DNA of 64,000 nucleotides, from NCBI RefSeq assembly GCF_029714425.1, contig NZ_CP121668.1, positions 248,001 through 312,000 on the forward strand. The letters are read 5' to 3'. This document shows positions 1 through 64,000 of the stretch, piece after piece. This stretch comes from Bradyrhizobium sp. CB2312 (GTDB lineage: Bacteria; Pseudomonadota; Alphaproteobacteria; Rhizobiales; Xanthobacteraceae). Numbering within the stretch: the stretch's first letter is position 1; the number at the start of each line of letters is the position of its first letter. Position numbers and translations under genes: made by a program. A model generated the notes under the pieces. It had not been told where the DNA came from and did not search any database. It worked only from the letters and a program-made list of their open reading frames with translations.

Positions 1-463
1 CTGACAGCGCAAAGCCGAGAAAGGTCCAGTACAGGATCTGCGCGCGCGCCTGCGCTGTCGGCGGTGCGAGGGCGCGCTTTCCGAGCAACGCCTCGATGTA
101 GTCGATCCTGCGGCGGTCGATCGCGCGGACCGCGCCTTGTGCCGCCGCATCGAACGCGGCCCAGTTGCGCACGGCGCGCTCCAGGTCGAGCCGTGCGCCA
201 AAGGACCTGCGCAGCAGCGCCTTGAGCGGCTCGTCCGCGGCAGCCTCGACATCGGCGATGATCTGCTCCGCCGCGATCTCGCGCCAGCGCTTCAGAACGG
301 CCGCGTGGAACGCGCCGAGATCGGCAAAATGCCAATAGAAGCTGCCGCGCGACACGCCCATGGCCCGCGCCAGCGGGTCAGCCTTCAGCGCGGTGAAACC
401 GCTCCTGGCCAGCGCCTTGAGGCCCTGATCGATCCAGTCGTCGGCGGAGAGCTGCTCGGTCAT
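1..463 (-). CDS. TetR/AcrR family transcriptional regulator (C-terminus cut by window edge)
   Basis: The protein reads MTEQLSADDWIDQGLKALAR and then a helix-turn-helix ending in GVSRGSFYWHF at about residues 40-52, the classic N-terminal DNA-binding segment of TetR repressors. About 154 residues are visible; the frame is still open at the window edge, so the end of the ligand-binding domain is missing. The ATG lies 22 nt from the first of two palindromic operators and is divergent from the small membrane-protein gene at 556. The likely role is a ligand-responsive repressor of itself and of the divergent pair. The family call is secure; the ligand is unknown. Confidence 0.9.
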   Translation of the reverse strand, partial: MTEQLSADDWIDQGLKALARSGFTALKADPLARAMGVSRGSFYWHFADLGAFHAAVLKRWREIAAEQIIADVEAAADEPLKALLRRSFGARLDLERAVRNWAAFDAAAQGAVRAIDRRRIDYIEALLGKRALAPPTAQARAQILYWTFLGFALS

Positions 464-484
464 GTCTGGGTTCCGAAAAAGCTA

Positions 485-502
485 CCATACACTAGTGTAT
501 TG
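485..502. promoter_or_regulatory. Putative TetR operator 1
   Basis: CCATACA-CTAG-TGTATTG has 7-nt arms and a 4-nt spacer with one mismatch. Its core ATACACTAGTGTAT is a perfect 14-bp palindrome. It overlaps a consensus -35 box, TTGACA at 500-505, and sits 22 nt upstream of the tetR start. It matches operator 2 in arm sequence and spacing. Assignment to this TetR is inference from position and symmetry. Confidence 0.7.
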
Positions 503-528
503 ACAGGCGGCGGGCCAGCGCCTAATCA
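500..528 (+). promoter_or_regulatory. Putative promoter of the 556-1746 gene pair
   Basis: TTGACA (500-505), a 17-nt spacer and a weak -10 TAATCA (523-528). The -35 is overlapped by operator 1, and the expected transcription start falls at or in operator 2. The -10 match is poor, so this is tentative. Confidence 0.45.
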
Positions 529-529
529 A

Positions 530-547
530 CCATACACGACTGTATGG
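530..547. promoter_or_regulatory. Putative TetR operator 2
   Basis: CCATACA-CGAC-TGTATGG has perfect 7-nt arms around a 4-nt spacer, centred 45 bp from operator 1. It ends against the GGAGG ribosome-binding site (546-550) of the downstream gene, so a bound repressor would cover the transcription start region. Confidence 0.7.
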
Positions 548-555
548 AGGCATCG

Positions 556-906
556 ATGCGTGATCTCTTGCTCCAGTGTGCCGGCGTCCTGACCATTGCC
601 GTGGCCCTCATTCACGGCTTTCTTGGTGAAGCCAAGGTCTTTCCCCGCGCCCGGATCGAGCCGGAACGGCTGCGCATCCTGATCCGCCTGGTCTGGCAGG
701 CCTCGACCGTCGCCTGGATCGGCGGCGGCGTGCTGTTGATCGCGACGCCCTGGATGGGCTCGGAGTCCGCACGCCACTGGATCGTCGTCACCATGGCCTG
801 CGTGTTCGGCTTTTCGGCTTGCGCCAACGCATGGGCGACGCGCGGCCGGCATTTCGGCTGGATGATGCTCAGCGCGGTCGTCGCGCTGGCGGTTGCGGGC
901 TATTGA
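556..906 (+). CDS. Small four-helix membrane protein, function unknown
   Basis: A 116-residue hydrophobic protein with about four membrane segments (roughly residues 5-25, 43-66, 74-92, 98-115) and few charged residues. The ATG at 556 is chosen because GGAGG stands five bases ahead of it; an in-frame ATG at 544 lies inside operator 2 and has no ribosome-binding site. It is followed at 27 nt by a frameshifted NAD(P)-binding reductase gene and is divergent from the TetR gene, so the two are probably co-regulated. I do not recognise a characterised family and assign no function. Confidence 0.7.
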   Translation: MRDLLLQCAGVLTIAVALIHGFLGEAKVFPRARIEPERLRILIRLVWQASTVAWIGGGVLLIATPWMGSESARHWIVVTMACVFGFSACANAWATRGRHFGWMMLSAVVALAVAGY

Positions 907-932
907 GGTGCGCAGCGGATGGAGCTTCAGGC

Positions 933-1746
933 ATGACGCTGACACTCGTCACCGGAGGCACCGGCCACCTTGGCCGGGATATCGTCGATCGTCTCGTTCG
1001 CGACGGACGCCCTGTCCGGGTGCTTGCGCGATCGCGAGGCACGCGATCTGATGTCGAATGGGCGATCGGCGACCTCGCCACCGGCGCGGGGCTGCGGGAA
1101 GCGCTGCATGATGCGGACACCGTGATCAACGCGGCGACCTATTCGCCGATCGCGCGGCGGGGGTGGCGTTCGTCCGATCGACTTCTTCACGTCGCCCTCC
1201 GCCGTCGATCTCGAGGGCACCGAGCGTCTGTTGTCGCTCAGCGGTAAGGCTGCGGTGAGGCACTTCCTTCACGTCTCGATCGTCGGCCTCGACGAGGCAA
1301 CTCTGCCCTATGCACGGGTCAAGCTCGCCGGCGAGCGGCTGGTGCGGGCATCCGCGCTGTCGTGGTCCGTCGTTCGCGCGATGCCGTTCTACTATCTGCT
1401 TGAAAAATTGCTCGCAGGCCTTGCCTGGCTCCCGGTGTGGCCGATGCCGGCAACGCTGCTCAATCCCGTCGATACATCTGACGTCGCTGAACACGTGGTG
1501 TCCTGTGCGTTTGACGGGCAGTACGGCGACCGCGCGGAGATTGGCGGCCCCGAGGACCTCGATCTCGTCACCCTCGCACGACAGTATCAGGACGCGCGGA
1601 GGCTGCGCCGAAAGATACTGCCGATCGGTCTTTCGCAGACGAAGGCGCGCGGCATGGGTTTCGTCGTCAGCCAGGGCGTCCGCGGACGCCTTACCTGGGC
1701 CGACTGGCTCCAGCACGACGATCCGGGAATGCGAAATGCGGCCTGA
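933..1746 (+). pseudogene. NAD(P)-binding SDR/NmrA-like reductase, frameshifted
   Basis: The first part starts MTLTLVTGGTGHLGRDIVD, a Rossmann GxxGxxG fold, and runs to VINAATYSPIARR. The reading frame then shifts at a run of five G (1159-1163). Dropping one G gives a continuous product through GGVRPIDFFTSPSAVDLEGT into HFLHVSIVGLDEATLPY and a typical atypical-SDR C-terminus ending near 1746, about 270 residues in all. The ATG follows GGAG about ten bases upstream. It is either a true inactivating +1 frameshift or a homopolymer sequencing error; the intact sequence on both sides argues for a very recent event or an error. It is the second gene of the TetR-linked pair. Confidence 0.75.
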
Positions 1747-1967
1747 CGAAACTGGCGAGGCCGACCATTCATCCTGAAACGTGAGGCGTAAGGCCGCAGC
1801 AGCCCGCCGAGCGTGGTCTGGCTACAGAGAGCGCTGATGTTTTTCGGATCGTTAGAATAACTCTAAAGCCGGGACGCCCCGAACCGGATTGACTTCATCA
1901 TCTCCTTTGCTTCCTTCGGTCCCGCTTCGCGGTCCGCGCAGCGCCCACGACAAAGGAGGAGACGTTC

Positions 1968-2246
1968 GTGAAGGTCATTCGTGTTGTTGCCATTGCACTG
2001 ACGGTCGGGATTGGCATGAGCTCGGCGGCGATGGCCGACGGTTTCAAGAACTGCACCAAGATCGACAAGGCGTCGTGGAAGCCGGCCAGCGAAGCCGAAG
2101 CCAAGGCCAAGGCGGCCGGCTACGAGGTGCGGCGCTCCAAGGTCGAAGGCTCGTGCTATGAGGTCTACGGCGTCAAGGAAGGCAAGCTCTACGAGCTGTT
2201 CTACAGCCCGGAAGATCTCAGCCTGAAGCACACGATCGCCAAGTAA
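1968..2246 (+). CDS. Small secreted PepSY-like domain protein
   Basis: A 92-residue protein with a signal peptide (about residues 1-22, ending SSAAMA). The mature part contains SEAEAKAKAAGYEVRRSK and CYEVYGVKEGKLYELFYSP, the alpha-helix plus beta-hairpin pattern of PepSY_2-type periplasmic domains. It starts at GTG 1968 with AAGGAGGA eight bases upstream. The next gene, 47 nt on, is a membrane cytochrome b, and PepSY-like proteins often accompany such cytochromes. Role in the periplasm unknown; probably accessory to electron transfer. Confidence 0.75.
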   Translation: MKVIRVVAIALTVGIGMSSAAMADGFKNCTKIDKASWKPASEAEAKAKAAGYEVRRSKVEGSCYEVYGVKEGKLYELFYSPEDLSLKHTIAK

Positions 2247-2293
2247 GATCGCCAAGTAATAGGCGTCAAGTAAGGTTTAGGGATAGTCCCGAC

Positions 2294-2887
2294 TTGATCG
2301 ACGAAGCGGTGCCAAAAACGCGCGGGGCGTCCGACAGGACCCCCGCGGATCGGACTGCATCGCGGACGGTCGCGGTCTGGGACCTCCCGCTTCGCCTCTG
2401 GCATTGGGCTTTCGCAGCCAGCATCCTGATCGCGTGGTTCACGCCCACCGTCTACGACAGAGTTCATCGCATTGTCGGCTATACGGTGCTTGGGCTGCTC
2501 GCCTTCCGTCTGGTCTGGGGGGTCTGGGGAAGCCGCTATTCGCGCTTCCGCATGGTCGGCGTCAGGCTCCGTGCCGCCCCGCGCTATCTCTGGAATCTGC
2601 GCCGCGGCATCACCGGCCGCTATATCGGTCTAAATCCCGCCGGCACCTTGATGCTGGTGGCGCTGCTGCTGTCGCTCGCCGTCTCGACGATCACGGGCGC
2701 GATGTCGGTGACGGTCACCTTCTTCGGCGTCTGGTGGGTGGAGGACACCCATCACTATTCATCGGACGCAGTCATCGTGCTGGTCGTGCTCCATGTATTG
2801 GGCGTGGTGCTGATGGGCCTCCTCCAACGCGAGAACCTGATCCGCGCGATGTTCACCGGCCGCAAGCGCATCCGGCATCATCAGTGA
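2294..2887 (+). CDS. Cytochrome b561-type membrane protein (cytochrome b/b6 domain)
   Basis: A 197-residue protein with four to five membrane helices. WDLPLRLWHWAFAASILIAW (about 27-46), VHRIVGYTVLGLLAFRLVWG and the later DAVIVLVVLHVLGVVLMG carry the His residues that ligate b hemes in the Ni-hydrogenase/cytochrome b561 family. It would pass electrons between the membrane quinone pool and a periplasmic partner. The start is taken at TTG 2294; GTG 2309 is an alternative and neither has a strong ribosome-binding site. The gene lies just after the PepSY-like gene. Partner unknown. Confidence 0.8.
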   Translation: MIDEAVPKTRGASDRTPADRTASRTVAVWDLPLRLWHWAFAASILIAWFTPTVYDRVHRIVGYTVLGLLAFRLVWGVWGSRYSRFRMVGVRLRAAPRYLWNLRRGITGRYIGLNPAGTLMLVALLLSLAVSTITGAMSVTVTFFGVWWVEDTHHYSSDAVIVLVVLHVLGVVLMGLLQRENLIRAMFTGRKRIRHHQ

Positions 2888-2918
2888 AGTTGAGTTGGAG
2901 CGATCGGGCCGCGGGCTC

Positions 2919-3049
2919 GCCTCTCCCGCTTGCGGGAGAGGCCGACGCGCTCGAAGAGCGCGGCGGGTGAGGGCTTTCTCCTCTTGGGGGCTCTCGCGTG
3001 CGGAGAGACCCTCTCCCCAGCCCTCCCCCGCAGGCGGGGGAGGGAGCGC
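2919..3049. repeat. Palindromic intergenic repeat, CTCTCCC/GGGAGAG family
   Basis: Two GC-rich hairpins, one of CTCTCCCGCTTGCGGGAGAG and one around CCCTCCCCCGCAGGCGGGGG, separated by a GGTGAGGG motif. It fills the junction between the convergent cytochrome b and LON-domain genes. Relatives occur near 33392, 53049 and 63731. Confidence 0.8.
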
Positions 3050-3077
3050 ACCACCTTTGCGGAAGCTCAGCCGCCCC

Positions 3078-3755
3078 TCACTGCAACGGCGGATCGCCGC
3101 TGGTGCGCTTCTTGGCGAGGTCCATCTCGGTGACCGCGATCAAGATCTCGGCACGGGTCTTGAGGTCCGGCGCCTCCAGCATGGCCTGCTTTTCCGCGGG
3201 GCCATAGGGCGACATCATCGCCAGCGCGTTGACCAGCGCTTCGTTGGGCGCGCTTTCGACGCCTTCCCAGTCGACCTTGAGGTTGTTGGCTTTCAAGAAA
3301 TCCGCCAGCACGGACAGCAGCGCCTCGCGGTCGACGTCCTCTTCGCCCATGCGCGCGGTGAAGTCGTCGACGAAGGCGAAGAAATCCACCTTGCATTGCC
3401 GGTAGGCGGTCAGCACTTCCAGCTCCGCGACCACCTTGAAGCGCGAGACGCCGGTGAGCTCGAGGATGTAGCGGCCGTCGCCGGATTCGGCGAGCTGGGT
3501 GATGCGGCCGACGCAGCCGACGCGGAACAGCGCCGGCTTGTCCGAATTCTTCGGCGAATGTGCGACGTCAGGCTGGATCATGCCGATCAGGCGATGGCCG
3601 TCGCGGAACGCATCGTCGACCATCGCGAGATAGCGCGGCTCGAAGATGTTGAGCGGCATCTGGCCGCGGGGCAGCAGCAGCGCGCCCGGCAACGGAAACA
3701 CCGGAATGATCTCCGGAAGGTCGGCGGGCCCGCGATATTCGATGTTGATCGGCAT
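3078..3755 (-). CDS. LON peptidase substrate-binding domain protein
   Basis: A 225-residue stand-alone LON N-terminal domain without the ATPase or protease parts. It begins with IPVFPLPGALLLPRGQMPLN and has FEPRYLAMVDDA at about 38-50, the family signature, then a helical C-terminus. The start at 3755 has GGGGA ahead of it. It lies about 100 nt downstream of the thioredoxin-TPR gene on the same strand, a common neighbour pair in alphaproteobacteria that suggests a protein quality-control role. A catalytic role is unlikely. Confidence 0.88.
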   Translation of the reverse strand: MPINIEYRGPADLPEIIPVFPLPGALLLPRGQMPLNIFEPRYLAMVDDAFRDGHRLIGMIQPDVAHSPKNSDKPALFRVGCVGRITQLAESGDGRYILELTGVSRFKVVAELEVLTAYRQCKVDFFAFVDDFTARMGEEDVDREALLSVLADFLKANNLKVDWEGVESAPNEALVNALAMMSPYGPAEKQAMLEAPDLKTRAEILIAVTEMDLAKKRTSGDPPLQ

Positions 3756-3863
3756 CTGGTCCCCGCTGATCTCGCTAGAGGATGATCCGGACCCGAAGGA
3801 CCGCGTCAGCGCGAAGTGTGAAGCGGTTTTCCGACAAGATCATGCTCCAACAATAATCGCGCC

Positions 3864-4787
3864 TTACGAGAACAGGATCGTCGACAAGCGCTTGCGTCCC
3901 TCGACGGTTGCATCATCCGTGCCGCCCCAGGCCTCGAAGAACTGCACCAGCTGCTTGCGGGCGCCGTCATCGTTCCACTTGCGGTCGCGCTTGACGATCT
4001 CGAGCAGCTGCTCGGTGGCCGCAGTGCGGTTGCCTTGGGCGTTGAGCGCGGTCGCAAGGTCGAACCGCGCCTGATGATCGAGCGGGTTTGCGGCGACTTT
4101 CTGTTCGAGCTCGGCGACCGGGCCGAGCTGCTCCGCCTGTTCGGCGAGCTCGATCGTGGTCTGCACGGCCTTCACCGCGGGGTCGTTGCGCTTGGATTCC
4201 GGCACCATGGCCAGCGTCTGCTTGGCCTGCTCCATCGCGCCCGACGTGGCGTAGCATTTGGCGAGACCGGCAAGGGCGGGGATGTTGGTCGAATCGTACT
4301 GCAGCACTTCGGCGTAGATCTGCGCGGCCGCTGCGGCGTCGCCCTCGGCGAGCACAGCCTCGGCTTCCTGCAGGATCTCGGCGATGTTGGGCTCGCCCGG
4401 CGCAGTGACGCCCTTGGTCAGCTTCTCGATGAAGGCGTTGACCTGGCTTTCCGGCACCGCGCCCATGAAGCCGTCCGCGGGCTGGCCGTTGACGAAGGCG
4501 ATCACGGCCGGGATCGACTGGATGCCCATCTGGCCCGGAATCGCCGGGTGCTGGTCGATGTTCATCTTGACCAGCTTGACCTTGCCCCTGGCGGCCTTGA
4601 CCGCCTTTTCCAGCACGGGGGTGAGCTGCTTGCAGGGACCGCACCACTCCGCCCAGAAGTCGATCAGCACCGGCTGGCGCTTCGATTCCTCGATGACGTC
4701 CTTCACGAAGGTCTGGGTGGTGGTGTCCTTGATCAGATCGGCCGCAGCCGGGCCCGCCGCTCCGTTACCCTGGTCGATGATCGTCAC
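3864..4787 (-). CDS. Thioredoxin-TPR co-chaperone, CnoX/YbbN type
   Basis: A 307-residue protein. The N-terminal thioredoxin domain (about 20-130) has the intact active site WCGPC at 48-52 and the cis-proline segment IQSIPAVIAF. The C-terminus (about 140-305) is built of TPR-like helices, for example LAEGDAAAAAQIYAEVL. This arrangement is that of CnoX/YbbN, a holdase that protects proteins during oxidative stress and hands them to GroEL or DnaK. Unlike E. coli CnoX, which has SxxC, both cysteines are present, so it may also be redox active. GTG start with GAGGGA ahead. Confidence 0.88.
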   Translation of the reverse strand: MTIIDQGNGAAGPAAADLIKDTTTQTFVKDVIEESKRQPVLIDFWAEWCGPCKQLTPVLEKAVKAARGKVKLVKMNIDQHPAIPGQMGIQSIPAVIAFVNGQPADGFMGAVPESQVNAFIEKLTKGVTAPGEPNIAEILQEAEAVLAEGDAAAAAQIYAEVLQYDSTNIPALAGLAKCYATSGAMEQAKQTLAMVPESKRNDPAVKAVQTTIELAEQAEQLGPVAELEQKVAANPLDHQARFDLATALNAQGNRTAATEQLLEIVKRDRKWNDDGARKQLVQFFEAWGGTDDATVEGRKRLSTILFS

Positions 4788-5062
4788 GGGATTCCCTCGT
4801 CTGATGTCTGGAATGGCGGGTCTTTAGCACGTCGCCGATTCTTATGCTGTGGTGTCGGCGCTAAAATTGGGCCGGGACGGCCGAATTTCAATCCATCGCG
4901 GTCGATTCGGCGGTTCCGGGCCGTTTTCGGTCGATTTGCCTCACATTCGGCTCCATATGGGGCCTCAAGATAGCAATCTATGCCGCGGGTAGCTGTTGCA
5001 TTCCCCTCCCGCTTTTGGCATACGACAGCCGTTGCCGGCGCGTCACGCGGCCGACACAGGAT
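4788..5062. other. Non-coding gap before tRNA-Gly
   Basis: 275 bases between the divergent thioredoxin-TPR gene and tRNA-Gly. It should hold both promoters, but I see no convincing -35/-10 pair, no repeat of the families found elsewhere and no small ORF with a ribosome-binding site. Confidence 0.4.
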
Positions 5063-5137
<75 letters not shown>

Positions 5138-5213
5138 ATTTTTCCCAGAGCATCCAGCCAAACCGGGTCGGGACGCGGTTTTCCATGCCGCTGGCGGCTT
5201 TATTGGGTCTCAC

Positions 5214-6200
5214 ATGACAATTCTGGTTACGGGCAGCGCGGGTCACCTCGGAGAGGCGATCCTCCGGACGCTCCGTGGGCGCGGTTCCTCGGCGCGTGGG
5301 ATCGATCTGAAGCCATCACCATTCACCGATGCGGTCGGCTCGATCGTCGATCCCGACTTCGCGCGAGAGCAGATGGACGGCGTCACCGCGGTGATCCACG
5401 CCGCGACGCTGCACAAGCCGCATGTGGGGACCCACAGCAAGCAGGATTTCATCGATACCAACGTCACCGGCACCCTCAACCTGCTCGAAGCAGCGGCTGC
5501 CACCGGCGTGCGCAGCTTCGTCTTCACCAGTACCACCAGCGCGTTCGGCTCACAGCTTCGCCCCGAAGCCGGGCAGGCGGCGGTGTGGGTCACCGAGGAT
5601 CTGCCGCCGGTGGTGAAGAACATTTACGGCACGACCAAGCTGATGGCCGAGAACCTCTGCGAGTTGTTCTTCCGCGAGCACGGTCTGCCGGTCGTGGTAT
5701 TGCGGGCCTCGCGCTTCTTTCCGGAGGACGACGACGATCCGGCGCTGCGGTCGGCTTACGCGCTGGACAACGCGCAGGCCAATGAGCTGCTCTATCGCCG
5801 GCTGGATATAGCGGACGCGGTGAGTGCCCATCTGCTCGCCGTCGAGCGCACGCCCAAGATCGGCTTTGCCCGCTACATCGTCTCCGCCACGAGCCCGTTC
5901 GACGAGCGCCATCTCGCGGCGCTGGCGCGCGACGCGGCCGGCGTCGTGCGCGAGCTCTATCCGGATTGCGCACAGCTCTATGCCGCGCGCGGCTGGCGCC
6001 TGCTTCCGCAGATCGACCGCGTCTATGTCAATGAGCGCGCGCGGCGCGAGCTCGGCTGGCGGCCGGAAGTCGACTTTGCCCATATGCTGCGCAGCCTTCG
6101 TGATGGCCGCGATTTTCGCAGCGCGCTGGCGCGCGAGGTGGGATCGAAGGGCTATCATGACGTGGTGTTCGACGACGGGCCCTACCCTGTCGCCTCATAA
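5214..6200 (+). CDS. NAD-dependent epimerase/dehydratase family (extended SDR)
   Basis: A 328-residue Rossmann protein. The N-terminal nucleotide-binding motif is TGSAGHLG (6-13), followed by HAATLHKP in place of the usual HLAA. The catalytic triad is visible as Ser/Thr in FTSTTSAFG and the YxxxK of YGTTKLMAE. The C-terminal part should carry the substrate pocket. The family includes sugar-nucleotide epimerases and dehydratases, but the substrate cannot be read from sequence. The gene starts 76 nt after tRNA-Gly and stands alone, followed by a 370-nt gap. Confidence 0.85.
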   Translation: MTILVTGSAGHLGEAILRTLRGRGSSARGIDLKPSPFTDAVGSIVDPDFAREQMDGVTAVIHAATLHKPHVGTHSKQDFIDTNVTGTLNLLEAAAATGVRSFVFTSTTSAFGSQLRPEAGQAAVWVTEDLPPVVKNIYGTTKLMAENLCELFFREHGLPVVVLRASRFFPEDDDDPALRSAYALDNAQANELLYRRLDIADAVSAHLLAVERTPKIGFARYIVSATSPFDERHLAALARDAAGVVRELYPDCAQLYAARGWRLLPQIDRVYVNERARRELGWRPEVDFAHMLRSLRDGRDFRSALAREVGSKGYHDVVFDDGPYPVAS

Positions 6201-6570
6201 GCGCCGCGTTCGTCATTTTGCCCGATGCATCAAGTGTCTGCACGGCGTCGCCGGCAGCAAGCCGGCCTCAACCGTTCTACTGTGCATGGGGTGGTTTTCG
6301 CAGTTTTTGTTTGGTGCCCCTTCGTGCAGTCGGAAGATCGGACGCGCGATCTTGATTCCGCGTTGCAGCGAGAGCGCGGGGGCGCGTTCATTGACATTCC
6401 GTCTCAATTTTTATTGAGCACAACCGCAGCAGCCGTAGCGCGCTTCTCAGCGCTGGCAGATGTGCTAACCTTTTTGCGTCTGCCGCTCGGCAGATTCCAA
6501 ACTTCGCCTCTCGACTAGCCATAACAAAATCAAAGTGCGGCCTCGACGGCTGCCTTAGGGGAGTGACGCG
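6201..6570. other. Non-coding gap upstream of the PQQ-type dehydrogenase
   Basis: 370 bases holding the promoter region of the sugar dehydrogenase gene. A short GCCGGC-AGCAA-GCCGGC hairpin near 6249-6265 is too weak, and lacks a T-run, to call a terminator. I see no supported ORF or repeat of the window's families. Confidence 0.4.
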
Positions 6571-7845
6571 ATGACATCGATGTTCCATCGATCCGTGTTG
6601 GCGCTTGCGGCCGTGGCCCTTCTTGCGGGGACCAGCGCCGGCAATGCGCAACAGCAGGACAAGAATCGGACGTTGAAGAAATACGAATCCGGCACCAAGG
6701 AATTCTGGACCCATCCGCCGGATGACTGGTTCCTGGGCGATGAGACCGAAGCGCAGAAGGGCCTCGCGCCGCCCTCGGGTCCGCCGACCGGCGCCTCCGA
6801 CGCCGAGCTCGCCAACATCGTCAAGAAGGTCAAGCTGCCGCCGGGCTTCAAGATGGAGGTCTACGCCTCCGGCGTGCTGGCCGCGCGGCAGATGGCCTGG
6901 GGCGACAAGGGCACGCTGTTCGTCGGCTCGTTTGGCCTCGGCAACGTCTATGCCATCAAGGACAACAACGGGAAGAAAGAGGTCAAGACCATCCTCAAGG
7001 GGCTGAACATGCCCACCGGTCTCGCCGTCAAGGACGGCGCGCTCTACGTCATCGCGGTCGACAAGCTGATCCGCTACGACGACATCGAGAACAAGCTCGA
7101 CAATCCCGGCGAGGGCAAGGTCGTCTATGACGACATGCCCTCCTATGCGGCGCATGGCTGGAAGTATATCGCGGTCGACAAGGAAGGCTGGTTCTTCCTG
7201 CCTTTCGGACCGCCTTTCAACGTCGGCGTTCCCCCGACCAGCGTCTCGCAGATCCGCCGTGTCGATCCCAAGACCGGCAACGCCGAGATCTACGCGCTCG
7301 GCGTTCGCAACTCGGTCGGCGGGGACGTTGATCCGCGCACCGGCAAATATTGGTTCACCGAGAACGCCCGCGACTGGATCAGCGATGATCTACCTAGCGA
7401 CAAGCTGAACATGATCAGCAAGATCGGCGAGCATTTCGGCTATCCCTATTGCCATCAGGGCGACCTGCCCGATCCGAAGTTCGCGATGGGTCACAAATGC
7501 TCCGAGTTCACGCCGCCCGTGCTGAATCTCGGCGCGCATGTCGCTCCGCTCGGCATGAAGTTCTACACCGGCGATCAATTCCCGCCGGAGTACAAGAACA
7601 ACATCCTGATCGCCGAGCACGGCTCCTGGAATCGTCACAAGTACCAGGGCGGCCGCATCATGCGCGTGATCGTCGGGCCCGACGGCAAGAACGCCAAGCA
7701 GGAGGTGTTCGCCTCCGGCTGGATCGAGGGCGACCAGGGCTATCTCGGCCGTCCTGATGACATCATCCTCGCCAAGGATGGCTCGATCCTCGTCGCCGAC
7801 GACTGGGCCGGCGCGATCTATCGCATCAGCTACAGCAAGAAGTAG
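6571..7845 (+). CDS. PQQ-dependent sugar dehydrogenase (sorbosone/glucose dehydrogenase fold), periplasmic
   Basis: A 424-residue exported protein with a signal peptide at 1-26 (cleavage near AGNAQ). The rest is a six-bladed beta-propeller of the soluble glucose/L-sorbosone dehydrogenase type, with repeats such as PTGLAVKDGALYV and ENARDWISDDLPSDKLN, and the C-terminal APLGMKFYTGDQFP and IAEHGSWNR segments that shape the PQQ site. It should oxidise an aldose or similar sugar in the periplasm. GGGGAG precedes the ATG. A diheme cytochrome c gene follows, a plausible electron acceptor, though a terminator separates them. Substrate unknown. Confidence 0.85.
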   Translation: MTSMFHRSVLALAAVALLAGTSAGNAQQQDKNRTLKKYESGTKEFWTHPPDDWFLGDETEAQKGLAPPSGPPTGASDAELANIVKKVKLPPGFKMEVYASGVLAARQMAWGDKGTLFVGSFGLGNVYAIKDNNGKKEVKTILKGLNMPTGLAVKDGALYVIAVDKLIRYDDIENKLDNPGEGKVVYDDMPSYAAHGWKYIAVDKEGWFFLPFGPPFNVGVPPTSVSQIRRVDPKTGNAEIYALGVRNSVGGDVDPRTGKYWFTENARDWISDDLPSDKLNMISKIGEHFGYPYCHQGDLPDPKFAMGHKCSEFTPPVLNLGAHVAPLGMKFYTGDQFPPEYKNNILIAEHGSWNRHKYQGGRIMRVIVGPDGKNAKQEVFASGWIEGDQGYLGRPDDIILAKDGSILVADDWAGAIYRISYSKK

Positions 7846-7859
7846 CGCGACACGAACGG

Positions 7860-7896
7860 AGGCTGCGGTGGCCGAGAGGCGGCCGCAGCCTTTTTC
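7860..7896 (+). terminator. Rho-independent terminator
   Basis: Perfect 8-bp stem GGCTGCGG (7861-7868) and CCGCAGCC (7883-7890), directly followed by TTTTTC. It lies 15 nt after the sugar dehydrogenase stop. Confidence 0.88.
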
Positions 7897-7910
7897 ATTT
7901 CAGCCCACGC

Positions 7911-8014
7911 CGTCGTTCCGGATTGCGCGTCTCTTGCGCGCAAGTCCGGAACCGATAACCCCGAGTCGTGGTTATGGATTCCGGGCTCGTGCTCCGCACG
8001 CCCCGGAATGACGA
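7911..8014. repeat. Palindromic repeat, CGTC(A/G)TTCCGG family
   Basis: Starts CGTCGTTCCGG and ends CCCCGGAATGACGA, with inner arms around GGTTATGGATTCCGGGCTC. It lies between the terminator and the cytochrome c start. Copies of the family are at 8661, 13419, 18136, 25229 and 41127. Confidence 0.8.
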
Positions 8015-8039
8015 GCTCGATAGATCGGAATCCCCCATC

Positions 8040-8633
8040 ATGCGTCGGCAGTTCATCTCGTACGCAATCAGCGCGGTTGCGATCCTCGTGCTCGGCCTCT
8101 TCCGCGCAGGCGCCGCCGACAACGCCGCGATCAAGGAGAAGGCCGCCGTCTGCTCCGGCTGCCATGGCGAGAACGGCATCTCGCAGACGGAGAACATTCC
8201 CTCGCTGGCTGGCCAGCCCGATCAGTTCATCCAGTGGCAGCTCGTGTTCTTCCGCGCCGGCTCGCGCAAGAACGACCAGATGCAGCCGATCGTGGAAGAG
8301 ATCACCAACGAGGACATCCGCAATTTCGGCGCCTACTTCTCGCAAATGACGCCGCCGAAAGCAGCGGAGGACACCGATCCCGATCTGTCGAAGAAGGGCG
8401 CGCAAGTCGCTGTCGGCCGCCGCTGCGCCTCATGTCATACGGACAGCTTTGCCGGCACCAAGGCCGTCGCACGGCTCGCGGGCCAGCGCGAGGAATATCT
8501 CGTCAAAGCGCTGCACGACTACAAAGCGGGTGCGCGCGTCGGCGGCGGCGTCGCAGCAATGGCCGACGTCGCCTATCACATGAGTGACGAGGAGATCACG
8601 GCCGTGTCGCACTATCTCGCGTATTTCAAGTAG
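8040..8633 (+). CDS. Diheme cytochrome c (c4-like), exported
   Basis: A 197-residue protein with a signal peptide at 1-26 (ending FRAGAADNA) and two heme-binding motifs, CSGCH at 38-42 and CASCH at 129-133, one per half: the two-domain layout of cytochrome c4. Met residues such as those in DQMQPIVEEI and AAMADVAYHM are candidate distal ligands. It should carry electrons in the periplasm to a terminal oxidase, and its place after the PQQ-type dehydrogenase suggests it may accept electrons from that enzyme. ATG 8040 is preferred to an upstream in-frame start that lies inside a repeat. Confidence 0.9.
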   Translation: MRRQFISYAISAVAILVLGLFRAGAADNAAIKEKAAVCSGCHGENGISQTENIPSLAGQPDQFIQWQLVFFRAGSRKNDQMQPIVEEITNEDIRNFGAYFSQMTPPKAAEDTDPDLSKKGAQVAVGRRCASCHTDSFAGTKAVARLAGQREEYLVKALHDYKAGARVGGGVAAMADVAYHMSDEEITAVSHYLAYFK

Positions 8634-8660
8634 CGCGCCGCGATCGCGGCAAACACAGCT

Positions 8661-8807
8661 CGTCGTCCCGGGGCGCGACGAAGTCGCGAGTCCGGGACCC
8701 ATAGCCACAGGATCAAGTTTGACAAAGATTCGTAGTGCGAGCTCGCGCCATAACCACTCCCTGTGGTTATGGGTCCCAGGCTCGCGCAGCGCGCGCCCCG
8801 GGATGAC
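8661..8807. repeat. Palindromic repeat, CGTCGTCCCGG family
   Basis: Long inverted repeat: CGTCGTCCCGGGGCGCG with GGGACCCATAGCCACA on one side, answered by TGTGGTTATGGGTCCC and CGCGCCCCGGGATGACAG on the other. It fills the junction between the convergent cytochrome c and panE genes and could act as a two-way terminator. Confidence 0.85.
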
Positions 8808-8821
8808 AGCCTAGTGTGAGG

Positions 8822-9745
8822 TTAGCTCGCCCGCTGCTTCTCATACGCCTTCAAATGCGTGTATGCGATCCGCAGCTTCGGCACCGGCACCTTGGCGGCG
8901 TCGGCGCGCGCGATGAGGTCGCCGATCACGTGATCGGCTTCGACCGGCAGGCCCGCCTTGATGTCGCGGAACATCGAGGCGGTCATCGGCGAGCCTTCGG
9001 TCGTCAGATTCCCCTTCACGCGCTCGAAGAACGGGCCGCCCGGCGCGTAGCCTGACGCGGTCGCGATGGCGCTGGTCTCGTCCAGCATGCCGAGCAGAAA
9101 GTCCCTGCCGCCGGGCGCGGCCAGGATGTTGCCGACGGAGGTGCGCATCAGGCTGGTGCTGGCGGCGAGCGAGGACAGGAACACCCATTTCTCCCACATG
9201 TCCTGCATGATGTTCTGGCTGGCGGCGGCGCCATTGATGCCGCTCTTGAAAGCCTCGTCGATCGCCTTGACGCGATCCGACAGCTTGCCGTCGCGCTCGC
9301 CGTAATTGAGCGACTGCATCGGCTGGAGCTGCACCACCTCGCGCTTCTCGTTCAGCGTCGCGGCGATGGCGCAGAGGCCGCCGAGCACGCGCTCCTTGCC
9401 GAACTTCGCATCGAGCGTGTCGAGATGCTTCATGCCGTTGAGCATTGGGATGATCGCCGTGTTCGGCCCGACCGCCGGGGCAAACGACTTGATGGCGTCA
9501 TCGAGGTCGAACGCCTTGCAGCTGAGCAGAACGACGTCGAACTTGTCCTTGAGCGCGTCGGCCTGCACGGTCGGCGGATTTTTCAGGGTCACGTCGCCAT
9601 TCGGGCTCTTGATGACGAGGCCGGCGCTCGCGAGCTCGCCGGCGCGGCGCGGCCGGACCAGGAAGGTGACGTCGCGGCCGGCCTGCAACAGCCTGCCACC
9701 AAAATAGCCGCCGATGGCGCCGGCGCCGACCACGAGAATGCGCAT
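8822..9745 (-). CDS. panE: 2-dehydropantoate 2-reductase (ketopantoate reductase)
   Basis: A 307-residue NADPH-dependent enzyme that reduces ketopantoate to pantoate in pantothenate and CoA synthesis. The Rossmann motif GAGAIGGYFGG is at 7-17, and the ApbA family segments LLSCKAFDLDDAI and IPMLNGMKHLD follow. The C-terminal helical domain holds the conserved lysine and glutamate region, as in MQDMWEKWVFLSSLAA. The start is taken at MRILVVGAG with AAGGA ahead, not at the longer open frame, which runs through a repeat fragment. Several panE-like paralogues exist in such genomes, so the in vivo substrate could differ. Confidence 0.87.
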   Translation of the reverse strand: MRILVVGAGAIGGYFGGRLLQAGRDVTFLVRPRRAGELASAGLVIKSPNGDVTLKNPPTVQADALKDKFDVVLLSCKAFDLDDAIKSFAPAVGPNTAIIPMLNGMKHLDTLDAKFGKERVLGGLCAIAATLNEKREVVQLQPMQSLNYGERDGKLSDRVKAIDEAFKSGINGAAASQNIMQDMWEKWVFLSSLAASTSLMRTSVGNILAAPGGRDFLLGMLDETSAIATASGYAPGGPFFERVKGNLTTEGSPMTASMFRDIKAGLPVEADHVIGDLIARADAAKVPVPKLRIAYTHLKAYEKQRAS

Positions 9746-9784
9746 GGGATATTCCTTTTTGTTGCTATTGGCGGTCCATCTATA

Positions 9785-9822
9785 GTCGTCATTGCGAGCG
9801 AAGCGAAGCAATCCAGAATGCT
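9785..9822. repeat. Half copy of the CGTCATTGCGAG repeat
   Basis: GTCGTCATTGCGAGCGAAGC followed by GAAGCAATCCAGAAT matches one arm of the complete element at 47361-47450; the second arm is absent. It lies between panE and the isomerase-like gene. Confidence 0.7.
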
Positions 9823-9858
9823 ATCGCGATCACATTCTGTCGCCGGAGATTGGGGGGA

Positions 9859-10467
9859 CTACGTCCCCGACACCATCTCCTCGACCTCGCGCAGCTGCTC
9901 CTTGCCGAAGAACATTTCGTTGCCGACGAAGAAGGTTGGCGAGCCGAAGGCGCCGCGGGCGACCGCCTCCTCGGTGTTCTTGATCAGCTTGCCCTTGACC
10001 TCGGGCTCCTGGGCGCGGGCAAACAGCTTTTGCGCATCGAGACCGGAGGACGCCAGCGCCTTCGCCGCGATTTCAGGATCGTCCATCTTCTTCGGCTCGC
10101 GCCACATGTGGTGGAAGGCGGCGTCCACGTATTTCTCGAAGACGCCCTCGAGCTGCGCGGCGATGGCCACGCGCATCAGGTTCAGCGTATTGACCGGGAA
10201 GTGCGGATTGAAGACATAGGGCTGGACCTTGAAGCGCTTGACGAAGCGCTCGGTCTCGACCTCTTGGAATTCGCGCTTGTTCTTGATGCCGGCGAGCGTC
10301 TCGGCCGGCGACTTGTTGTTGGTCGATTTGAAGATGCCACCGAGCAGGATCGGCACATATTCGAACTTGACGCCGATGCGCTGCTCGATCGCGGGGATGG
10401 CGAGGTGGCTGAGATAGGCGTTCGGGCTGCCGAAATCGAACAGGAATTGCGGGGCTGTACGGGTCAA
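9859..10467 (-). CDS. DsbA-family 2-hydroxychromene-2-carboxylate isomerase-like protein
   Basis: A 202-residue thioredoxin-fold protein of the GST-kappa/HCCA isomerase family. FLFDFGSPNAYLSH near the N-terminus carries the family's catalytic Ser in place of Cys, and GAFGSPTFFVGNEMFFGKEQ is the cis-proline and closing segment. HCCA isomerase acts with glutathione in naphthalene breakdown, but most genomic homologues are not in such pathways, and nothing here points to aromatic degradation. It lies between panE and a MATE exporter on the same strand. Confidence 0.85.
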   Translation of the reverse strand: MTRTAPQFLFDFGSPNAYLSHLAIPAIEQRIGVKFEYVPILLGGIFKSTNNKSPAETLAGIKNKREFQEVETERFVKRFKVQPYVFNPHFPVNTLNLMRVAIAAQLEGVFEKYVDAAFHHMWREPKKMDDPEIAAKALASSGLDAQKLFARAQEPEVKGKLIKNTEEAVARGAFGSPTFFVGNEMFFGKEQLREVEEMVSGT

Positions 10468-10557
10468 GATCGATCTCCCTGATATCGCTTTTTACCCATT
10501 GTGGCGCAGCGCGCGCCACGGGTCCACCGTTTAATGACGGTCATAATACTTTGATGA

Positions 10558-11907
10558 TTAGACCAGTCTGCGGATGGCGCGCCTGCGCCAGACCAGCAGG
10601 TAATAGCCCATCTGCAAAACGAGCATGGCGCAGAACACGATCGGATAGGCCGCCCACACGCCCGCAAGGCCGATCGTGCGGCTCAGGATCACCGCCGACG
10701 GCAGCTCGATCGCGACAATGGCGAAGATCGAGAGCAGCATCGGTGTCAGCGCCACGCCGGCCGCACGCATCGCACCGGAGAATACGGTGGCGAGGCCGAA
10801 CGGCACCGAACTCCACAGGGCGATAGTGAGCAGTCCCTTGGCCAGATCGAGCACGGCGCCGTCGGTAATGAAGAGGCCGAGCACGGCGCGCGGCACGAGA
10901 TAAATCAGCACCACCAGCCCGCCAGTCAGCACGAGGTTGAACGCGAGCCCGGTACGCACGATACCGTCTAGTTCAGCCCTGTCGCCGCGGCCGATCGCCT
11001 GCGCGCCCAGGATCGAGACCGCGATCGAGATCGACATCGCCGTGAACTGGGTATAGCCCATCACCTGGTTGACCGCGCCATAGGCGGCTGTGGCGTCGGA
11101 TCCAAAACCGTTGACGAGGCCGAGCAGCACCAGCTCGGCGATCGCCATCACCACCATGCCGATGGCGCTCGGCAGCCCAATGCCGAGGATTTTTCCGAGC
11201 ACGGCGCGATTGAGCCGGAGATGACGCAGCAGTCTGCTGTCTGGCGCGAGCGCATGTTTTGTCCGCAGCAGATAGATGGCCAGCGCGATCAGCGTCAGCA
11301 CGTTGGCGATCGCAGCCGCCCAGGCCGGGCTGGTGATGCCTGCGGCGGGCAATCCGAGCGAGCCGCGGATCAGCATCGGCGTCAGGATCAGGCCGATCGC
11401 CGTTGACAACGCCAGCGCCAGCAGCGGCGTGAGCGCATCGCCGACGCCGCGGATCATCGCCGTCATCAGCAGGAAGACGAAGCCGAGCGGCATCGTCAAC
11501 AGCATGATGCGCGCATAGGCGCTGGCCTGATCGAGAATGTCGGCGGGCGTTGCGAGCGCCATCATCAATTGCCGGCTCAAGAGCCCACCGATCAATGCGA
11601 CGGAAATCGAGAGCAGGAGCCCGACCGCGAGTGTCGTTCCGACGACGCTTCTGATTTTATTGTGTTCGCCGGCGCCAAAGGCCTGGCCGATCAGAACGGT
11701 GGCGCCGGTGCTGAGGCCCATGACGAAGGCGAACAGGAAGAACATCACCGGAAAGAACGTCGACACCGCCGCGAGCGCATCGACGCCGATCAGCTGGCCG
11801 AGATAGACGTTGCTGATTGTGCCGAACAGCGATTGCAACGCGTTGCTCAGCATCAGCGGTGCGAGGAAGCGAAGGAAGGTGGTCCAGAGTGGCGTGGGCG
11901 TGGACAT
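10558..11907 (-). CDS. MATE family efflux transporter
   Basis: A 449-residue protein with about 12 membrane helices in two related halves. FLRFLAPLMLSNALQSLFGT and later GLPSAIGMVVMAIAELVLLG mark the N- and C-lobes of the multidrug and toxic compound extrusion family, which exports cationic compounds with Na+ or H+ influx. The start is taken at ATG 11907 with GAAAGG ahead rather than nine codons upstream. Substrate unknown. Confidence 0.88.
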   Translation of the reverse strand: MSTPTPLWTTFLRFLAPLMLSNALQSLFGTISNVYLGQLIGVDALAAVSTFFPVMFFLFAFVMGLSTGATVLIGQAFGAGEHNKIRSVVGTTLAVGLLLSISVALIGGLLSRQLMMALATPADILDQASAYARIMLLTMPLGFVFLLMTAMIRGVGDALTPLLALALSTAIGLILTPMLIRGSLGLPAAGITSPAWAAAIANVLTLIALAIYLLRTKHALAPDSRLLRHLRLNRAVLGKILGIGLPSAIGMVVMAIAELVLLGLVNGFGSDATAAYGAVNQVMGYTQFTAMSISIAVSILGAQAIGRGDRAELDGIVRTGLAFNLVLTGGLVVLIYLVPRAVLGLFITDGAVLDLAKGLLTIALWSSVPFGLATVFSGAMRAAGVALTPMLLSIFAIVAIELPSAVILSRTIGLAGVWAAYPIVFCAMLVLQMGYYLLVWRRRAIRRLV

Positions 11908-11993
11908 GGATGTGCCTTTCGTCAGGGCGCGCAAAACCGTTGCCGCGCAATGCGCGGCTCGGCCGTCGATGGGGTTGGGAGGAACGCCGCGCC

Positions 11994-12590
11994 TTAAGCG
12001 CGGTCGCTGTAGGCGAGCTTCACGATGTGGTCGCGGATGTCGGTCGGCCAGTCGGCGATCAGGCCGGTGAAACGTCGCCGGTCATCCGCGAACAGGGCGC
12101 GTGAGGCTTCCTCGAACTGCGGCAGATTGCCGGCCATGGTGGACATGAAGTGATAGGCCGCATCGCGTGCCTGCCGCTCGCGGTCCTTGTCGCCGCTCGC
12201 GCGCCGTGCCTCATCGACGAGCTTGCGCAACGCGACCGAGGCGCCGCCTGCTTGCGCGTTGAGCCACTCCCAGTGCCGCGGCAACAGCGTCACCTCGCGC
12301 GCGACCACGCCGAGCTTTGGCCGGCCGCGCCCGCGCGGCTCGCTTGGTGGTGCGGTCTCCTCAATCGGGGGCGGGATCAGCTTCGCCAACCGCGCCAGCA
12401 CCTCGCGATCTCCGCCGCGCAGATCGAAGTCGATCGATCGGCCCGTGGCGTCCTCGAAGATGACGATGGGCTCGTCCGGCCGCGGCGCCACGCGCTTGAC
12501 GACCAGCGCGACCTCTCCGGCCGGCCCGGACACCAGGCGATGCGGGCCCTGGAAAGCGGTGAAAATCTTCTGCATTGGAATCATTGCCAT
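11994..12590 (-). CDS. DUF2239 family protein
   Basis: A 198-residue soluble protein. It has IVIFEDATGRSIDFDLRGGD near the N-terminus, a Pro- and Arg-rich linker GRGRPKLGVVAREVTLLPRH, and a helical C-terminus with QARDAAYHFMSTMAGN and IADWPTDIRDHIVKLA. These match DUF2239, a family of unknown role. The GRGRPKLG stretch resembles an AT-hook and the LLPRHWEWLNAQ region a ribbon-helix-type segment, so DNA binding is possible. It is divergent from a GST gene across a region with two ATACCCGGG repeats. Starts at 12584 or 12575 are also possible. Confidence 0.82.
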   Translation of the reverse strand: MAMIPMQKIFTAFQGPHRLVSGPAGEVALVVKRVAPRPDEPIVIFEDATGRSIDFDLRGGDREVLARLAKLIPPPIEETAPPSEPRGRGRPKLGVVAREVTLLPRHWEWLNAQAGGASVALRKLVDEARRASGDKDRERQARDAAYHFMSTMAGNLPQFEEASRALFADDRRRFTGLIADWPTDIRDHIVKLAYSDRA

Positions 12591-12613
12591 ATTTGAGCAG
12601 CGTTGGCGACTTA

Positions 12614-12649
12614 ATACCCGGGTAAATTATATCCGTCAATATACCCGGG
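12614..12649. promoter_or_regulatory. Pair of ATACCCGGG direct repeats between DUF2239 and GST
   Basis: ATACCCGGG occurs at 12614-12622 and 12641-12649, 27 bp apart. The first is part of the perfect palindrome TACCCGGGTA, and both are followed by AAA and TAT tracts. The site is in the divergent promoter region, so a regulator-binding site is likely; the regulator is not known. Confidence 0.55.
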
Positions 12650-12742
12650 CGAAAATATCCATACCGACCGCTCGACATTGTGATCCCGGGCTGGCACCAA
12701 CAGCGCGGCCGATCGACCACGCCTAGCCTGGGGACTCCACCA

Positions 12743-13408
12743 ATGCTGACCGTTCACCACCTCAACAATTCCCGCTCGCAGCGCGTGCTGTGGCTGCTCG
12801 AGGAGTTGGGCGTGCCCTACGAGATCGTGCGCTATCAGCGCCAGCCGGACATGCGCGCGCCGAAGGAGCTGCGCGCGATCCATCCGCTTGGCAAGTCGCC
12901 TGTGATCACCGACAACGGCAACACCATCGCCGAGTCAGGCGCGATCATCGAATATATCGTCGCGACCTACGGCAACGGCCGTCTGATCCCGCCGCCGAAC
13001 ACGCCGGAGCGGCTGCGCTTCACCTATTGGCTGCACTACGCCGAGGGATCCGCGATGTCGCCGCTGCTGTTAAAACTGCTGTTCACGCTGATGCCGAAGC
13101 GCGCGCCTGCGCTGCTTCGCCCGCTGGTGCGAAAGGTCTCGAACCAGGCGCTCACCGCGCTCGTCAATCCGCAGCTCAAGCAGCATATGGATTACTGGGA
13201 AGGCGAGCTTGCCAAGAGCGAGTGGTTTGCCGGCAACGAGTTCACTGCGGCCGATATCCAGATGAGCTTCCCGCTCGAAGCTGCGCAAGCGCGCGGCGGA
13301 CTGGAGCAGGGCCATCCCAAGGCGATGGCGTTCCTGGAGCGCATCCATGCGCGGCCGGCTTACGCGCGCGCGCTGGAGAAGGGCGGGCCGTATCAGGTGG
13401 GGCGGTAA
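12743..13408 (+). CDS. Glutathione S-transferase
   Basis: A 221-residue cytosolic protein. The N-terminal thioredoxin-like domain reads MLTVHHLNNSRSQRVLWLLE with the SRSQR active-site region at 10-14 and the glutathione-binding IAESGAIIEYI at about 74-84. The C-terminal helical domain follows, with FTAADIQMSFPLE, the N-capping motif. It conjugates glutathione to electrophiles or reduces peroxides; the substrate is unknown. The ATG at 12743 starts the domain directly; the 21 codons upstream in frame are not family sequence. Confidence 0.9.
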   Translation: MLTVHHLNNSRSQRVLWLLEELGVPYEIVRYQRQPDMRAPKELRAIHPLGKSPVITDNGNTIAESGAIIEYIVATYGNGRLIPPPNTPERLRFTYWLHYAEGSAMSPLLLKLLFTLMPKRAPALLRPLVRKVSNQALTALVNPQLKQHMDYWEGELAKSEWFAGNEFTAADIQMSFPLEAAQARGGLEQGHPKAMAFLERIHARPAYARALEKGGPYQVGR

Positions 13409-13418
13409 GCCACCCTCC

Positions 13419-13497
13419 CGTCATTCCGGGGCACGCGAAGCGTGAACCCGGAATCTCGAGATCCCGGGTTCGGTGCTGCGCACCGCCCCGGAATGAC
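13419..13497. repeat. Palindromic repeat, CGTCATTCCGG family
   Basis: CGTCATTCCGGGGC...GAACCCGGAATCTCGAG then GGGTTCGGTGCTGCGCACC and GCCCCGGAATGAC. It occupies nearly all of the 92-nt junction between the convergent GST and MFS genes. Confidence 0.85.
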
Positions 13498-13500
13498 CAG

Positions 13501-14796
13501 TCAATCCGCGTGCAGCACGCGCCCGCGCGTCTCGGGCAGCGCAAACGCCGCGATGAAGAACACCACATAGGCCACCACAGCGAAGATCGCGATGGCATTC
13601 GCAAGCGACGTCGTCGCCGACAATGCGCCGACGAGGAACGGAAACAGTGCGCCGATGCCGCGGCCGAAATTGTAGCAGAAGCCCTGCCCCGAGCCGCGCA
13701 GCCGCGTCGGATAGAGCTCGGTCAGGAACGCGCCGATCCCCGAGAAATAGCCCGAGGCGAAGAAGCCCAGCGGGAAGCCGAGCACCCAGAGGATCTCGTT
13801 GGTGAGCGGCAGCTGCGTGTAGAGCAGCACCACGGCCATGGCTCCGATCGAGAAGATCAGGAACAGATTGCGCCGTCCGATCCGGTCGGCGAGCCAGGCG
13901 CCGGTGAGATAGCCGATGAAGGAGCCGATGATCAGCGTCGAGAGATAGCCGGTCGAGCCGACGATCGACAGATGCCGCTCCTTGGTCAAAAACTGCGGCA
14001 CCCAGAAGGTGATGGCGTAGTACCCGCCCTGGCAGCCCGTCGCCATCAGCGACGCCAGGATCGTGGTCTTCAGGATCGGGCCTGAGAAGATCTCCCAGAG
14101 CGCCGGCCGATCGCCGCTCGCCGCCTGCCTGGCGCGCGCCTCCGCCGCGATCTCCGGCTCGGTGACGGAGCGGCGGATGTAGAACACCAGCAGCGCCGGC
14201 AGCGCGCCGATTACGAACATCCAGCGCCACGCCGTCTCCGCCGGCATCAGCGAGAACAGGATCGCCTGCGACAGCACCGCAAGGCCCCATCCGACCGCCC
14301 AGCCCGACTGCACCGAGCCGACCGCGCGTCCGCGATATTGCGGCCGGATCGCCTCGCCCATCAGCACCGCGCCGGCGGCCCATTCGCCGCCGAAGCCGAG
14401 GCCGAGCACGGCGCGCGCGATCAGGAGCTGGTCGAAATTCTGCACGACGGCGCAGACCAGCGAGAAGAACGAGAACCAGATGATGGTGATCTGGAGTGTC
14501 CTGACCCGGCCGATATGGTCGGAGAGATAGCCGCCGAGCCAGCCGCCGATCGCGGATGCGAGCAACGTCACCGTGCCGGCAAGACCGGCCGAGGCCGCGT
14601 CGACCTTCCACAGCGCGATGATGGTGCCGATCACCAGCGGATAGATCATGAAGTCCATGCCGTCGAGCGCCCAGCCCGCCGCGCAGGCCCAGAAGGTCCG
14701 GCGTTCGGCGACGTTCATGTCGCGATAGAAGGCGAGTAGGCTGGTGTCCTCGATCTCGGCGCGTTCGATGCGCTGGTTCGGATCGGCGATGGTCAT
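13501..14796 (-). CDS. MFS transporter, aromatic acid/metabolite:H+ symporter type
   Basis: A 431-residue carrier with 12 membrane helices. WALDGMDFMIYPLVIG is helix 1; GGYLSDHIGRVRTLQ at about 75-89 is the MFS motif between helices 2 and 3, repeated as GAWLADRIGRRNLFL in the second half. GLGFGGEWAAGAVLMGE is typical of the sialate/carboxylate and aromatic-acid symporter subfamilies. The start at MTIADPNQ is preferred to a longer open frame. Substrate unknown, probably an organic acid. Confidence 0.87.
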   Translation of the reverse strand: MTIADPNQRIERAEIEDTSLLAFYRDMNVAERRTFWACAAGWALDGMDFMIYPLVIGTIIALWKVDAASAGLAGTVTLLASAIGGWLGGYLSDHIGRVRTLQITIIWFSFFSLVCAVVQNFDQLLIARAVLGLGFGGEWAAGAVLMGEAIRPQYRGRAVGSVQSGWAVGWGLAVLSQAILFSLMPAETAWRWMFVIGALPALLVFYIRRSVTEPEIAAEARARQAASGDRPALWEIFSGPILKTTILASLMATGCQGGYYAITFWVPQFLTKERHLSIVGSTGYLSTLIIGSFIGYLTGAWLADRIGRRNLFLIFSIGAMAVVLLYTQLPLTNEILWVLGFPLGFFASGYFSGIGAFLTELYPTRLRGSGQGFCYNFGRGIGALFPFLVGALSATTSLANAIAIFAVVAYVVFFIAAFALPETRGRVLHAD

Positions 14797-14890
14797 GTGC
14801 GTTTCCCGGCAGTTTCTTTGGCCGGGCGGTGGTAGCACGCGCGGCGGCTTGCGCAAGCCGCAGCAGCGCTTTGCGCCATGCAGGGCAGAA

Positions 14891-16642
14891 TTACTGCCCT
14901 GCCGCCTCTGCGCCGCGCGTGCGCGGATCGGGTGCGCCGAACGGCCCGTTGGGCGCGACGAGGATGGAGTTGGCCGATGTCTGTCCCATCGGCACGACGA
15001 TATGGTGATCCATCGCGCTCAGCGCGGACAGCACGTCGTCAGGGAAGCCGCGCTCGACGCGCACCTCGTCCGGCAACCATTGGTGATGCAGCCGCGGGGC
15101 TGCAACGGCGGCGGCGACATCCATCTTGTAGTCGAGGACGTTGACGATCACCTGGAGCACGGTCGAGATGATGAAGCTGCCGCCCGGCGATCCCGTCACC
15201 AGCACCGGCTTGCCGTCCTTCAGCACGATGGTCGGCGACATCGAGGATAGCGGCCGCTTGCCGGGACCGGGCAGGTTGGCCTCGAAGCCGACGAGGCCAT
15301 AGGCGTTGGCGGCGCCGACCGCCGCGGTGAAATCGTCGAGCTCGTTGTTGAGCAGCACGCCGGTGCCGTCGGCAACGAGGCCGACGCCGTAGCTGAAGTT
15401 CAGCGTATAGGTGTTGCTGACGGCGTTGCCGTAGCTATCGACGACGGAGAAGTGCGTTGTGTTGGTGCCCTCGCGCGGCACGGGTGGCAAGGAGGCGAGA
15501 TCCTTCGACGGCGTGGCGCGATCGGCAGAGATGCCCGCGCGCAGCTTGGCGGCGTAGTCCTTCGCGATGAGCGTCTCGATTGGCGCGGTGGCGAAGGCGG
15601 GATCGCCGAGATGGCGCGCGCGGTCCGCATAGGCGCGCTTCATGGCCTCGATCAACAGATGCAGCGATGCCGCCGAGCCATGCTTCAAACCGGCGAGCTG
15701 ATAGCCCTCGAGGATGTTGAGTGTCTCCACCAGAACCACGCCACCGGAGGACGGCAGCGGCATCGAGACGATGTCGTAGCCGCGATAGGTGCCGCGCACC
15801 GGCGTGCGGATCACCGCCTGATAGGATTTCAGATCCGCCGCCGTCATGATGCCGCCGGCATCGGTGACGGCCTTGGCGAGCTTTTCCGCAACCGGCCCTT
15901 CGTAAAAGCCGCGCGGACCCTGCGTCGCGATCGCCGCCAGCGTGTCGGCGAGGTCGCTTTGCACCAGCCTGTCGCCTTCACCGAGCGAGGTGCCGTCGGG
16001 GCGCGAGAAGATCTTCGTCGAGGACGGCCAGCGCACGAAACGCCGGTGCCAGCCCGGGAGCGTGTCGGCGAGGTCGTCGGTGATGACGAAGCCGTCGCGC
16101 GCGAGCGCGATCGCAGGCTCGAGCAGTTGCGCCAGCGTGAACTTGCCCGAGCCATATTTCTCAAGTGCCAGGGAAAGACCGGCAACGGTACCGGGGACGC
16201 CGATGCCCAGTGCGGAGTCACGCGACTTCGTGACATCAGGCTTGCCGTCCGTGCCAAGGAAGATCTGCGGCGTGGTCGCTGCTGGCGCCGTCTCGCGATA
16301 GTCGATCGTGACGTCTTCGTTACGCTCGGCCGAATGGATCACCATGAAGCCGCCGCCGCCGATATTGCCGGCGCGGGGATAGGTCACGGCCATTGCAAAG
16401 CCGGTGGCGACCGCGGCATCGACCGCATTGCCGCCGCGTCGCAGGATATCGGCGCCGACACGCGCAGAGATATTCTCCTGCGCCACCACCATGCCGTGCT
16501 CGGCGGAGATCGCGTGCACGGTGTCGAGCGCCGGAGGAACGTAGGGTTTCCGCGCATCCTGTGCGGTCGCGGGCGCAAGGCCAAACGCCAAGGTGGCGAT
16601 GACCGCGATAAATGTGCGCCGTGTCGAATATGACGACATCAT
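14891..16642 (-). CDS. ggt: Gamma-glutamyltransferase (glutathione hydrolase), periplasmic
   Basis: A 583-residue proenzyme with a signal peptide at about 1-27 (ending LAPATAQ). The self-cleavage site precedes Thr395 in GTNTTHFSVVD, the N-terminal nucleophile of the small subunit. PLPSSGGVVL and later KRPLSSMSPTIV (the oxyanion SS pair) and PGGSFIISTV are family motifs. It splits gamma-glutamyl bonds of glutathione in the periplasm. Two adjacent ATGs open the frame. It is divergent from an MFS gene 98 nt away. Confidence 0.93.
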   Translation of the reverse strand: MMSSYSTRRTFIAVIATLAFGLAPATAQDARKPYVPPALDTVHAISAEHGMVVAQENISARVGADILRRGGNAVDAAVATGFAMAVTYPRAGNIGGGGFMVIHSAERNEDVTIDYRETAPAATTPQIFLGTDGKPDVTKSRDSALGIGVPGTVAGLSLALEKYGSGKFTLAQLLEPAIALARDGFVITDDLADTLPGWHRRFVRWPSSTKIFSRPDGTSLGEGDRLVQSDLADTLAAIATQGPRGFYEGPVAEKLAKAVTDAGGIMTAADLKSYQAVIRTPVRGTYRGYDIVSMPLPSSGGVVLVETLNILEGYQLAGLKHGSAASLHLLIEAMKRAYADRARHLGDPAFATAPIETLIAKDYAAKLRAGISADRATPSKDLASLPPVPREGTNTTHFSVVDSYGNAVSNTYTLNFSYGVGLVADGTGVLLNNELDDFTAAVGAANAYGLVGFEANLPGPGKRPLSSMSPTIVLKDGKPVLVTGSPGGSFIISTVLQVIVNVLDYKMDVAAAVAAPRLHHQWLPDEVRVERGFPDDVLSALSAMDHHIVVPMGQTSANSILVAPNGPFGAPDPRTRGAEAAGQ

Positions 16643-16740
16643 CAAACTCTCGCTACGCCCCGGAGCCAATTCACATGCGTCCCTGTCATGCTATACGGGT
16701 TGCGCCGTGGACGAGGCAAACTGTTCGTGATGGGGATTTG

Positions 16741-18129
16741 ATGATGACGACGATTGCCTCGGATGCGCGTCTGGATGCGCAGCGGACCTACCCGCCGCGC
16801 GCCGCCGTCGTCAGCTGGATCTTCTTTGATTGGGCCGCGCAACCTTATTTCACGTTGATCACGACTTTCGTGTTCGCGCCCTATTTCGCCACCAGCGTTG
16901 CGCCAACTGCTGCCACGGGCCAATCGCTGTGGGGCTTTGCGATGGCCGCCGCGGGCCTCGCGATCGCGCTGCTGTCGCCGGTGCTGGGCGCCATCGCCGA
17001 TGCGTCCGGCCGCAGGAAGCCGTGGATTGCGGGATTCGGTGCCGTGCTGGTGCTGGCATCCTGCACGCTGTGGATCGGCAAGCCCGGCGATCCCTCGATC
17101 ATTCCGCCGCTGCTCACCGCGGTGGCGCTCGCCAGCGTCGGCGCGGAATTCGCCACCGTGTTCAACAATGCGATGATGCCGACCTTGGTGCCGCCGGATC
17201 GGATCGGCCGGCTCTCCGGCACCGGCTGGGCTACGGGTTACATCGGCGGCATCGTCAGCCTGATCGTCGTGCTCGGCTTCCTCGCTGCGAATCCCGAGAC
17301 CGGACTCACGTTGCTCGGCTTCAAGCCGCTGTTCGGGCTTGATCCCGCAACCCACCAGGGCGACCGCGCCGCCGGGCCTTTGACCGGGATATGGTTCATC
17401 ATCTTCGTGATGCCGATGTTCCTGTTCACGCCGGACTATCCGGCAAAGCGGCCGGTGCGCGAGGCGCTGCGCGAAGGACTATCAGAGCTGAGGCAATCGA
17501 TCAGGAGCCTGCCGCAACAGAAATCGCTCGCGGCGTTCCTGCTTGCCAACATGATCTACACCGACGGCCTGGTGTCGCTGTTCGCGTTCGGCGGCATCTA
17601 TGCCGCGGGCACGTTCGGCTGGCACACGATCCAGATCGGCACCTTCGGCATCATGCTCGCGATCGCCGGCACGTTCGGCGCGTGGCTTGGCGGCAAGCTG
17701 GATGATCGTCTCGGACCGAAGCGCGTCATCGCCGGCAGCCTGCTGATCCTGCTGCTGGCGGTGGCGGCGATCCTCCTGGTCGACAAGGACAGCGTGCTGT
17801 TCGTGAAGGTGACGCCGCCGCAAGCAGGCGCTCCCTTGTTCTCGAGCGCGGCCGAGCGCGCCTATCTCGTGCTGGGCTGTCTCATCGGCGCCGCCGGCGG
17901 CCCGCTTCAGGCCGCCTCGCGCACGCTGCTGATCCACCTCGCGCCGAAGGACCGCATCGCGCAGTATTTTGGTCTGTTCGCGCTGACTGGAAAGGTGACG
18001 TCCTTCATCGGCCCGCTGCTGATCGGGATGATCACCGCAGCAACGGCGAGCCAGAAGGCCGGCATGGCCGTGCTGGTGGTGTTTTTCGTTACGGGGCTGG
18101 GGTTGTTGATGCGGGTGCGGGAGAATTAG
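16741..18129 (+). CDS. MFS transporter, Atg22-like (UMF1 family)
   Basis: A 462-residue membrane protein with about 12 helices. It has WIFFDWAAQPYFTLITTFVF at about 23-42, the family signature at the first helix, and GAIADASGRRKPWIAGFG between helices 2 and 3. AEFATVFNNAMMPTLVPPDR and GPLQAASRTLLIHLAP are also typical of the vacuole-effluxer Atg22-like clade, whose bacterial members have no known substrate. Two ATG codons stand in tandem at the start. Divergent from ggt. Confidence 0.85.
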   Translation: MMTTIASDARLDAQRTYPPRAAVVSWIFFDWAAQPYFTLITTFVFAPYFATSVAPTAATGQSLWGFAMAAAGLAIALLSPVLGAIADASGRRKPWIAGFGAVLVLASCTLWIGKPGDPSIIPPLLTAVALASVGAEFATVFNNAMMPTLVPPDRIGRLSGTGWATGYIGGIVSLIVVLGFLAANPETGLTLLGFKPLFGLDPATHQGDRAAGPLTGIWFIIFVMPMFLFTPDYPAKRPVREALREGLSELRQSIRSLPQQKSLAAFLLANMIYTDGLVSLFAFGGIYAAGTFGWHTIQIGTFGIMLAIAGTFGAWLGGKLDDRLGPKRVIAGSLLILLLAVAAILLVDKDSVLFVKVTPPQAGAPLFSSAAERAYLVLGCLIGAAGGPLQAASRTLLIHLAPKDRIAQYFGLFALTGKVTSFIGPLLIGMITAATASQKAGMAVLVVFFVTGLGLLMRVREN

Positions 18130-18135
18130 CTCCGC

Positions 18136-18278
18136 TGTCGTCCCGGACAAGCGCAGCGAAGCGGAGCGCAGAGCCGGGACCCATAACCACAGGGCGTGAT
18201 TTGGCGACGACTCGTAGTTACCAGCTCGCGCTGCGATTTCTCCCTGGGGTTATGGGTCCCCGCGTTCGCGGAGACGAC
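18136..18278. repeat. Palindromic repeat, GTCGTCCCGG family
   Basis: GTCGTCCCGGACAAGCG and GGGACCCATAACCACAGG are answered by CCTGGGGTTATGGGTCCC and a closing GAGACGAC. It fills the convergent junction between the Atg22-like MFS gene and purH. Confidence 0.85.
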
Positions 18279-18311
18279 CCGTTGAGAGTTCGGTGCACGA
18301 CGGCGGGGGCC

Positions 18312-19904
18312 TCAATGCCTGAAATGCCGGGTCCCCGTGAACACCATGGCGATGCCGTGCTCGTCGGCGGCCCTGATCACCTCGTCGTCGCGCATCGAGC
18401 CGCCGGGCTGCACCACGGCGGTGGCGCCGGCTTCGATGCAGGCGAGCATGCCGTCGGCGAACGGGAAGAACGCATCCGACGCCACGACCGACCCCTTGGT
18501 AAGCGGCTCGGCGAGCTTCAGCTCGTTCGCGGCATCCTGCGCCTTGCGCGCGGCGATGCGGGCTGAATCGACGCGGCTCATCTGGCCCGCGCCGATGCCG
18601 ACGGTGGCGAGATCCTTGGCATAGATGATGGTGTTGGACTTGACGTGCTTGGCGACGCGGAACGCGAACTTCAGGTCGCGCATCTCGGCATCGGTCGGCG
18701 CGCGCTTGGTCACGACCTTGAACGTCATGTCGTCGACCACGGCGTTGTCGCGGCTCTGGACCAGGAGGCCGCCGGCGACCGTCTTGGCCGTGAGGCCGGG
18801 CGCGCGCGGATCGGGCAGGCTGCCGGCGAGCAGCAGGCGCAGGTTCTTCTTCCCGCCGATGATGGCGATCGCCTCCTCGCTCGCATCGGGCGCGATGATC
18901 ACCTCGGTGAAGATCTTCGTGATCTCACGCGCGGTGTCGGCGTCGAGCGGACGGTTCATCGCGATGATGCCGCCGAACGCCGAGGTGGAATCGCAGGCCA
19001 GCGCCCTGCGATAGGCCTCGACGAGATTCGCGCCTTCGGCGACGCCGCAAGGATTGGCGTGCTTGACGATGACGCAGGCCGCGGTGCGCTTGGCGTCGAA
19101 CTCGCCGATGCATTCATAAGCCGCATCGGTGTCGTTGATGTTGTTGTAGGAGAGCTCCTTGCCCTGCAGCTGCCGCGCGGTCGACACGCCCGGGCGCTTG
19201 TCCGGCGTGGCATAGAACGCGGCGGTCTGGTGCGGGTTCTCGCCATAGCGCAGCGACTGGATCAGTCTGCCGCCGAAGGCGCGGAAGTCGGGTGCGTCGA
19301 TCTCGAGCTGGCGGTTGAACCAGTTCGAGATCGCAGCGTCATAGGCCGCGGTGCGCGCATAGGCCTTTGCGGCCAGCCGCCGGCGCAGCTTCAGCGTGGT
19401 CGCGCCCTTGTTGGCGGCGAGCTCGTCGAGCACAGCCTTGTAGTCGTCGGCCTCGACCACGACGGCGACGTCGTCATGGTTCTTGGCCGCGGCGCGGATC
19501 ATCGCGGGGCCGCCGATGTCGATGTTCTCGATGCAATCCTCGAAGCCCGCACCCTTCTCGACGGTGGCCTCGAACGGATAGAGATTGACGACGAGCAGGT
19601 CGATCGGCGCGATGCCATGCGCCTTCATCGCCTCCGCATGCTCCTTGTTGTCGCGGATCGCGAGCAGGCCGCCATGCACCTTCGGATGCAGCGTCTTGAC
19701 GCGGCCGTCCATCATCTCGGGGAAGCCGGTGAGGTCGGCGACGTCCTTCACCTTGAGGCCGGCCGCGGCGATCGCTTTCGCAGTGCCGCCGGTCGAGACC
19801 AGCTCGACATCGTGCGCGGCAAGCGCTTTGGCGAACTCGATCAGGCCGGTCTTGTCGGAAACGGAGAGAAGGGCGCGGGTGACGCGGCGGGGATGGTCAG
19901 TCAT
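18312..19904 (-). CDS. purH: Bifunctional AICAR transformylase / IMP cyclohydrolase
   Basis: A 530-residue enzyme that catalyses the last two steps of purine synthesis: formylation of AICAR and ring closure to IMP. The N-terminal MGS-like cyclohydrolase domain starts [16 protein letters not shown] and has [12 protein letters not shown] and [17 protein letters not shown]. The C-terminal transformylase domain has [28 protein letters not shown] (with the catalytic Lys-His) and [11 protein letters not shown]. Full length. ATG 19904 has AGAGGA ahead. The neighbours heparinase-like and rsmB follow the usual alphaproteobacterial order. Confidence 0.97.
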
Positions 19905-20045
19905 GAGCAAGATCCTCTGTTCAGGGAGTGTCTATGCCCAGGCGCGCGGCAGATATGTGTCGCGCTTCCCGATGGTGCTCCATCCAAGGTCGCCAGTCGC
20001 GCGAGCGAGGGCTCGATAGCAGCTTTTGGCGCGTGTCTCAACGGG

Positions 20046-20160
20046 TAGAGCCATTTCCGTTCCGATGGAATCGGAACGGGGCTCTACGTTCTTGTTTTGA
20101 CGCGTTTTCTTTACGCGAACCGGTATCCACTTCGCTCGAAAACGCTTTGGATAGGACCGG
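20046..20160. repeat. Two adjacent palindromic repeats between purH and the heparinase-like gene
   Basis: The first is a hairpin with perfect arms CCGTTCCGAT and ATCGGAACGG around GGA, flanked by TAGAGCC and GGCTCTA. The second is a degraded copy of the GCGTTTTCGAGCGAA family (TTGACGCGTTTTC...TTCGCTCGAAAACGC) also found at 49213 and 57297. Confidence 0.75.
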
Positions 20161-20171
20161 ATCGCGCCGGT

Positions 20172-21929
20172 TTACAGCGGAAGTTCCGGCTCCCGGCGAG
20201 CGTTGCGGCGGGCATTGGTGACCGTCGGCGAGGCGGTGGAGCGGACAAAGCTCCAACGGATCGAGGGCGCTTGCCGCGCGTCCTGGCGGATCACGATCTG
20301 GGCGGTGCGGCGGGGGCCGTCATTGCCGGCCAGGAACACGCTGTCTTCGAGATCGACCTTGTCGTCCAATGCCTCAAAGGTCCAGACGTCGCGGTTCGGC
20401 AGCACCAGCATGACGCCGCGCGCATCCGATAGCCGGCTCGCCTTGACGGCCGGATGCAGATGGAAGCGCAGCGCGAAATCGGCGTCCGCGCCCTTGAAGC
20501 GCCCGCCCTGCGGCGGCGACAGCGTGTCCTCGCCGTCGATGCGCGCGCCGTCATTGGCGATCATCAGCACGCGGCGATGGATCGCGCCGAATTTAGAGAG
20601 ATAGCCGTCATGCGAGGTCGTCAGCAGCGTGCCGTTCTGCACCACCTCGCGATAGCTCTCGACCTCGACCGGCCCGCTGGTGACGGGCGAGCCGTGCAGC
20701 AGCCGCTTCATCGCCGACATCTCGACGAACTGGCATGAGGACGTGTCGTGATAGGTCAGCGTCGAATGCGCCGCGGTGCCGCGCGCGAACGGTCGCCAAT
20801 TGTCACGGCCCGTAGTCGGCATGCCGCAATTGGTGACGATGCGGCTGATGCCGGAGGACAATTCGAACGACAGGCAGCCGGCGTGGGCGTCGTGGCTGAC
20901 GCCGGCCGGCGGCGGCGGGCCGGTGTCGATGATCACAGTGGTCTGGCCGGCATCGAGGCGCTGGAAGCCGGTGTGCGGCATGTTCGCCATCGGCGCGCCG
21001 TGGGTGTCGTCATAGGCGAGCAGTGTCGCGAGCAGGTCCGAGGGCGTCGCGCTCATGCCGTTGAACAGCGCGAAATTGCCGTCGCCGTGGCGGAAGAAGC
21101 GCAGCATCGGCATCATGCGGTCGATCGCATTGAGCAGCGCCGGCGGCGGCGCAATGTTGCGCGCGGCGAAAGTCTGCCGCAGCGGCAACAGGTCGATCAA
21201 GAGCTCGATCAGCGCGCCCGGGTTGCGCGAGATGTGTCCGCCATCGGGCAGGATCTGCCGCTGCAACTCGTCCGAGAGTTTTTTCGAGACGCTGCGGATG
21301 TGACGCGCCTGATTGGCGAGGCACAGTGCCGTGTAGCACAGCGCGATCAGCACCTGGAGCTTCGGCACCCCGTCGGGGATGTCGACCATGCTGTAACGCA
21401 GCAAGCGGATCTCGCGCGCGAGCGCGCGCAAGTAACGGCGATAGAATTTGTTGTCGGTGTCGCCCAGCACCAGCGGCGCCTGCGACAATAGCGAGATCAC
21501 GCGCCGCGCCAGCACGTCCGCGCGCCGTGCGACCGGGCGGCGCTTGTTGGCGGGGTTTGCGATCCAGTCCTCGACCAGCGCGCGCGCATTGGCCCGCGTC
21601 AGCGCGGTGTCGGCGGCACGCAAATGGCGCAGCCAGCCGAAGCCGAGCAGCGCGACCTCCCAATCCTCCGACGGCGGCTCGAGATCAAAGATCGAGCGGC
21701 CATGGCAATTGACGATCTTGCCGGCGAACACAAAGCGGCCGGCATAGATCTCCGCGGCGCGGGTCGCATCCGCGGTACGCAGATCATGCGGCGCGATGAT
21801 GAGCCGGTCGGTACGGCCGGGCCAGACCCGCGACAGCGCAACGGGGCCGCCGGTCGCGCGCGCGAGCATGTTCCGCGCGAAGCGGTTCATCACCAGCGTC
21901 GAGATACGTCTGCGTTGAGCGACCGACAC
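20172..21929 (-). CDS. Heparinase II/III family protein
   Basis: A 585-residue protein. The N-terminal half is an alpha/alpha toroid region (WEVALLGFGWLRHLRAADTA, PDGGHISRNPGALIELLIDL). The C-terminal half is beta-rich, with HDAHAGCLSFELSSG and the HSTLTYHDTSSCQF stretch that corresponds to the heparinase active-site His region. Members cleave acidic polysaccharides by elimination, but alphaproteobacterial copies between purH and rsmB have no signal peptide and no known substrate; a role in cell-envelope polysaccharide turnover is a guess. GTG start with AAGG ahead. Confidence 0.83.
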   Translation of the reverse strand: MSVAQRRRISTLVMNRFARNMLARATGGPVALSRVWPGRTDRLIIAPHDLRTADATRAAEIYAGRFVFAGKIVNCHGRSIFDLEPPSEDWEVALLGFGWLRHLRAADTALTRANARALVEDWIANPANKRRPVARRADVLARRVISLLSQAPLVLGDTDNKFYRRYLRALAREIRLLRYSMVDIPDGVPKLQVLIALCYTALCLANQARHIRSVSKKLSDELQRQILPDGGHISRNPGALIELLIDLLPLRQTFAARNIAPPPALLNAIDRMMPMLRFFRHGDGNFALFNGMSATPSDLLATLLAYDDTHGAPMANMPHTGFQRLDAGQTTVIIDTGPPPPAGVSHDAHAGCLSFELSSGISRIVTNCGMPTTGRDNWRPFARGTAAHSTLTYHDTSSCQFVEMSAMKRLLHGSPVTSGPVEVESYREVVQNGTLLTTSHDGYLSKFGAIHRRVLMIANDGARIDGEDTLSPPQGGRFKGADADFALRFHLHPAVKASRLSDARGVMLVLPNRDVWTFEALDDKVDLEDSVFLAGNDGPRRTAQIVIRQDARQAPSIRWSFVRSTASPTVTNARRNARREPELPL

Positions 21930-22045
21930 GCCTTGCCTTGGAGGGGAGAGGATTCCGACGAATCCTTATTAATCCCAAAATCGGACGGCTGACACCACCT
22001 TGAACGGTCCGAATCAGGATCGTGGTGGCAAAATCCGGTGCAAAA

Positions 22046-23392
22046 TCAGGATTTAACGAGCCGGGCCGCGTAAAATCCGTCGAGCCCGCCGAGCTTGGGA
22101 TCGGGGTTCGGCAGATGGCTGGGCAGGGTGCGGAGGTCGCCCTCGGAGGTGACGATCTCGCTCAGTCCCGACACCTCGGAAGCTTCGATCGGCACGCGCC
22201 GCAGGCCGGACTCGGCCTGGAGCAGGGCAGCGATCGCCTGCTCGCCCTCCTCCGGTTCCAGCGAGCAGGTGCAGTAGACCAGCGTCCCGCCGGGCTTCAG
22301 CAGCGAGATGGATTTCTTCAGCAACCGCTGTTGGAGCGCGGCCAGCGTCGCGATATCGGATTCCTGCCGGAGCCACGCGACATCGGGATGACGGCGGATC
22401 GTGCCGGTCGAGGTGCAGGGCGCATCGATCAGGATGCCGTCAAAACCTTCTGACGGGCCGGCCCATTCCACGGCGTCGGCGACGATAGTCTCGGCCTGGA
22501 GCGACAGCCGCGCCAGATTCTCGCGCAGCCGCGCCACCCGGGCCGGCGAGCGGTCGATCGCGGTGACCTGCGCGCCTGATAGCGCCAGCTGAGCGGTCTT
22601 GCCGCCGGGCGCGGCGCAGAGATCGGCAATGGACTTGCCCTTGGTGTCGCCGAACAGCCGCGCCGGCAGCGCGGCGGCGGCATCCTGCACCCACCATTGT
22701 CCTTCGGCAAAGCCCGGCAGCATCGTCACCGAGCCGTGCAGCAGCATCCGCACCGTCCCGGTCGGCAGCGTCTCGCCATGCAGCCGGCTCGCCCATTGCG
22801 CGGCGTCCGACTTGACGGTGAGATCGAGCGAGGGCTCGTGGCCGAGCGCCAGCGCCATCTCCCTCGCGGTCGCCTCGCCGTAATGCGCGCTCCAGCGCGC
22901 GAGCAGCCAGGGCGGCAGATCCAGCGATTGATTGGCGACTTCTTCGACCAGCGCCTTGCCCTCGCGCGCGCAGCGGCGCAGCACGGCATTGACGAGACCT
23001 GCATAGCGCGCGGCGCGGCGATCTGATTGCACGAGACGCACGGAGAGATCGACCGCGGCGTGATCGGGCACGTCCATCCAGAGGATCTGTGCGGCGCCGA
23101 TCAAGAGCGCGCTCTGCGCGCGCGGCGCATCGGAAGGAATGCCCTTGTCGAGCAGGCGGGACAGCACATGGCCGAGTGTGCCGAGCCGGCGCAGCACGGT
23201 CGCGACCAGGCGGCGCATCAGCGCGCGGTCGCGGTCGGCCAGTGTCTTCAGTCCAGGGTGAGCGCCGCCGCCGTCGAGCTGGTCGTCAAGCGTGCGATGC
23301 TTGTGCAGCACGCCGTCCAGGATGTCGGCGGCAATCCGCCGTGCCGCAAGACCAGGCACTTCGGACGGAGGGGCGAAACGTTGAGATGGCAT
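22046..23392 (-). CDS. rsmB: 16S rRNA (cytosine-967-C5)-methyltransferase
   Basis: A 448-residue enzyme that methylates C967 of 16S rRNA with SAM. The N-terminal NusB-like RNA-binding domain spans about 10-145 (ARRIAADILDGVLHKHRTLD). The methyltransferase domain has the SAM motif DLCAAPGGKTAQLA and the two catalytic cysteines, in IDAPCTSTGTIRRHPD and in VYCTCSLEPEEGEQ. The start is placed at MPSQRFAPP, since the long upstream extension of the open frame is not family sequence and overlaps the divergent gene. Full length. Confidence 0.94.
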   Translation of the reverse strand: MPSQRFAPPSEVPGLAARRIAADILDGVLHKHRTLDDQLDGGGAHPGLKTLADRDRALMRRLVATVLRRLGTLGHVLSRLLDKGIPSDAPRAQSALLIGAAQILWMDVPDHAAVDLSVRLVQSDRRAARYAGLVNAVLRRCAREGKALVEEVANQSLDLPPWLLARWSAHYGEATAREMALALGHEPSLDLTVKSDAAQWASRLHGETLPTGTVRMLLHGSVTMLPGFAEGQWWVQDAAAALPARLFGDTKGKSIADLCAAPGGKTAQLALSGAQVTAIDRSPARVARLRENLARLSLQAETIVADAVEWAGPSEGFDGILIDAPCTSTGTIRRHPDVAWLRQESDIATLAALQQRLLKKSISLLKPGGTLVYCTCSLEPEEGEQAIAALLQAESGLRRVPIEASEVSGLSEIVTSEGDLRTLPSHLPNPDPKLGGLDGFYAARLVKS

Positions 23393-23581
23393 GCGGAAGC
23401 AAGGTTCTGAGCGAGCGGCAGTTCCGCCGCGATGGGCGCATGCCTTAACGAATCCACATCTGGCACGCGAATATGCCAAATGTAAGAATGGCATCTCGCC
23501 TTTGCAGCCGGCTATCACCATTTCAGCAATGCGATATTGGACCTCGCGCGTCCTGTGATCCTGCGCTAGGAACCGTCCACG

Positions 23582-23782
23582 ATGAGTGACCAGCCCTCCG
23601 CTCCCGATCGCAAGCAGCTTTCGCCGGCCGCCCGGCGCGCGCTGGCCGAAGCCGAAGCGCGCCGGCAGGCTGCGGCTAAGGCGCATGCCGAAGCGGCGCC
23701 CAAGGAATTGCAGGGACCGAAGGGGCCTGAACCCACCCGCTACGGCGATTGGGAGCGCAAAGGGATCGCCTCGGATTTTTAA
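23582..23782 (+). CDS. DUF1674 / SDHAF4-like succinate dehydrogenase assembly factor
   Basis: A 66-residue protein with an Ala-rich charged helix (RRALAEAEARRQAAAKAHAE) and the conserved C-terminus PTRYGDWERKGIASDF. This ending is the hallmark of DUF1674, whose mitochondrial member SDHAF4 binds flavinated SdhA and protects it during complex II assembly. By homology it helps mature succinate dehydrogenase. No sdh genes are in the window. It is divergent from rsmB and 42 nt ahead of a nuclease gene. Confidence 0.87.
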   Translation: MSDQPSAPDRKQLSPAARRALAEAEARRQAAAKAHAEAAPKELQGPKGPEPTRYGDWERKGIASDF

Positions 23783-23824
23783 GGCATCTTGCCGGTTCAG
23801 CCGACTCAGCCCTAGCGTGCGCAG

Positions 23825-24415
23825 ATGTCGCGCTTCGACCCCAATCATCCCTACCGGCGCTCATACAGCGGCTCGCCGTTCAGCCGCCGCTTCTCCGGAT
23901 TGCTGCCGTGGATGTTCGTGGTCGGCGTCGTGACGGCGATTGTGCTCGGCTTCCGCCAAGGCACGATCTGGCCCATTCCGCATGCGGATGACGGACAGTC
24001 GCGCGATGCCAAAATCATTTTGCAGCAGTCCGGCAATTCCGACACGCGCCTGGCGGTCGATGTCATCAGGACCGTCGACGGCGATACTTTCCTCGCGCGC
24101 GTGCATCAGCAGGGTGGCCGCGATCTCGTCGCGCGCGTCCGTCTGCGCGGCATCGACGCGCCCGAGATGAAAGCATCCTGTCAGGACGAGCTGGATAAGG
24201 CCGAGGCCGCCAGCGACGCGCTGCGCAACCTGCTCGGCCAGGGCGGTGTGACGATCTACAATCTTGGCCAGGACAAGTACGGTCGCGTGCTTGCCGACGT
24301 CGCGACCAGGCGAACCGCCAACGTTTCAGCGGCGCTGCTCGCCGGCGGTTACGCGCGCAGCTACAATGGTGGCCATCGCGACGGCTGGTGCGCCCGCAGC
24401 TGGCGCTTCTGGTAG
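23825..24415 (+). CDS. Thermonuclease (SNase-like) family protein, membrane anchored
   Basis: A 196-residue protein with one N-terminal membrane segment (about 26-44, LLPWMFVVGVVTAIVLGF) and a staphylococcal-nuclease fold facing the periplasm. DVIRTVDGDTFLARV and RLRGIDAPEMKASC contain the calcium-binding Asp and the catalytic Arg-Asp-Glu set; DKYGRVLADV supplies the second catalytic Arg. It should cleave DNA or RNA outside the cytoplasm. It ends at a strong bidirectional terminator. Confidence 0.87.
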   Translation: MSRFDPNHPYRRSYSGSPFSRRFSGLLPWMFVVGVVTAIVLGFRQGTIWPIPHADDGQSRDAKIILQQSGNSDTRLAVDVIRTVDGDTFLARVHQQGGRDLVARVRLRGIDAPEMKASCQDELDKAEAASDALRNLLGQGGVTIYNLGQDKYGRVLADVATRRTANVSAALLAGGYARSYNGGHRDGWCARSWRFW

Positions 24416-24417
24416 CA

Positions 24418-24446
24418 AAAAAGCCGCGTCGGATGACGCGGCTTTC
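24418..24446. terminator. Bidirectional rho-independent terminator
   Basis: AAAAAAGCCGCGTC, loop GGAT, then GACGCGGCTTTC. The 11-bp stem (24420-24430 with 24435-24445) has an A-run before and T residues after, so it can serve both the nuclease gene and the convergent L,D-transpeptidase gene. Confidence 0.85.
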
Positions 24447-24470
24447 TGTGTCCTGTCCTGATCTGTTCGA

Positions 24471-24986
24471 TCAGCGCGTCACGACCACCGTCGTGCCGAC
24501 CGAGACACGGCCGTAGAGATCGGTGATGTCGTCGTTGAGCATGCGGATGCATCCGTAGGAGACGAAGCCGCCGACCGAGCCCGGCACGTTGGTGCCGTGG
24601 ATGGCGTATTCGCCGCCGGCCAGCGTCATCGCCGCAACGCCCATCGGATTGCGCGGCGAGCCGCCCGGAATCACGTCCGGCATGTTCGGCTTGTCGCGCT
24701 TGACCTCGGCGGGCGGCGACCAGGCCGGATTGCGATACTTTCCGTCGATGCGGGTGGTGCCGGCCCACTGCTTGCCGGACCTGCCGACGCCGACCGGGTA
24801 GCGCACGGCGTGGCCGTTATCGAGGATGAGATAGAGCCGCCGCTCGCTGGTTTTGACCACGATGGTGCCCGGCGAATAGTCGGCGAGATGCGCTCCCACC
24901 ATTTCCGGCCGCGCCTCGGCCGCCGTCGACATCAAGACCCCTGCTCCGATGGTGGCGGCCAACGCCACCGCAATCCTCATCGACAT
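24471..24986 (-). CDS. L,D-transpeptidase (ErfK/YbiS/YkuD family), exported
   Basis: A 171-residue protein with a signal peptide at 1-25 (cleavage after AAEA). The YkuD catalytic domain carries His130 and Cys146 in AIHGTNVPGSVGG and FVSYGCIRM. It should form 3-3 cross-links in peptidoglycan or attach proteins to it, in the periplasm. ATG 24986 has AAGGGGA ahead; a longer open frame upstream is not supported. The ending VSVGTTVVVTR is normal for the family. Confidence 0.92.
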   Translation of the reverse strand: MSMRIAVALAATIGAGVLMSTAAEARPEMVGAHLADYSPGTIVVKTSERRLYLILDNGHAVRYPVGVGRSGKQWAGTTRIDGKYRNPAWSPPAEVKRDKPNMPDVIPGGSPRNPMGVAAMTLAGGEYAIHGTNVPGSVGGFVSYGCIRMLNDDITDLYGRVSVGTTVVVTR

Positions 24987-25228
24987 CGAATTTCCCCTTG
25001 AACGGATTCGTCGAAATCTACGCACAACCGGCAATCGCCAGCATGCCCAGACAATCTTAACCGCGCGCGTTAACCGGATGGTTTCCACGCGCGGCCGCCA
25101 AGGGCCCGCCAGCGGGGGGAACAAAGGAAATGTTCAAAATAAAGTAAATGACAAGAAAACAACACTCGACCGGAAAGATGCGGCCATGCCGGCTCGCGCC
25201 CTGACAAGAGCGTGAGCGTGTGAACCGC

Positions 25229-25272
25229 CGTCACTCCGGGTTCGGTCCTGCGGACCGCCCCGGAATGACGAC
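25229..25272. repeat. Palindromic repeat, short CGTCACTCCGG copy
   Basis: CGTCACTCCGGGTTCGGTCC and GGACCGCCCCGGAATGACG form a compact hairpin between the end of acs and the upstream region of the L,D-transpeptidase gene. Confidence 0.8.
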
Positions 25273-25284
25273 GTGTTGTGACCT

Positions 25285-27231
<1,947 letters not shown>

Positions 27232-27635
27232 GTTTCCCTCCACCTACGCCAAGCCGAACGCATGCGACTGGCAAGCCGACCTGATCGTTGAATCGATTAT
27301 GCGTCGGGCTAACCGGCCCCGACAAGCCGCACAAGCTGGACCTTCGGCGAGCGGCCCGCCATACGGCGGATCAAGCTGCGCGGGCCGGCTGTCGCAAATC
27401 TGAAACAGGCCGGAGCGGCGGCTTACGGCTCTTTACCCAAATCTCCGGAATAGGCCCCGCGCAGGGCGCCCATGCGCCTGATGGAGGTATTTAGGAACCG
27501 TCTGTCACTGATTCGGGACTCGCAATACGGTTCGGAACACCCTAAGTGGCTAACCCGGGTCCAAAAGAGACCCTAGGGAACAAAAATCAGAACAGCGGCA
27601 TTGAACGACAACAAACAGGGTCAAGGCATAACACT
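27232..27635. other. Divergent promoter region between acs and topoisomerase IB
   Basis: 404 bases with no supported ORF. GGAAC appears three times (near 27496, 27534 and 27578), as in the -35 of EcfG general-stress promoters, but none has the matching GTT at 16-17 nt, so I do not call such a promoter. No palindromic repeat of the window's families is present. Confidence 0.4.
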
Positions 27636-28805
27636 ATGATGGATCAGCAGAATCTCGGGACGATGCGGCCCGCTTCAGCCGATCCTGCCGCTATTGCGCT
27701 GGCTAAGGCCCTTGGACAATGGCCGAAACCGGCCGGTTCCGCCCGCCCCAGCCCGAAAAAAGTCTTCGACCAGGCGCCTGCGGCGACGGTCGAGGCCCTC
27801 GCGAGGGAGCTGGGCCTGCGGCTCGGCGACCAGAATGAGCTCACCATCCGCCGTATCAGGCGCGGCAAAGGCTATTCCTTCGTCCGTCCCAACGGCGCCC
27901 ATATCCGCGACGCCCGCACCATCCGCCGTCTGCACGCCATGGCGGTGCCGCCGGCCTATCGCGAAGTGCGCTACTCCGCCGATCCGAACTCGCATCTCCA
28001 GGCCGTGGGACGCGATGCCGCGGGGCGGCTGCAATATCGCTATCACGCCGACTGGGAAAAGGTCCGCGAGCACCGCAAGGCGCATCGCCTGGAAAAGCTC
28101 GTCGGTGCGCTGCCAAAGATCCGGCGCAAGGTCTCGGCGTTCCTGTCGGGCGAGGAGCCGACGCGCGAATTCGCGCTCTCGGCCGTGATCGAGCTGATCG
28201 CGCGCACCGCGATCCGCCCCGGCAATGAATCCTATGCCCGCCTCAACGGCACCCGCGGCGCCACCACCCTGCTGAAGTCCAACGTCACGCTGGAAGACGA
28301 CTGCTTCGTGCTGACCTTCAAGGCGAAGGGCGGCAAGGCGGTGCGGAAAGAGTGCGACGCGGCCAAGCTGGTCCGCGCCATCGGCATTTTGCAGGGGGTC
28401 CCCGGCAAGCGCATGTTCCAGTATCGCGATGCCTACGGCATCGTGCGCGCGGTCAACACCACGCAGGTGAACGCGTTCCTGCGCGAGATCGCCGGTATCA
28501 AGATTTCGCTGAAGGATTTTCGCACGCTGATGGCCTCTGCCGTCGTCGTGGAATCGCTCTCGCGGATCACGCCGGCGACCAGCCAGCGCGGCCGCAAGAA
28601 GCAGGTGCTGGATGCGATCCGCGCCGCCGCCGACAAGCTCTCCAACACGCCGGCGATCTGCCGCAAGAGCTACGTCCACGACACCATCGTCACGGCCTTC
28701 GAGGAGGGCATCCTCGAGCGTTTTGCGGCGACGATGAAAGGCCAGCGTTCGCAGGCGCGGCGCGAGCAGCTGCTGGCGCAGGTGGTGGCGACCGCGGCGG
28801 TTTAA
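27636..28805 (+). CDS. DNA topoisomerase IB
   Basis: A 389-residue eukaryote/poxvirus-type topoisomerase that relaxes supercoils through a 3'-phosphotyrosyl link. The N-terminal DNA-binding part has RRIRRGKGYSFVRPNG and AVPPAYREVRYS; the catalytic domain has Arg194 in TAIRPGNESY, Lys231 in FKAKGGKAVRKEC, Arg296 in KDFRTLMAS, and the nucleophile Tyr346 in CRKSYVHDTIV. All catalytic residues are present. Such enzymes are accessory in bacteria beside TopA and gyrase. Two tandem ATGs lie 10 nt after AAGG. Confidence 0.92.
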   Translation: MMDQQNLGTMRPASADPAAIALAKALGQWPKPAGSARPSPKKVFDQAPAATVEALARELGLRLGDQNELTIRRIRRGKGYSFVRPNGAHIRDARTIRRLHAMAVPPAYREVRYSADPNSHLQAVGRDAAGRLQYRYHADWEKVREHRKAHRLEKLVGALPKIRRKVSAFLSGEEPTREFALSAVIELIARTAIRPGNESYARLNGTRGATTLLKSNVTLEDDCFVLTFKAKGGKAVRKECDAAKLVRAIGILQGVPGKRMFQYRDAYGIVRAVNTTQVNAFLREIAGIKISLKDFRTLMASAVVVESLSRITPATSQRGRKKQVLDAIRAAADKLSNTPAICRKSYVHDTIVTAFEEGILERFAATMKGQRSQARREQLLAQVVATAAV

Positions 28806-28824
28806 GTCGTGCTGCCGCAGCTGT

Positions 28825-28950
28825 CGTAGGGTGGGCAAAGGCGCAAAGCGCCGTGCCCACCATCTCTCCGTGATCGCAAAAGTGAGCGGGCACGCGGAGC
28901 CCGTCATCGGGCGCGCGTTCGCGCGACCCGGTGGCTTTGCCCACCCTACG
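28825..28950. repeat. Palindromic repeat, CGTAGGGTGGGCAAAG family
   Basis: Outer arms CGTAGGGTGGGCAAAG and CTTTGCCCACCCTACG are perfect inverted copies about 125 bases apart, with an inner GGCGCAAAGCGCCGTGCCCACC hairpin region. It lies between the convergent topoisomerase IB and SRPBCC genes. A short copy is at 30613. Confidence 0.88.
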
Positions 28951-28954
28951 AGAG

Positions 28955-29410
28955 CTACGCCTTGGTTGATACACCCATGTCCGGGCCGGGATCGCCGCCC
29001 GCGGCCGCAGTGGTGAGCCGTCCCAGATAATGGGCCCACCCCGTCGCGTGCGCGGCCGCCTGCTCCTCGGTCGGCAGGCCGCTATGGGTCATGCGCAGCA
29101 GGGTGCCGCCGTCGCGTTCGATCAGGTCGATCTCGATCAGGCTCGAGCCGGGCGGCACTTCCTGTCCGCCCTCCCAGCCGAACGTGTAGGCGAGGCGGTG
29201 CACCGGCACGACCTCGCGGAAGGCGCCGCGGCCGACGCCGCCGCGCGGGCCGATGCCCCTCAGCAGATAGAGCCCGCCGGGATGCGGCTCGGTGGTCGCA
29301 TCCGAGCCCATCCAGCTCAGGATCTTCTCGGGGTCGGTCAAATAGGCAAAGACGGTGGCGCGGGGGGCTGCGATCTGGGTCTCGCGTCGCACTACGAAGG
29401 ACTCGGTCAT
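28955..29410 (-). CDS. SRPBCC (AHSA1/START-like) domain protein
   Basis: A 151-residue helix-grip protein. VVRRETQIAAPRATVFAYLT opens with the family's beta strand and helix, DPEKILSWMGSDATTEPHPG follows, and the C-terminal helix is EEQAAAHATGWAHYLGRL. Proteins of this family bind hydrophobic ligands or act as stress-linked co-chaperone-like factors. Many are paired with an ArsR regulator; none is visible here. Divergent from a cyclase gene. Confidence 0.87.
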   Translation of the reverse strand: MTESFVVRRETQIAAPRATVFAYLTDPEKILSWMGSDATTEPHPGGLYLLRGIGPRGGVGRGAFREVVPVHRLAYTFGWEGGQEVPPGSSLIEIDLIERDGGTLLRMTHSGLPTEEQAAAHATGWAHYLGRLTTAAAGGDPGPDMGVSTKA

Positions 29411-29522
29411 CGGCGATCATCCATGGTCTTGCCTTGGGCTGACGATGGGACATGGCGGCGCCACGGGGCTCCGTCAAGGATTGCTCGTGACAAAGTCGGT
29501 CTCGCTTCGCCATCATCGGATC

Positions 29523-30617
29523 ATGCAGCTCTCCCCTACCCTCGCCTGGCTCGTCGACGCCGCCTCGGACAGTCCCGGGGCCGACCGCCTGCTGGCGGAA
29601 CTCGGCGCGCATCTGGTCGCCGACGGCCTGCCGCTTGCGGCCGGCAGCCTGACGCTGGAGGTGCCGGATCCCTTGATCGCGAAACGGACCTGGCTGTGGC
29701 GTGCCGACACCGGCCGGGTGATCGAAGCGCTCGGCTTTGCACCCGGCGGCCTCGCGCCCGACCTACCCAACGATGCCGGCCGCCGCTGGCTGCGCGACAT
29801 CGCGGCCGGCGAGGTGCACGAAGACGTCGTCGGACGGCAAGATGGCCCGCTGCTCGGCTGGATCGGACCGCGGCCGTTCACATCGGGCGAAATCGCGCAA
29901 TTGCGCGAAGCGGCGCGCTTTGCCGCGACGCCGCTTGCCGTGCTCGCCGCCCGCGCCACCTTGCGCGCGACGCTGGAGGCCTATCTCGGCAAGCGCAGCG
30001 CGGCGCGCGTGCTGGCCGCGCCGCTGCGGCGCGATCTCGGCGAGACCATCCAGGCGGCGCTGCTCTATGCGGATCTGCGCAATTTCACAACCTTGTCGGA
30101 GACCACACCACCTGCCGATGTCATCGCGGCGCTCGATGCCTGGTTCGATCGCATCGCCGGCGCGGTCCATGCCTTTGGCGGTGAGGTGCTGAAATTCATC
30201 GGCGATGGCGTGCTTGCGATCTTTCCGGTGGTCGAGGCGTCACCGCGCCATGCCTGCGATGCCGCGCTGCGTGCCGCAGGCGCGGCCGAAGCCGGCATGG
30301 CGTATCTCAACGCGGAGCGCAGCGCGCAAGGACTGCCGCCGCTGTGGTTCGGCGCCGCGCTTCATCTCGGCGAGATCCTGTGGGGGAATATCGGCGCCGC
30401 CAACCGGCTCGACTTCACCGCGATTGGTCCCGCCGTCAATCTCGCCAGCAGGCTCGAGGGATTGTGCAAGCCGCTGGGCAGGACCGTGCTGGTGTCGGGC
30501 GCGCTTGCGGCGGAGACGGAGATGCAGCTGATCGCGCTCGGACTGCACAAGCTGCGCGGCATTGCCTCGCCGTGCGAGGTGCTCGCGCTGCCGGAGACGC
30601 AAGCGCGGATTCCGTAG
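29523..30617 (+). CDS. Class III adenylate cyclase, soluble
   Basis: A 364-residue protein with an unassigned N-terminal half (about 1-165) and a C-terminal cyclase catalytic domain. Metal-binding Asp184 and Asp228 lie in LYADLRNFTT and KFIGDGVLAIF; Lys224 and the Asp of RLDFTAIG are the pair that selects ATP, and VNLASRLEGL supplies the transition-state Asn and Arg. All are present, so cAMP production is expected. There is no membrane segment. The N-terminus should sense a signal I cannot identify. Its stop codon lies inside a palindromic repeat. Confidence 0.88.
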   Translation: MQLSPTLAWLVDAASDSPGADRLLAELGAHLVADGLPLAAGSLTLEVPDPLIAKRTWLWRADTGRVIEALGFAPGGLAPDLPNDAGRRWLRDIAAGEVHEDVVGRQDGPLLGWIGPRPFTSGEIAQLREAARFAATPLAVLAARATLRATLEAYLGKRSAARVLAAPLRRDLGETIQAALLYADLRNFTTLSETTPPADVIAALDAWFDRIAGAVHAFGGEVLKFIGDGVLAIFPVVEASPRHACDAALRAAGAAEAGMAYLNAERSAQGLPPLWFGAALHLGEILWGNIGAANRLDFTAIGPAVNLASRLEGLCKPLGRTVLVSGALAAETEMQLIALGLHKLRGIASPCEVLALPETQARIP

Positions 30618-30647
30618 GGTGGGCATGCTTCGCTTTGCCCACCCTAC
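30613..30647. repeat. Short CGTAGGGTGGGC repeat overlapping a stop codon
   Basis: CGTAGGGTGGGCATGC and GCTTTGCCCACCCTAC form one hairpin; TAG at 30615-30617 is the stop of the cyclase gene. It is a short version of the 28825-28950 element and lies in the junction with the convergent EVE gene. Confidence 0.85.
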
Positions 30648-30660
30648 AATTCGTGGCGGA

Positions 30661-31074
30661 TTAGACCCCGCCCATCTTGCAGACCAGCTTCCACTCCTCC
30701 GCCGTGACCGGCTGCACCGACAGGCGCGAATATTTCACCAGTGCCATGTCTGCGAGCTTCTTCTCGGCCTTGATCGCGGCCATCGTCACCGGCGTCTTCA
30801 AGGGCTTGTCAGCCTTGATGTCGACGCAGACGAACTTCTCGGTCTTGTCGGTCGGATCAGGGTAGGCCTCCTTGATGATCTCCGCGATGCCGACGATCTC
30901 CTTGCCCTCGTTGGAATGATAGAAGAACGCCTTGTCGCCCTTCTTCATGTTCACGAGGTTCTGGCGCGCGGTGTAATTGCGTACGCCGGTCCAGGCTTCG
31001 CCCTTGGCGCCCTTCGCGACCTGCTGGTCCCAGGACCACACCGAGGGTTCGGATTTCACCAGCCAGTAGTTCAT
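30661..31074 (-). CDS. EVE domain protein
   Basis: A 137-residue PUA-like protein. MNYWLVKSEPSVWSWDQ at the start, GVRNYTARQNLVNMKKGDKA and FFYHSNEGKEIVGIAEI are the EVE (thymocyte nuclear protein 1-like) signature. The fold binds modified bases in nucleic acid through an aromatic cage, and family members are linked to RNA or DNA modification recognition. No modification enzyme is adjacent here. Full length. Confidence 0.92.
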   Translation of the reverse strand: MNYWLVKSEPSVWSWDQQVAKGAKGEAWTGVRNYTARQNLVNMKKGDKAFFYHSNEGKEIVGIAEIIKEAYPDPTDKTEKFVCVDIKADKPLKTPVTMAAIKAEKKLADMALVKYSRLSVQPVTAEEWKLVCKMGGV

Positions 31075-31168
31075 CGCAATCTGCCCCGTTCCTGGATACG
31101 CCGGTGCGATGTTTAGGGCACGCGGATGCCCGCGACAAGCGCGGGCATCCGCGGGTCCATCGCAGCCC

Positions 31169-32284
31169 TCACTCCTTCAGATATCGATCGAAGAACTTTG
31201 CGATGTCGGTGAAGGCTTCCTTCGTCTCGGGCACGTTGATGTTGAACTGGTACTGCGCGTGAGACTGGCCCTCATAGACGTTGAGATCAGCGATCACGCC
31301 GGCGCGCCGCAATTTTCGATGCGTGCGAACCGTGTTGCTGAGGAACAGATCGCGCGTGCCCGATGTCAGGATGGTCGGCGGAAAGCCCTTGAAGTCGCCG
31401 TAGATCGGCGAGATGTAGGGATTCTTCAGGTCCGTCCCGTTGGCATAGAGCTTTGCGGCGCGGCCGAGCCAGCCGTCCCAGGTCACCAGCACGTTGTCGA
31501 CCCACTCGTTGCTGGCATAGGTGTCGCCGACCTTGTCGATGTCGGACCACGGCGTGCCCGGCGCGATCGCCGCCGGCCTCGGTAGCTTCTCGTCCCTGGC
31601 CCGCAGCACCATCGCGAGCGTCATCGCGCCGCCCGTCGACGTGCCGAAGATCGCCATGCGGCGGGAGTCGTGGTCCCTGGTGACCTCCTTCCAGACCGCC
31701 ATCGCATCGTCCATCGCGGCGGGATAGGGAAAATCGGGCGGCATACGGTAGTCGACCGAGATGACCTTGAAGCCGCCAAAGCCCGCCATCATGATCGCCT
31801 CCGGCAACGCGGCTTCACCCGGCCCGAACACATAACCGCCGCCATGGACGTGGACCAGGAGGCGCCGCCGGTTCTCGGGCGGGATCTTGCTGGGCGTGAC
31901 GATAAAACAATGCACGCCGGCAATCTTGGTCTCCTCGACCTTGACGCCGAGCTTCTCCTTCATCGTCGGAACGTTCGCGATCGACAGCTTTGCGCGCCGC
32001 TCGATCAGCTCCTTCCACTCCGCCGGGGTTTTGGGATCTGCATTGAAGTGCGGCGGAAATGGCGCGCCGATCATGGCCTGCATGTCGGAGCTGACGTCAT
32101 TGGAGGGATTGGCGATGGATTTGACGGGCGCGACCCGCTTGCCGTTTTCGGCATTGGCGGCCGCCTCGTTCTTGGCGAGCTCGTCATAGGAGATCGCGGC
32201 CTCGGTGTAGGCCATGGTCGGTAAGGAAATGGCGGCAAGTGTAACGATGGCGATCGAAACGATCGCGTGCTGCGGTTTGCGCAT
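31169..32284 (-). CDS. Exported alpha/beta hydrolase, HSL-type esterase
   Basis: A 371-residue protein with a signal peptide at about 1-25. The oxyanion motif HGGG is at 147-150, followed by the nucleophile Ser216 in GTSTGGA; the acid is in SGTRDLFLSNT and the base in EGQSHAQYQF. The hormone-sensitive-lipase arrangement points to a short-chain carboxylesterase in the periplasm. The start at ATG 32284 gives a clean signal peptide; the longer frame does not. Natural substrate unknown. Confidence 0.87.
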   Translation of the reverse strand: MRKPQHAIVSIAIVTLAAISLPTMAYTEAAISYDELAKNEAAANAENGKRVAPVKSIANPSNDVSSDMQAMIGAPFPPHFNADPKTPAEWKELIERRAKLSIANVPTMKEKLGVKVEETKIAGVHCFIVTPSKIPPENRRRLLVHVHGGGYVFGPGEAALPEAIMMAGFGGFKVISVDYRMPPDFPYPAAMDDAMAVWKEVTRDHDSRRMAIFGTSTGGAMTLAMVLRARDEKLPRPAAIAPGTPWSDIDKVGDTYASNEWVDNVLVTWDGWLGRAAKLYANGTDLKNPYISPIYGDFKGFPPTILTSGTRDLFLSNTVRTHRKLRRAGVIADLNVYEGQSHAQYQFNINVPETKEAFTDIAKFFDRYLKE

Positions 32285-32393
32285 GCGGTTTCCCCTGGGA
32301 TCCGTTTGATTATTGTTGGACCGGGATCCTGCGGTGTACCGCCAGGCTAGACCAGCGTGCACAGGCCGTGAAGTGCCACCCGACGCTCGGGTG

Positions 32394-33374
32394 CTATTCC
32401 TCGGCCTTGAAGGGGCGCGTCAGCAATCCCTCGATCGCAGCGTCGATCGTCAATCTGCCGTCCAGGATGGCGGCGACCGCCTGCGAGACCGGCATGTCGA
32501 CGTTCCGCGCCGCTGCGAGCTCGACCAGCACCGGCGCGGTGAACGCACCTTCCGCCAGCTTGCCCGCCGGCGCGGCCTCGCCGCGGCCGAGCGCGATACC
32601 GAGCGCGAAATTGCGCGATTGCGCGGTCGAGCAGCTCAGCAAGAGGTCGCCGAGGCCGGAGAGGCCCGAGAGCGTTTCCGTGCGCGCGCCGCAGGCGCGC
32701 CCAAACCGCGCCAACTCGCTGAAGCCGCGCGTAGTCAGCGCGGCGAGTGCGGAAGCGCCGAGGTTGCGGCCGACCACGATGCCGGCGGCAATCGCCAGCA
32801 CGTTCTTGGCGGCGCCGCCGATCTCGACACCGCGGATGTCGGTGGAGTGATAGGGCCGGAACGTCGGCGAGCCCAGCGCCTGCACCAGCGCGCTCGCCAA
32901 GGCTTCGTCCTTCGCTGCAAGCGTCACCGCCGTGGGCAGGCCGCGCGCGACGTCGTCGGCAAAGCTCGGGCCCGACAGGATCGCCGGCTGCGCGTGCGGC
33001 GCGGCTTCCGCGATGACATCAGTCATGAATTTGTGGGTGCCGTGCTCGATACCCTTGGCGCAGGCAATGATCGGCGCCGGCTTCGCCAGATGCGAGGCGA
33101 GCATGTTGACCGCACCGCGCAGATGCTGAGCCGGAGTTGCGATCAGGATCATGTCGGCACGTGCGGCGCCGGCAAGCTCGTGCGTGACGGCGATCTCAGG
33201 CGCCAGCCGTACGCCGGGCAGCCGCGGATTCACGCGGGTCGATGCGATCCGCGCCGCGTGCTCCGCTGTGCGCGCCCACAGCGTCACGTTCCGCCCGGCG
33301 CGCGCCGCCACGGTCGCCAGCGCCGTGCCCCAGGCGCCGGCCCCGATCACAGCGACGGACTGGAACGCGGTCAT
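32394..33374 (-). CDS. gpsA: Glycerol-3-phosphate dehydrogenase [NAD(P)+]
   Basis: A 326-residue cytosolic enzyme that makes sn-glycerol-3-phosphate, the backbone of phospholipids, from dihydroxyacetone phosphate. It has the Rossmann motif [12 protein letters not shown] (9-20), the family blocks [12 protein letters not shown] and [12 protein letters not shown], and the active-site [16 protein letters not shown] with its catalytic Lys. It follows tsaD on the same strand, separated by a 188-nt repeat region; this neighbourhood is conserved in alphaproteobacteria. Confidence 0.96.
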
Positions 33375-33391
33375 GGCTCGATCTCTCCACT

Positions 33392-33533
33392 CCCTCTCCC
33401 CGCTTGCGGGGAGAGGGCTGGGGTGAGGGGGAGGCTCCGCGGGGACGGTGACAGAGAGACTCGCGGAGAGTCCCCCTCACACGGATTGCATCTGCGATGC
33501 AATCCGACCTCTCCCCGCACGCGGGGCGAGGTG
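33392..33533. repeat. Palindromic repeat cluster, CCCTCTCCCC/GGGGAGAGGG family
   Basis: A hairpin of CCCTCTCCCCGC-TT-GCGGGGAGAGGG (33392-33417), GGGTGAGGG, a GGATTGCATC/GATGCAATCC inverted pair near 33482-33504, and a closing CCTCTCCCCGCACGCGGGG. It separates gpsA from tsaD. Confidence 0.8.
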
Positions 33534-33562
33534 AAGCTGAGCTCGTGGCGACACCAGACCAT

Positions 33563-34654
33563 TCAGTATCCCGCCCGCGTCTTGCCGTAGCCCGCCGGCG
33601 CCGTCGCGTTGGCATCGAGCAGCCAGCGTGCGCGCGGCTGGGCTTCCATCGTGTCGGTCAGGCCGAGCGCGAGGCGTTCGGCGCCGGCCCAGGCGATCAT
33701 CGCGCCATTGTCGGTGCAGAGCGCGGGCGGCGGCATGATCAGCTGCGTTCCAGCCTGCCGCGCGACGTCATCCAGCGCGCCGCGGATCGCCTGATTGGCG
33801 GCGACGCCGCCGGCCGCCACCAGCGCGCGCGGCGCGCCGAACTGCTCGCGAAAGAGCTTCAGGCCAACACTCAACCGGTCGGCAGTCGAATCGAGCACTG
33901 CGGCCTGGAAGCTGGCGCAGAGATCGCTGATGTCCTGCGGCGTGATTTTGCCGAGCCGGCTCGCCTCGGTGCGCACCGCGGTCTTCAATCCCGACAGCGA
34001 GAAATTGGCGTCGGGGCGCCCCTGCATCGGCCGCGGAAACGCAAACCGCGTAGCATCGCCGTTCGCCGCCGCGCGCTCGACCTGTGGGCCGCCCGGATAG
34101 GGCAGACCCAGCATCTTCGCGACCTTGTCGAAGGCCTCGCCGATCGCATCGTCGACAGTGGTGCCGAGCCGCACATATTGGCCGACGCCGGTGACCGCGA
34201 CGATCTGGGTATGGCCGCCGGAGGCGAGGAAGAGGCAATAGGGAAATTCGATCCCATCGGTGAGGCGCGGCGTCAGCGCATGCGCCTCCAGATGGTTCAC
34301 CGCGACCAGCGGCGTGTCATGCACCATCGCGATCGCCTTCGCGGTGGTGAGCCCGACGATGACGCCGCCGATCAGGCCCGGTCCCGCGGCCGCCGCGACA
34401 CCGTCGAGCTCGGCGAAGCCGATGCCGGCCTCGCTCATGGCGCGGTCGATGATGCCGTCGAGCAGGTCGACATGCGCGCGTGCGGCGATCTCCGGAACGA
34501 CGCCGCCGAAGCGGGCGTGTTCCTCGACCTGCGACCGCACGATGTTGGACAGGATCCTGCCGGCACCGTCAGGCGCGCGCTCGATCACGGCCGCGGCGGT
34601 CTCGTCGCAGGTGGTTTCGATGCCCAATACCAGCATTGGCGAATTGTTATCCAA
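33563..34654 (-). CDS. tsaD: tRNA N6-adenosine threonylcarbamoyltransferase
   Basis: A 363-residue enzyme that, with TsaB and TsaE, transfers threonylcarbamoyl to A37 of ANN-decoding tRNAs. [14 protein letters not shown] opens the ASKHA fold, [11 protein letters not shown] carries the metal-binding His residues, and [11 protein letters not shown] and [10 protein letters not shown] are the other nucleotide- and metal-site motifs. The TTG start at 34654 has AAGGG at good spacing; ATG 34636 is closer to the usual family start but has no ribosome-binding site. Divergent from hemD. Confidence 0.95.
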
Positions 34655-34777
34655 TTTGCGCCCTTGCGCTCATCCGGAAAGCAGAGTTCTGGTAACGCGG
34701 TAGCATTCCGGGGTCGGCTTGCGCAATCGTCACGCGCGGCCGTCCTCGTCAATGCGTCGTGCCCGGGAACACCAGCG

Positions 34778-35524
34778 ATGTCCATTCTTGTCACACGGCC
34801 GCATCCTGACAATGAGGCGACCGCCGACAATCTGCGTGCGCGGGGCCATGCGGTGCTGCTCGCGCCGGTGCTCAAGTTCGAGCCGGTCGCTTTCCATGAC
34901 GAGAGCGAGGCGGGCTATGGCGCCATCATCGTGACGTCCGCCAATGCGATCCGCGCCGTGGCGCCGCAGTTGCGGGATCTCGGGCTTGTGGAGCTGCCGC
35001 TGTTTGCCGTCGGCGAGCATACGGCCGCTGTTGCGCGCGAGACCGGCTTCACGAATGTGATCGTCGCCGGCGGCGATGCCGCTTCCTTGCGCGACAAGGT
35101 GATGCAGAGCGCGCGCGAGAAGCTGCTAGAGGCAAAAAGCACGCTGCTTTATCTCGCGGGTGCGGATCTGTCGCGCGATCTCGGCGGCGAGCTCGGTGCG
35201 GAAGGATTCAGCGTGGTGACGCAGACGACCTATCGCATGGCGCCGGTCAAAATTCTTCCGCGCGAGGTCTGCGACGGATTCGCTGCTCAAGGGATCGAGG
35301 CGGTGCTGCATTACTCCCGGCGCAGCGCGCGGGCGTTCCTGGATGCGGCGCGCGATGAAGGCGTTGAAATTTCGGCATTGGCGATCCCACAATGCTGCCT
35401 GTCCGAGAACGTGGCCGCTGTGCTGCGCGAGGCCGGTGCGTCGCAGGTTCTGGTGGCTGCAACGCCAGACGAAAATGCCTTATTTGATACCTTGGAGCGT
35501 GCTTTGAGGACCCGTTTGGCGTAA
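34778..35524 (+). CDS. hemD: Uroporphyrinogen-III synthase
   Basis: A 248-residue two-lobed protein that closes hydroxymethylbilane with inversion of ring D. MSILVTRPHPDNEATADNLR opens the fold; ALHAPVL-like LLAPVLKFEP, IVTSANAIRAV and the C-terminal LHYSRRSARAFL and VLVAATPDENALF match the divergent HemD family. It begins the operon hemD - mitofilin-like - hemY. The gene usually found just before it in alphaproteobacteria, hemC, is not here: only 123 bases separate it from tsaD. Confidence 0.9.
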   Translation: MSILVTRPHPDNEATADNLRARGHAVLLAPVLKFEPVAFHDESEAGYGAIIVTSANAIRAVAPQLRDLGLVELPLFAVGEHTAAVARETGFTNVIVAGGDAASLRDKVMQSAREKLLEAKSTLLYLAGADLSRDLGGELGAEGFSVVTQTTYRMAPVKILPREVCDGFAAQGIEAVLHYSRRSARAFLDAARDEGVEISALAIPQCCLSENVAAVLREAGASQVLVAATPDENALFDTLERALRTRLA

Positions 35525-35588
35525 GAGGTCGGGCCGAATCCGACGCAATCGGGTCCGCTCTGGTATGGAAGTGTGAGGAACCGTCACG

Positions 35589-36794
35589 ATGGCCGACGAC
35601 AAGCCTGAAGGTACAGGATTGGCCCCCGAGTCCGGCCGTGCCAAGCGGACACCGCCGACCATCGACCTCGAGGCGACTGATGTCTCGACCCAGCCGCAGG
35701 AGACGGCGGGTGAGCCTGAAGCTCCGCCGGAGCCCGCCGAGCCCGAGCAGGCAAAATCCGAGCCGGCCACTGCCGAGCCGGAGCACGTCGAGGAGCAGGC
35801 CGCGGCCGCGCCCGCTCCCGCCTCGCCACCGGTTTCGCCCTGGGTCATTGCGCCGTTCGCCGGTGCCGTCGCTGCCGCGCTCGTCATCGCCGTCGGCTGG
35901 CTGCTGGGCTGGCCTGCCGTGCAGGCGCCGCCTGCCGAGCCGCAAGTGACGAGCGCGACCGTCGATGCGCTCGCCGGTCGCGTCGCCGCGGTCGAAGCCA
36001 AGGCGGGCAGGCCCGCCGCCGATCCCGCTATGGCGGCGCGGATCGACGCGCTGGAAAAATCCGCAAGCTCCTTGCGCAGCGACATCGCCAATCTGCGCGC
36101 GCAGTCCGACAAGACCGCGAGCGCCCTGAACGACGCGAAACCCGCACCAAGCATTGTCGCGCCCGATCTTGCCGCTCTCAACGAGCGCGTCGCGCAACTC
36201 GAGCGCGCCAGCAGGACCGAGAGGGCCGAGCTCGCGCAGCAGGGCGAGAAGATCGCCAATGCCAAGCCAGTGGACGACAAGCCGCTGCGCCATGTGGTGG
36301 CAGCGGCCCTGCTCGACGTCGCCGTTCGCCACGGCGATCCCTATCAGTCGCAGCTGTCCGCAGCGCGGTCGTTCGCAGCCAAGCCCGACATGCTCAAGCC
36401 GCTCGATGCGTTTGCGGCGGCGGGCATCCCGACGCCGGTCGCGCTGAGCCGCGAGCTGCTCAACATCGTGCCCAAGCTCTCGCCGCCGGCGGAAACGCCG
36501 GCCGCGGGTGCCGGCATCGTCGAGCGTCTTCAGGCCGGAGCGTCGAAGCTCGTCCGCATCGAGCGCACCGACGGGGTCGGCAACGATCGCGGCGCGATTG
36601 TTGCGCGGGTCACGGCTGCGGCGCTGCGCAACGATTTCGTCGAGGCGCGGCGCGAGCTGAAGACGCTGACGGAAGCCGATCGCGCGCCGGCGCAGGCCTG
36701 GCTCGACAAGGCCGATGCGCGCGACGCCGCGCTCGCCGCCTCACGCAAATTCGCAGACGACGCCATGGCGGATCTCGCCAAGCCTGTTCAATAA
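35589..36794 (+). CDS. Mitofilin-like (Mic60-related, COG4223) membrane protein
   Basis: A 401-residue protein with a Pro/Glu/Ala-rich cytoplasmic N-terminus (about 1-80), one membrane helix (about 84-110, VIAPFAGAVAAALVIAVGWL), a coiled-coil segment (about 120-215) and a helical C-terminal domain. This layout and its place between hemD and hemY are those of alphaproteobacterial Mic60 homologues, which shape inner-membrane invaginations and contact outer-membrane proteins. It starts 64 nt after hemD with GAGGA ahead. Function inferred from the family; sequence conservation outside the C-terminus is low. Confidence 0.85.
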   Translation: MADDKPEGTGLAPESGRAKRTPPTIDLEATDVSTQPQETAGEPEAPPEPAEPEQAKSEPATAEPEHVEEQAAAAPAPASPPVSPWVIAPFAGAVAAALVIAVGWLLGWPAVQAPPAEPQVTSATVDALAGRVAAVEAKAGRPAADPAMAARIDALEKSASSLRSDIANLRAQSDKTASALNDAKPAPSIVAPDLAALNERVAQLERASRTERAELAQQGEKIANAKPVDDKPLRHVVAAALLDVAVRHGDPYQSQLSAARSFAAKPDMLKPLDAFAAAGIPTPVALSRELLNIVPKLSPPAETPAAGAGIVERLQAGASKLVRIERTDGVGNDRGAIVARVTAAALRNDFVEARRELKTLTEADRAPAQAWLDKADARDAALAASRKFADDAMADLAKPVQ

Positions 36795-36829
36795 GGTTCG
36801 CGCAATAATCAGCGCGTATAGGGATCGCC

Positions 36830-38662
36830 ATGCTTCGCATCGTCCTCTTCCTTGTCCTGATTGCGCTGGCAGCGGCCGGCGCGGCCTGGGTTGCCGATCA
36901 GCCTGGCGATCTCGTCCTGACCGCAGGCGGTTTCCGCGCCTCGACGACGTTGCCGAGGTTCGTGTTCCTGCTTGGCGTCTTTGCCGCTGTTGTCGTGCTG
37001 GTCTGGAGCATCGTGACGATGGTCTGGCGCGCACCCGGGCGCTTGCGCCGCCGCAGCCGCGAGAAGCGCCACGCACGCGGCCGCCACGCCATCACCCACG
37101 GCCTGCTCGCGATCGGCCATGGCGATATCGGGCTTGCGCGCCGTCATGCCGAATCTGCCCGGCGGCTTGCGCCGAACGATCCGCTGGCGCTGCTGCTGCA
37201 CGCGCAGTCGGCCCAGCTCGAAGGCAACCGCGACGAGGCCCAGCGCGTCTTCCGCGCCATGGCCGAGCGCGAGGATACCCGCCTGCTCGGCCTGCGCGGC
37301 CTGTTCATCGAGGCGCAGCGCGCCGACGATGCGGTCGGTGCCGTCATGATCGCGGAAGAAGCGATCAAGCTGTCGCCGTCCTCGACCTGGGCCTCGCATG
37401 CCGTGCTCGGCTTCCGCTGCGCGCGCGGCGACTGGAGCGGCGCGCTCGCGATTCTCGATTCCAATCTCGCCGCGGGCCTGATCGACAAGAAGGCCTATCG
37501 GCGGCAGCGCGGCGTGCTGCTCACCGCACGCTCGCTGGAACTGGAGACCATGGACCGCGACGTGGCGCGCGAGAGCGTGATGGAGGCGATCAAGCTCGCG
37601 CCGACTTTGGTGCCGGCCGCGGTGCTTGCCGCGAAATTCGAGAGCGAGGCGCATCAGGTGCGCCGTGCCATGAAGCTGGTCGAGGCCGCCTGGCTCGCCA
37701 ATCCGCATCCCGATCTCGCCGATGCCTATGCGCATGTGAAGCTCGGCGATTCCGCGCGGCAGCGCCTGCAGCGGGTCGAGACGCTCGCAGCCAAGACGCC
37801 CGCCGACAAGCCCGGCCATGTCGAGGGCCAGCTCGCGATCGCGCGTGCCGCGATCGATGCGTCCGAATTCGCGCGGGCGCGCGAGGTGCTGGCGCCTTAC
37901 GTCAACGATCCGACCCAGCGTGTCGCGCTGCTGATGGCCGAGCTCGAGCGCGCCGAGCATGGCGACAGCGGCCGGGCCCGCGCCTGGACATTGCGCGCGG
38001 TGCGTGCCCGCCACGATCCGGCCTGGACCGCGGACGGCTATGTCAGCGACCGCTGGCGGCCGGTCTCCCCGGTCACCGGCCGGCTCGACGCCTTCCAGTG
38101 GCACACGCCGGTCGCAAGCCTTCCCTCCGACAAGGGCACCACGATCGAATCCTCGGCCTTCGAGGAGGCCATGCTGGCCGCCCCGCCGCCGAAGCGGGTG
38201 ACGGCGGCGCCGACCGAAACCCCGGTGGAACCGCCCGCGGCCACGCCCGTTCCGGCGCCGGCCGCCCAGGACAATTCGCCTCCCGAGGCCAAGGAGGTCG
38301 TCGACGAGCCCATCAAGGAAACCGTCAAGGAAGCTCCCAAGGAGGCTTCCAAGGAAGCTTCGAAGGAAGTCGCCAAGGAGGAGCCGGCCGCCCCGCCCGC
38401 CGAGCCGGTCAAATCGGCTGCCGAAATCGCCGAATCATCGCCGGTTGCGGCAACCCCGGTGTTCCGGACCCGCGCCGACCTCGGCATGCCTGCTTCCGTG
38501 CCGATCCAGGCCGTCATTCCGATCGTCCGCGCCCCCGACGATCCCGGGATCGACGATGACGGCCCGAGCGATGAATTCACGGAACAAATCGGCACGCCCA
38601 AGGGCCACGCCAAGGCCCAGCTCGGCGGCTGGCGCGGATTCTGGTCCCGCTGGGGCGCGTGA
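36830..38662 (+). CDS. hemY: HemY-like tetratricopeptide membrane protein
   Basis: A 610-residue protein. Two membrane helices (about 3-22 and 42-64) precede a TPR region (about 80-430) with HAITHGLLAIGHGDIGLARR. After position 450 comes a long Pro/Ala/Glu/Lys-rich tail with the repeats EAPKEASKEASKEVAKEE. The N-terminus matches the HemY family linked with late heme synthesis; the name is historical and no porphyrinogen oxidase activity is implied. The tail is much longer than in enterobacterial HemY. Last gene of the hemD operon, 35 nt after the mitofilin-like gene. Confidence 0.87.
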   Translation: MLRIVLFLVLIALAAAGAAWVADQPGDLVLTAGGFRASTTLPRFVFLLGVFAAVVVLVWSIVTMVWRAPGRLRRRSREKRHARGRHAITHGLLAIGHGDIGLARRHAESARRLAPNDPLALLLHAQSAQLEGNRDEAQRVFRAMAEREDTRLLGLRGLFIEAQRADDAVGAVMIAEEAIKLSPSSTWASHAVLGFRCARGDWSGALAILDSNLAAGLIDKKAYRRQRGVLLTARSLELETMDRDVARESVMEAIKLAPTLVPAAVLAAKFESEAHQVRRAMKLVEAAWLANPHPDLADAYAHVKLGDSARQRLQRVETLAAKTPADKPGHVEGQLAIARAAIDASEFARAREVLAPYVNDPTQRVALLMAELERAEHGDSGRARAWTLRAVRARHDPAWTADGYVSDRWRPVSPVTGRLDAFQWHTPVASLPSDKGTTIESSAFEEAMLAAPPPKRVTAAPTETPVEPPAATPVPAPAAQDNSPPEAKEVVDEPIKETVKEAPKEASKEASKEVAKEEPAAPPAEPVKSAAEIAESSPVAATPVFRTRADLGMPASVPIQAVIPIVRAPDDPGIDDDGPSDEFTEQIGTPKGHAKAQLGGWRGFWSRWGA

Positions 38663-38762
38663 GGCGCATTTCGCCTCCCGCTTGTCCTTGCCAATTCGGG
38701 CCATGCCCGATATCAGGAGCGCGCGTATCGGGACCGGCATCGCCGAGATCCCGGCAGGGTTC

Positions 38763-38838
38763 GCCGCAATAGCTCAGTCGGTAGAGCACGTCATTCGTAA
38801 TGACGGGGTCGGGGGTTCGAATCCCTCTTGCGGCACCA
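38763..38838 (+). tRNA. tRNA-Thr (anticodon CGT)
   Basis: Complete cloverleaf: acceptor GCCGCAA pairs with TTGCGGC, D arm AGCTCAGTCGGTAGAGC, anticodon stem CGTCA/TGACG with loop TTCGTAA (anticodon 38796-38798), T arm GGGGGTTCGAATCCCTC, encoded CCA at 38836-38838. Reads ACG codons, frequent in GC-rich genomes. Confidence 0.98.
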
Positions 38839-39009
38839 GCGCCTAGTTTGTCCGGCCCGGAGACATAGGTCACGGATCGTACCTAAGAGATGGGTGACAA
38901 CCTCGTGCCGAACGGGTTGTCGAGGGTTGCAGGGTTTTCTGCTCCAGGTCGAAATATCCCAAATCATAGTGCATGAAGCTGACGAGCCAAATGCCGTCGT
39001 CGACCTCCT

Positions 39010-39091
39010 TGATGCCGGGCTTGACCCGGGCATCCACGTCTTCGGCCTTGCTCCAAGAACGTGGATGGCCGGGACGAGCCCGGCCATGACG
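39010..39091. repeat. Palindromic repeat, GCCGGGCTTGACCCGGGCATCC family
   Basis: A GCCGGGCTTGACCCGGGC hairpin followed by ATCCACGTC and, inverted, AACGTGGAT and GGCCGGGACGAGCCCGGCCATGACG. It lies between tRNA-Thr and the convergent deacetylase gene. A fuller copy is at 47480-47561. Confidence 0.85.
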
Positions 39092-39118
39092 CAAGAGATC
39101 TGCAGCTGATCGGTCTCG

Positions 39119-40174
39119 TTACTGCGAAACCGTCTGCACCACGCTCGAGATCGGGCGCGTGTTCGTGCCCGCGGTCGGCACCTTCATGTCCTTCATCAGC
39201 GCCTCGTCATATTCCGGCAGCGTCTGAAGCGTCGTCTTGGCTTTCATCTGCACGACCTTGTAGCCGCCGGCCTTCAGCCGCGCGAGCAGCGCCGGCAGCG
39301 CTTCGCCGGTATGCTTCTGGAAGTCGTGCATCAGGATGATGCCCTTGCCGAGCTTGTCGAGCCGCGTCATCACCGTCTCGATGATCTTCTCCGGCGTCGC
39401 GCCCTTCCGGAAATCGAAGGAGTCGATATCGGTCGAGAACATCGCGACGTTGCGGGTGCCGAAATAGCTCACGATCGCCGGATTGTGCTGAAGCTGCGGG
39501 AAGCGGAAGAACGGCGCGGGGTTGGCACCGAGCGCGAATTTCACCGCGCTGATGCCCTTTTCGACCTCGTCCTTGGCCATCTGCTCGGTCATCTTCTTGC
39601 CGTTCAGATTGACGTGCGACCAGGTGTGAGTGCCGACCGTATGGCCCTGGGCCAGCACCTGGCGCAGGATTTCGGGATGATAGGTCGCATGCTTGCCGAC
39701 CGAGAAGAACAGGCCCTTGGTGCATTCATCCGCGAGCGCCTTCAGCACCGCGGGCGTGTTCACCGGCCAGGGACCGTCGTCGAAGGTCAGCACGACCTCC
39801 TTGTCGGTGAGGAAGTCGAACTGCTTGAAATGATCGAAGCCGAAGCCGGGGCCGCCGGTGGTGTCGATCTCGACCACGCGGGAGACGCCCAGCGCGTTCG
39901 GATTGGCGCAGGCCTGTTTCGGCTGCATCGGCATGGCCGGGGCGGGCGCGGGTGCCTGGGCAAATGCCGTCGGCCTGGCCGCGACCGTGGCGGTGGTCTC
40001 GACGTCGTCCCTGGCGGCGAGCCTCGCCGGTGCCGGGAGCGGATCGGCGGCACGGGCGGCAACTGTTTTGGGAGCGCCCTGGTCGGCGCGCGCGGAATAA
40101 TAAAACCAACCGCCGGCGGCGATCACGACCGCGGCAACTACACTGGCCAGCATCAGGCCCAACGCATTACGCAT
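39119..40174 (-). CDS. Polysaccharide deacetylase (NodB-homology), membrane anchored
   Basis: A 351-residue protein with an N-terminal membrane anchor (about 5-25), a Pro/Ala-rich linker and a carbohydrate esterase 4 domain. The catalytic Asp pair is in TFDDGPWP (130-137), the metal-binding His residues are His183 and His187 in GTHTWSHVNL, and RFPQLQHN and LMHDFQKHT are the later motifs. It should remove acetyl groups from peptidoglycan or an exopolysaccharide in the periplasm. ATG 40174 has GGAAAGAG ahead. It is not the symbiotic nodB, since there are no nod genes around it. Confidence 0.9.
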   Translation of the reverse strand: MRNALGLMLASVVAAVVIAAGGWFYYSARADQGAPKTVAARAADPLPAPARLAARDDVETTATVAARPTAFAQAPAPAPAMPMQPKQACANPNALGVSRVVEIDTTGGPGFGFDHFKQFDFLTDKEVVLTFDDGPWPVNTPAVLKALADECTKGLFFSVGKHATYHPEILRQVLAQGHTVGTHTWSHVNLNGKKMTEQMAKDEVEKGISAVKFALGANPAPFFRFPQLQHNPAIVSYFGTRNVAMFSTDIDSFDFRKGATPEKIIETVMTRLDKLGKGIILMHDFQKHTGEALPALLARLKAGGYKVVQMKAKTTLQTLPEYDEALMKDMKVPTAGTNTRPISSVVQTVSQ

Positions 40175-40427
40175 CGCTACTCTTTCCAATTACGCAACCA
40201 AACCGGCGGAATCCCCCGCGCGACGAGCCATTAATGCGAAGGAACAGTTAACGTGACACCAACACGACAGCGGATGCGGTGGAATTTCAGCGGGGTGCGC
40301 CAAAGTGACCGATGTCACAGAGGAGGGGGCGCCCGTGACCGTCATCACAGTGGAAACTGTTTTGGCGGAGCATCGTAGTTCCCATCAACAACGGGCCCGC
40401 CGTTCGCGGCGCCATTGGGAGCTTCAA

Positions 40428-40736
40428 ATGACCAAGTCCTTCTCGGCCAAGTCCTTGAGTAGCAAGATTCGCGACACCGGCCTGGCGCTGGGCTTTGCCG
40501 CCATCGTCTCGATCGTGTCGACGACCTCGAGCTTCGCCTTCTCGGCCGAAGCGCAGCAGATGTGCACGGGCGATGCCTTCCGCCTCTGCTCGTCGGAAAT
40601 TCCCAACATCCCGAAGATCACCGCATGCATGATGAAGCATCGCTCGGATCTGAGCGCCGGCTGCCGCGCGGTGATGGACAAGGACCTCGCCAAGGGCGCC
40701 TCACGCAAGGTCGCTGACGCTCAGGACAGTCATTAA
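40428..40736 (+). CDS. Small secreted cysteine-rich protein
   Basis: A 102-residue protein with a long N-terminal signal region (to about SFAFSAEA) and a mature part with four cysteines spaced C-x7-C-x12-C-x11-C, ending in MMKHRSDLSAGCRAVM. The spacing is that of the cysteine-rich (Golgi-apparatus type) repeat found in many rhizobial periplasmic proteins of unknown role. The ATG at 40428 has GGGAG ahead. The next gene, 174 nt on, encodes a protein with the same pattern. Confidence 0.78.
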   Translation: MTKSFSAKSLSSKIRDTGLALGFAAIVSIVSTTSSFAFSAEAQQMCTGDAFRLCSSEIPNIPKITACMMKHRSDLSAGCRAVMDKDLAKGASRKVADAQDSH

Positions 40737-40909
40737 GAGAACTTGCAACGCCGCAAGCGTCGCGATCTGCGAGGTCCCCACGCGATGTGCCCCGGCGTCA
40801 AGCCGGAGCCACGCGGCAGCGACGGTGTCTGCTGCCAATAAAGCCGTTGCGGCTGAGAGATCGTCGCACTAGCTTCGCCCCACCTTCTTTCGGGTAAAGG
40901 CATTGCGCG

Positions 40910-41125
40910 ATGACCAGATTTCTTTTCACTGTTTCTTTGCTTCTGTGCGCATCGGCTGCGTCCGCGCAACAGCAGCCCGGTCACGATGCCTGTGCGCGTG
41001 ATGTCAGCCGTCACTGCCGCGCCGTGATGAACAATGGCGATGGCGCCGTGCTCGCCTGCCTGAAGCAGAACCGCTCCCGCCTCAGCAAGGCCTGCGACAA
41101 GGTGCTGACCGACCACGGGCAGTGA
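40910..41125 (+). CDS. Small secreted cysteine-rich protein
   Basis: A 71-residue protein: signal peptide at 1-20 (cleavage after ASAASA), then C-x7-C-x13-C-x11-C, with LKQNRSRLSKACDKVL. It matches the preceding gene in cysteine spacing and in the (N/H)RSxLSxxC motif, so the two are probably old duplicates. Periplasmic or secreted; function unknown. Confidence 0.75.
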   Translation: MTRFLFTVSLLLCASAASAQQQPGHDACARDVSRHCRAVMNNGDGAVLACLKQNRSRLSKACDKVLTDHGQ

Positions 41126-41126
41126 C

Positions 41127-41252
41127 TGTCATTCCGGGGCGCGCGAAGCGCGAACCCGGAATCCACCGAGTGGCATATGCGTTGGGAAATGGATTCTCTG
41201 ATGCGCAATTGCGCATCATAGTTCGTGCCTGATGGTCCGTCCCGGAATGACG
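41127..41252. repeat. Palindromic repeat, TGTCATTCCGG family
   Basis: CTGTCATTCCGGGGCGCG with CGCGAACCCGGAATCC on one side and a closing GTCCCGGAATGACGC; the middle (GATTCTCTGATGCGCAATTG) differs from other copies. It fills the junction between the convergent Cys-rich and MFS genes. Confidence 0.8.
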
Positions 41253-41256
41253 CGGC

Positions 41257-42945
41257 TTACGTGCTGCTCCCCGCCGCAGTCGCGACCACCGGCAGCACCT
41301 CCTTGCTGCCGCGGTCCGGCGTCTCTTCCTTCCAGCGCACCGAGCCGAACGGCCGTTCCAGCATGCGGCGGACGCGTACCGGCTCGGGGCCGATGTGGAA
41401 ATCGATCGCCTGTTGATGCAGCGCGCGTTCGGACAGCGTCGAGCGGTTGCGCTGGCGTAGGTAATCGAACCAGGTCGGGCAGTGATAGCGCTCGGTCCAC
41501 AATTCGGGATCGGCGATGTCGCGCGCGATCGACCAGCCATAGGCGCCGTTGCGCTGCCTCGAGAGCTGCACGTCCTGCATCACATTGTGAAAGGCGCGCG
41601 CATTCTCCTGGGACACGCGATATTCGATCTCGACCACCAGCGGCCCGCTGCGCCCGGTGATCGACAGCTTCACCTCGGGATCGGCCAGCACGTCGGCGTC
41701 CTCGTTGCGGGCGCCGACGCGCGGCATCGTGAGCCAGATCCCGAGCAGCGGCGAGATCAGCATCAGGCCGGCAGCAACCAGCAGCGCGACCTCGACGCCG
41801 GCATAGTCGGTGAGATGGCCCCAGCCCCAGGCGCCGATCGCGATGCCGCCGGAGATCGAGGCCTGGAACGCCGCGAGCGAGCGGCCGGCGACCCAGCGCG
41901 GCGCCGAGAGCTGCACGCCGATGTTGAACAGCGCCACCGCCGCCATCCAGACCGCGCCGGCGAGCACCAGCGCGGTTGCGGTCAGCACCGGCTCGGTGCT
42001 CACGGCAAGGGCGGCCATCGCGAACGCCATCGAGATGGTGCAGGCGCGGATCGCGGCCTCGCCGCTCATGCGCTTGCGCAATTCGTGGATGTTGAGCGCA
42101 CCGACCACGGCGCCCATGCCGAACGCGCCGAGCATGATGCCGTAAGTCTGCGCGCCGCCATGCAACAGGTCGCGCGCGACCAGCGGCATCAGCGCCATGA
42201 TGGCGCCGCCGATCAGGCCCATCACCAGCGTGCGCAGCAGCACGATCTTGATCGGCGGCGAATTGGTGATGTAGCGGAAGCCCGAGACCATGGCGCGGTT
42301 GAGCTTCTCCCGCGGCAGGCGCGACGGCTCCACCGAGCGGCGCCAGAGCAGCAGCACCACCAGCAGCGGCAGATAGAGGATCGCATTGCAGGCGAACGCG
42401 GCGACGGCGCCGAGTGCGGCGACGATGACGCCGCCGACCGCGGGACCGAAGCTGCGCGCGATGTTGTAGCTGATGCCGTTCAGCGCGACGGCCGAGGGCA
42501 ATGCTTCGGGCGGCACCTGCTCGCTGACCGAGGATTGCCAGGCCGGCCCGAACAGCGCGTTGCCGCTGCCGACGACGAAGCAGAAGGCGAGCAGCGTCTC
42601 CGGCGTGATCAGTTTGAGCCCGGCCAGGATCGTCAGCGCGGACGCGCCGGTCAGCGCGATCGCGAGCGAGACCAGGGTCACGATGCGGCGGTCATACATG
42701 TCGGCGATGGCGCCAGCCGGCATCGAGATCAGCATGATCGGCAGCATCAGGGCGGTCTGCACCAGCGCCACCTGGTCGGCGGAAGCCGACATCTGCGTCA
42801 TCGCCCAGGCCGCGCCCACGCCCTGGATGAGGAGGCCGAGATTGGAGAGCAGGCTGGCGAGCCAGATGCGCCGGAACACGGTGAACCGCAGCGGCGCGGT
42901 GATGCCGTCGGCGGCCAATTTCTGACGGTTCGGCTGCTCGGTCAT
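41257..42945 (-). CDS. MFS transporter with C-terminal soluble domain (EntS/MFS_3 type)
   Basis: A 562-residue protein. About 400 residues form a 12-helix exporter of the MFS_3 type: FRRIWLASLLSNLGLLIQGV, GAIADMYDRRIVTLVSLA and NGISYNIARSFGPAVGGVIV are typical. The last 150 residues are soluble and resemble a dimeric ferredoxin-like (ABM monooxygenase-like) domain, with VEIEYRVSQENARAFHNVM and AYGWSIARDIADPELW. Such fusions are common in this subfamily; the tail's role is unknown. GGAAGGGG precedes the ATG at 42945. Substrate unknown. Confidence 0.85.
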   Translation of the reverse strand: MTEQPNRQKLAADGITAPLRFTVFRRIWLASLLSNLGLLIQGVGAAWAMTQMSASADQVALVQTALMLPIMLISMPAGAIADMYDRRIVTLVSLAIALTGASALTILAGLKLITPETLLAFCFVVGSGNALFGPAWQSSVSEQVPPEALPSAVALNGISYNIARSFGPAVGGVIVAALGAVAAFACNAILYLPLLVVLLLWRRSVEPSRLPREKLNRAMVSGFRYITNSPPIKIVLLRTLVMGLIGGAIMALMPLVARDLLHGGAQTYGIMLGAFGMGAVVGALNIHELRKRMSGEAAIRACTISMAFAMAALAVSTEPVLTATALVLAGAVWMAAVALFNIGVQLSAPRWVAGRSLAAFQASISGGIAIGAWGWGHLTDYAGVEVALLVAAGLMLISPLLGIWLTMPRVGARNEDADVLADPEVKLSITGRSGPLVVEIEYRVSQENARAFHNVMQDVQLSRQRNGAYGWSIARDIADPELWTERYHCPTWFDYLRQRNRSTLSERALHQQAIDFHIGPEPVRVRRMLERPFGSVRWKEETPDRGSKEVLPVVATAAGSST

Positions 42946-43093
42946 ATCCCCTTCCATATGGGCTGGCAGAAGTGGGCTTGGAGTGGTTTTCGGGTGATTC
43001 CGGCAAAGTCAGTGATGCCCGCGAAAGTCCTTCGCTGTCCAGTGGTTAGGCCGGTATAAGCGGTGCAAAGATGGTTTTGCCGGGGAGGAACAG

Positions 43094-44467
43094 ATGAGGC
43101 TGTCGCGACGGACGATCCTGCTGGGGGCGGGCAGTTTGCCTTTCGCGGTTGCGAGCCTGCGGACGGGCGCGCTGGCACAATCGGCACCGATAGCGGCGCA
43201 GCTTCCGGAGATACCTCCGATCCTGTTCGTCCATGGCAATGGCGACTATGACGCGCTCTGGATGACGACGCTTTGGCGGATGGAATCCAACGGCATCGCG
43301 CGTGATCGCATGATGGCGATCAATTTCACGGATCCCCTGGCGCGCAGCGACGACACGGTCGAGCAGGCCGGTCGCTCCTCGATCGAGGACCAGCGCCGCG
43401 AGCTTGCCGCCGCCATCGCGGACCTGAAGCGCCGAACTGGCGCTCCGCGCGTGGCGCTGGTCGGCAGCTCGCGCGGTGGCAATGCGATCCGCAACGTCAT
43501 CAGAAGCGGCGGGGCCGGCGACGTCAGCCACGCCGTCTTGTGCGGCACGCCCAATCACGGCGTGTTCGCGACTGACGATCAGCCCAACAACGAGTTCAAT
43601 GGCCGCGGCCCGTTCCTGCGCGGCCTGAACGAGGGCGAGAGTGAGGTGACGCCGGGCGTTGCCTTCCTGACCTTGCGCAGCGACGGCATGGACAAATATG
43701 CGCAAGCCGACGGCCGCTTCATCGGCAAGCCCGGCACGCCGACCAATGTGACCAACGAGGGGCCGGAGCTGAAAGGCGCCACCAATCTCGTGCTCGGCGC
43801 GCTCGACCATCGCGAGGTGGCCTTCCACCCGCGCGCCTTCCGGGAGATCTACAAGTTCATCGCGGGACGCGAGCCCGCGCGGATCGCGATCGTGCCGGAG
43901 CAGAGCGTCAGGCTGAGCGGCCTCGTCACGGGCACCCCGGGCGGCGCGCCAACCAATCGTCCGGTCGCGGGCGCTACCGTCGATGTCTTCCGCGTCGATC
44001 CCCAGACCGGCGAGCGCATTGGCAATGCGGTGCACAGCGCGAAGACCGGAATCGACGGCCGTTGGGGCGTGGTGCAGGTCGATCCTTCATGGTCGCTCGA
44101 ATTCGTCCTGACATCGTCGGAGGCGCCGACGACGCACATCTACCGCTCGCCGTTCCCGCGCTCGTCCGATCTCGTGCATCTCAGGCCTGCGCGCCCGCTC
44201 GGCCCCGCAGACAAGGATGCCGGCGCGGTCGTGATCATGTCGCGCCCGCGCGGCTATTTGGGCCTGCCGCGGGACGTGGTGCTGTTCGACGGCAAGGAGC
44301 CGGCCGACGTCAAGCCGGGCGTGCCCACGGATGCGGCGGCAACCTTGCGTCTGCCCGCCAGCGAGGTCGGGCGTAACATCGTGGCCCAGTTCGGCGAAGA
44401 ACGGATTGTGGCACGGCTCTGGCCTGCCGCCGAGAACAGGATTGCGATTGCCGAGCTGACTTACTAG
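43094..44467 (+). CDS. Tat-exported alpha/beta hydrolase with C-terminal beta domain
   Basis: A 457-residue protein. The N-terminus MRLSRRTILLGAG is a twin-arginine-type signal, cut near ALAQ. The hydrolase core has PPILFVHGNGDYDALW and the nucleophile Ser126 in GSSRGG, with the base probably in ALDHREVAFHP. From about 275 on there is a beta-rich domain (SGLVTGTPGG, GATVDVFRVDPQTG) like carboxypeptidase-regulatory or polymer-binding modules. It may be an esterase or polymer depolymerase of the periplasm. GGGAGGAAC gives a strong ribosome-binding site. It leads a same-strand run with a P450 and a cyclase. Confidence 0.8.
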   Translation: MRLSRRTILLGAGSLPFAVASLRTGALAQSAPIAAQLPEIPPILFVHGNGDYDALWMTTLWRMESNGIARDRMMAINFTDPLARSDDTVEQAGRSSIEDQRRELAAAIADLKRRTGAPRVALVGSSRGGNAIRNVIRSGGAGDVSHAVLCGTPNHGVFATDDQPNNEFNGRGPFLRGLNEGESEVTPGVAFLTLRSDGMDKYAQADGRFIGKPGTPTNVTNEGPELKGATNLVLGALDHREVAFHPRAFREIYKFIAGREPARIAIVPEQSVRLSGLVTGTPGGAPTNRPVAGATVDVFRVDPQTGERIGNAVHSAKTGIDGRWGVVQVDPSWSLEFVLTSSEAPTTHIYRSPFPRSSDLVHLRPARPLGPADKDAGAVVIMSRPRGYLGLPRDVVLFDGKEPADVKPGVPTDAAATLRLPASEVGRNIVAQFGEERIVARLWPAAENRIAIAELTY

Positions 44468-44502
44468 CTATTGACCTGCGCCATATCTCTCGGGAGGGAG
44501 CC

Positions 44503-45873
44503 ATGAATATCGCCAGTGTGCGTCGGCCCATCGTCCCCCCGGCCCCGCCGCGCGCGCCCGACGACATGTCGTTCCTCGGCCGCGTCGCGGTAATCAGGCG
44601 CAACATGATCGCAACCTGGGGCCAGCGTGCCTACGAGGAAGAGGTCATCAAGGGCCGCTTCTTCCTCCGCAACAGTTTCATCCTGAACCAGCCGGATGCG
44701 ATCCGGCACGTGCTGCTCAGCAATTACGAGAATTACACGCGCACGCCGGCCGGCATCCGCATGCTGCGTCCCGTGCTCGGCGACGGCCTTCTGATCGCGG
44801 AAGGCCATTCCTGGACGTTTCAGCGCCGCACGCTCGCGCCGGCCTTCACGCCGCGCGCGACCGCGAATCTGGTTCCGCACATGACCGCGGTGCTCGACGA
44901 GACCATTGCGAAGCTCGAAACGCGCACGAGCGAGCCGGTCGATCTGCGCGAGATCTTGCAGCGCATGACGCTGGAGATCGCCGGGCGGACGATGTTCTCG
45001 TTCGGGATGGATCGGCACGGGCCGACCTTGCGCAATTTCGTCATGGAGTACGGCGAGCGGTTGGGACGGCCGTATTTCCTCGACATGCTGTTGCCGGTGT
45101 CCTGGCCGACCCCGATGGATTTCGCCCGCGCCCGCTTCCGCGAGCGCTGGACCGAATTCGTCGCGATGCTGATCGCCGAGCGGCGCAAGATGGGCAAGAA
45201 GGACGGCGCGCCGCCGCGCGACCTGTTCGATCTCATGGACGCCGCACGCGATCCCGAGACCGGCAAGGGCTTTTCCGACGAGCAGCTCGTCGACGAGGTC
45301 GCGACCATGATCCTCGCTGGTCACGAGACCACCGCGACCGCGCTGTTCTGGGCGCTCTATCTGCTCGCGCTCGATCCGGAGACGCAGGAGGAGGTGGCGC
45401 TCGAGACAAGCGGCGAGCATCTCGACAGCATGGCCGACATCGACCGGCAGAAATTCACCCGCGCGGTGATCGAGGAGACGATGCGGCTCTATCCGCCCGC
45501 TTTCCTGGTCGCGCGTGCGGCGCGCGAGAAGGACAATGCGGCCGGCGTCGAGATCGGCAAGGGCGACATCATCATGATCGCGCCCTGGCTGCTGCACCGG
45601 CACGAGAAGCTGTGGGACCAGCCGAATGCGTTCATTCCAAAACGATTCATGTCGGCGGAGGCGCCCGATCGCTTCACCTATCTGCCGTTCGGCGCGGGGC
45701 CGCGCGTCTGCGTCGGCGCGCCGTTCGCACAGGCCGAATCGGTGCTGGCGCTGGCGCGCCTGATCGGCGCGTTCCGCGTCGAGCTCGCCGATACGACGAA
45801 TCCAGTGATTCCGCTCGGCGTCGTCACGACCCAGCCGGACCACTCACCCATGTTCCGCATCACGCGTCGGTGA
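44503..45873 (+). CDS. Cytochrome P450
   Basis: A 456-residue soluble P450. The I-helix AGHETTATALFW (oxygen activation), the K-helix EETMRLYPP and the heme-binding loop FGAGPRVCVG with the thiolate Cys403 are all intact. It is a class I enzyme needing a ferredoxin and reductase, neither of which is in the window. Overall similarity is to the bacterial fatty-acid/CYP102- and CYP4-like group rather than to camphor-type enzymes. GGGAGGGAG precedes the ATG, 35 nt after the hydrolase stop. Substrate unknown. Confidence 0.92.
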   Translation: MNIASVRRPIVPPAPPRAPDDMSFLGRVAVIRRNMIATWGQRAYEEEVIKGRFFLRNSFILNQPDAIRHVLLSNYENYTRTPAGIRMLRPVLGDGLLIAEGHSWTFQRRTLAPAFTPRATANLVPHMTAVLDETIAKLETRTSEPVDLREILQRMTLEIAGRTMFSFGMDRHGPTLRNFVMEYGERLGRPYFLDMLLPVSWPTPMDFARARFRERWTEFVAMLIAERRKMGKKDGAPPRDLFDLMDAARDPETGKGFSDEQLVDEVATMILAGHETTATALFWALYLLALDPETQEEVALETSGEHLDSMADIDRQKFTRAVIEETMRLYPPAFLVARAAREKDNAAGVEIGKGDIIMIAPWLLHRHEKLWDQPNAFIPKRFMSAEAPDRFTYLPFGAGPRVCVGAPFAQAESVLALARLIGAFRVELADTTNPVIPLGVVTTQPDHSPMFRITRR

Positions 45874-45923
45874 CAGGCGATGGCCTGGCCGATGGCGTGA
45901 CCCAAGAGAGATAGAGTTGCGCC

Positions 45924-47333
45924 ATGAGCGACATCCAGGCCCAGTTTTCCGTTCTGAAGCAGACCGCCGACGCCAAGGTGGTCGATGCGATCGCGCGGAT
46001 GATCGCGGACGGCGAGGATCACGAACTCAACCGCGTCAATGTGCTCGACTTCGCGAGGCACCATGGCGTCGACGAAGAGCACGCGATCTCCACCTTCCTG
46101 CACGCGGCGCGGCTCGGATTGTTCGATCTCGGCTGGAACGTGTTGTGCCCCGGCTGCGGCGGCGTGCTGGGCGCCCACACGACGCTGAAGGCGCTCAAGC
46201 CGGACGATTACCACTGCGCGCTCTGCGCCTGCGGCTACAAGGCTTCGGTCGACGATCAGGTCGAGGTCTCCTTCACCGTGAATCCGCGTGTCCGGCGCAT
46301 CGCCGCGCATGACCCCGATACGCTGCCGGTGTGGGAGTATTTCAAGCAGGTGTTCTGGAGCTCGGGCGTCGACTTCAACAAGGAATCGTTTGCGACGCTG
46401 GCTAACGAGGTGACGCTGGATACGATGGAGCTGCCGGCCGGCGAGAAGGCGACGATGTCGCTGCAGCTGCCGAACGACTTCATCATCATCTTCGAGCCGG
46501 TGACGCACGCCGCCCAGTTCATCGACGTCCAGGGCGAGCCGACCAAGGATCGCCAGCAGCTCGCCATCATGTACAACAAGGTGCAGGCGCCGACCGGGAC
46601 CACGACGATGCGGCCGGGTCCGCTGCGGCTGTCGCTGGAGAACCAGGCCGGCGTGCGCGTGCTGCCGTCTGTGTTCATCGCGGCCGAGGCGCTTCATCAT
46701 CTCATCGGCAAGCGCAAGCCGTTCCTCACCGCCAAGCGCATGCTGTCGAACCAGACCTTTCGCGACGTGTTCAAGGCGGACAATCTCAGCCTCGATCAGC
46801 GACTCCAGATCACCTCCCTCACCTTCCTGTTCACCGACCTGAAGGGCTCGACCGCGCTCTACGAGCGCGTCGGCGATCTCGCCGCCTTCGATCTCGTGCG
46901 CGCGCATTTCCACGCGTTGCTCGAGATCATCTCCTCCGAGAAGGGCGCGGTGGTGAAGACCATCGGCGATGCCGTGATGGCGACCTTCGTCCGTCCCGAG
47001 CACGCGATCGTTGCCGGCCTGCGGATGCGCGCGGCGATGGACGAGCTCAACAGGCAGCGCGGCACCGCCGACCTCATCGTCAAGATCGGCATCCACGAAG
47101 GGCCGTGTCTCGCGGTGATGCTGAACGAGCGGCAGGATTATTTCGGCCAGACCGTCAACATCGCCGCGCGCGTGCAGAGCCTGTCGACCGCGCAGGAGAT
47201 CCACATCACGGGCCCGGTGCTCGATGCTCCCGCGGTCGCCGAGGTGCTCGAGCGTCGCGCGATCAAGCCGATCCAGAAGCAGGCCGCGCTGCGCGGCATC
47301 GCCGACAAGATGGTGGTGTACGAGATACCGTGA
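45924..47333 (+). CDS. Class III adenylate cyclase with DUF5939 zinc-ribbon region
   Basis: A 469-residue protein. The N-terminal part (about 1-290) is DUF5939-like, with a probable zinc ribbon built from CPGC (75-78) and CALC (98-101). The C-terminal cyclase domain has metal Asp residues in LFTDLKGSTALYE and TIGDAVMATF, the purine-selecting Lys in VVKTIGDA and Asp in RQDYFGQTVN, and VNIAARVQSL for catalysis. Complete, so cAMP synthesis is expected. It starts 50 nt after the P450 gene and may share its transcript. The signal sensed by the DUF5939 region is unknown. Confidence 0.88.
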   Translation: MSDIQAQFSVLKQTADAKVVDAIARMIADGEDHELNRVNVLDFARHHGVDEEHAISTFLHAARLGLFDLGWNVLCPGCGGVLGAHTTLKALKPDDYHCALCACGYKASVDDQVEVSFTVNPRVRRIAAHDPDTLPVWEYFKQVFWSSGVDFNKESFATLANEVTLDTMELPAGEKATMSLQLPNDFIIIFEPVTHAAQFIDVQGEPTKDRQQLAIMYNKVQAPTGTTTMRPGPLRLSLENQAGVRVLPSVFIAAEALHHLIGKRKPFLTAKRMLSNQTFRDVFKADNLSLDQRLQITSLTFLFTDLKGSTALYERVGDLAAFDLVRAHFHALLEIISSEKGAVVKTIGDAVMATFVRPEHAIVAGLRMRAAMDELNRQRGTADLIVKIGIHEGPCLAVMLNERQDYFGQTVNIAARVQSLSTAQEIHITGPVLDAPAVAEVLERRAIKPIQKQAALRGIADKMVVYEIP

Positions 47334-47360
47334 GTGATGGTCGCGGTCCCACACACTCTC

Positions 47361-47450
47361 CGTCATTGCGAGGAGCACTTGCGACGAAGCAATCCAGAAT
47401 CTCTCCGTGGCGGCAGTCTGGATTGCTTCGCTACGCTCGCAATGACGACG
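47361..47450. repeat. Palindromic repeat, CGTCATTGCGAG family
   Basis: CGTCATTGCGAGGAGC with GAAGCAATCCAGA on one side and TCTGGATTGCTTCG with GCTCGCAATGACG on the other form a full inverted element. A half copy is at 9785. Confidence 0.88.
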
Positions 47451-47479
47451 TGGAGATGGATGCGCACTACACTTTCCTT

Positions 47480-47561
47480 CGTCATGCCCGGGCTTGATCG
47501 GGGCATCCACTTCTTTGCTAGCGGATATACGTGGATGGCCGGGACAAGCCCGGCCATGACG
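47480..47561. repeat. Palindromic repeat, CGTCATGCCCGGGCTTG family
   Basis: CGTCATGCCCGGGCTTGATC and GGGCATCCAC on one side, GTGGATGGCCGGGACAAGCC and CGGCCATGACG on the other. It lies 30 bases after a different repeat family in the gap before the TerB gene; the two account for most of the 366-base gap 47334-47699. Confidence 0.88.
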
Positions 47562-47699
47562 GTGAATGCGGCAGCCCAGATTGCCGAAACGTAATGGCGC
47601 GCGCAACTGACGCACATTGCGCCGGTTGGGTTTCCCGCTCATATAATGCTGGTCACGGCCGCGCTTGTTGCGGCGTCATCGATTTCGGTAGGACCTTAT

Positions 47700-48200
47700 A
47701 TGCTCGACGGCCTGCGCCAGTTCATCGCCGACATTGTCGCCCCGCATGACCAGAATCGCGCCTTCGACGACGGCGATTATCGCCTGGCCGCGACCGCGCT
47801 GCTGGTCCACGTGGTGTCGCTGGATGGCCAGCCGACGGCAGCCGAGCAGCGCAAGCTGCACAGCCTGATTGAAAGCCATTTCGGGCTCGATCGCGGCACC
47901 GCGGACCGGCTGATCGCGGATGCGACCCAGGTCGAGGGCGAGGCGGTCGATCTGTATCATTTCACCAGCGTCATCATGCGCTCGCTCGACGAAGAGGGCC
48001 GCAAGCGCATCGTCCGGATGATGTGGGAGCTGGTCTATGCGGACGGCCAGGTCACCGAGTTCGAGGACAACGTCGTCTGGCGCGCCTCCGATCTGCTCGG
48101 GATCTCCCAGCGCGACCGCATCGACTTGAAGCATGCCATTGCCGAGCGCGCCGGTGGCCAAAACGGTAGCCAGGTCAAGGACGACGCCATCGGCGGCTGA
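47700..48200 (+). CDS. TerB-family tellurite-resistance-like protein
   Basis: A 166-residue all-helical protein. AATALLVHVVSLDGQPTAAE and MMWELVYADGQVTEFEDNVV are the two EF-hand-like acidic turns of the TerB/DjlA fold, the second being the family hallmark (YADGxxxxxE). TerB proteins bind divalent metals and are linked with stress and envelope functions; stand-alone copies such as this have no known role. ATG 47700 has GGTAGGA ahead; the upstream in-frame ATG lacks support. Not part of a ter operon. Confidence 0.87.
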   Translation: MLDGLRQFIADIVAPHDQNRAFDDGDYRLAATALLVHVVSLDGQPTAAEQRKLHSLIESHFGLDRGTADRLIADATQVEGEAVDLYHFTSVIMRSLDEEGRKRIVRMMWELVYADGQVTEFEDNVVWRASDLLGISQRDRIDLKHAIAERAGGQNGSQVKDDAIGG

Positions 48201-48426
48201 GCCGATTCGGCCCGGCGGCCTGCCGGTTGTACCGACCACATGACGAAACTTTAATGTAGCCGCCGCAGCGCCGGTATCGGCTTCACCCGCAAATTCCGCG
48301 GTTTTCCTGCGCGCCCTGTCGCCGGTTCAAGCGGCCATGCTGACAGCACCGCTTGCCTGCCACGCATGGCCTATGCTCTCGTTCCGGCATTGCGGGGCAA
48401 AAACTTCAATTCAAGAGACGTCGATC

Positions 48427-49206
48427 GTGACTGAGCGGGTAACGTTGATCACCGGTGCCTCGGCGGGGATAGGTACGGAGCTGGCGCGCGTGTTCGCCGC
48501 CAATGGTCACCGTCTCGCATTGACGGCGCGACGGGCGGACCGGCTTGAGGCGCTCGCGAACGAGCTGTCCACCAAGTGCGGCAAGAAGCCGATCGTGATC
48601 GCCTGCGATCTTCAGGACACCGACGCCGGCGAGAGGATCGCTGCGGCGCTTGCGGCCGAAGGTGTCGAGCTCGACCATCTTGTCAACAACGCCGGCTTCG
48701 GCGTGTTCGGCGATGCCATCGAGCGCGACCGCGACGAGCAGGTCGGCATCGTCGACGTCAACGTCAGGGCGCTGACCGATCTGTCGCTGCGCTTTGCCGA
48801 TCAGCTGATCCGGAACAAGGGCGGCCTTCTCAATGTCGGGTCGGTCGCGGGTTTCCTGCCCGGCCCCGGCATGGCCGTCTACTACGCCTCCAAAGCCTAT
48901 GTGATTTCCCTGACCGAAGCGCTGCGGGCGGAGCTTGCGCCGCGCGGCGTTCGCGTCACCGTGCTTTGCCCGGGTCCGGTGCCGACCGAATTCCAGGCAC
49001 GCGCCGGCGTCGGCTCCGGACATGATACGGCGCTGCTCAATGTGTCGGCCACGGCGGTTGCGCGTGAGGCCTATCGCGGCCTGATGGCCAACAAACGGGC
49101 AGTGCTGCCCGGCCTCGGCATCAAGATCGTGCCCTTCGCGCTGCGATTCTTTCCGCGCGGCTTCATCCTGTCCGCCACCAGCCGGTTTCAGCGGCAGCGG
49201 CGCTGA
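48427..49206 (+). CDS. Short-chain dehydrogenase/reductase
   Basis: A 259-residue classical SDR. The cofactor motif is TGASAGIG (9-16), followed by RRADRLE, which favours NADP(H). NNAG and the catalytic set Ser in LNVGSVAGF and YYASKAY (YxxxK) are intact, and PGPVPTEF closes the substrate loop. It begins at GTG with AGAGACG ten bases ahead. Neighbours give no hint of substrate; a lipid or fatty-acyl reductase is possible because of its similarity to the DltE/YohF-like group. Confidence 0.87.
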   Translation: MTERVTLITGASAGIGTELARVFAANGHRLALTARRADRLEALANELSTKCGKKPIVIACDLQDTDAGERIAAALAAEGVELDHLVNNAGFGVFGDAIERDRDEQVGIVDVNVRALTDLSLRFADQLIRNKGGLLNVGSVAGFLPGPGMAVYYASKAYVISLTEALRAELAPRGVRVTVLCPGPVPTEFQARAGVGSGHDTALLNVSATAVAREAYRGLMANKRAVLPGLGIKIVPFALRFFPRGFILSATSRFQRQRR

Positions 49207-49212
49207 ATTTGT

Positions 49213-49266
49213 TGTTTTGACGCGTTTTCGAGCGAACCGGTATCCGCTTCGCTCGAAAACGCTTTG
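49213..49266. repeat. Palindromic repeat, GCGTTTTCGAGCGAA family
   Basis: Perfect 15-base arms GCGTTTTCGAGCGAA (49222-49236) and TTCGCTCGAAAACGC (49248-49262) around an 11-base loop, seven bases after the SDR stop. A degraded copy is at 20095 and a variant at 57297. Confidence 0.9.
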
Positions 49267-49386
49267 AGCGCCCCCGTAGTGGCCCGGAGCTTGCTTTAAT
49301 CTCGAGGCGTGTGTGCGCGAACTCACACGATGTTAACCTTCGCTTAGCTATGCTGGCGAACTGAACCGATAGCACTCGCAGAGGCC

Positions 49387-50181
49387 ATGTCGTTCCGGAC
49401 GGACAGGTTTGGTGGCGCAGAACTGGTACCCTTCCGAAAGAGGGCGCCGGGCGCCGCCGCCTCCGAACCCCTTCTGCCGGTGCTGATCGTCCTGCATCAG
49501 GAATCCTCGACACCCGGCCGCGTCGGCAATGCGCTGCGCGCGCTCGGCCATCGTCTCGACATTCGCCGTCCTCGCTTCGGCGATCCCTTGCCTGAAACGC
49601 TCGACCGCCATGCCGGCGCCGTGATCTTCGGAGGCCCGATGAGCGCCAACGATCCCGACGATTACATCCGCCGCGAGATCGACTGGATCGAAATTGCGCT
49701 CCGCGAACAGCGGCCGCTCCTCGGCATCTGCCTGGGCGCGCAGATGCTGGCGATGCAGCTCGGTGCGCGCGTCGCGCCGCATGCGCAGGCGCTGACCCAG
49801 ATCGGCTACTATCCGATCCGCCCGACCGCCGCAGGACACGCGCTCTGCCCGGACTGGCCGGCGCAGGTCTATCACTGGCATCGCGAAGGCTTCGAACTGC
49901 CGCGGGGTGCCGAATTGCTGGCGGAAGGCGATGATTTTCCGATCCAGGCGTTCCGCGCCGGCAATGCGTTCGGCGTGCAGTTCCATCCCGACGTGACCTA
50001 CGCGATGATGCATTGCTGGACCACGCGCGGCTATGACGGCCTCAGCGCGCCCGGCGCGCGCGAGCGGCATCATCATTTCGCGGATCGTGCCGTGCACGAC
50101 GTGGCAGAGCGTGCCTGGCTCGATCATTTCATCGACGGCTGGCTGGCGCGCCGCGTGGTGCTGGCGCAAGCCGCCGAGTGA
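49387..50181 (+). CDS. Class I glutamine amidotransferase-like protein (GMP synthase amidotransferase fold)
   Basis: A 264-residue protein. The nucleophile Cys115 sits in LLGICLGAQML, and the His-Glu pair is represented by VQFHPDVTYAM (an Asp replaces the usual Glu position two residues after His-Pro). VLIVLHQESSTPGRVGNALR opens the domain. Stand-alone members release ammonia from glutamine or cleave gamma-glutamyl compounds. No synthetase partner is adjacent. AGAGG precedes the ATG. Confidence 0.85.
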   Translation: MSFRTDRFGGAELVPFRKRAPGAAASEPLLPVLIVLHQESSTPGRVGNALRALGHRLDIRRPRFGDPLPETLDRHAGAVIFGGPMSANDPDDYIRREIDWIEIALREQRPLLGICLGAQMLAMQLGARVAPHAQALTQIGYYPIRPTAAGHALCPDWPAQVYHWHREGFELPRGAELLAEGDDFPIQAFRAGNAFGVQFHPDVTYAMMHCWTTRGYDGLSAPGARERHHHFADRAVHDVAERAWLDHFIDGWLARRVVLAQAAE

Positions 50182-50276
50182 TCGCGTCTTCGCGCAAGTC
50201 CTTGCTCTCCCCCTCTGTATGCTAGGCTCGCTGCCAACGAGCATGCGCGAACGCGTGCCGGCAAAGGGAGAGCGCC

Positions 50277-51089
50277 ATGGCCTACGAGCACATTCTCTAT
50301 GAGGTGAACGACAAGATCGCGACCATCACGCTCAACCGTCCCGATCGCATGAATGCGTGGACGCCGATCATGGAGCGCGATGTGCGCCATGCGATGGAAG
50401 CCTCGAGCGCCGACGACAATGTCCGCGTGATCGTGCTGACAGGCGCGGGCCGTGCCTTCTGCGCCGGCGCCGACATGGATGCGCTGAAAGGGCTCGATCC
50501 CAACGACGTCAGGCGCGCATCAAATCTGCCGCCGTTCGACATGAACCGCAGGCCGGACTGGCAGACGCGCTACGGCTTCTATCCATCGATCGGTAAGCCC
50601 GTCATCGCGATGCTCAACGGCGCGACCGCCGGCATCGGCCTCGTCCACGCGCTCTATTGCGACCTGCGCTTTGCCGCCGACAATACGGTGTTCACGACGG
50701 CCTTCGCGCGGCGCGGCCTGATCGCCGAGCACGGCATGTCCTGGATGCTGCCGCGCATCGTCGGCCACGCCAATGCACTGGATCTCTTGCTCTCGGCGAG
50801 GCGCGTCTCCAGCGAGGAGGCGCTGCGGATTGGGCTGGTGAACCGGCTGTGCTCGCCGGAAAAGCTGCGCGAGGAGACCTACGCCTATGCGCGCGACCTC
50901 GCCGATTTCGTCTCGCCGAGCGCGATGGCCGTGATCAAGCGTCAGCTCTACGAGGTGCCGTTCCAGACCCTGACCGAGGCGACGATCGAGGCCAACAGGG
51001 AGATGATGGTGGCGCTGAACGGGAGCGATTTCCGGGAGGGCGTCGCGAGCTTCATGGAGAAGCGGCCGCCAAGGTTTACGGGGAGGTAG
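50277..51089 (+). CDS. Enoyl-CoA hydratase/isomerase family protein
   Basis: A 270-residue crotonase-fold protein. ATITLNRPDRMNAWTPIM starts the fold, GAGRAFCAGADMDALKG is the first oxyanion-hole loop and NGATAGIGLVHALYCDLR the second; the catalytic acid falls in ARRGLIAEHGMSWMLPR, where a Glu is present at the position used in hydratases. It should hydrate or isomerise an enoyl-CoA in fatty-acid or related breakdown. AAAGGGAGAG precedes the ATG, 95 nt after the amidotransferase gene. Confidence 0.89.
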   Translation: MAYEHILYEVNDKIATITLNRPDRMNAWTPIMERDVRHAMEASSADDNVRVIVLTGAGRAFCAGADMDALKGLDPNDVRRASNLPPFDMNRRPDWQTRYGFYPSIGKPVIAMLNGATAGIGLVHALYCDLRFAADNTVFTTAFARRGLIAEHGMSWMLPRIVGHANALDLLLSARRVSSEEALRIGLVNRLCSPEKLREETYAYARDLADFVSPSAMAVIKRQLYEVPFQTLTEATIEANREMMVALNGSDFREGVASFMEKRPPRFTGR

Positions 51090-51111
51090 GGGGGAGCTGA
51101 TCGGAGACAGT

Positions 51112-51201
51112 CCGTCTTCGCCCTGCGGGCTACGCCGGACACCACGCTTCGCCCTTCAGGCTCCGCGCGGCTGCGCCACGCGTAGCCTGAAGGGCGAAGC
51201 G

Positions 51202-51204
<3 letters not shown>
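51112..51204. repeat. Long hairpin repeat abutting tRNA-Ala
   Basis: Arms CCACGCTTCGCCCTTCAGGC and GCCTGAAGGGCGAAGCGTGG are perfect inverted copies; between them lies GCGCGGCTGCGCCACGC. A GTCCGTCTTCGCCCTGCGGG stretch leads in. The second arm ends at the 3' CCA of tRNA-Ala and likely ends its transcript. Confidence 0.85.
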
Positions 51205-51277
<73 letters not shown>

Positions 51278-51465
51278 TTTGCTGGCCGCTCTGGTAAACG
51301 CGGCCGACAACCGGGCGCCATTTAATTCCCCGCCAAGGTCAAGTCAAGGACGGGGTGTAAGGGGGTTTTAGCCATCCGGGCACCGACTTCCCTTGTTTGG
51401 GCCGGGGGGAACCGATATCTAGCGAAAGACATCAATCCCACCCGCAGCCAGAGTCTTCAAAAGCC

Positions 51466-51756
51466 ATGCGTGCCGTTCTCGACATCGTCATCATCGTGCT
51501 CGACCTCTACGTCTGGCTGCTGATCGCCTCCGCGATCCTGTCCTGGCTGATCGCCTTCAACGTCGTGAACACCCGCAATCAGTTCGTGTCGGCGGTGGCG
51601 GAGTTCCTGTACCGGATCACCGAGCCGGTCCTGGCGCCGATTCGCAATTTCCTGCCGAGCCTCGGCGGCCTCGACATCTCGCCGATCATCGTGATTCTGA
51701 TCATCATGTTCATCGAGCGGGTAATTCTGTACTACATCTACCCCAACGTGATCTGA
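51466..51756 (+). CDS. YggT family membrane protein
   Basis: A 96-residue protein with two membrane helices (about 5-28 and 70-92). The loop carries YRITEPVLAPIRNFLPSLGG, the YggT signature. Members help cope with osmotic stress or with cell-division and membrane-protein placement; the exact role is not settled. It leads the operon YggT - DUF167 - folD, a neighbour set common in Rhizobiales, and is divergent from tRNA-Ala. Confidence 0.92.
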   Translation: MRAVLDIVIIVLDLYVWLLIASAILSWLIAFNVVNTRNQFVSAVAEFLYRITEPVLAPIRNFLPSLGGLDISPIIVILIIMFIERVILYYIYPNVI

Positions 51757-51771
51757 GCAGGCTGGAGCGCC

Positions 51772-52146
51772 TTGGTTGCCAACGACGCTTTCAAGGAACC
51801 TTGGCGCTACTCTGCCGCAGGGATCAGCATCGCGCTGCGGGTGACGCCGCGCGGCGGCCGCGACAACATCGACGGGATCGAGCAATTGGCCGATGGCCGC
51901 AGCGTGCTCAAGGTGCGGGTGCGCGCAATCGCCGATGGCGGCGAGGCCAACAAGGCCGTTCTGGTGCTGCTGGCGAAATCGCTTGGCGTGCCCAAGGCCA
52001 ATGTAAGACTGCTATCCGGTGCCACCTCCCGGCTGAAGCAGATCGCGGTTGACGGCGATCCGGCGCGGCTCGGCGAAGCTCTGCGCCGGCTGGCCCAAGC
52101 CAAATCAGCAGACGCCAAATCGGCAGACGCCAAATCGACAGACTGA
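51772..52146 (+). CDS. DUF167 (YggU) family protein
   Basis: A 124-residue protein. [40 protein letters not shown] and [19 protein letters not shown] match the DUF167 fold, whose role is unknown. It begins at TTG, 15 nt after YggT, with GGAG ahead. The C-terminus has [14 protein letters not shown], encoded by three 15-base tandem copies just before the stop; this tail is not part of the family domain. Eleven bases separate it from folD. Confidence 0.9.
52099..52143 (+). repeat. Three 15-bp tandem repeats at the DUF167 C-terminus
   Basis: GCCAAATCAGCAGAC, GCCAAATCGGCAGAC and GCCAAATCGACAGAC in tandem, each differing at one or two positions, encoding [15 protein letters not shown]. The unit is a multiple of three, so copy-number change would keep the frame. 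Confidence 0.93.
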
Positions 52147-52156
52147 GGGAACTGAC

Positions 52157-53041
52157 ATGACGGCCAAGATCATCGATGGAAAGGTCATTGCCGCGGAGCT
52201 CCGCGCGCGCGTCGCCGATGAGGTCGCCCGGGTCAAGCGCGAGCACAATCTGGTGCCGGGCCTTGCGGTGGTGCTGGTCGGCAACGACCCCGCCAGCGAG
52301 GTCTATGTCCGCTCCAAGCACACCCAGACCCAGGCGGCCGGCATGGCTTCGTTCGAGCACAAGCTGCCGGCCGACGTCTCGCAAGGAGATCTGCTCGCGC
52401 TCGTCGCAAAGCTCAACCGCGATCCCGCCGTACACGGCATCCTGGTGCAGCTGCCGCTGCCGAAGGGGCTGAACACCGAGGCCGTCATCAATGCGATCGA
52501 TCCCGCCAAGGACGTGGACGGCCTGCATCCGAACAATGCCGGTCGCCTTGCCGGCGGCTTCGAGGCGCTGTCGCCCTGCACGCCGCTCGGCTGCATCATC
52601 CTGACCAAGAGCGTGCACGCCTCGCTCGAAGGCCTGAACGCCATCGTCATCGGCCGCTCCAACCTGGTCGGCCGTCCGCTGGTGCAATTGCTGCTGAACG
52701 AGAACGCTACGGTGACGATCGCGCATTCCCGCTCGCGCGATCTGCCCGGCCTCGTGAAGCGCGCCGACCTCGTCTATGCCGCAGTTGGAAAGCCGGAGAT
52801 GGTGCGCGGCGACTGGCTGAAGCCGGGCGCAACCGTGATCGACGTCGGCATCAACCGCATTCCGAAAGAGGACGGCAAGACCCGTCTCGTCGGCGATGTC
52901 GCCTATCAGGAAGCGCTTGGCGTTGCCGGCGCAGTGACGCCGGTGCCCGGCGGCGTCGGCCAGATGACGGTGGCGTGCCTGCTGGTGAATACGCTGCGCG
53001 CCGCGTGCGCGATCGCCGGGCTGCCGAAGCCGGCGGTGTAG
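52157..53041 (+). CDS. folD: Methylenetetrahydrofolate dehydrogenase / cyclohydrolase
   Basis: A 294-residue bifunctional enzyme interconverting 5,10-methylene-, methenyl- and 10-formyl-tetrahydrofolate. The catalytic Tyr50 and Lys54 lie in [22 protein letters not shown] and [13 protein letters not shown] are folate-site motifs; [16 protein letters not shown] binds [19 protein letters not shown] closes the protein. GAGGGAACTGAC precedes the ATG. Last gene of the YggT operon, convergent with ppa. Confidence 0.97.
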
Positions 53042-53048
53042 GGTTTCT

Positions 53049-53105
53049 TCACCTCGCCCCGCTTGCGGGGAGAGGTCGGATTGCGAAGCAAGCGGGGCGA
53101 GGGGG
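53049..53105. repeat. Palindromic repeat, CACCTCGCCCCGCTTGCGG family
   Basis: CCTCGCCCCGCTTGCGGGGA then AGAGGTCGGATTGCGAAGCA and AGCGGGGCGAGG. It fills the 69-base junction between folD and convergent ppa. Confidence 0.82.
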
Positions 53106-53110
53106 AAAGA

Positions 53111-53647
53111 TCAGCCCTTCTTCTTCTTCTCGCGCTCGATGCCTTCGAGGATCAGCTTGTGGGCTTCGTCCGGGCCGCCCCAGCGCAAGATCTTCACCCA
53201 CTTGCCCTTCTCGAGATCCTTGTAGTGCTCGAAGAAGTGCTGGATCTGCTGCAGCGTGATGTCGGGCAGGTCGGAATACGACTTCACCTTGTCGTAGCGC
53301 TGCGTCAGCTTCGACGACGGCACCGCGAGAATCTTCTCGTCGCCGCCGGCTTCGTCTTCCATGAACAGCACGCCGACAGGGCGCACGCTCATCACGGCGC
53401 CGGGGATGATGGCGCGGGTGTTGATGATCAGCACGTCGCAGGGATCGCCGTCGTCGGACAGCGTGTGCGGGATGAAGCCGTAGTTACCGGGGTAACGCAT
53501 CGGCGTGTACAGGAAGCGGTCGACCACCAGCGTGCCGGCCTCCTTGTCCATCTCGTATTTGATCGGTTCACCGCCCACGGGGACTTCGATGATGACATTG
53601 ACGTCGTGGGGGACGTTCTTCCCGATCGAGACCGCATCGATACGCAT
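53111..53647 (-). CDS. ppa: Inorganic pyrophosphatase (family I)
   Basis: A 178-residue enzyme that hydrolyses pyrophosphate and so drives biosynthesis. [20 protein letters not shown] opens the barrel, [16 protein letters not shown] supplies substrate-binding Tyr and Lys-type residues, and the metal ligands are in DDGDPCD (65-71) with the family pattern D-[SGDN]-D-[PE]-[LIVMF]-D-[LIVMGAC]. Full length with a GGAG site upstream. Confidence 0.97.
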
Positions 53648-53826
53648 TCAAGGCTCCGTTATTGCCGAGGTTTAAATCGCGCCCGGCAGCGATTTTGGCG
53701 CTGTCATACGCGGGCTTGGCCCGCCGATCCATCGTGTTTTTGTGAAATAATGAATCCCGCGATCACCGGCGGAAAAGGCTGGCGGTATCGGCGGAGGGAA
53801 AGGCTGCCGGTTAGAGTTTCAGCAGC

Positions 53827-54336
53827 TTAATTGGTCCAAGCGAAGGCAACCTTGTCGAGCGACTTCGGCCCGAAACGCTCGGAGGAACGCGCCACCATGC
53901 GGCCGCCCAGGGCACGGTAGAATTCGGTGGCGGGATCGTTGTCCGAGAGCGCCCACACCACCATGCTCTTCAGGCCGCTCTGCATCAGGTCGCGGCGAGC
54001 GGCGGCGAACAGGCGACGGCCGAAGCCGAGGCCCTGGAATTCGGGGCGCAGATAGAGCTCGTAGATCTCGCCGTCGAAGTGCAGGCTGCGCGCGCGGTTG
54101 CGACCATAGTTCGCATAGCCCGCGATCTTGTCGCCGAACACGAGCACGCTGACGCGGCTGCCCTTGCGGATCGCGCTGTCCCACCATTGCGGGCCGCGGC
54201 GGTTGATCAGCTTCTCCAGCTCGGCGCCGGGAATGATGCCCTGATAGGCGGAACGCCAGGCTTCGTCATGGGTGGACGCCACTGCAGTTGCATCTGCAGC
54301 TTTGGCCGGCCGGACCTCGATCAGGGTTGTGCTCAT
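53827..54336 (-). CDS. GNAT family N-acetyltransferase
   Basis: A 169-residue acetyltransferase. VRPAKAADATAVASTHDEAW opens the fold; LRPEFQGLGFGRRLFAAARR (about 107-126) is the acetyl-CoA-binding QxxGxG/A loop; DNDPATEFYRALGGRMVARS is the closing motif. The substrate amine is unknown. The start is placed at MSTTLIEVRP; a start 12 codons upstream is possible but the extra residues are not family sequence. Ribosome-binding site weak for both. Confidence 0.87.
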   Translation of the reverse strand: MSTTLIEVRPAKAADATAVASTHDEAWRSAYQGIIPGAELEKLINRRGPQWWDSAIRKGSRVSVLVFGDKIAGYANYGRNRARSLHFDGEIYELYLRPEFQGLGFGRRLFAAARRDLMQSGLKSMVVWALSDNDPATEFYRALGGRMVARSSERFGPKSLDKVAFAWTN

Positions 54337-54603
54337 GGACGTGATCAAACCAAGTCGCCGCGCCGGCGGCAAGACCTATCGTTAATTATCGGTTAACGTG
54401 TGGACTTTGTGCATCAGTATTTGAACCATGTTGTACCGAAAAAAGACAGGACGCCAGTTCGAATGGCATCGCAGCGCCATGCGTCGGTGCAAAACTGCCT
54501 TGCGGCAACGAATGAATGGCAATGGCAGCGCAGAAAGTCCGCCCAGAATGATTCGTTCCTACTAGTCTCGCTGTTGGTTGTCCGTGTTCGCCTTTGGCAA
54601 TTC

Positions 54604-55503
54604 ATGCGACTCTTCAATGCTCTCGCTCTCCTGCCTGTGCTGGCCTTGCTGACGGCGGCACCGCTGTGTGCAGAGGTCACATTCGGTGCGTCGGGGGAGG
54701 AGCGCGAACCGTTTCGCCGCCAACAATGGCGTGTGCCATCGCCCGACGCCGACATTGCCGCGCATGCGCTGTTGTTTCGCCCAGCCGGCGCTGGTCCATT
54801 CCGGCTCGCAGTGATTGCGCATGCCTCGACGCAGAACGTCTTGCGTCGCGCGCAAATGCCGCAGCCGGAATACCGCGCGCTCGCGGCCTTTCTCGTCGCA
54901 CGTGGCTTCGCCGTGCTGGTGCCGGAGCGGCTCGGCCATGGTGCGACCGGCGGCCGCTATGTCGAGGACCAGGGCGGCTGCGACGAAGCGGATTACGCGC
55001 GCTCCGGCCGCGCGACGGCGGACGAAATCTTGCGCGCGTTGGAATTCTTGCGAAAGCAGGATTTTATTCGCAAGGACGCAGCCATCGTGATCGGCCATTC
55101 CGCCGGCGGCTGGGGCGCGCTGGCGCTGGCCAATGCCGATCCGAACGCCGTCGCTGCGATCGTTGCGTTCGCGCCGGGCCGCGGTGGCCATGCCAATGAT
55201 GAGCCGAACCGGATCTGCGCGCCGCATACGCTTCTGGCGGCAGTGGCTGAGTTCGGCAAGGCGGCGCGGATTCCCGTCACCTGGCTCGTTGCCGCAAACG
55301 ACAGCTATTTTGCACCGGCATTGTCGCAGAGAATGGCCGATGCGTTTCGCACCACCGGCGGCAACGCCCTCTTCCACACGCTGCCCGCCGTCGGCAGCGA
55401 GGGGCACTGGATGATCGAGACCGAGGCCGGGGTCAAAGCCGCAAGCAGCGAGCTCGCGCGCGCGCTGAACCCGTCGAGGCCTGTGGCGACCAAGAAGCCA
55501 TGA
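54604..55503 (+). CDS. Exported alpha/beta hydrolase (dienelactone-hydrolase-like)
   Basis: A 299-residue protein with a signal peptide at 1-23 (ending APLCAE). The core has HALLFRPAGAGPFRLAVIAH, ERLGHGATGGRY and the nucleophile Ser in IGHSAGGWGALA; the acid is probably in LVAANDSYF and the base in SEGHWMIE. The strand order and ERLGHG motif are those of the dienelactone hydrolase superfamily. It heads a four-gene operon: its stop overlaps the next start by four bases (ATGA). Confidence 0.83.
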   Translation: MRLFNALALLPVLALLTAAPLCAEVTFGASGEEREPFRRQQWRVPSPDADIAAHALLFRPAGAGPFRLAVIAHASTQNVLRRAQMPQPEYRALAAFLVARGFAVLVPERLGHGATGGRYVEDQGGCDEADYARSGRATADEILRALEFLRKQDFIRKDAAIVIGHSAGGWGALALANADPNAVAAIVAFAPGRGGHANDEPNRICAPHTLLAAVAEFGKAARIPVTWLVAANDSYFAPALSQRMADAFRTTGGNALFHTLPAVGSEGHWMIETEAGVKAASSELARALNPSRPVATKKP

Positions 55504-55967
55504 CGCTGTATTTCCTGGTCAAATTCTTTCATGTGCTCGGCGCCGTCATTATCCTCGGCACCGGAACCGGCATTGCCTTCTTCATGCTGATGGCGCATCG
55601 GACACGCGATGTCGCGTTCATCGCGCGCACCGCGTCGGTGGTGGTGATCGCGGATGCGATCTTCACGCTTTCGGCCGTGCTGCTCCAGCCGCTCACGGGC
55701 GGCCTGCTGATGACGCTGTCGGCGACGCCGATCACCGAGCGCTGGCTGCTGGCCTCGCTCGCGCTCTACGTCTTTGCCGGCCTGTTCTGGGTCCCCGTCG
55801 TCTTCATGCAGATCGAGATGCGCGATCTCGCGCGCAAGGCCGCCGAGCAACGCAGCGCGCTGCCGGAGCGCTACTTCTTGCTGTTCCGCCGCTGGTTCGC
55901 GTTCGGTTTCCCCGGCTTCGGCGCGACGATGCTGATCCTGTGGCTGATGATCGCCAAACCATTTTGA
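55500..55967 (+). CDS. DUF2269 family integral membrane protein
   Basis: A 155-residue protein with four membrane helices (about 4-30, 40-68, 80-103, 132-152). LVKFFHVLGAVIILGTGTGI contains the conserved His of helix 1, and GGLLMTLSATPITERWLLAS the conserved loop. DUF2269 has no defined function; His residues in helix 1 hint at heme or metal binding. It overlaps the upstream hydrolase gene and is eight bases from the SDR fusion gene, so the set is translated together. Confidence 0.87.
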   Translation: MTLYFLVKFFHVLGAVIILGTGTGIAFFMLMAHRTRDVAFIARTASVVVIADAIFTLSAVLLQPLTGGLLMTLSATPITERWLLASLALYVFAGLFWVPVVFMQIEMRDLARKAAEQRSALPERYFLLFRRWFAFGFPGFGATMLILWLMIAKPF

Positions 55968-55975
55968 GAGACGTG

Positions 55976-57295
55976 ATGAGTGAGCGGACCATTTTGGTGC
56001 TCGGCGCCTCCGGCCTGATCGGGCGCTTCGTCACCGACGATCTTCGCGCGCGGGGCTTTCGTGTCGTCGGCGTCGCGCGTAGCCTGTCGCCAGCGCAGAA
56101 GACGAGCGCGCTGGATCTCGAGCTGCCGATCCTCTCGCTCGATGCGGCCGCGCTGACGCGCCTCTTCAGCGAGCGCGCGGTGGATGTCGTCGTCAACTGT
56201 CTCGGCGTGCTCCAGGATGGCCCTGGCAGCGACACCAATGCCGTGCATCGCGATTTCGTCGCGCGTCTGCTTCAGGCCGTCGGTGGCAGCGGCCGTGTGA
56301 TCCGGCTGGTTCACATCTCGATTCCCGGGACCGCAGAGGCCGATCGCACCGCCTTCGCAACGACCAAGCGCGAGGCCGAACGCCTGATCGCGGCCTCCGG
56401 CATTCCCCACGCCATTTTGCGGCCGGGCTTCGTGGTCGCGCCCTCAGCCTATGGCGGCAGCGCCATGCTGCGCGCGCTCGCCGCCTTCCCGCTCGACCTG
56501 CCTGCGAAGGAGATGGCGACGCCGTTTCAGCCCGTGGCGATTGAGGATATTTCGGCCACCATCGCCTGGCTCGCCGCACGCGACATCGGCGATGCCGGCG
56601 TGAAAGCCGTGACCTGGGACCTGATGCAGCCTGAGCCGATTACCATGGCCGGCGTCATCAAGCAGTTCCGCCACGCCTTCGGCACGGACGGCTGGCCTCG
56701 CCTCGCGATGCCCTCGCTCATGCTCGATCTCGGCGCGAGGATCGGCGATCTCGCCAATTATCTCGGCTGGATGCCGCCGATGCGCTCCACCGCCATCGCC
56801 GAGCTGCGCCGCGGCGTGAGCGGTGATCCCTCGGCATGGATCGCCGCCACGGGCATCGCGTCGAAGTCGCTCGCCGAGACGATCGGGCGCCATCCCGCCG
56901 CCATCCAGGACAAATGGTTCGCGCGGCTGTTCCTGATCAAGGCGCTGATTGTCGCCAGTTTGGTCGCGTTCTGGCTCGTCTCCGGCTTCATCGCGCTATT
57001 CGTGTCCTACCGCGCCGCCGTAGGCATCCTGACGGTACACAACTTCCCGCCGGCGCTGGTCGATCCCATCACCATCGGCACCAGCCTGATGGACATGAGC
57101 ATCGGCATGCTGATCGCCTTCCGCCGCACGGCCGCGATCGGGCTGGTGACGGGCATTGTTGCTTCGCTCGGCTACATGGTGGGCGCAGCGATCCTCACGC
57201 CCGACCTCTGGATCGAGCCGCTCGGCGCGCTGGTGAAGACAGGGCCGGCGATCGTGCTGATGCTGGTCGCGCTCTTGATGCTGGATAATCGATAG
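55976..57295 (+). CDS. SDR (NAD(P)-binding) domain fused to a DoxX-like membrane domain
   Basis: A 439-residue fusion. The first 300 residues form an atypical SDR with VLGASGLIGRFV (6-17), CLGVLQDGPGSDTN and HISIPGTAEADRT, and AFATTKREAERLI in place of the catalytic YxxxK. The last 140 residues have four helices (ALIVASLVAFWLVSGFIALF onward) like DoxX/DUF4166-type membrane proteins. The fusion suggests a membrane-bound reductase or redox partner. It sits between DUF2269 and a DCC thiol protein, a set often seen together. Confidence 0.85.
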   Translation: MSERTILVLGASGLIGRFVTDDLRARGFRVVGVARSLSPAQKTSALDLELPILSLDAAALTRLFSERAVDVVVNCLGVLQDGPGSDTNAVHRDFVARLLQAVGGSGRVIRLVHISIPGTAEADRTAFATTKREAERLIAASGIPHAILRPGFVVAPSAYGGSAMLRALAAFPLDLPAKEMATPFQPVAIEDISATIAWLAARDIGDAGVKAVTWDLMQPEPITMAGVIKQFRHAFGTDGWPRLAMPSLMLDLGARIGDLANYLGWMPPMRSTAIAELRRGVSGDPSAWIAATGIASKSLAETIGRHPAAIQDKWFARLFLIKALIVASLVAFWLVSGFIALFVSYRAAVGILTVHNFPPALVDPITIGTSLMDMSIGMLIAFRRTAAIGLVTGIVASLGYMVGAAILTPDLWIEPLGALVKTGPAIVLMLVALLMLDNR

Positions 57296-57296
57296 C

Positions 57297-57345
57297 GTTT
57301 TCGAGCGAAGTGGATCCCGGTTCGCGTGAAGAAAATGCGTGAAAA
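57297..57345. repeat. Palindromic repeat, GCGTTTTCGAGCGAA variant inside an operon
   Basis: AGCGTTTTCGAGCGAAGTGG, ATCCCGG and TTCGCGTGAAGAAAATGCGT form a variant of the element at 49213, only two bases after the SDR-fusion stop and ahead of the DCC gene. The reading frame upstream of the DCC start passes through it. Confidence 0.75.
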
Positions 57346-57355
57346 AGAGAGTCTG

Positions 57356-57763
57356 ATGAGCAAATGGCCCGATGACGACGTGATCCTGTTCGACGGCGTC
57401 TGCGTCTTCTGCTCGCGCTGGGTGCGTTTCGTCGCCAAGCGCGACACGGCGAAGCGCTTTCATTTCACGCCGATCCAGTCGGACTATGGTGCCCGGCTGG
57501 CGCGCACATTCGGCATCGATCCCAACGACCCTGATACCAATGCCGTCGTCCATGGCGGCGATGTCTTCATGAAGTCGGACGCCGCGCTGACAGTGCTCTC
57601 TCAGCTCCCAGGCTGGGGCTGGGTGCGCATGCTGTTCGCCGTGCCGAAGCCGCTGCGGGACCCCGTCTACAGCCTCATCGCGCGCAACCGCTATCGCATT
57701 TTAGGGAAGTACGACGCGTGCTTCGTGCCGGATGCGGATCTGCGGGCGCGGGTGATCGAGTAA
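57356..57763 (+). CDS. DCC family thiol-disulfide oxidoreductase (DUF393)
   Basis: A 135-residue protein. The redox motif is in ILFDGVCVFCSRW (Cys-x-x-Cys at about 16-19 of the mature start), and FTPIQSDYG and MKSDAALTVLSQLPGW match DUF393. It is named for the Asp-x-x-Cys-Cys style motif and thought to act on disulfides. The start is ATG 57356 with GAGAG ahead; the ORF extension upstream is repeat sequence. Last gene of the operon; only five bases separate its stop from the convergent flavoprotein gene. Confidence 0.88.
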   Translation: MSKWPDDDVILFDGVCVFCSRWVRFVAKRDTAKRFHFTPIQSDYGARLARTFGIDPNDPDTNAVVHGGDVFMKSDAALTVLSQLPGWGWVRMLFAVPKPLRDPVYSLIARNRYRILGKYDACFVPDADLRARVIE

Positions 57764-57768
57764 ATTCG

Positions 57769-59016
57769 TCACGGCTTGGCGAGAGCGGCCAGCACTTCCT
57801 TCGCCGCGCGCTCGCCGCTGTCGCGCGCGCCGTGGGCTGTCGAGAAAAAGTGCGGCGATGTCGCCTCGCCCGCAAAGAACAGCCGACCGTCGACCGGCGC
57901 GGCCAGCACGGCGCGATCGCCGGCGTGGCCAGGGAGCGCATGCGAGTAAGCGCCGCGAGCGAGGCGGTCGTGGCCCCAGCGCGACTCTGCCAGCGGCTTC
58001 AGCTTGCGGCGGATGTCGTTGCCCAAATAGTCCGCGATCTCGTCGATGCTCTGCGCCGCGAAGGCGCCCTCGCCGGCGTCCTCCAATTCGCGCGCGAAGC
58101 TGCCGCCGAAAAATCCGTCGATGCAGGGCTGGCCGAACGGGCGGATGTGGTAGGTGCCCATTGCGGTGCGCATGGTGGCGCCGCGCAGATTGCCTTCCTT
58201 TGGAAAGGCTTCCGCATCCTGCAGCGCCAGCACCACCTTGTCGTCGACGCCGAGCGGCAGGCCACATGCGGCGTCGACCTTGGCCGGCAGCGGCGGCGAG
58301 AAGCGGATTGCTTCATTCGCAATCAGGTTGGTCGGCACTGTGACGATCACCCTGTCCGCGGTGAGCGTGCCCGATGACGTCTCGATCCGGATGCGCTTGC
58401 CGGAATGGTCGATCAGCGAGACGTTGCAGTTCAGTGCCACTGGGCAGGAGGCTCCATAGGCCGCGATCAGCGCACCATAGCCGGCGCGGACGCGCCAATT
58501 GAAATAGGTGTCCTCGTAGGCGTCCATATCGAGGATCGAGACCCGATCGAGCTCAGAGCCGTTCACATAGGTCGAGACGGCATTGATCATCGGGTTCCAG
58601 CGATTGCCCGGCTCGAGATAGCGCTCGGCCGGCGCATCCTCGCCCGCTTCCGCAGCTTCGCTGACGCGCTCGTAGAATTCGTCGATCGTGCGCGCGAACT
58701 CATCCCGCTCACGCTCCGGAAACACCTCGCCAAAGGCACGGTCACGCCAGGGCGGCAGATCCGTGTTGACCTCGAAATTCAGGCTCTTGGCGATTGCGAC
58801 GAACGAGTTCTTGTCGGCCGAGTGCAGCCAGCCGCAGCCGACGTCGAAGATGACTTCGGGCGAGGCCTGCACGGTCCAGGCGCGGCCGCCGAGCCGACCC
58901 CGTGCCTCCAGCACGATCACGGAGAGACCCGAGCCATCAAGCGCATGCGCGGCGCCGAGACCAGCGGCACCGGCCCCGATGATCGCGACGTCGACGGAGG
59001 AAGGGAGGGAGCTCAT
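57769..59016 (-). CDS. FAD-dependent amine oxidase-like oxidoreductase
   Basis: A 415-residue flavoprotein. The FAD-binding Rossmann motif is IIGAGAAGLGAAHAL (12-26) followed by EARGRLGGRAWT, the GG motif. VGCGWLHSADKNSFVAIAKS and the C-terminal LFFAGEATSPHFFSTAHGA with HGARDSGERAA are typical of monoamine oxidases. It should oxidise an amine or related substrate with oxygen; the exact substrate is unclear. No ribosome-binding site of note. It is convergent with the DCC gene. Confidence 0.87.
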   Translation of the reverse strand: MSSLPSSVDVAIIGAGAAGLGAAHALDGSGLSVIVLEARGRLGGRAWTVQASPEVIFDVGCGWLHSADKNSFVAIAKSLNFEVNTDLPPWRDRAFGEVFPERERDEFARTIDEFYERVSEAAEAGEDAPAERYLEPGNRWNPMINAVSTYVNGSELDRVSILDMDAYEDTYFNWRVRAGYGALIAAYGASCPVALNCNVSLIDHSGKRIRIETSSGTLTADRVIVTVPTNLIANEAIRFSPPLPAKVDAACGLPLGVDDKVVLALQDAEAFPKEGNLRGATMRTAMGTYHIRPFGQPCIDGFFGGSFARELEDAGEGAFAAQSIDEIADYLGNDIRRKLKPLAESRWGHDRLARGAYSHALPGHAGDRAVLAAPVDGRLFFAGEATSPHFFSTAHGARDSGERAAKEVLAALAKP

Positions 59017-59061
59017 GGGTCGGCTCTAGCACGTTCGCTGAAGCGCCACCACAAAACGAAC

Positions 59062-59164
59062 TGTCATCACCCGCGAAGGCGGGTGATCCAGTATTCCAGA
59101 GACGATTGTGAAGTACGGAGAGGCCGCGGCGTACTGGATTCCCCGCCTTCGCGGGGAATGACAG
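59062..59164. repeat. Palindromic repeat, TGTCATCACCCGCGAAGGCGG family
   Basis: TGTCATCACCCGCGAAGGCG with GATCCAGTATTCCAGAG on one side and GTACTGGATTCCCCGCCTTC with GCGGGGAATGACA on the other. It fills the gap between the amine oxidase start and typA end. Confidence 0.87.
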
Positions 59165-59178
59165 TTGGCGGCGTGGCC

Positions 59179-61005
<1,827 letters not shown>

Positions 61006-61244
61006 GAGTGAGCTTCTTTGCGGTCGAACAATGGGTTAAGCGCGATCTCGCCGGTCGGACCGGGACCTCTTCACGGACAACGCTGGAAACGTGGAAAACG
61101 GGGCCTGCTCCGCCCAAAAAGGAAGCCCGGTCAGCTCGACCGGGCACCCTACGCGTTTGCGGCGCAATATATGCAAAAACCGCCAAAAAACAATGTGTTC
61201 TTTGCTGGTTGGTTGACTGAATTTTGTCCGGGCATTCCCGGGGC

Positions 61245-61529
61245 TTAGGGGCGGGTTCCGGGATGGGTGGGGGCCTTCCGCCCCTTGATCGCCGCCCAGA
61301 TCAGGGCGATGCCTCCGATGCCGACGACCAGGCCCAGGAAGACCAGCGGCGCGATGTCCGAATCGATCTTGCCCCCGTCGATCGCCGAGTCTGCGCCGAA
61401 CAGCAGGGCGCAGAGGCCCGGCAACAGCAGGACGACCCCCGAGATCACCATGAGCGCGGTCAGGCAGCCGCTTCGTGCCTCGCCGGCCGTCGGAACGGGT
61501 GGCAGAACCGGCGGAGGCGTGTCGCTCAT
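61245..61529 (-). CDS. Small membrane protein, last gene of the radical SAM operon
   Basis: A 94-residue protein: a Pro-rich N-terminus (MSDTPPPVLPPVPTAGEA), then two membrane helices, SGCLTALMVISGVVLLLPGL and APLVFLGLVVGIGGIALIWA, and a basic tail. Its ATG overlaps the stop of the radical SAM gene (ATGA at 61529-61526), a sign of coupled translation. I recognise no family. Membership in this operon suggests an accessory of the radical SAM/Lgt-like pair, perhaps a partner at the membrane. Confidence 0.75.
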   Translation of the reverse strand: MSDTPPPVLPPVPTAGEARSGCLTALMVISGVVLLLPGLCALLFGADSAIDGGKIDSDIAPLVFLGLVVGIGGIALIWAAIKGRKAPTHPGTRP

Positions 61530-62983
61530 CGTGGTGCCTCCTCGCGCTGCCTTGCCTCGCGATAGGTCTGCCCTTCGAGCCCGGCGCGGATGCCGTCGAT
61601 CTTGCCGTTCCGATAGAACAGATTGTAGGTGTCGAACGGGATGATCGCGCCCTGCTCCGTCACGAAATGGATGCAGCTGCGCTTGACGTTGCCGACGCAG
61701 AAATTGAAGCGGTCGAGAAACTGCACGATGGTGACGCGGAAGACGTTCTCGTAACTGAGTCCTTCCGGCACCTGAAAGCTCGGCAGGCAGCACAAGAGAT
61801 CGCAGACGCGCTCGGAGGTGTTGAGCGGGCCCGACGACAGCGAGAACAGATCCAAGAACTTTTCCTGGAATTTCTCCCGCAGCATCGGATATTTTTCCGG
61901 GCTGATGGTGTTGGGCATCACCGCCACCAGCTGCTCCTGCGGGATCAGCGAGGTCAGCGGCAGCACCTTCTCGCCGTTGCGCAGGCCATAGCCGATCGAG
62001 ATGCTCTCGGGGTTGCAGGGCAGCGGGATCATGTCCTTGTCGCCGAACACACCGGTCTCGACGACGCGGTTGCGGATCTCCGACAGCATGATGCGGTCGG
62101 TAGCCTTGTCGAAATTCTCGTTGCGGCCGGCATCCTGCACCGGCTGGAGCGTGACGCCGCGCACGCATTTCCAGGTGAGGGCGTGGCGGACGATGTCGCC
62201 GATCTCGGTGTCGTTGACGCCGCGCTTGATGGTCGCGACCAGCGTGGTCGACACGCCGTAATGCTCGAGATTCTCCAGCGCCTGCTGGCGGATTTTCCGC
62301 AAATCCGCGCCGCGCAAATTGATCAGCGCATCGCGCTGAAGCGAATCGAACTGGAGATAGACCTCGAGCCCGCGCCTGTTCTCGGCGAGCCGCGCCACGA
62401 AATCCTTCTCGCGGGCGATACGCAGGCCGTTGGTGTTGATCATGACATGCCGGATCGGGCGCGCGCGCACCGCGTCCAGGATCTCGAAGAAATCCGGATG
62501 CAGTGTCGGCTCGCCGCCGGAAATCTGCACGAGGTCGGGCTCCCCTTCGCTGGCGACCAGCGCGTCGAGCATCTTCTCGATCGTCGCGAGCGGAGTGAAT
62601 TTCGTTCGGGCCGGCGCGGAGTCTGCAAAGCAGACCGGGCAGGTGAGATTGCAATGCTCGGTGATCTCGATCAGCGCCAGGCAGGAATGCTGCTCGTGGT
62701 CGGGACAGAGGCCGCAATCATAGGGACAGCCGTATTCGGTGCGCTGCTGGAATTGCAGCGGCCGGTCGCCCGGCTTGATGAAATCCTTGCACAGGCGCCA
62801 ATAGGCCGCGTCGGTGGACACGAGCGTCGACTGGACGCCGTGCTCCCGGCAGCGCTTCTCGTACCAGACCTCGTTGTCGAGGATCTGGATCTTGGTCGGC
62901 ACAAGTTTCAGGCAGGTTTCGCAAAGGGATTGGGTCTGGCCCCAGAAGATGTAAGGGCGCGACTTACGCAGCGGCGCGTTCAT
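61526..62983 (-). CDS. Radical SAM protein of the Tes/MJ0619-like (tetraether lipid synthase-like) group
   Basis: A 485-residue enzyme. The N-terminal region has CETC (21-24) and YGCPYDCGLCPDHEQHSC (84-101), extra cysteines before the radical SAM cluster CNLTCPVC at 111-118 (C-x3-C-x2-C). SGGEPTLHPDFFEILDAV is the SAM-binding GGEP motif. The order of these cysteine sets, with HEQHS, is that seen in the archaeal tetraether lipid synthase family and its bacterial relatives, which join or modify lipid chains by radical chemistry. Start 62983 has GAGG ahead and overlaps the Lgt-like gene by 20 bases. Substrate in this organism is inference only. Confidence 0.85.
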   Translation of the reverse strand: MNAPLRKSRPYIFWGQTQSLCETCLKLVPTKIQILDNEVWYEKRCREHGVQSTLVSTDAAYWRLCKDFIKPGDRPLQFQQRTEYGCPYDCGLCPDHEQHSCLALIEITEHCNLTCPVCFADSAPARTKFTPLATIEKMLDALVASEGEPDLVQISGGEPTLHPDFFEILDAVRARPIRHVMINTNGLRIAREKDFVARLAENRRGLEVYLQFDSLQRDALINLRGADLRKIRQQALENLEHYGVSTTLVATIKRGVNDTEIGDIVRHALTWKCVRGVTLQPVQDAGRNENFDKATDRIMLSEIRNRVVETGVFGDKDMIPLPCNPESISIGYGLRNGEKVLPLTSLIPQEQLVAVMPNTISPEKYPMLREKFQEKFLDLFSLSSGPLNTSERVCDLLCCLPSFQVPEGLSYENVFRVTIVQFLDRFNFCVGNVKRSCIHFVTEQGAIIPFDTYNLFYRNGKIDGIRAGLEGQTYREARQREEAPR

Positions 62984-63680
62984 GCATAGGCCTCGCTTGG
63001 CGCGCCGTCGCCAGCATGACGGCGGCGTAGAGCAGGATGGAGAGCGACAGCAGGTGAAACAGCGTGAAGGGCTCGATCAGCGGGCCGTAAGGCTTGAGGA
63101 ATTCCCACAGGAAGCGCTGCGCTCCATAAAAAGCGAGAACCAGGTAGAATCCATTGGTGATCACAAACGCATTCCGGTTCACGACCGCCAGCACATAGAG
63201 CTGGGCGAACAGGGCCATCGCCGCGCTCTCGTAGAGCTGCACGGGATGGCGCAAAATGCCGTCGCCGAAATCATGGCCCCAGGGCAATGCCGTCGCCGTG
63301 CCATAGGTGAAATCGTCAAGGCCCGCGAAATAGCAGCCGAGCCGTCCGATCGCGACGCCGAGGGCCAGCGGCAGGGCAAACCGCGCGCCGGTGCGCACCG
63401 CGATCCCTGCGGTCCATTTGTAGAGCTCGATCGCAACGATGCCGCCGGCGAGCGCGCCCTCCACCGAGCGCGCAATGCCGCTCTGCCCCGACAGCCACAG
63501 ATTGACCGAGCCGAACAGATAGGCGCCAAGGCCGGCGCCGAACACCAGCGCGGCGATGTAAGGCAGCTCGAACGATTGCGCCGGAAACCGCAAACCCTGT
63601 CGCGACAGCCAGTAAACGGCGGCTGCGGCCGCCAGCCACGCCGCAATGTCGAAGATCGTGTGAAGAAAAGCCCCGCTCAT
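62964..63680 (-). CDS. Lgt-like (prolipoprotein diacylglyceryl transferase family) membrane protein
   Basis: A 238-residue protein with seven or so membrane helices. GRLGCYFAGLDDFTYG (about 112-127) is the Lgt-family central motif, in a form with GC in place of the housekeeping GN, and HPVQLYES is the second family motif. It has only these core motifs of true Lgt and lacks the full GRIGNFINGE signature, so it may move a lipid group to something other than a standard lipoprotein. It is the first gene of the operon and overlaps the radical SAM gene by 20 bases. ATG lies inside a hairpin with no clear ribosome-binding site. Confidence 0.82.
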   Translation of the reverse strand: MSGAFLHTIFDIAAWLAAAAAVYWLSRQGLRFPAQSFELPYIAALVFGAGLGAYLFGSVNLWLSGQSGIARSVEGALAGGIVAIELYKWTAGIAVRTGARFALPLALGVAIGRLGCYFAGLDDFTYGTATALPWGHDFGDGILRHPVQLYESAAMALFAQLYVLAVVNRNAFVITNGFYLVLAFYGAQRFLWEFLKPYGPLIEPFTLFHLLSLSILLYAAVMLATARQARPMHERAAA

Positions 63681-63686
63681 GCGGGG
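63671..63686. promoter_or_regulatory. Hairpin with the Lgt-like start codon in its loop
   Basis: On the plus strand CCCCGC-TCAT-GCGGGG: a perfect 6-bp GC stem whose 4-base loop is the complement of ATGA, so the start codon of the Lgt-like gene is in the loop and no Shine-Dalgarno sequence is seen upstream. It might modulate translation or be chance in GC-rich DNA. Confidence 0.45.
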
Positions 63687-63730
63687 ACAACCATAGCACG
63701 ATCACGTTGAAGTGCGCGGGGCGCATTTTT

Positions 63731-63893
63731 GTGCCCTCTCCCCTTGTGGGAGAGGGCAGCTCCGTATCAGCCACAACCTCATTTGGGTGAGGGGTTGTCT
63801 CCGCGAATTCAGCCGCCGCGGTGTGCGCGGATAGAGACCCCTCATCCGGCTTCGCTTCGCAAAGCCACCTTCTCCCACAAGGGGAGAAGGAAG
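63731..63893. repeat. Palindromic repeat, CCTCTCCCCTTGTGGGAGAGG family
   Basis: CCTCTCCCCTTGTGGGAGAGG hairpin, GGGTGAGGGGTTGTCTCCGC, a CCCCTCATCCGGCTTCGCTT stretch and a closing CCTTCTCCCACAAGGGGAGA. It lies between the Lgt-like operon and the gene entering from the right edge. Confidence 0.82.
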
Positions 63894-63904
63894 AAGCAAG
63901 ACCC

Positions 63905-64000
63905 TTAGCTGGCCTCCCGCTCCTCGGTCGGATACACGCCCCGCAGCACCTCCTCGAAATGCATCTTCACCGCGTCGTTGCACAGGCAGGCGCGCAGGCG
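63905..64000 (-). CDS. C-terminus of an unidentified protein (cut by window edge)
   Basis: The minus-strand frame from the edge reads RLRACLCNDAVKMHFEEVLR then GVYPTEEREAS and a TAA at 63907-63905. The 31 visible residues are open to the edge with GC-rich codon use. I do not recognise the family; the Cys-Leu-Cys and helical charged ending give no firm lead. Confidence 0.5.
   Translation of the reverse strand, partial: RLRACLCNDAVKMHFEEVLRGVYPTEEREAS

Follow-up and report, generated by a model that had tools for sequence, protein, structure and literature searches.

The window analysed here is a stretch of 64,000 nt of Bradyrhizobium sp. CB2312 (NZ_CP121668.1, positions 248,001 to 312,000 of the forward strand), and all coordinates are positions within this stretch. 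Three overlapping genes were identified on its minus strand: a gene for an Lgt-like membrane protein (62964..63680; 238 aa), which is a paralogue of the canonical Lgt also encoded in the CB2312 genome; a radical SAM gene (61526..62983; 485 aa) of the Tes/TrsS superfamily, carrying PF04055 and PF23545; and a gene for a small two-helix membrane protein (61245..61529; 94 aa), the candidate substrate of the system. The Lgt-like and radical SAM genes overlap by 20 nt, and the stop codon of the radical SAM gene and the start codon of the small gene share an ATGA sequence (61526..61529). The small gene runs from an ATG at 61529 to a stop at 61245, and its product contains two hydrophobic stretches. 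This layout agrees in strand and position with a preliminary description of the locus, which had reported three overlapping genes, a divergent Lgt with a GRLGC motif, a radical SAM protein with CETC, CPYDCGLCP and CNLTCPVC (all three present), and a 94-residue two-helix protein coupled by ATGA.

We then analysed the distribution of these genes. A survey of 349 genomes from the phylum, CB2312 included, detected the radical SAM gene in 10 and the Lgt-like gene in the same 10, with zero discordant genomes. Within the order, the radical SAM gene was found in 6 of 121 genomes, and strong Lgt-like matches in the same 6; weak matches in five other genomes (E 2e-7 to 9e-6) were taken for ordinary Lgt. 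Of 99 individual loci from three phyla, 94 have a same-strand Lgt-like gene in the vicinity of the radical SAM gene; the Bacteroidota loci, 80 of at least 582 confirmed relatives, are closely related to one another and not independent. In four of the 94 (L043, L054, L089 and L091), the Lgt-like ORF is partial. The Lgt-like gene lies upstream in 93 of these 94 loci and within 1 kb in 87 (beyond 1 kb in the other 7), and the two genes overlap in 56, a number that is based on longest ORFs and possibly overcounted. Among the loci without an Lgt-like gene, four (L055, L066, L088 and L092) begin at most 310 nt from the end of a contig, while the fifth, L094, showed none in 5.2 kb of upstream sequence and has just 166 nt of downstream sequence. 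The count of 99 omits three plasmid loci (L035, L037 and L039; 6 of 10 plasmid matches were inspected), in which the radical SAM gene is followed by an annotated methyltransferase gene and no Lgt is annotated; with these included by annotation, the count becomes 94 of 102. An ATGA-type overlap between the radical SAM gene and a small gene was present in at least 30 of the 96 loci with at least 330 nt of downstream sequence. The conservation of the trio in other genomes, which the preliminary description had put forward as a check, was thus borne out, and these results show that the three genes form a real and widely conserved unit.

Clustering of flanking ORFs yielded nothing but the trio that recurs across lineages among the clusters listed (in one case, the 14 largest). 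The recurring flanking clusters were either general, such as ATPases and GTPases, or reflected Flavobacteriaceae gene order, and shared neighbours were therefore rejected as a functional clue. Carriage of the cassette by viruses was also rejected, since just 3 weak relatives were found among 28 pattern matches in viral_contigs, and zero relatives in phages at E 1e-20.

The Lgt-like protein of CB2312 matched the Pfam family LGT (PF01790) with 61.5 bits, above the gathering cut-off of 24.9, but was far under the NCBIfam Lgt cut-offs. In a Foldseek search with its structure model, no Lgt appeared among the best 50 of 199 matches (best E 0.35), while VIA-align ranked the Lgt structure 5azb first, at a level accepted as an Lgt fold. 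In the GRLGC motif (residues 112-116; 63333..63347), R113 aligns with R143 of E. coli Lgt and C116 with N146. Among 30 Lgt-like rows, the R143 equivalent is kept in at least 90% and the R239 equivalent in all, whereas the N146 equivalent is an invariant Cys (30 of 30) and the H103 equivalent is aliphatic, Met or Glu in all 30, never His, Tyr, Trp or Phe. The set of essential residues of the E. coli type (R143, R239, N146 and H103) is therefore incomplete, with R143 and R239 kept and N146 and H103 changed. R143 and R239 are essential in E. coli Lgt (PMC4728403), as is H103, a proposed contact of the acceptor (PMC4728403, PMC13251419); variation at H103 and N146 is known from other Lgts as well (PMC13251419). 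The Lgt-like protein is thus a true but divergent Lgt homologue, and its transfer reaction could be lost, because the H103 equivalent is never His and the N146 equivalent is always Cys. One could regard this protein as a spare Lgt for ordinary lipoproteins that stands beside an unrelated radical SAM enzyme. Its membership of the Lgt family and the existence of second Lgts with N146C, such as MSMEG_5408 (PMC13251419), are in accordance with such a role, but its occurrence in exactly the genomes that carry the radical SAM gene, the frequent overlap of the two genes, the canonical Lgt encoded elsewhere in the genome and the change at H103 in every row make it highly improbable, the co-occurrence in particular disfavouring it.

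The radical SAM protein matched the Pfam families Radical_SAM (75.6 bits; cut-off 29.5) and HMPTM zinc ribbon (57.6 bits; cut-off 27). Its best NCBIfam match was TrsS (NF045646), at 302.5 bits against a cut-off of 490, followed by Tes at 261.1 bits against a cut-off of 450; four other Lgt-linked members gave TrsS scores of 337.1, 322.0, 194.8 and 245.2, all below 490. The structure model superimposed on 7tom/7tol over its full length (TM 0.76), and 7tol was also the best sequence match among solved structures (E 3.9e-61), while the similarity to peptide-modifying enzymes was confined to the core domain. Models and profiles together show the two enzymes of the cassette to have a predicted Lgt fold and a predicted Tes fold. 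In the phylogenetic tree, however, 14 archaeal Tes rows formed a separate group with support of 100/100, leaving the CB2312 protein outside. The resemblance to Tes noted in the preliminary description therefore holds for the full-length fold and not for the archaeal clade, and both checks proposed there, the tree and the profile search, went against a Tes assignment.

The CB2312 protein retains the rubredoxin-like C21/C24/C45/H48, the N-terminal auxiliary C86/C90/C93 and the CX3CX2C motif of the radical SAM cluster (C111, C115 and C118; 62630..62653). In contrast, C338, C455 and C470 of MJ0619, which we take to be the C-terminal cluster cysteines, are replaced by Ser, Ser and Asp; the equivalents are all Cys in two distant Lgt-linked members (L026 and L038). 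Conversely, C101, C323, C398 and C399 of CB2312 are non-Cys in the archaeal Tes rows. A few matches of the radical SAM gene were flagged with one TGA, which was interpreted as the ordinary stop codon included where the match ends rather than as selenocysteine.

The fold, its match to 7tol and the retained rubredoxin, auxiliary and radical SAM cluster residues would all suit a pathway confined to lipids, in which the radical enzyme joins or alters the tails of free phospholipids, as Tes does and as presumed for the bacterial Mss. The Lgt-like protein would deliver the lipid or fit it with a new head group, and the small protein would serve as an anchor or subunit. Membrane-spanning lipids have been proposed as the product of bacterial Tes homologues by Zeng et al. 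(PMC8941075). We consider such a pathway unlikely for this cassette, given the position of the enzyme outside the archaeal Tes clade and the properties of the small protein, whose most prominent common trait in the different phyla is a cysteine motif and which occurs in tandem diverging copies. Because of this motif and these copies, the role of a substrate suits the small protein better than that of a subunit.

The small proteins are tiny, fast-changing two-helix proteins, with one to five per locus. Their conserved cysteine motif and frequent multicopy state are absent from the preliminary description. In CB2312, Cys40 (61410..61412), within LLPGLC, is a lipobox-like cysteine that closes helix 1, and Cys22 (61464..61466) lies at the opposite edge of that helix. 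A cysteine was found within 2 residues of the Cys40 position in all 72 Bradyrhizobium rows, tandem copies included, and Cys40 is Cys in 121 of 121 homologue rows; Cys22 occurs as GC in 68 of the 72 Bradyrhizobium rows and is Cys in all 120 rows having a letter there. Small hydrophobic ORFs of the cassettes contained [GSA]xC in 98 of 119 cases and any Cys in 117, compared with 8 and 37 of 58 such ORFs elsewhere. Likewise, a lipobox-like site was detected in 90 of 99 cassettes versus 14 of the 99 opposite strands and 9 of 85 flanking regions. As for the loci without such a site, three (L077, L094 and L098) have less than 310 nt of downstream sequence, three (L022, L045 and L119) contain a cysteine protein that does not pass the stringent filter, and L032 has a small cysteine protein with LSGTC; in L070 and L089, with enough sequence and an Lgt-like gene present, a small cysteine protein was not found. 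These observations show that the small proteins share a cysteine motif.

For the analysis of sites, 105 of 123 small proteins gave a cysteine, and 18 gave none owing to low hydrophobicity, a charged residue or the lack of a suitable Cys; a few of the selected cysteines are mid-helix picks (e.g. L055, L072 and L075). The canonical lipobox [LVI][ASTVI][GAS]C occurred in 1 of the 105 (CB2312 has PGLC), Gly at −2 in 64, and Gly or Ala at −1 in 20. In most Bacteroidota small proteins, the Cys is close to the C-terminus, past the second helix. To compare charges, we used unanchored fixed windows and control ORFs, as a variant anchored on charged residues (2.92 Lys/Arg on the N side, 0.49 on the C side; 87 rows for, 10 against and 8 ties of 105) is biased. 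Lys/Arg per residue was 0.150 before the helix and 0.039 after the Cys, with 71 rows for, 11 against and 8 ties (90 of 105 usable), while the control ORFs were even (0.097 and 0.102; 9 for, 10 against and 3 ties, n=22). This difference suggests, at the level of predicted topology, that the cysteine is placed as in a lipoprotein signal peptide.

The CB2312 small protein reached no Pfam or NCBIfam cut-off. Among 43 small proteins scanned, no family was common to more than 3 at E 0.01, and assignment to a known family was rejected. A weak likeness of the CB2312 protein to Phage_holin_3_6 (18.4 bits; cut-off 28.4), a domain precomputed for 1 of the 120 homologues listed, makes another membrane role possible.

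Tiny, multicopy, fast-changing proteins that are often translationally coupled to a putative maturase recall the precursors of RiPPs, and the radical SAM enzyme could modify the small protein itself, for example at a Cys or its neighbour, with the Lgt-like protein adding a lipid or holding the precursor. The second cysteine of the Bradyrhizobium proteins, located in the 68 rows noted above where the helix is predicted to meet the cytosol, would be in line with such a modification. In the Bacteroidota set, however, an additional Cys near this edge was present in just 11 of 91 small proteins, and 48 of 91 contained a single Cys. Furthermore, no gene for leader binding, protease or export was prominent among the neighbour clusters listed, and the whole-length match of the radical SAM protein is a lipid enzyme rather than a peptide-modifying one. 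We therefore consider RiPP-like maturation improbable.

The reading that we tentatively prefer, with a confidence somewhat short of even, is that the cassette serves protein lipidation as a dedicated system, in which the small protein is the substrate and the radical enzyme alters fatty chains. The Lgt-like enzyme would transfer diacylglyceryl from a phospholipid to the conserved Cys at the end of a helix that runs from inside to outside in the small membrane protein; ordinary Lgt would probably reject this site. The radical SAM enzyme would then, or earlier on the donor lipid, abstract H from a fatty chain at an unreactive carbon, most likely leading to formation of a C-C or C-S bond. The end product would be a membrane miniprotein whose lipid tag has unusual tails. 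Within this reading, the conserved cysteine is probably the diacylglyceryl acceptor, while action of the radical enzyme on the lipid chain is a point on which we are evenly divided; the order in which the reactions proceed and the cassette's purpose are inferred. Co-occurrence, the cysteine motif, the charge pattern, tandem copies, the R143/R239 equivalents and the Tes fold were counted in favour of protein lipidation. Counted against it were the H103/N146 changes, the near-absence of the canonical lipobox (1 of 105), loci L070 and L089, the close relationship among the Bacteroidota loci, the holin likeness, and the location of the radical enzyme, presumably cytosolic, relative to a cysteine predicted to be outside.

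The preliminary description had proposed that the operon modifies a lipid or lipoprotein, for instance by linking acyl chains. Modification of this kind is still the best guess, narrowed to a lipid-tagged small membrane protein because the third gene probably encodes the substrate. A Tes-like coupling of free acyl chains does not follow, since the enzyme falls outside the Tes clade, misses the cut-offs and has an altered C-terminal site. We regard as distinctly unlikely a further version in which the cassette makes membrane-spanning lipoproteins. Here, the Tes-like enzyme would work from the inner side and couple the tail ends of diacylglyceryl on the outer Cys to phospholipid tails of the inner leaflet. 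The protein would then be anchored by lipid chains linked covalently across the bilayer. We know of no such post-translational modification.

Our literature search, which covered mostly open-access journal papers, returned no paper describing this gene combination, and the results suggest a mechanism for producing lipid-tagged membrane proteins that has yet to be described. The existence of bacterial relatives of tetraether synthase is known and their function is unproven: in addition to the lipids suggested by Zeng et al., Lloyd et al. reported Tes homologues in bacteria not known for biphytanyl chains (PMC9433317). One large group of these relatives, found here in three phyla, thereby acquires a consistent partner and a possible substrate, and its chemistry therefore becomes testable with three small genes. 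If true, protein lipidation by the cassette would represent a second, dedicated bacterial route with its own acceptor motif. It would also, to our knowledge, involve the first case of radical SAM chemistry acting on a protein with a lipid anchor. The findings further suggest interpreting 'second Lgt' genes that carry N146C in the context of their neighbours.

Finally, we compared the cassette with known systems. Like lipobox lipoproteins, the small proteins have a positive flank, a hydrophobic helix and small residues followed by Cys, but they favour Gly at −2, almost never carry the canonical lipobox and, in most Bacteroidota members, have the Cys near the C-terminus. The Lgt-like rows differ from canonical Lgt in the Cys at N146, the change at H103 and the missed NCBIfam cut-offs. 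The radical SAM (seleno)protein TrsS is the best NCBIfam match of the cassette enzyme, spanning nearly the whole profile in two Bacteroidota members, but the enzyme stays under the 490-bit cut-off, as did two scanned enzymes from the methyltransferase-linked plasmid loci. Mss and its partner Ger represent a bacterial lipid-tail coupling enzyme modelled on Tes (PMC13274423); the main text of that report makes no mention of Lgt. Tes, or GDGT-MAS (MJ0619), which joins saturated lipid tails (PMC9433317), is alike in its whole-length fold, rubredoxin-like C..C..C..H, N-terminal auxiliary cysteines and CX3CX2C. In contrast, the cassette radical SAM enzyme belongs to a separate clade below the NCBIfam Tes cut-off, has altered C-terminal cysteines and is accompanied by an Lgt-like gene in 10 of 10 genomes of the phylum.

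The cassette lies on the minus strand of the window, with the Lgt-like gene at 62964–63680 (238 aa), the radical SAM gene at 61526–62983 (485 aa) and the gene for the small membrane protein at 61245–61529 (94 aa). The first two genes overlap by 20 nt and the last two by an ATGA; the three overlapping genes of the preliminary description were borne out. A GTPase gene, which we take to be BipA/TypA, is located 240 nt downstream (59179–61005). At its upstream end the window stops inside a gene encoding a Crp-type HTH regulator (window 63905–64000; 6906–7670 of the fetched upstream stretch, L003), which directly precedes the cassette and has the same orientation; no such gene was prominent in other lineages among the neighbour clusters listed. 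This regulator might control the cassette. Between it and the Lgt-like gene, inverted repeats of type ctccccttgtgggaga were noted by eye at 63735–63900, and look like a dispersed intergenic element. The host genome is 9.78 Mb in size, and the nearest named proteins come from Bradyrhizobium.

Each enzyme was searched for separately in whole genomes, the window's own genome being counted in. At the order level, the radical SAM gene was detected in 6 of 121 genomes and strong Lgt-like matches in the identical six. At the phylum level, both were detected in the same 10 of 349 genomes, an exact match with a chance probability of approximately 1.5e-19 if kinship is ignored. Within the genus, 40 of 98 genomes carried the radical SAM gene, as did 4 of 337 within the class, one of these four encoding a distant form (29% identity), again with an Lgt-like gene nearby. 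The distribution of the cassette is patchy.

Gene order was compared in 99 loci, comprising 16 from whole genomes, three from plasmids and 80 from a named genome collection (80 of 582 confirmed relatives, nearly all with Bacteroidota names). A same-strand Lgt-like gene was found in 94 of the 99, upstream of the radical SAM gene in 93 of these 94 and, as judged by longest ORFs, overlapping its start in 56. On the Mycobacterium avium plasmid pS2b, two small cysteine-protein genes lie between the two enzyme genes, the Lgt-like gene coming first. A MAG locus (L115) carries five small genes in a row. Among the flanking-ORF clusters listed, no further gene was prominent beside the trio across lineages.

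The small proteins could hardly be aligned between lineages (mean column identity 12%, n=43), and a family profile scan gave no family matching them consistently. What they have in common is a small size, a Cys that closes a helix and, as a rule, two helices. The pattern [GSA]xC was present in 98, and any Cys in 117, of 119 unshadowed small hydrophobic cassette ORFs, compared with 8 and 37, respectively, of 58 comparable ORFs elsewhere. In the 105 of 123 small proteins for which a Cys was selected, Gly occupied position −2 in 64, and position −4 was Gly or Ser in 83. At loci L038 and L036, the cysteine of the pS2b proteins lies within AG[IY]CTGLNP, close to the C-terminus, and Nonomuraea shows the similar motif AGICTGINP. 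In fixed windows, the Lys/Arg density fell from 0.150 ahead of the helix to 0.039 beyond the Cys (90 usable rows; 71 for the asymmetry, 11 against, 8 ties), versus 0.097 and 0.102 in control ORFs (n=22; 9 for, 10 against, 3 ties). By the positive-inside rule, the motif Cys is therefore predicted to be on the outer side, where Lgt works. The Cys ends helix 1 in Pseudomonadota (charge asymmetry in 10 of 11, none against) and helix 2 in most Bacteroidota, with the same charge pattern. In a fixed-rule frame scan, 90 of the 99 cassettes had a lipobox-like site, compared with 14 of the 99 opposite strands and 9 of the 85 flanks downstream; these counts serve as guides rather than p-values since the controls differ in coding content. 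Of the nine cassettes lacking a site, four have a Cys protein outside the rules and three are short of downstream sequence; at loci L070 and L089, no small Cys protein was found in the cassette despite enough sequence.

Within Bradyrhizobium, the small protein was detected in 41 of 98 genomes, 39 of which carry the radical SAM gene. The sole genome with the enzyme only (G775) revealed a small homologue by profile (locus L173), and two genomes (G828 and G834) contain small-gene pieces without the radical SAM gene, perhaps remnants of a lost cassette. In an alignment of 72 distinct rows (41 loci, from 53 stretches, some sharing a genome), all 72 had a Cys no more than two residues away from the motif position. 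Among the 120 homologues listed out of 319, taken together with the window protein, the motif Cys (Cys40 of the window protein) was conserved in 121 of 121, and a second Cys, on the opposite edge of helix 1, in all 120 rows with a residue at that place. These homologues are closely related, and many further columns are likewise invariant among them. The richest locus (L157) has five small-protein copies in four ORFs. At L154 (genome G833), four small-protein rows adjoin a radical SAM match broken into two pieces in different frames, a probable frameshift.

The components of the cassette are best read as two enzymes and their substrate: a member of the Lgt family, a radical SAM protein with the fold of a lipid enzyme, Tes, and multicopy membrane miniproteins that share a Cys predicted to face outward. 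The Lgt-like enzyme would move a diacylglyceryl group onto the miniprotein cysteine, and the radical SAM enzyme, acting either before or after this transfer, would alter the fatty chain by radical chemistry, perhaps by coupling tails. As a whole, this protein-lipidation reading is put forward tentatively, with somewhat less than even confidence. A pathway confined to lipids appears unlikely, and we give a low probability to peptide modification.

Three more plasmid relatives of the radical SAM protein (L035, L037 and L039; from Mycolicibacterium vanbaalenii and the haloarchaea Halorarius and Haloarcula) carry a methyltransferase gene just downstream and no annotated Lgt; the Lgt link therefore marks a subgroup, and the methyltransferase represents another type of partner within the radical SAM superfamily concerned.

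A 2022 study tallied 456 bacterial Tes homologues across 13,919 genomes and suggested that they synthesise membrane-spanning lipids (PMC8941075); such homologues were noted as well by Lloyd et al. (PMC9433317). A selenoprotein review mentions TrsS once, in a table (PMC13188914). Among the papers listed, our literature search found no description of the Lgt-like/radical SAM/small protein trio, which we rate as categorically new as a genetic system, its parts being from known families and its chemistry a proposal.

The resemblance to Tes suggested in the preliminary description holds for the fold but not for membership. The window radical SAM protein matched solved Tes (7tol) at E 3.9e-61, and its model (pLDDT 83.5) superimposes on 7tom/7tol along its entire length (TM 0.76); however, it scored below the profile cut-offs for both Tes (261 versus 450 bits) and TrsS (302 versus 490 bits). 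In a 40-row tree, it falls outside the branch of 14 archaeal Tes (support 100/100); 23 Lgt-linked proteins lie on one side of another branch, with modest support (95/82); these rows were retrieved using Lgt-linked seeds, and L026 and L035 form long branches. Relative to MJ0619, the residues of the rubredoxin site, the N-terminal cluster and the radical SAM cluster are conserved in the window protein, but towards the C-terminus C338, C455 and C470 are replaced by Ser, Ser and Asp; conversely, C101, C323, C398 and C399 of the window protein have no Cys counterpart in the archaeal rows. This replacement is no rule for all Lgt-linked enzymes, since L026 and L038 have all three archaeal C-terminal cysteines, L038 being without the three N-terminal cluster cysteines. 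During Tes catalysis, the substrate carbon forms a temporary bond with a sulfur belonging to one of the enzyme's clusters (PMC9433317), and thus the altered C-terminal cluster site, as read from the alignment, may mean altered chemistry in the main Lgt-linked group.
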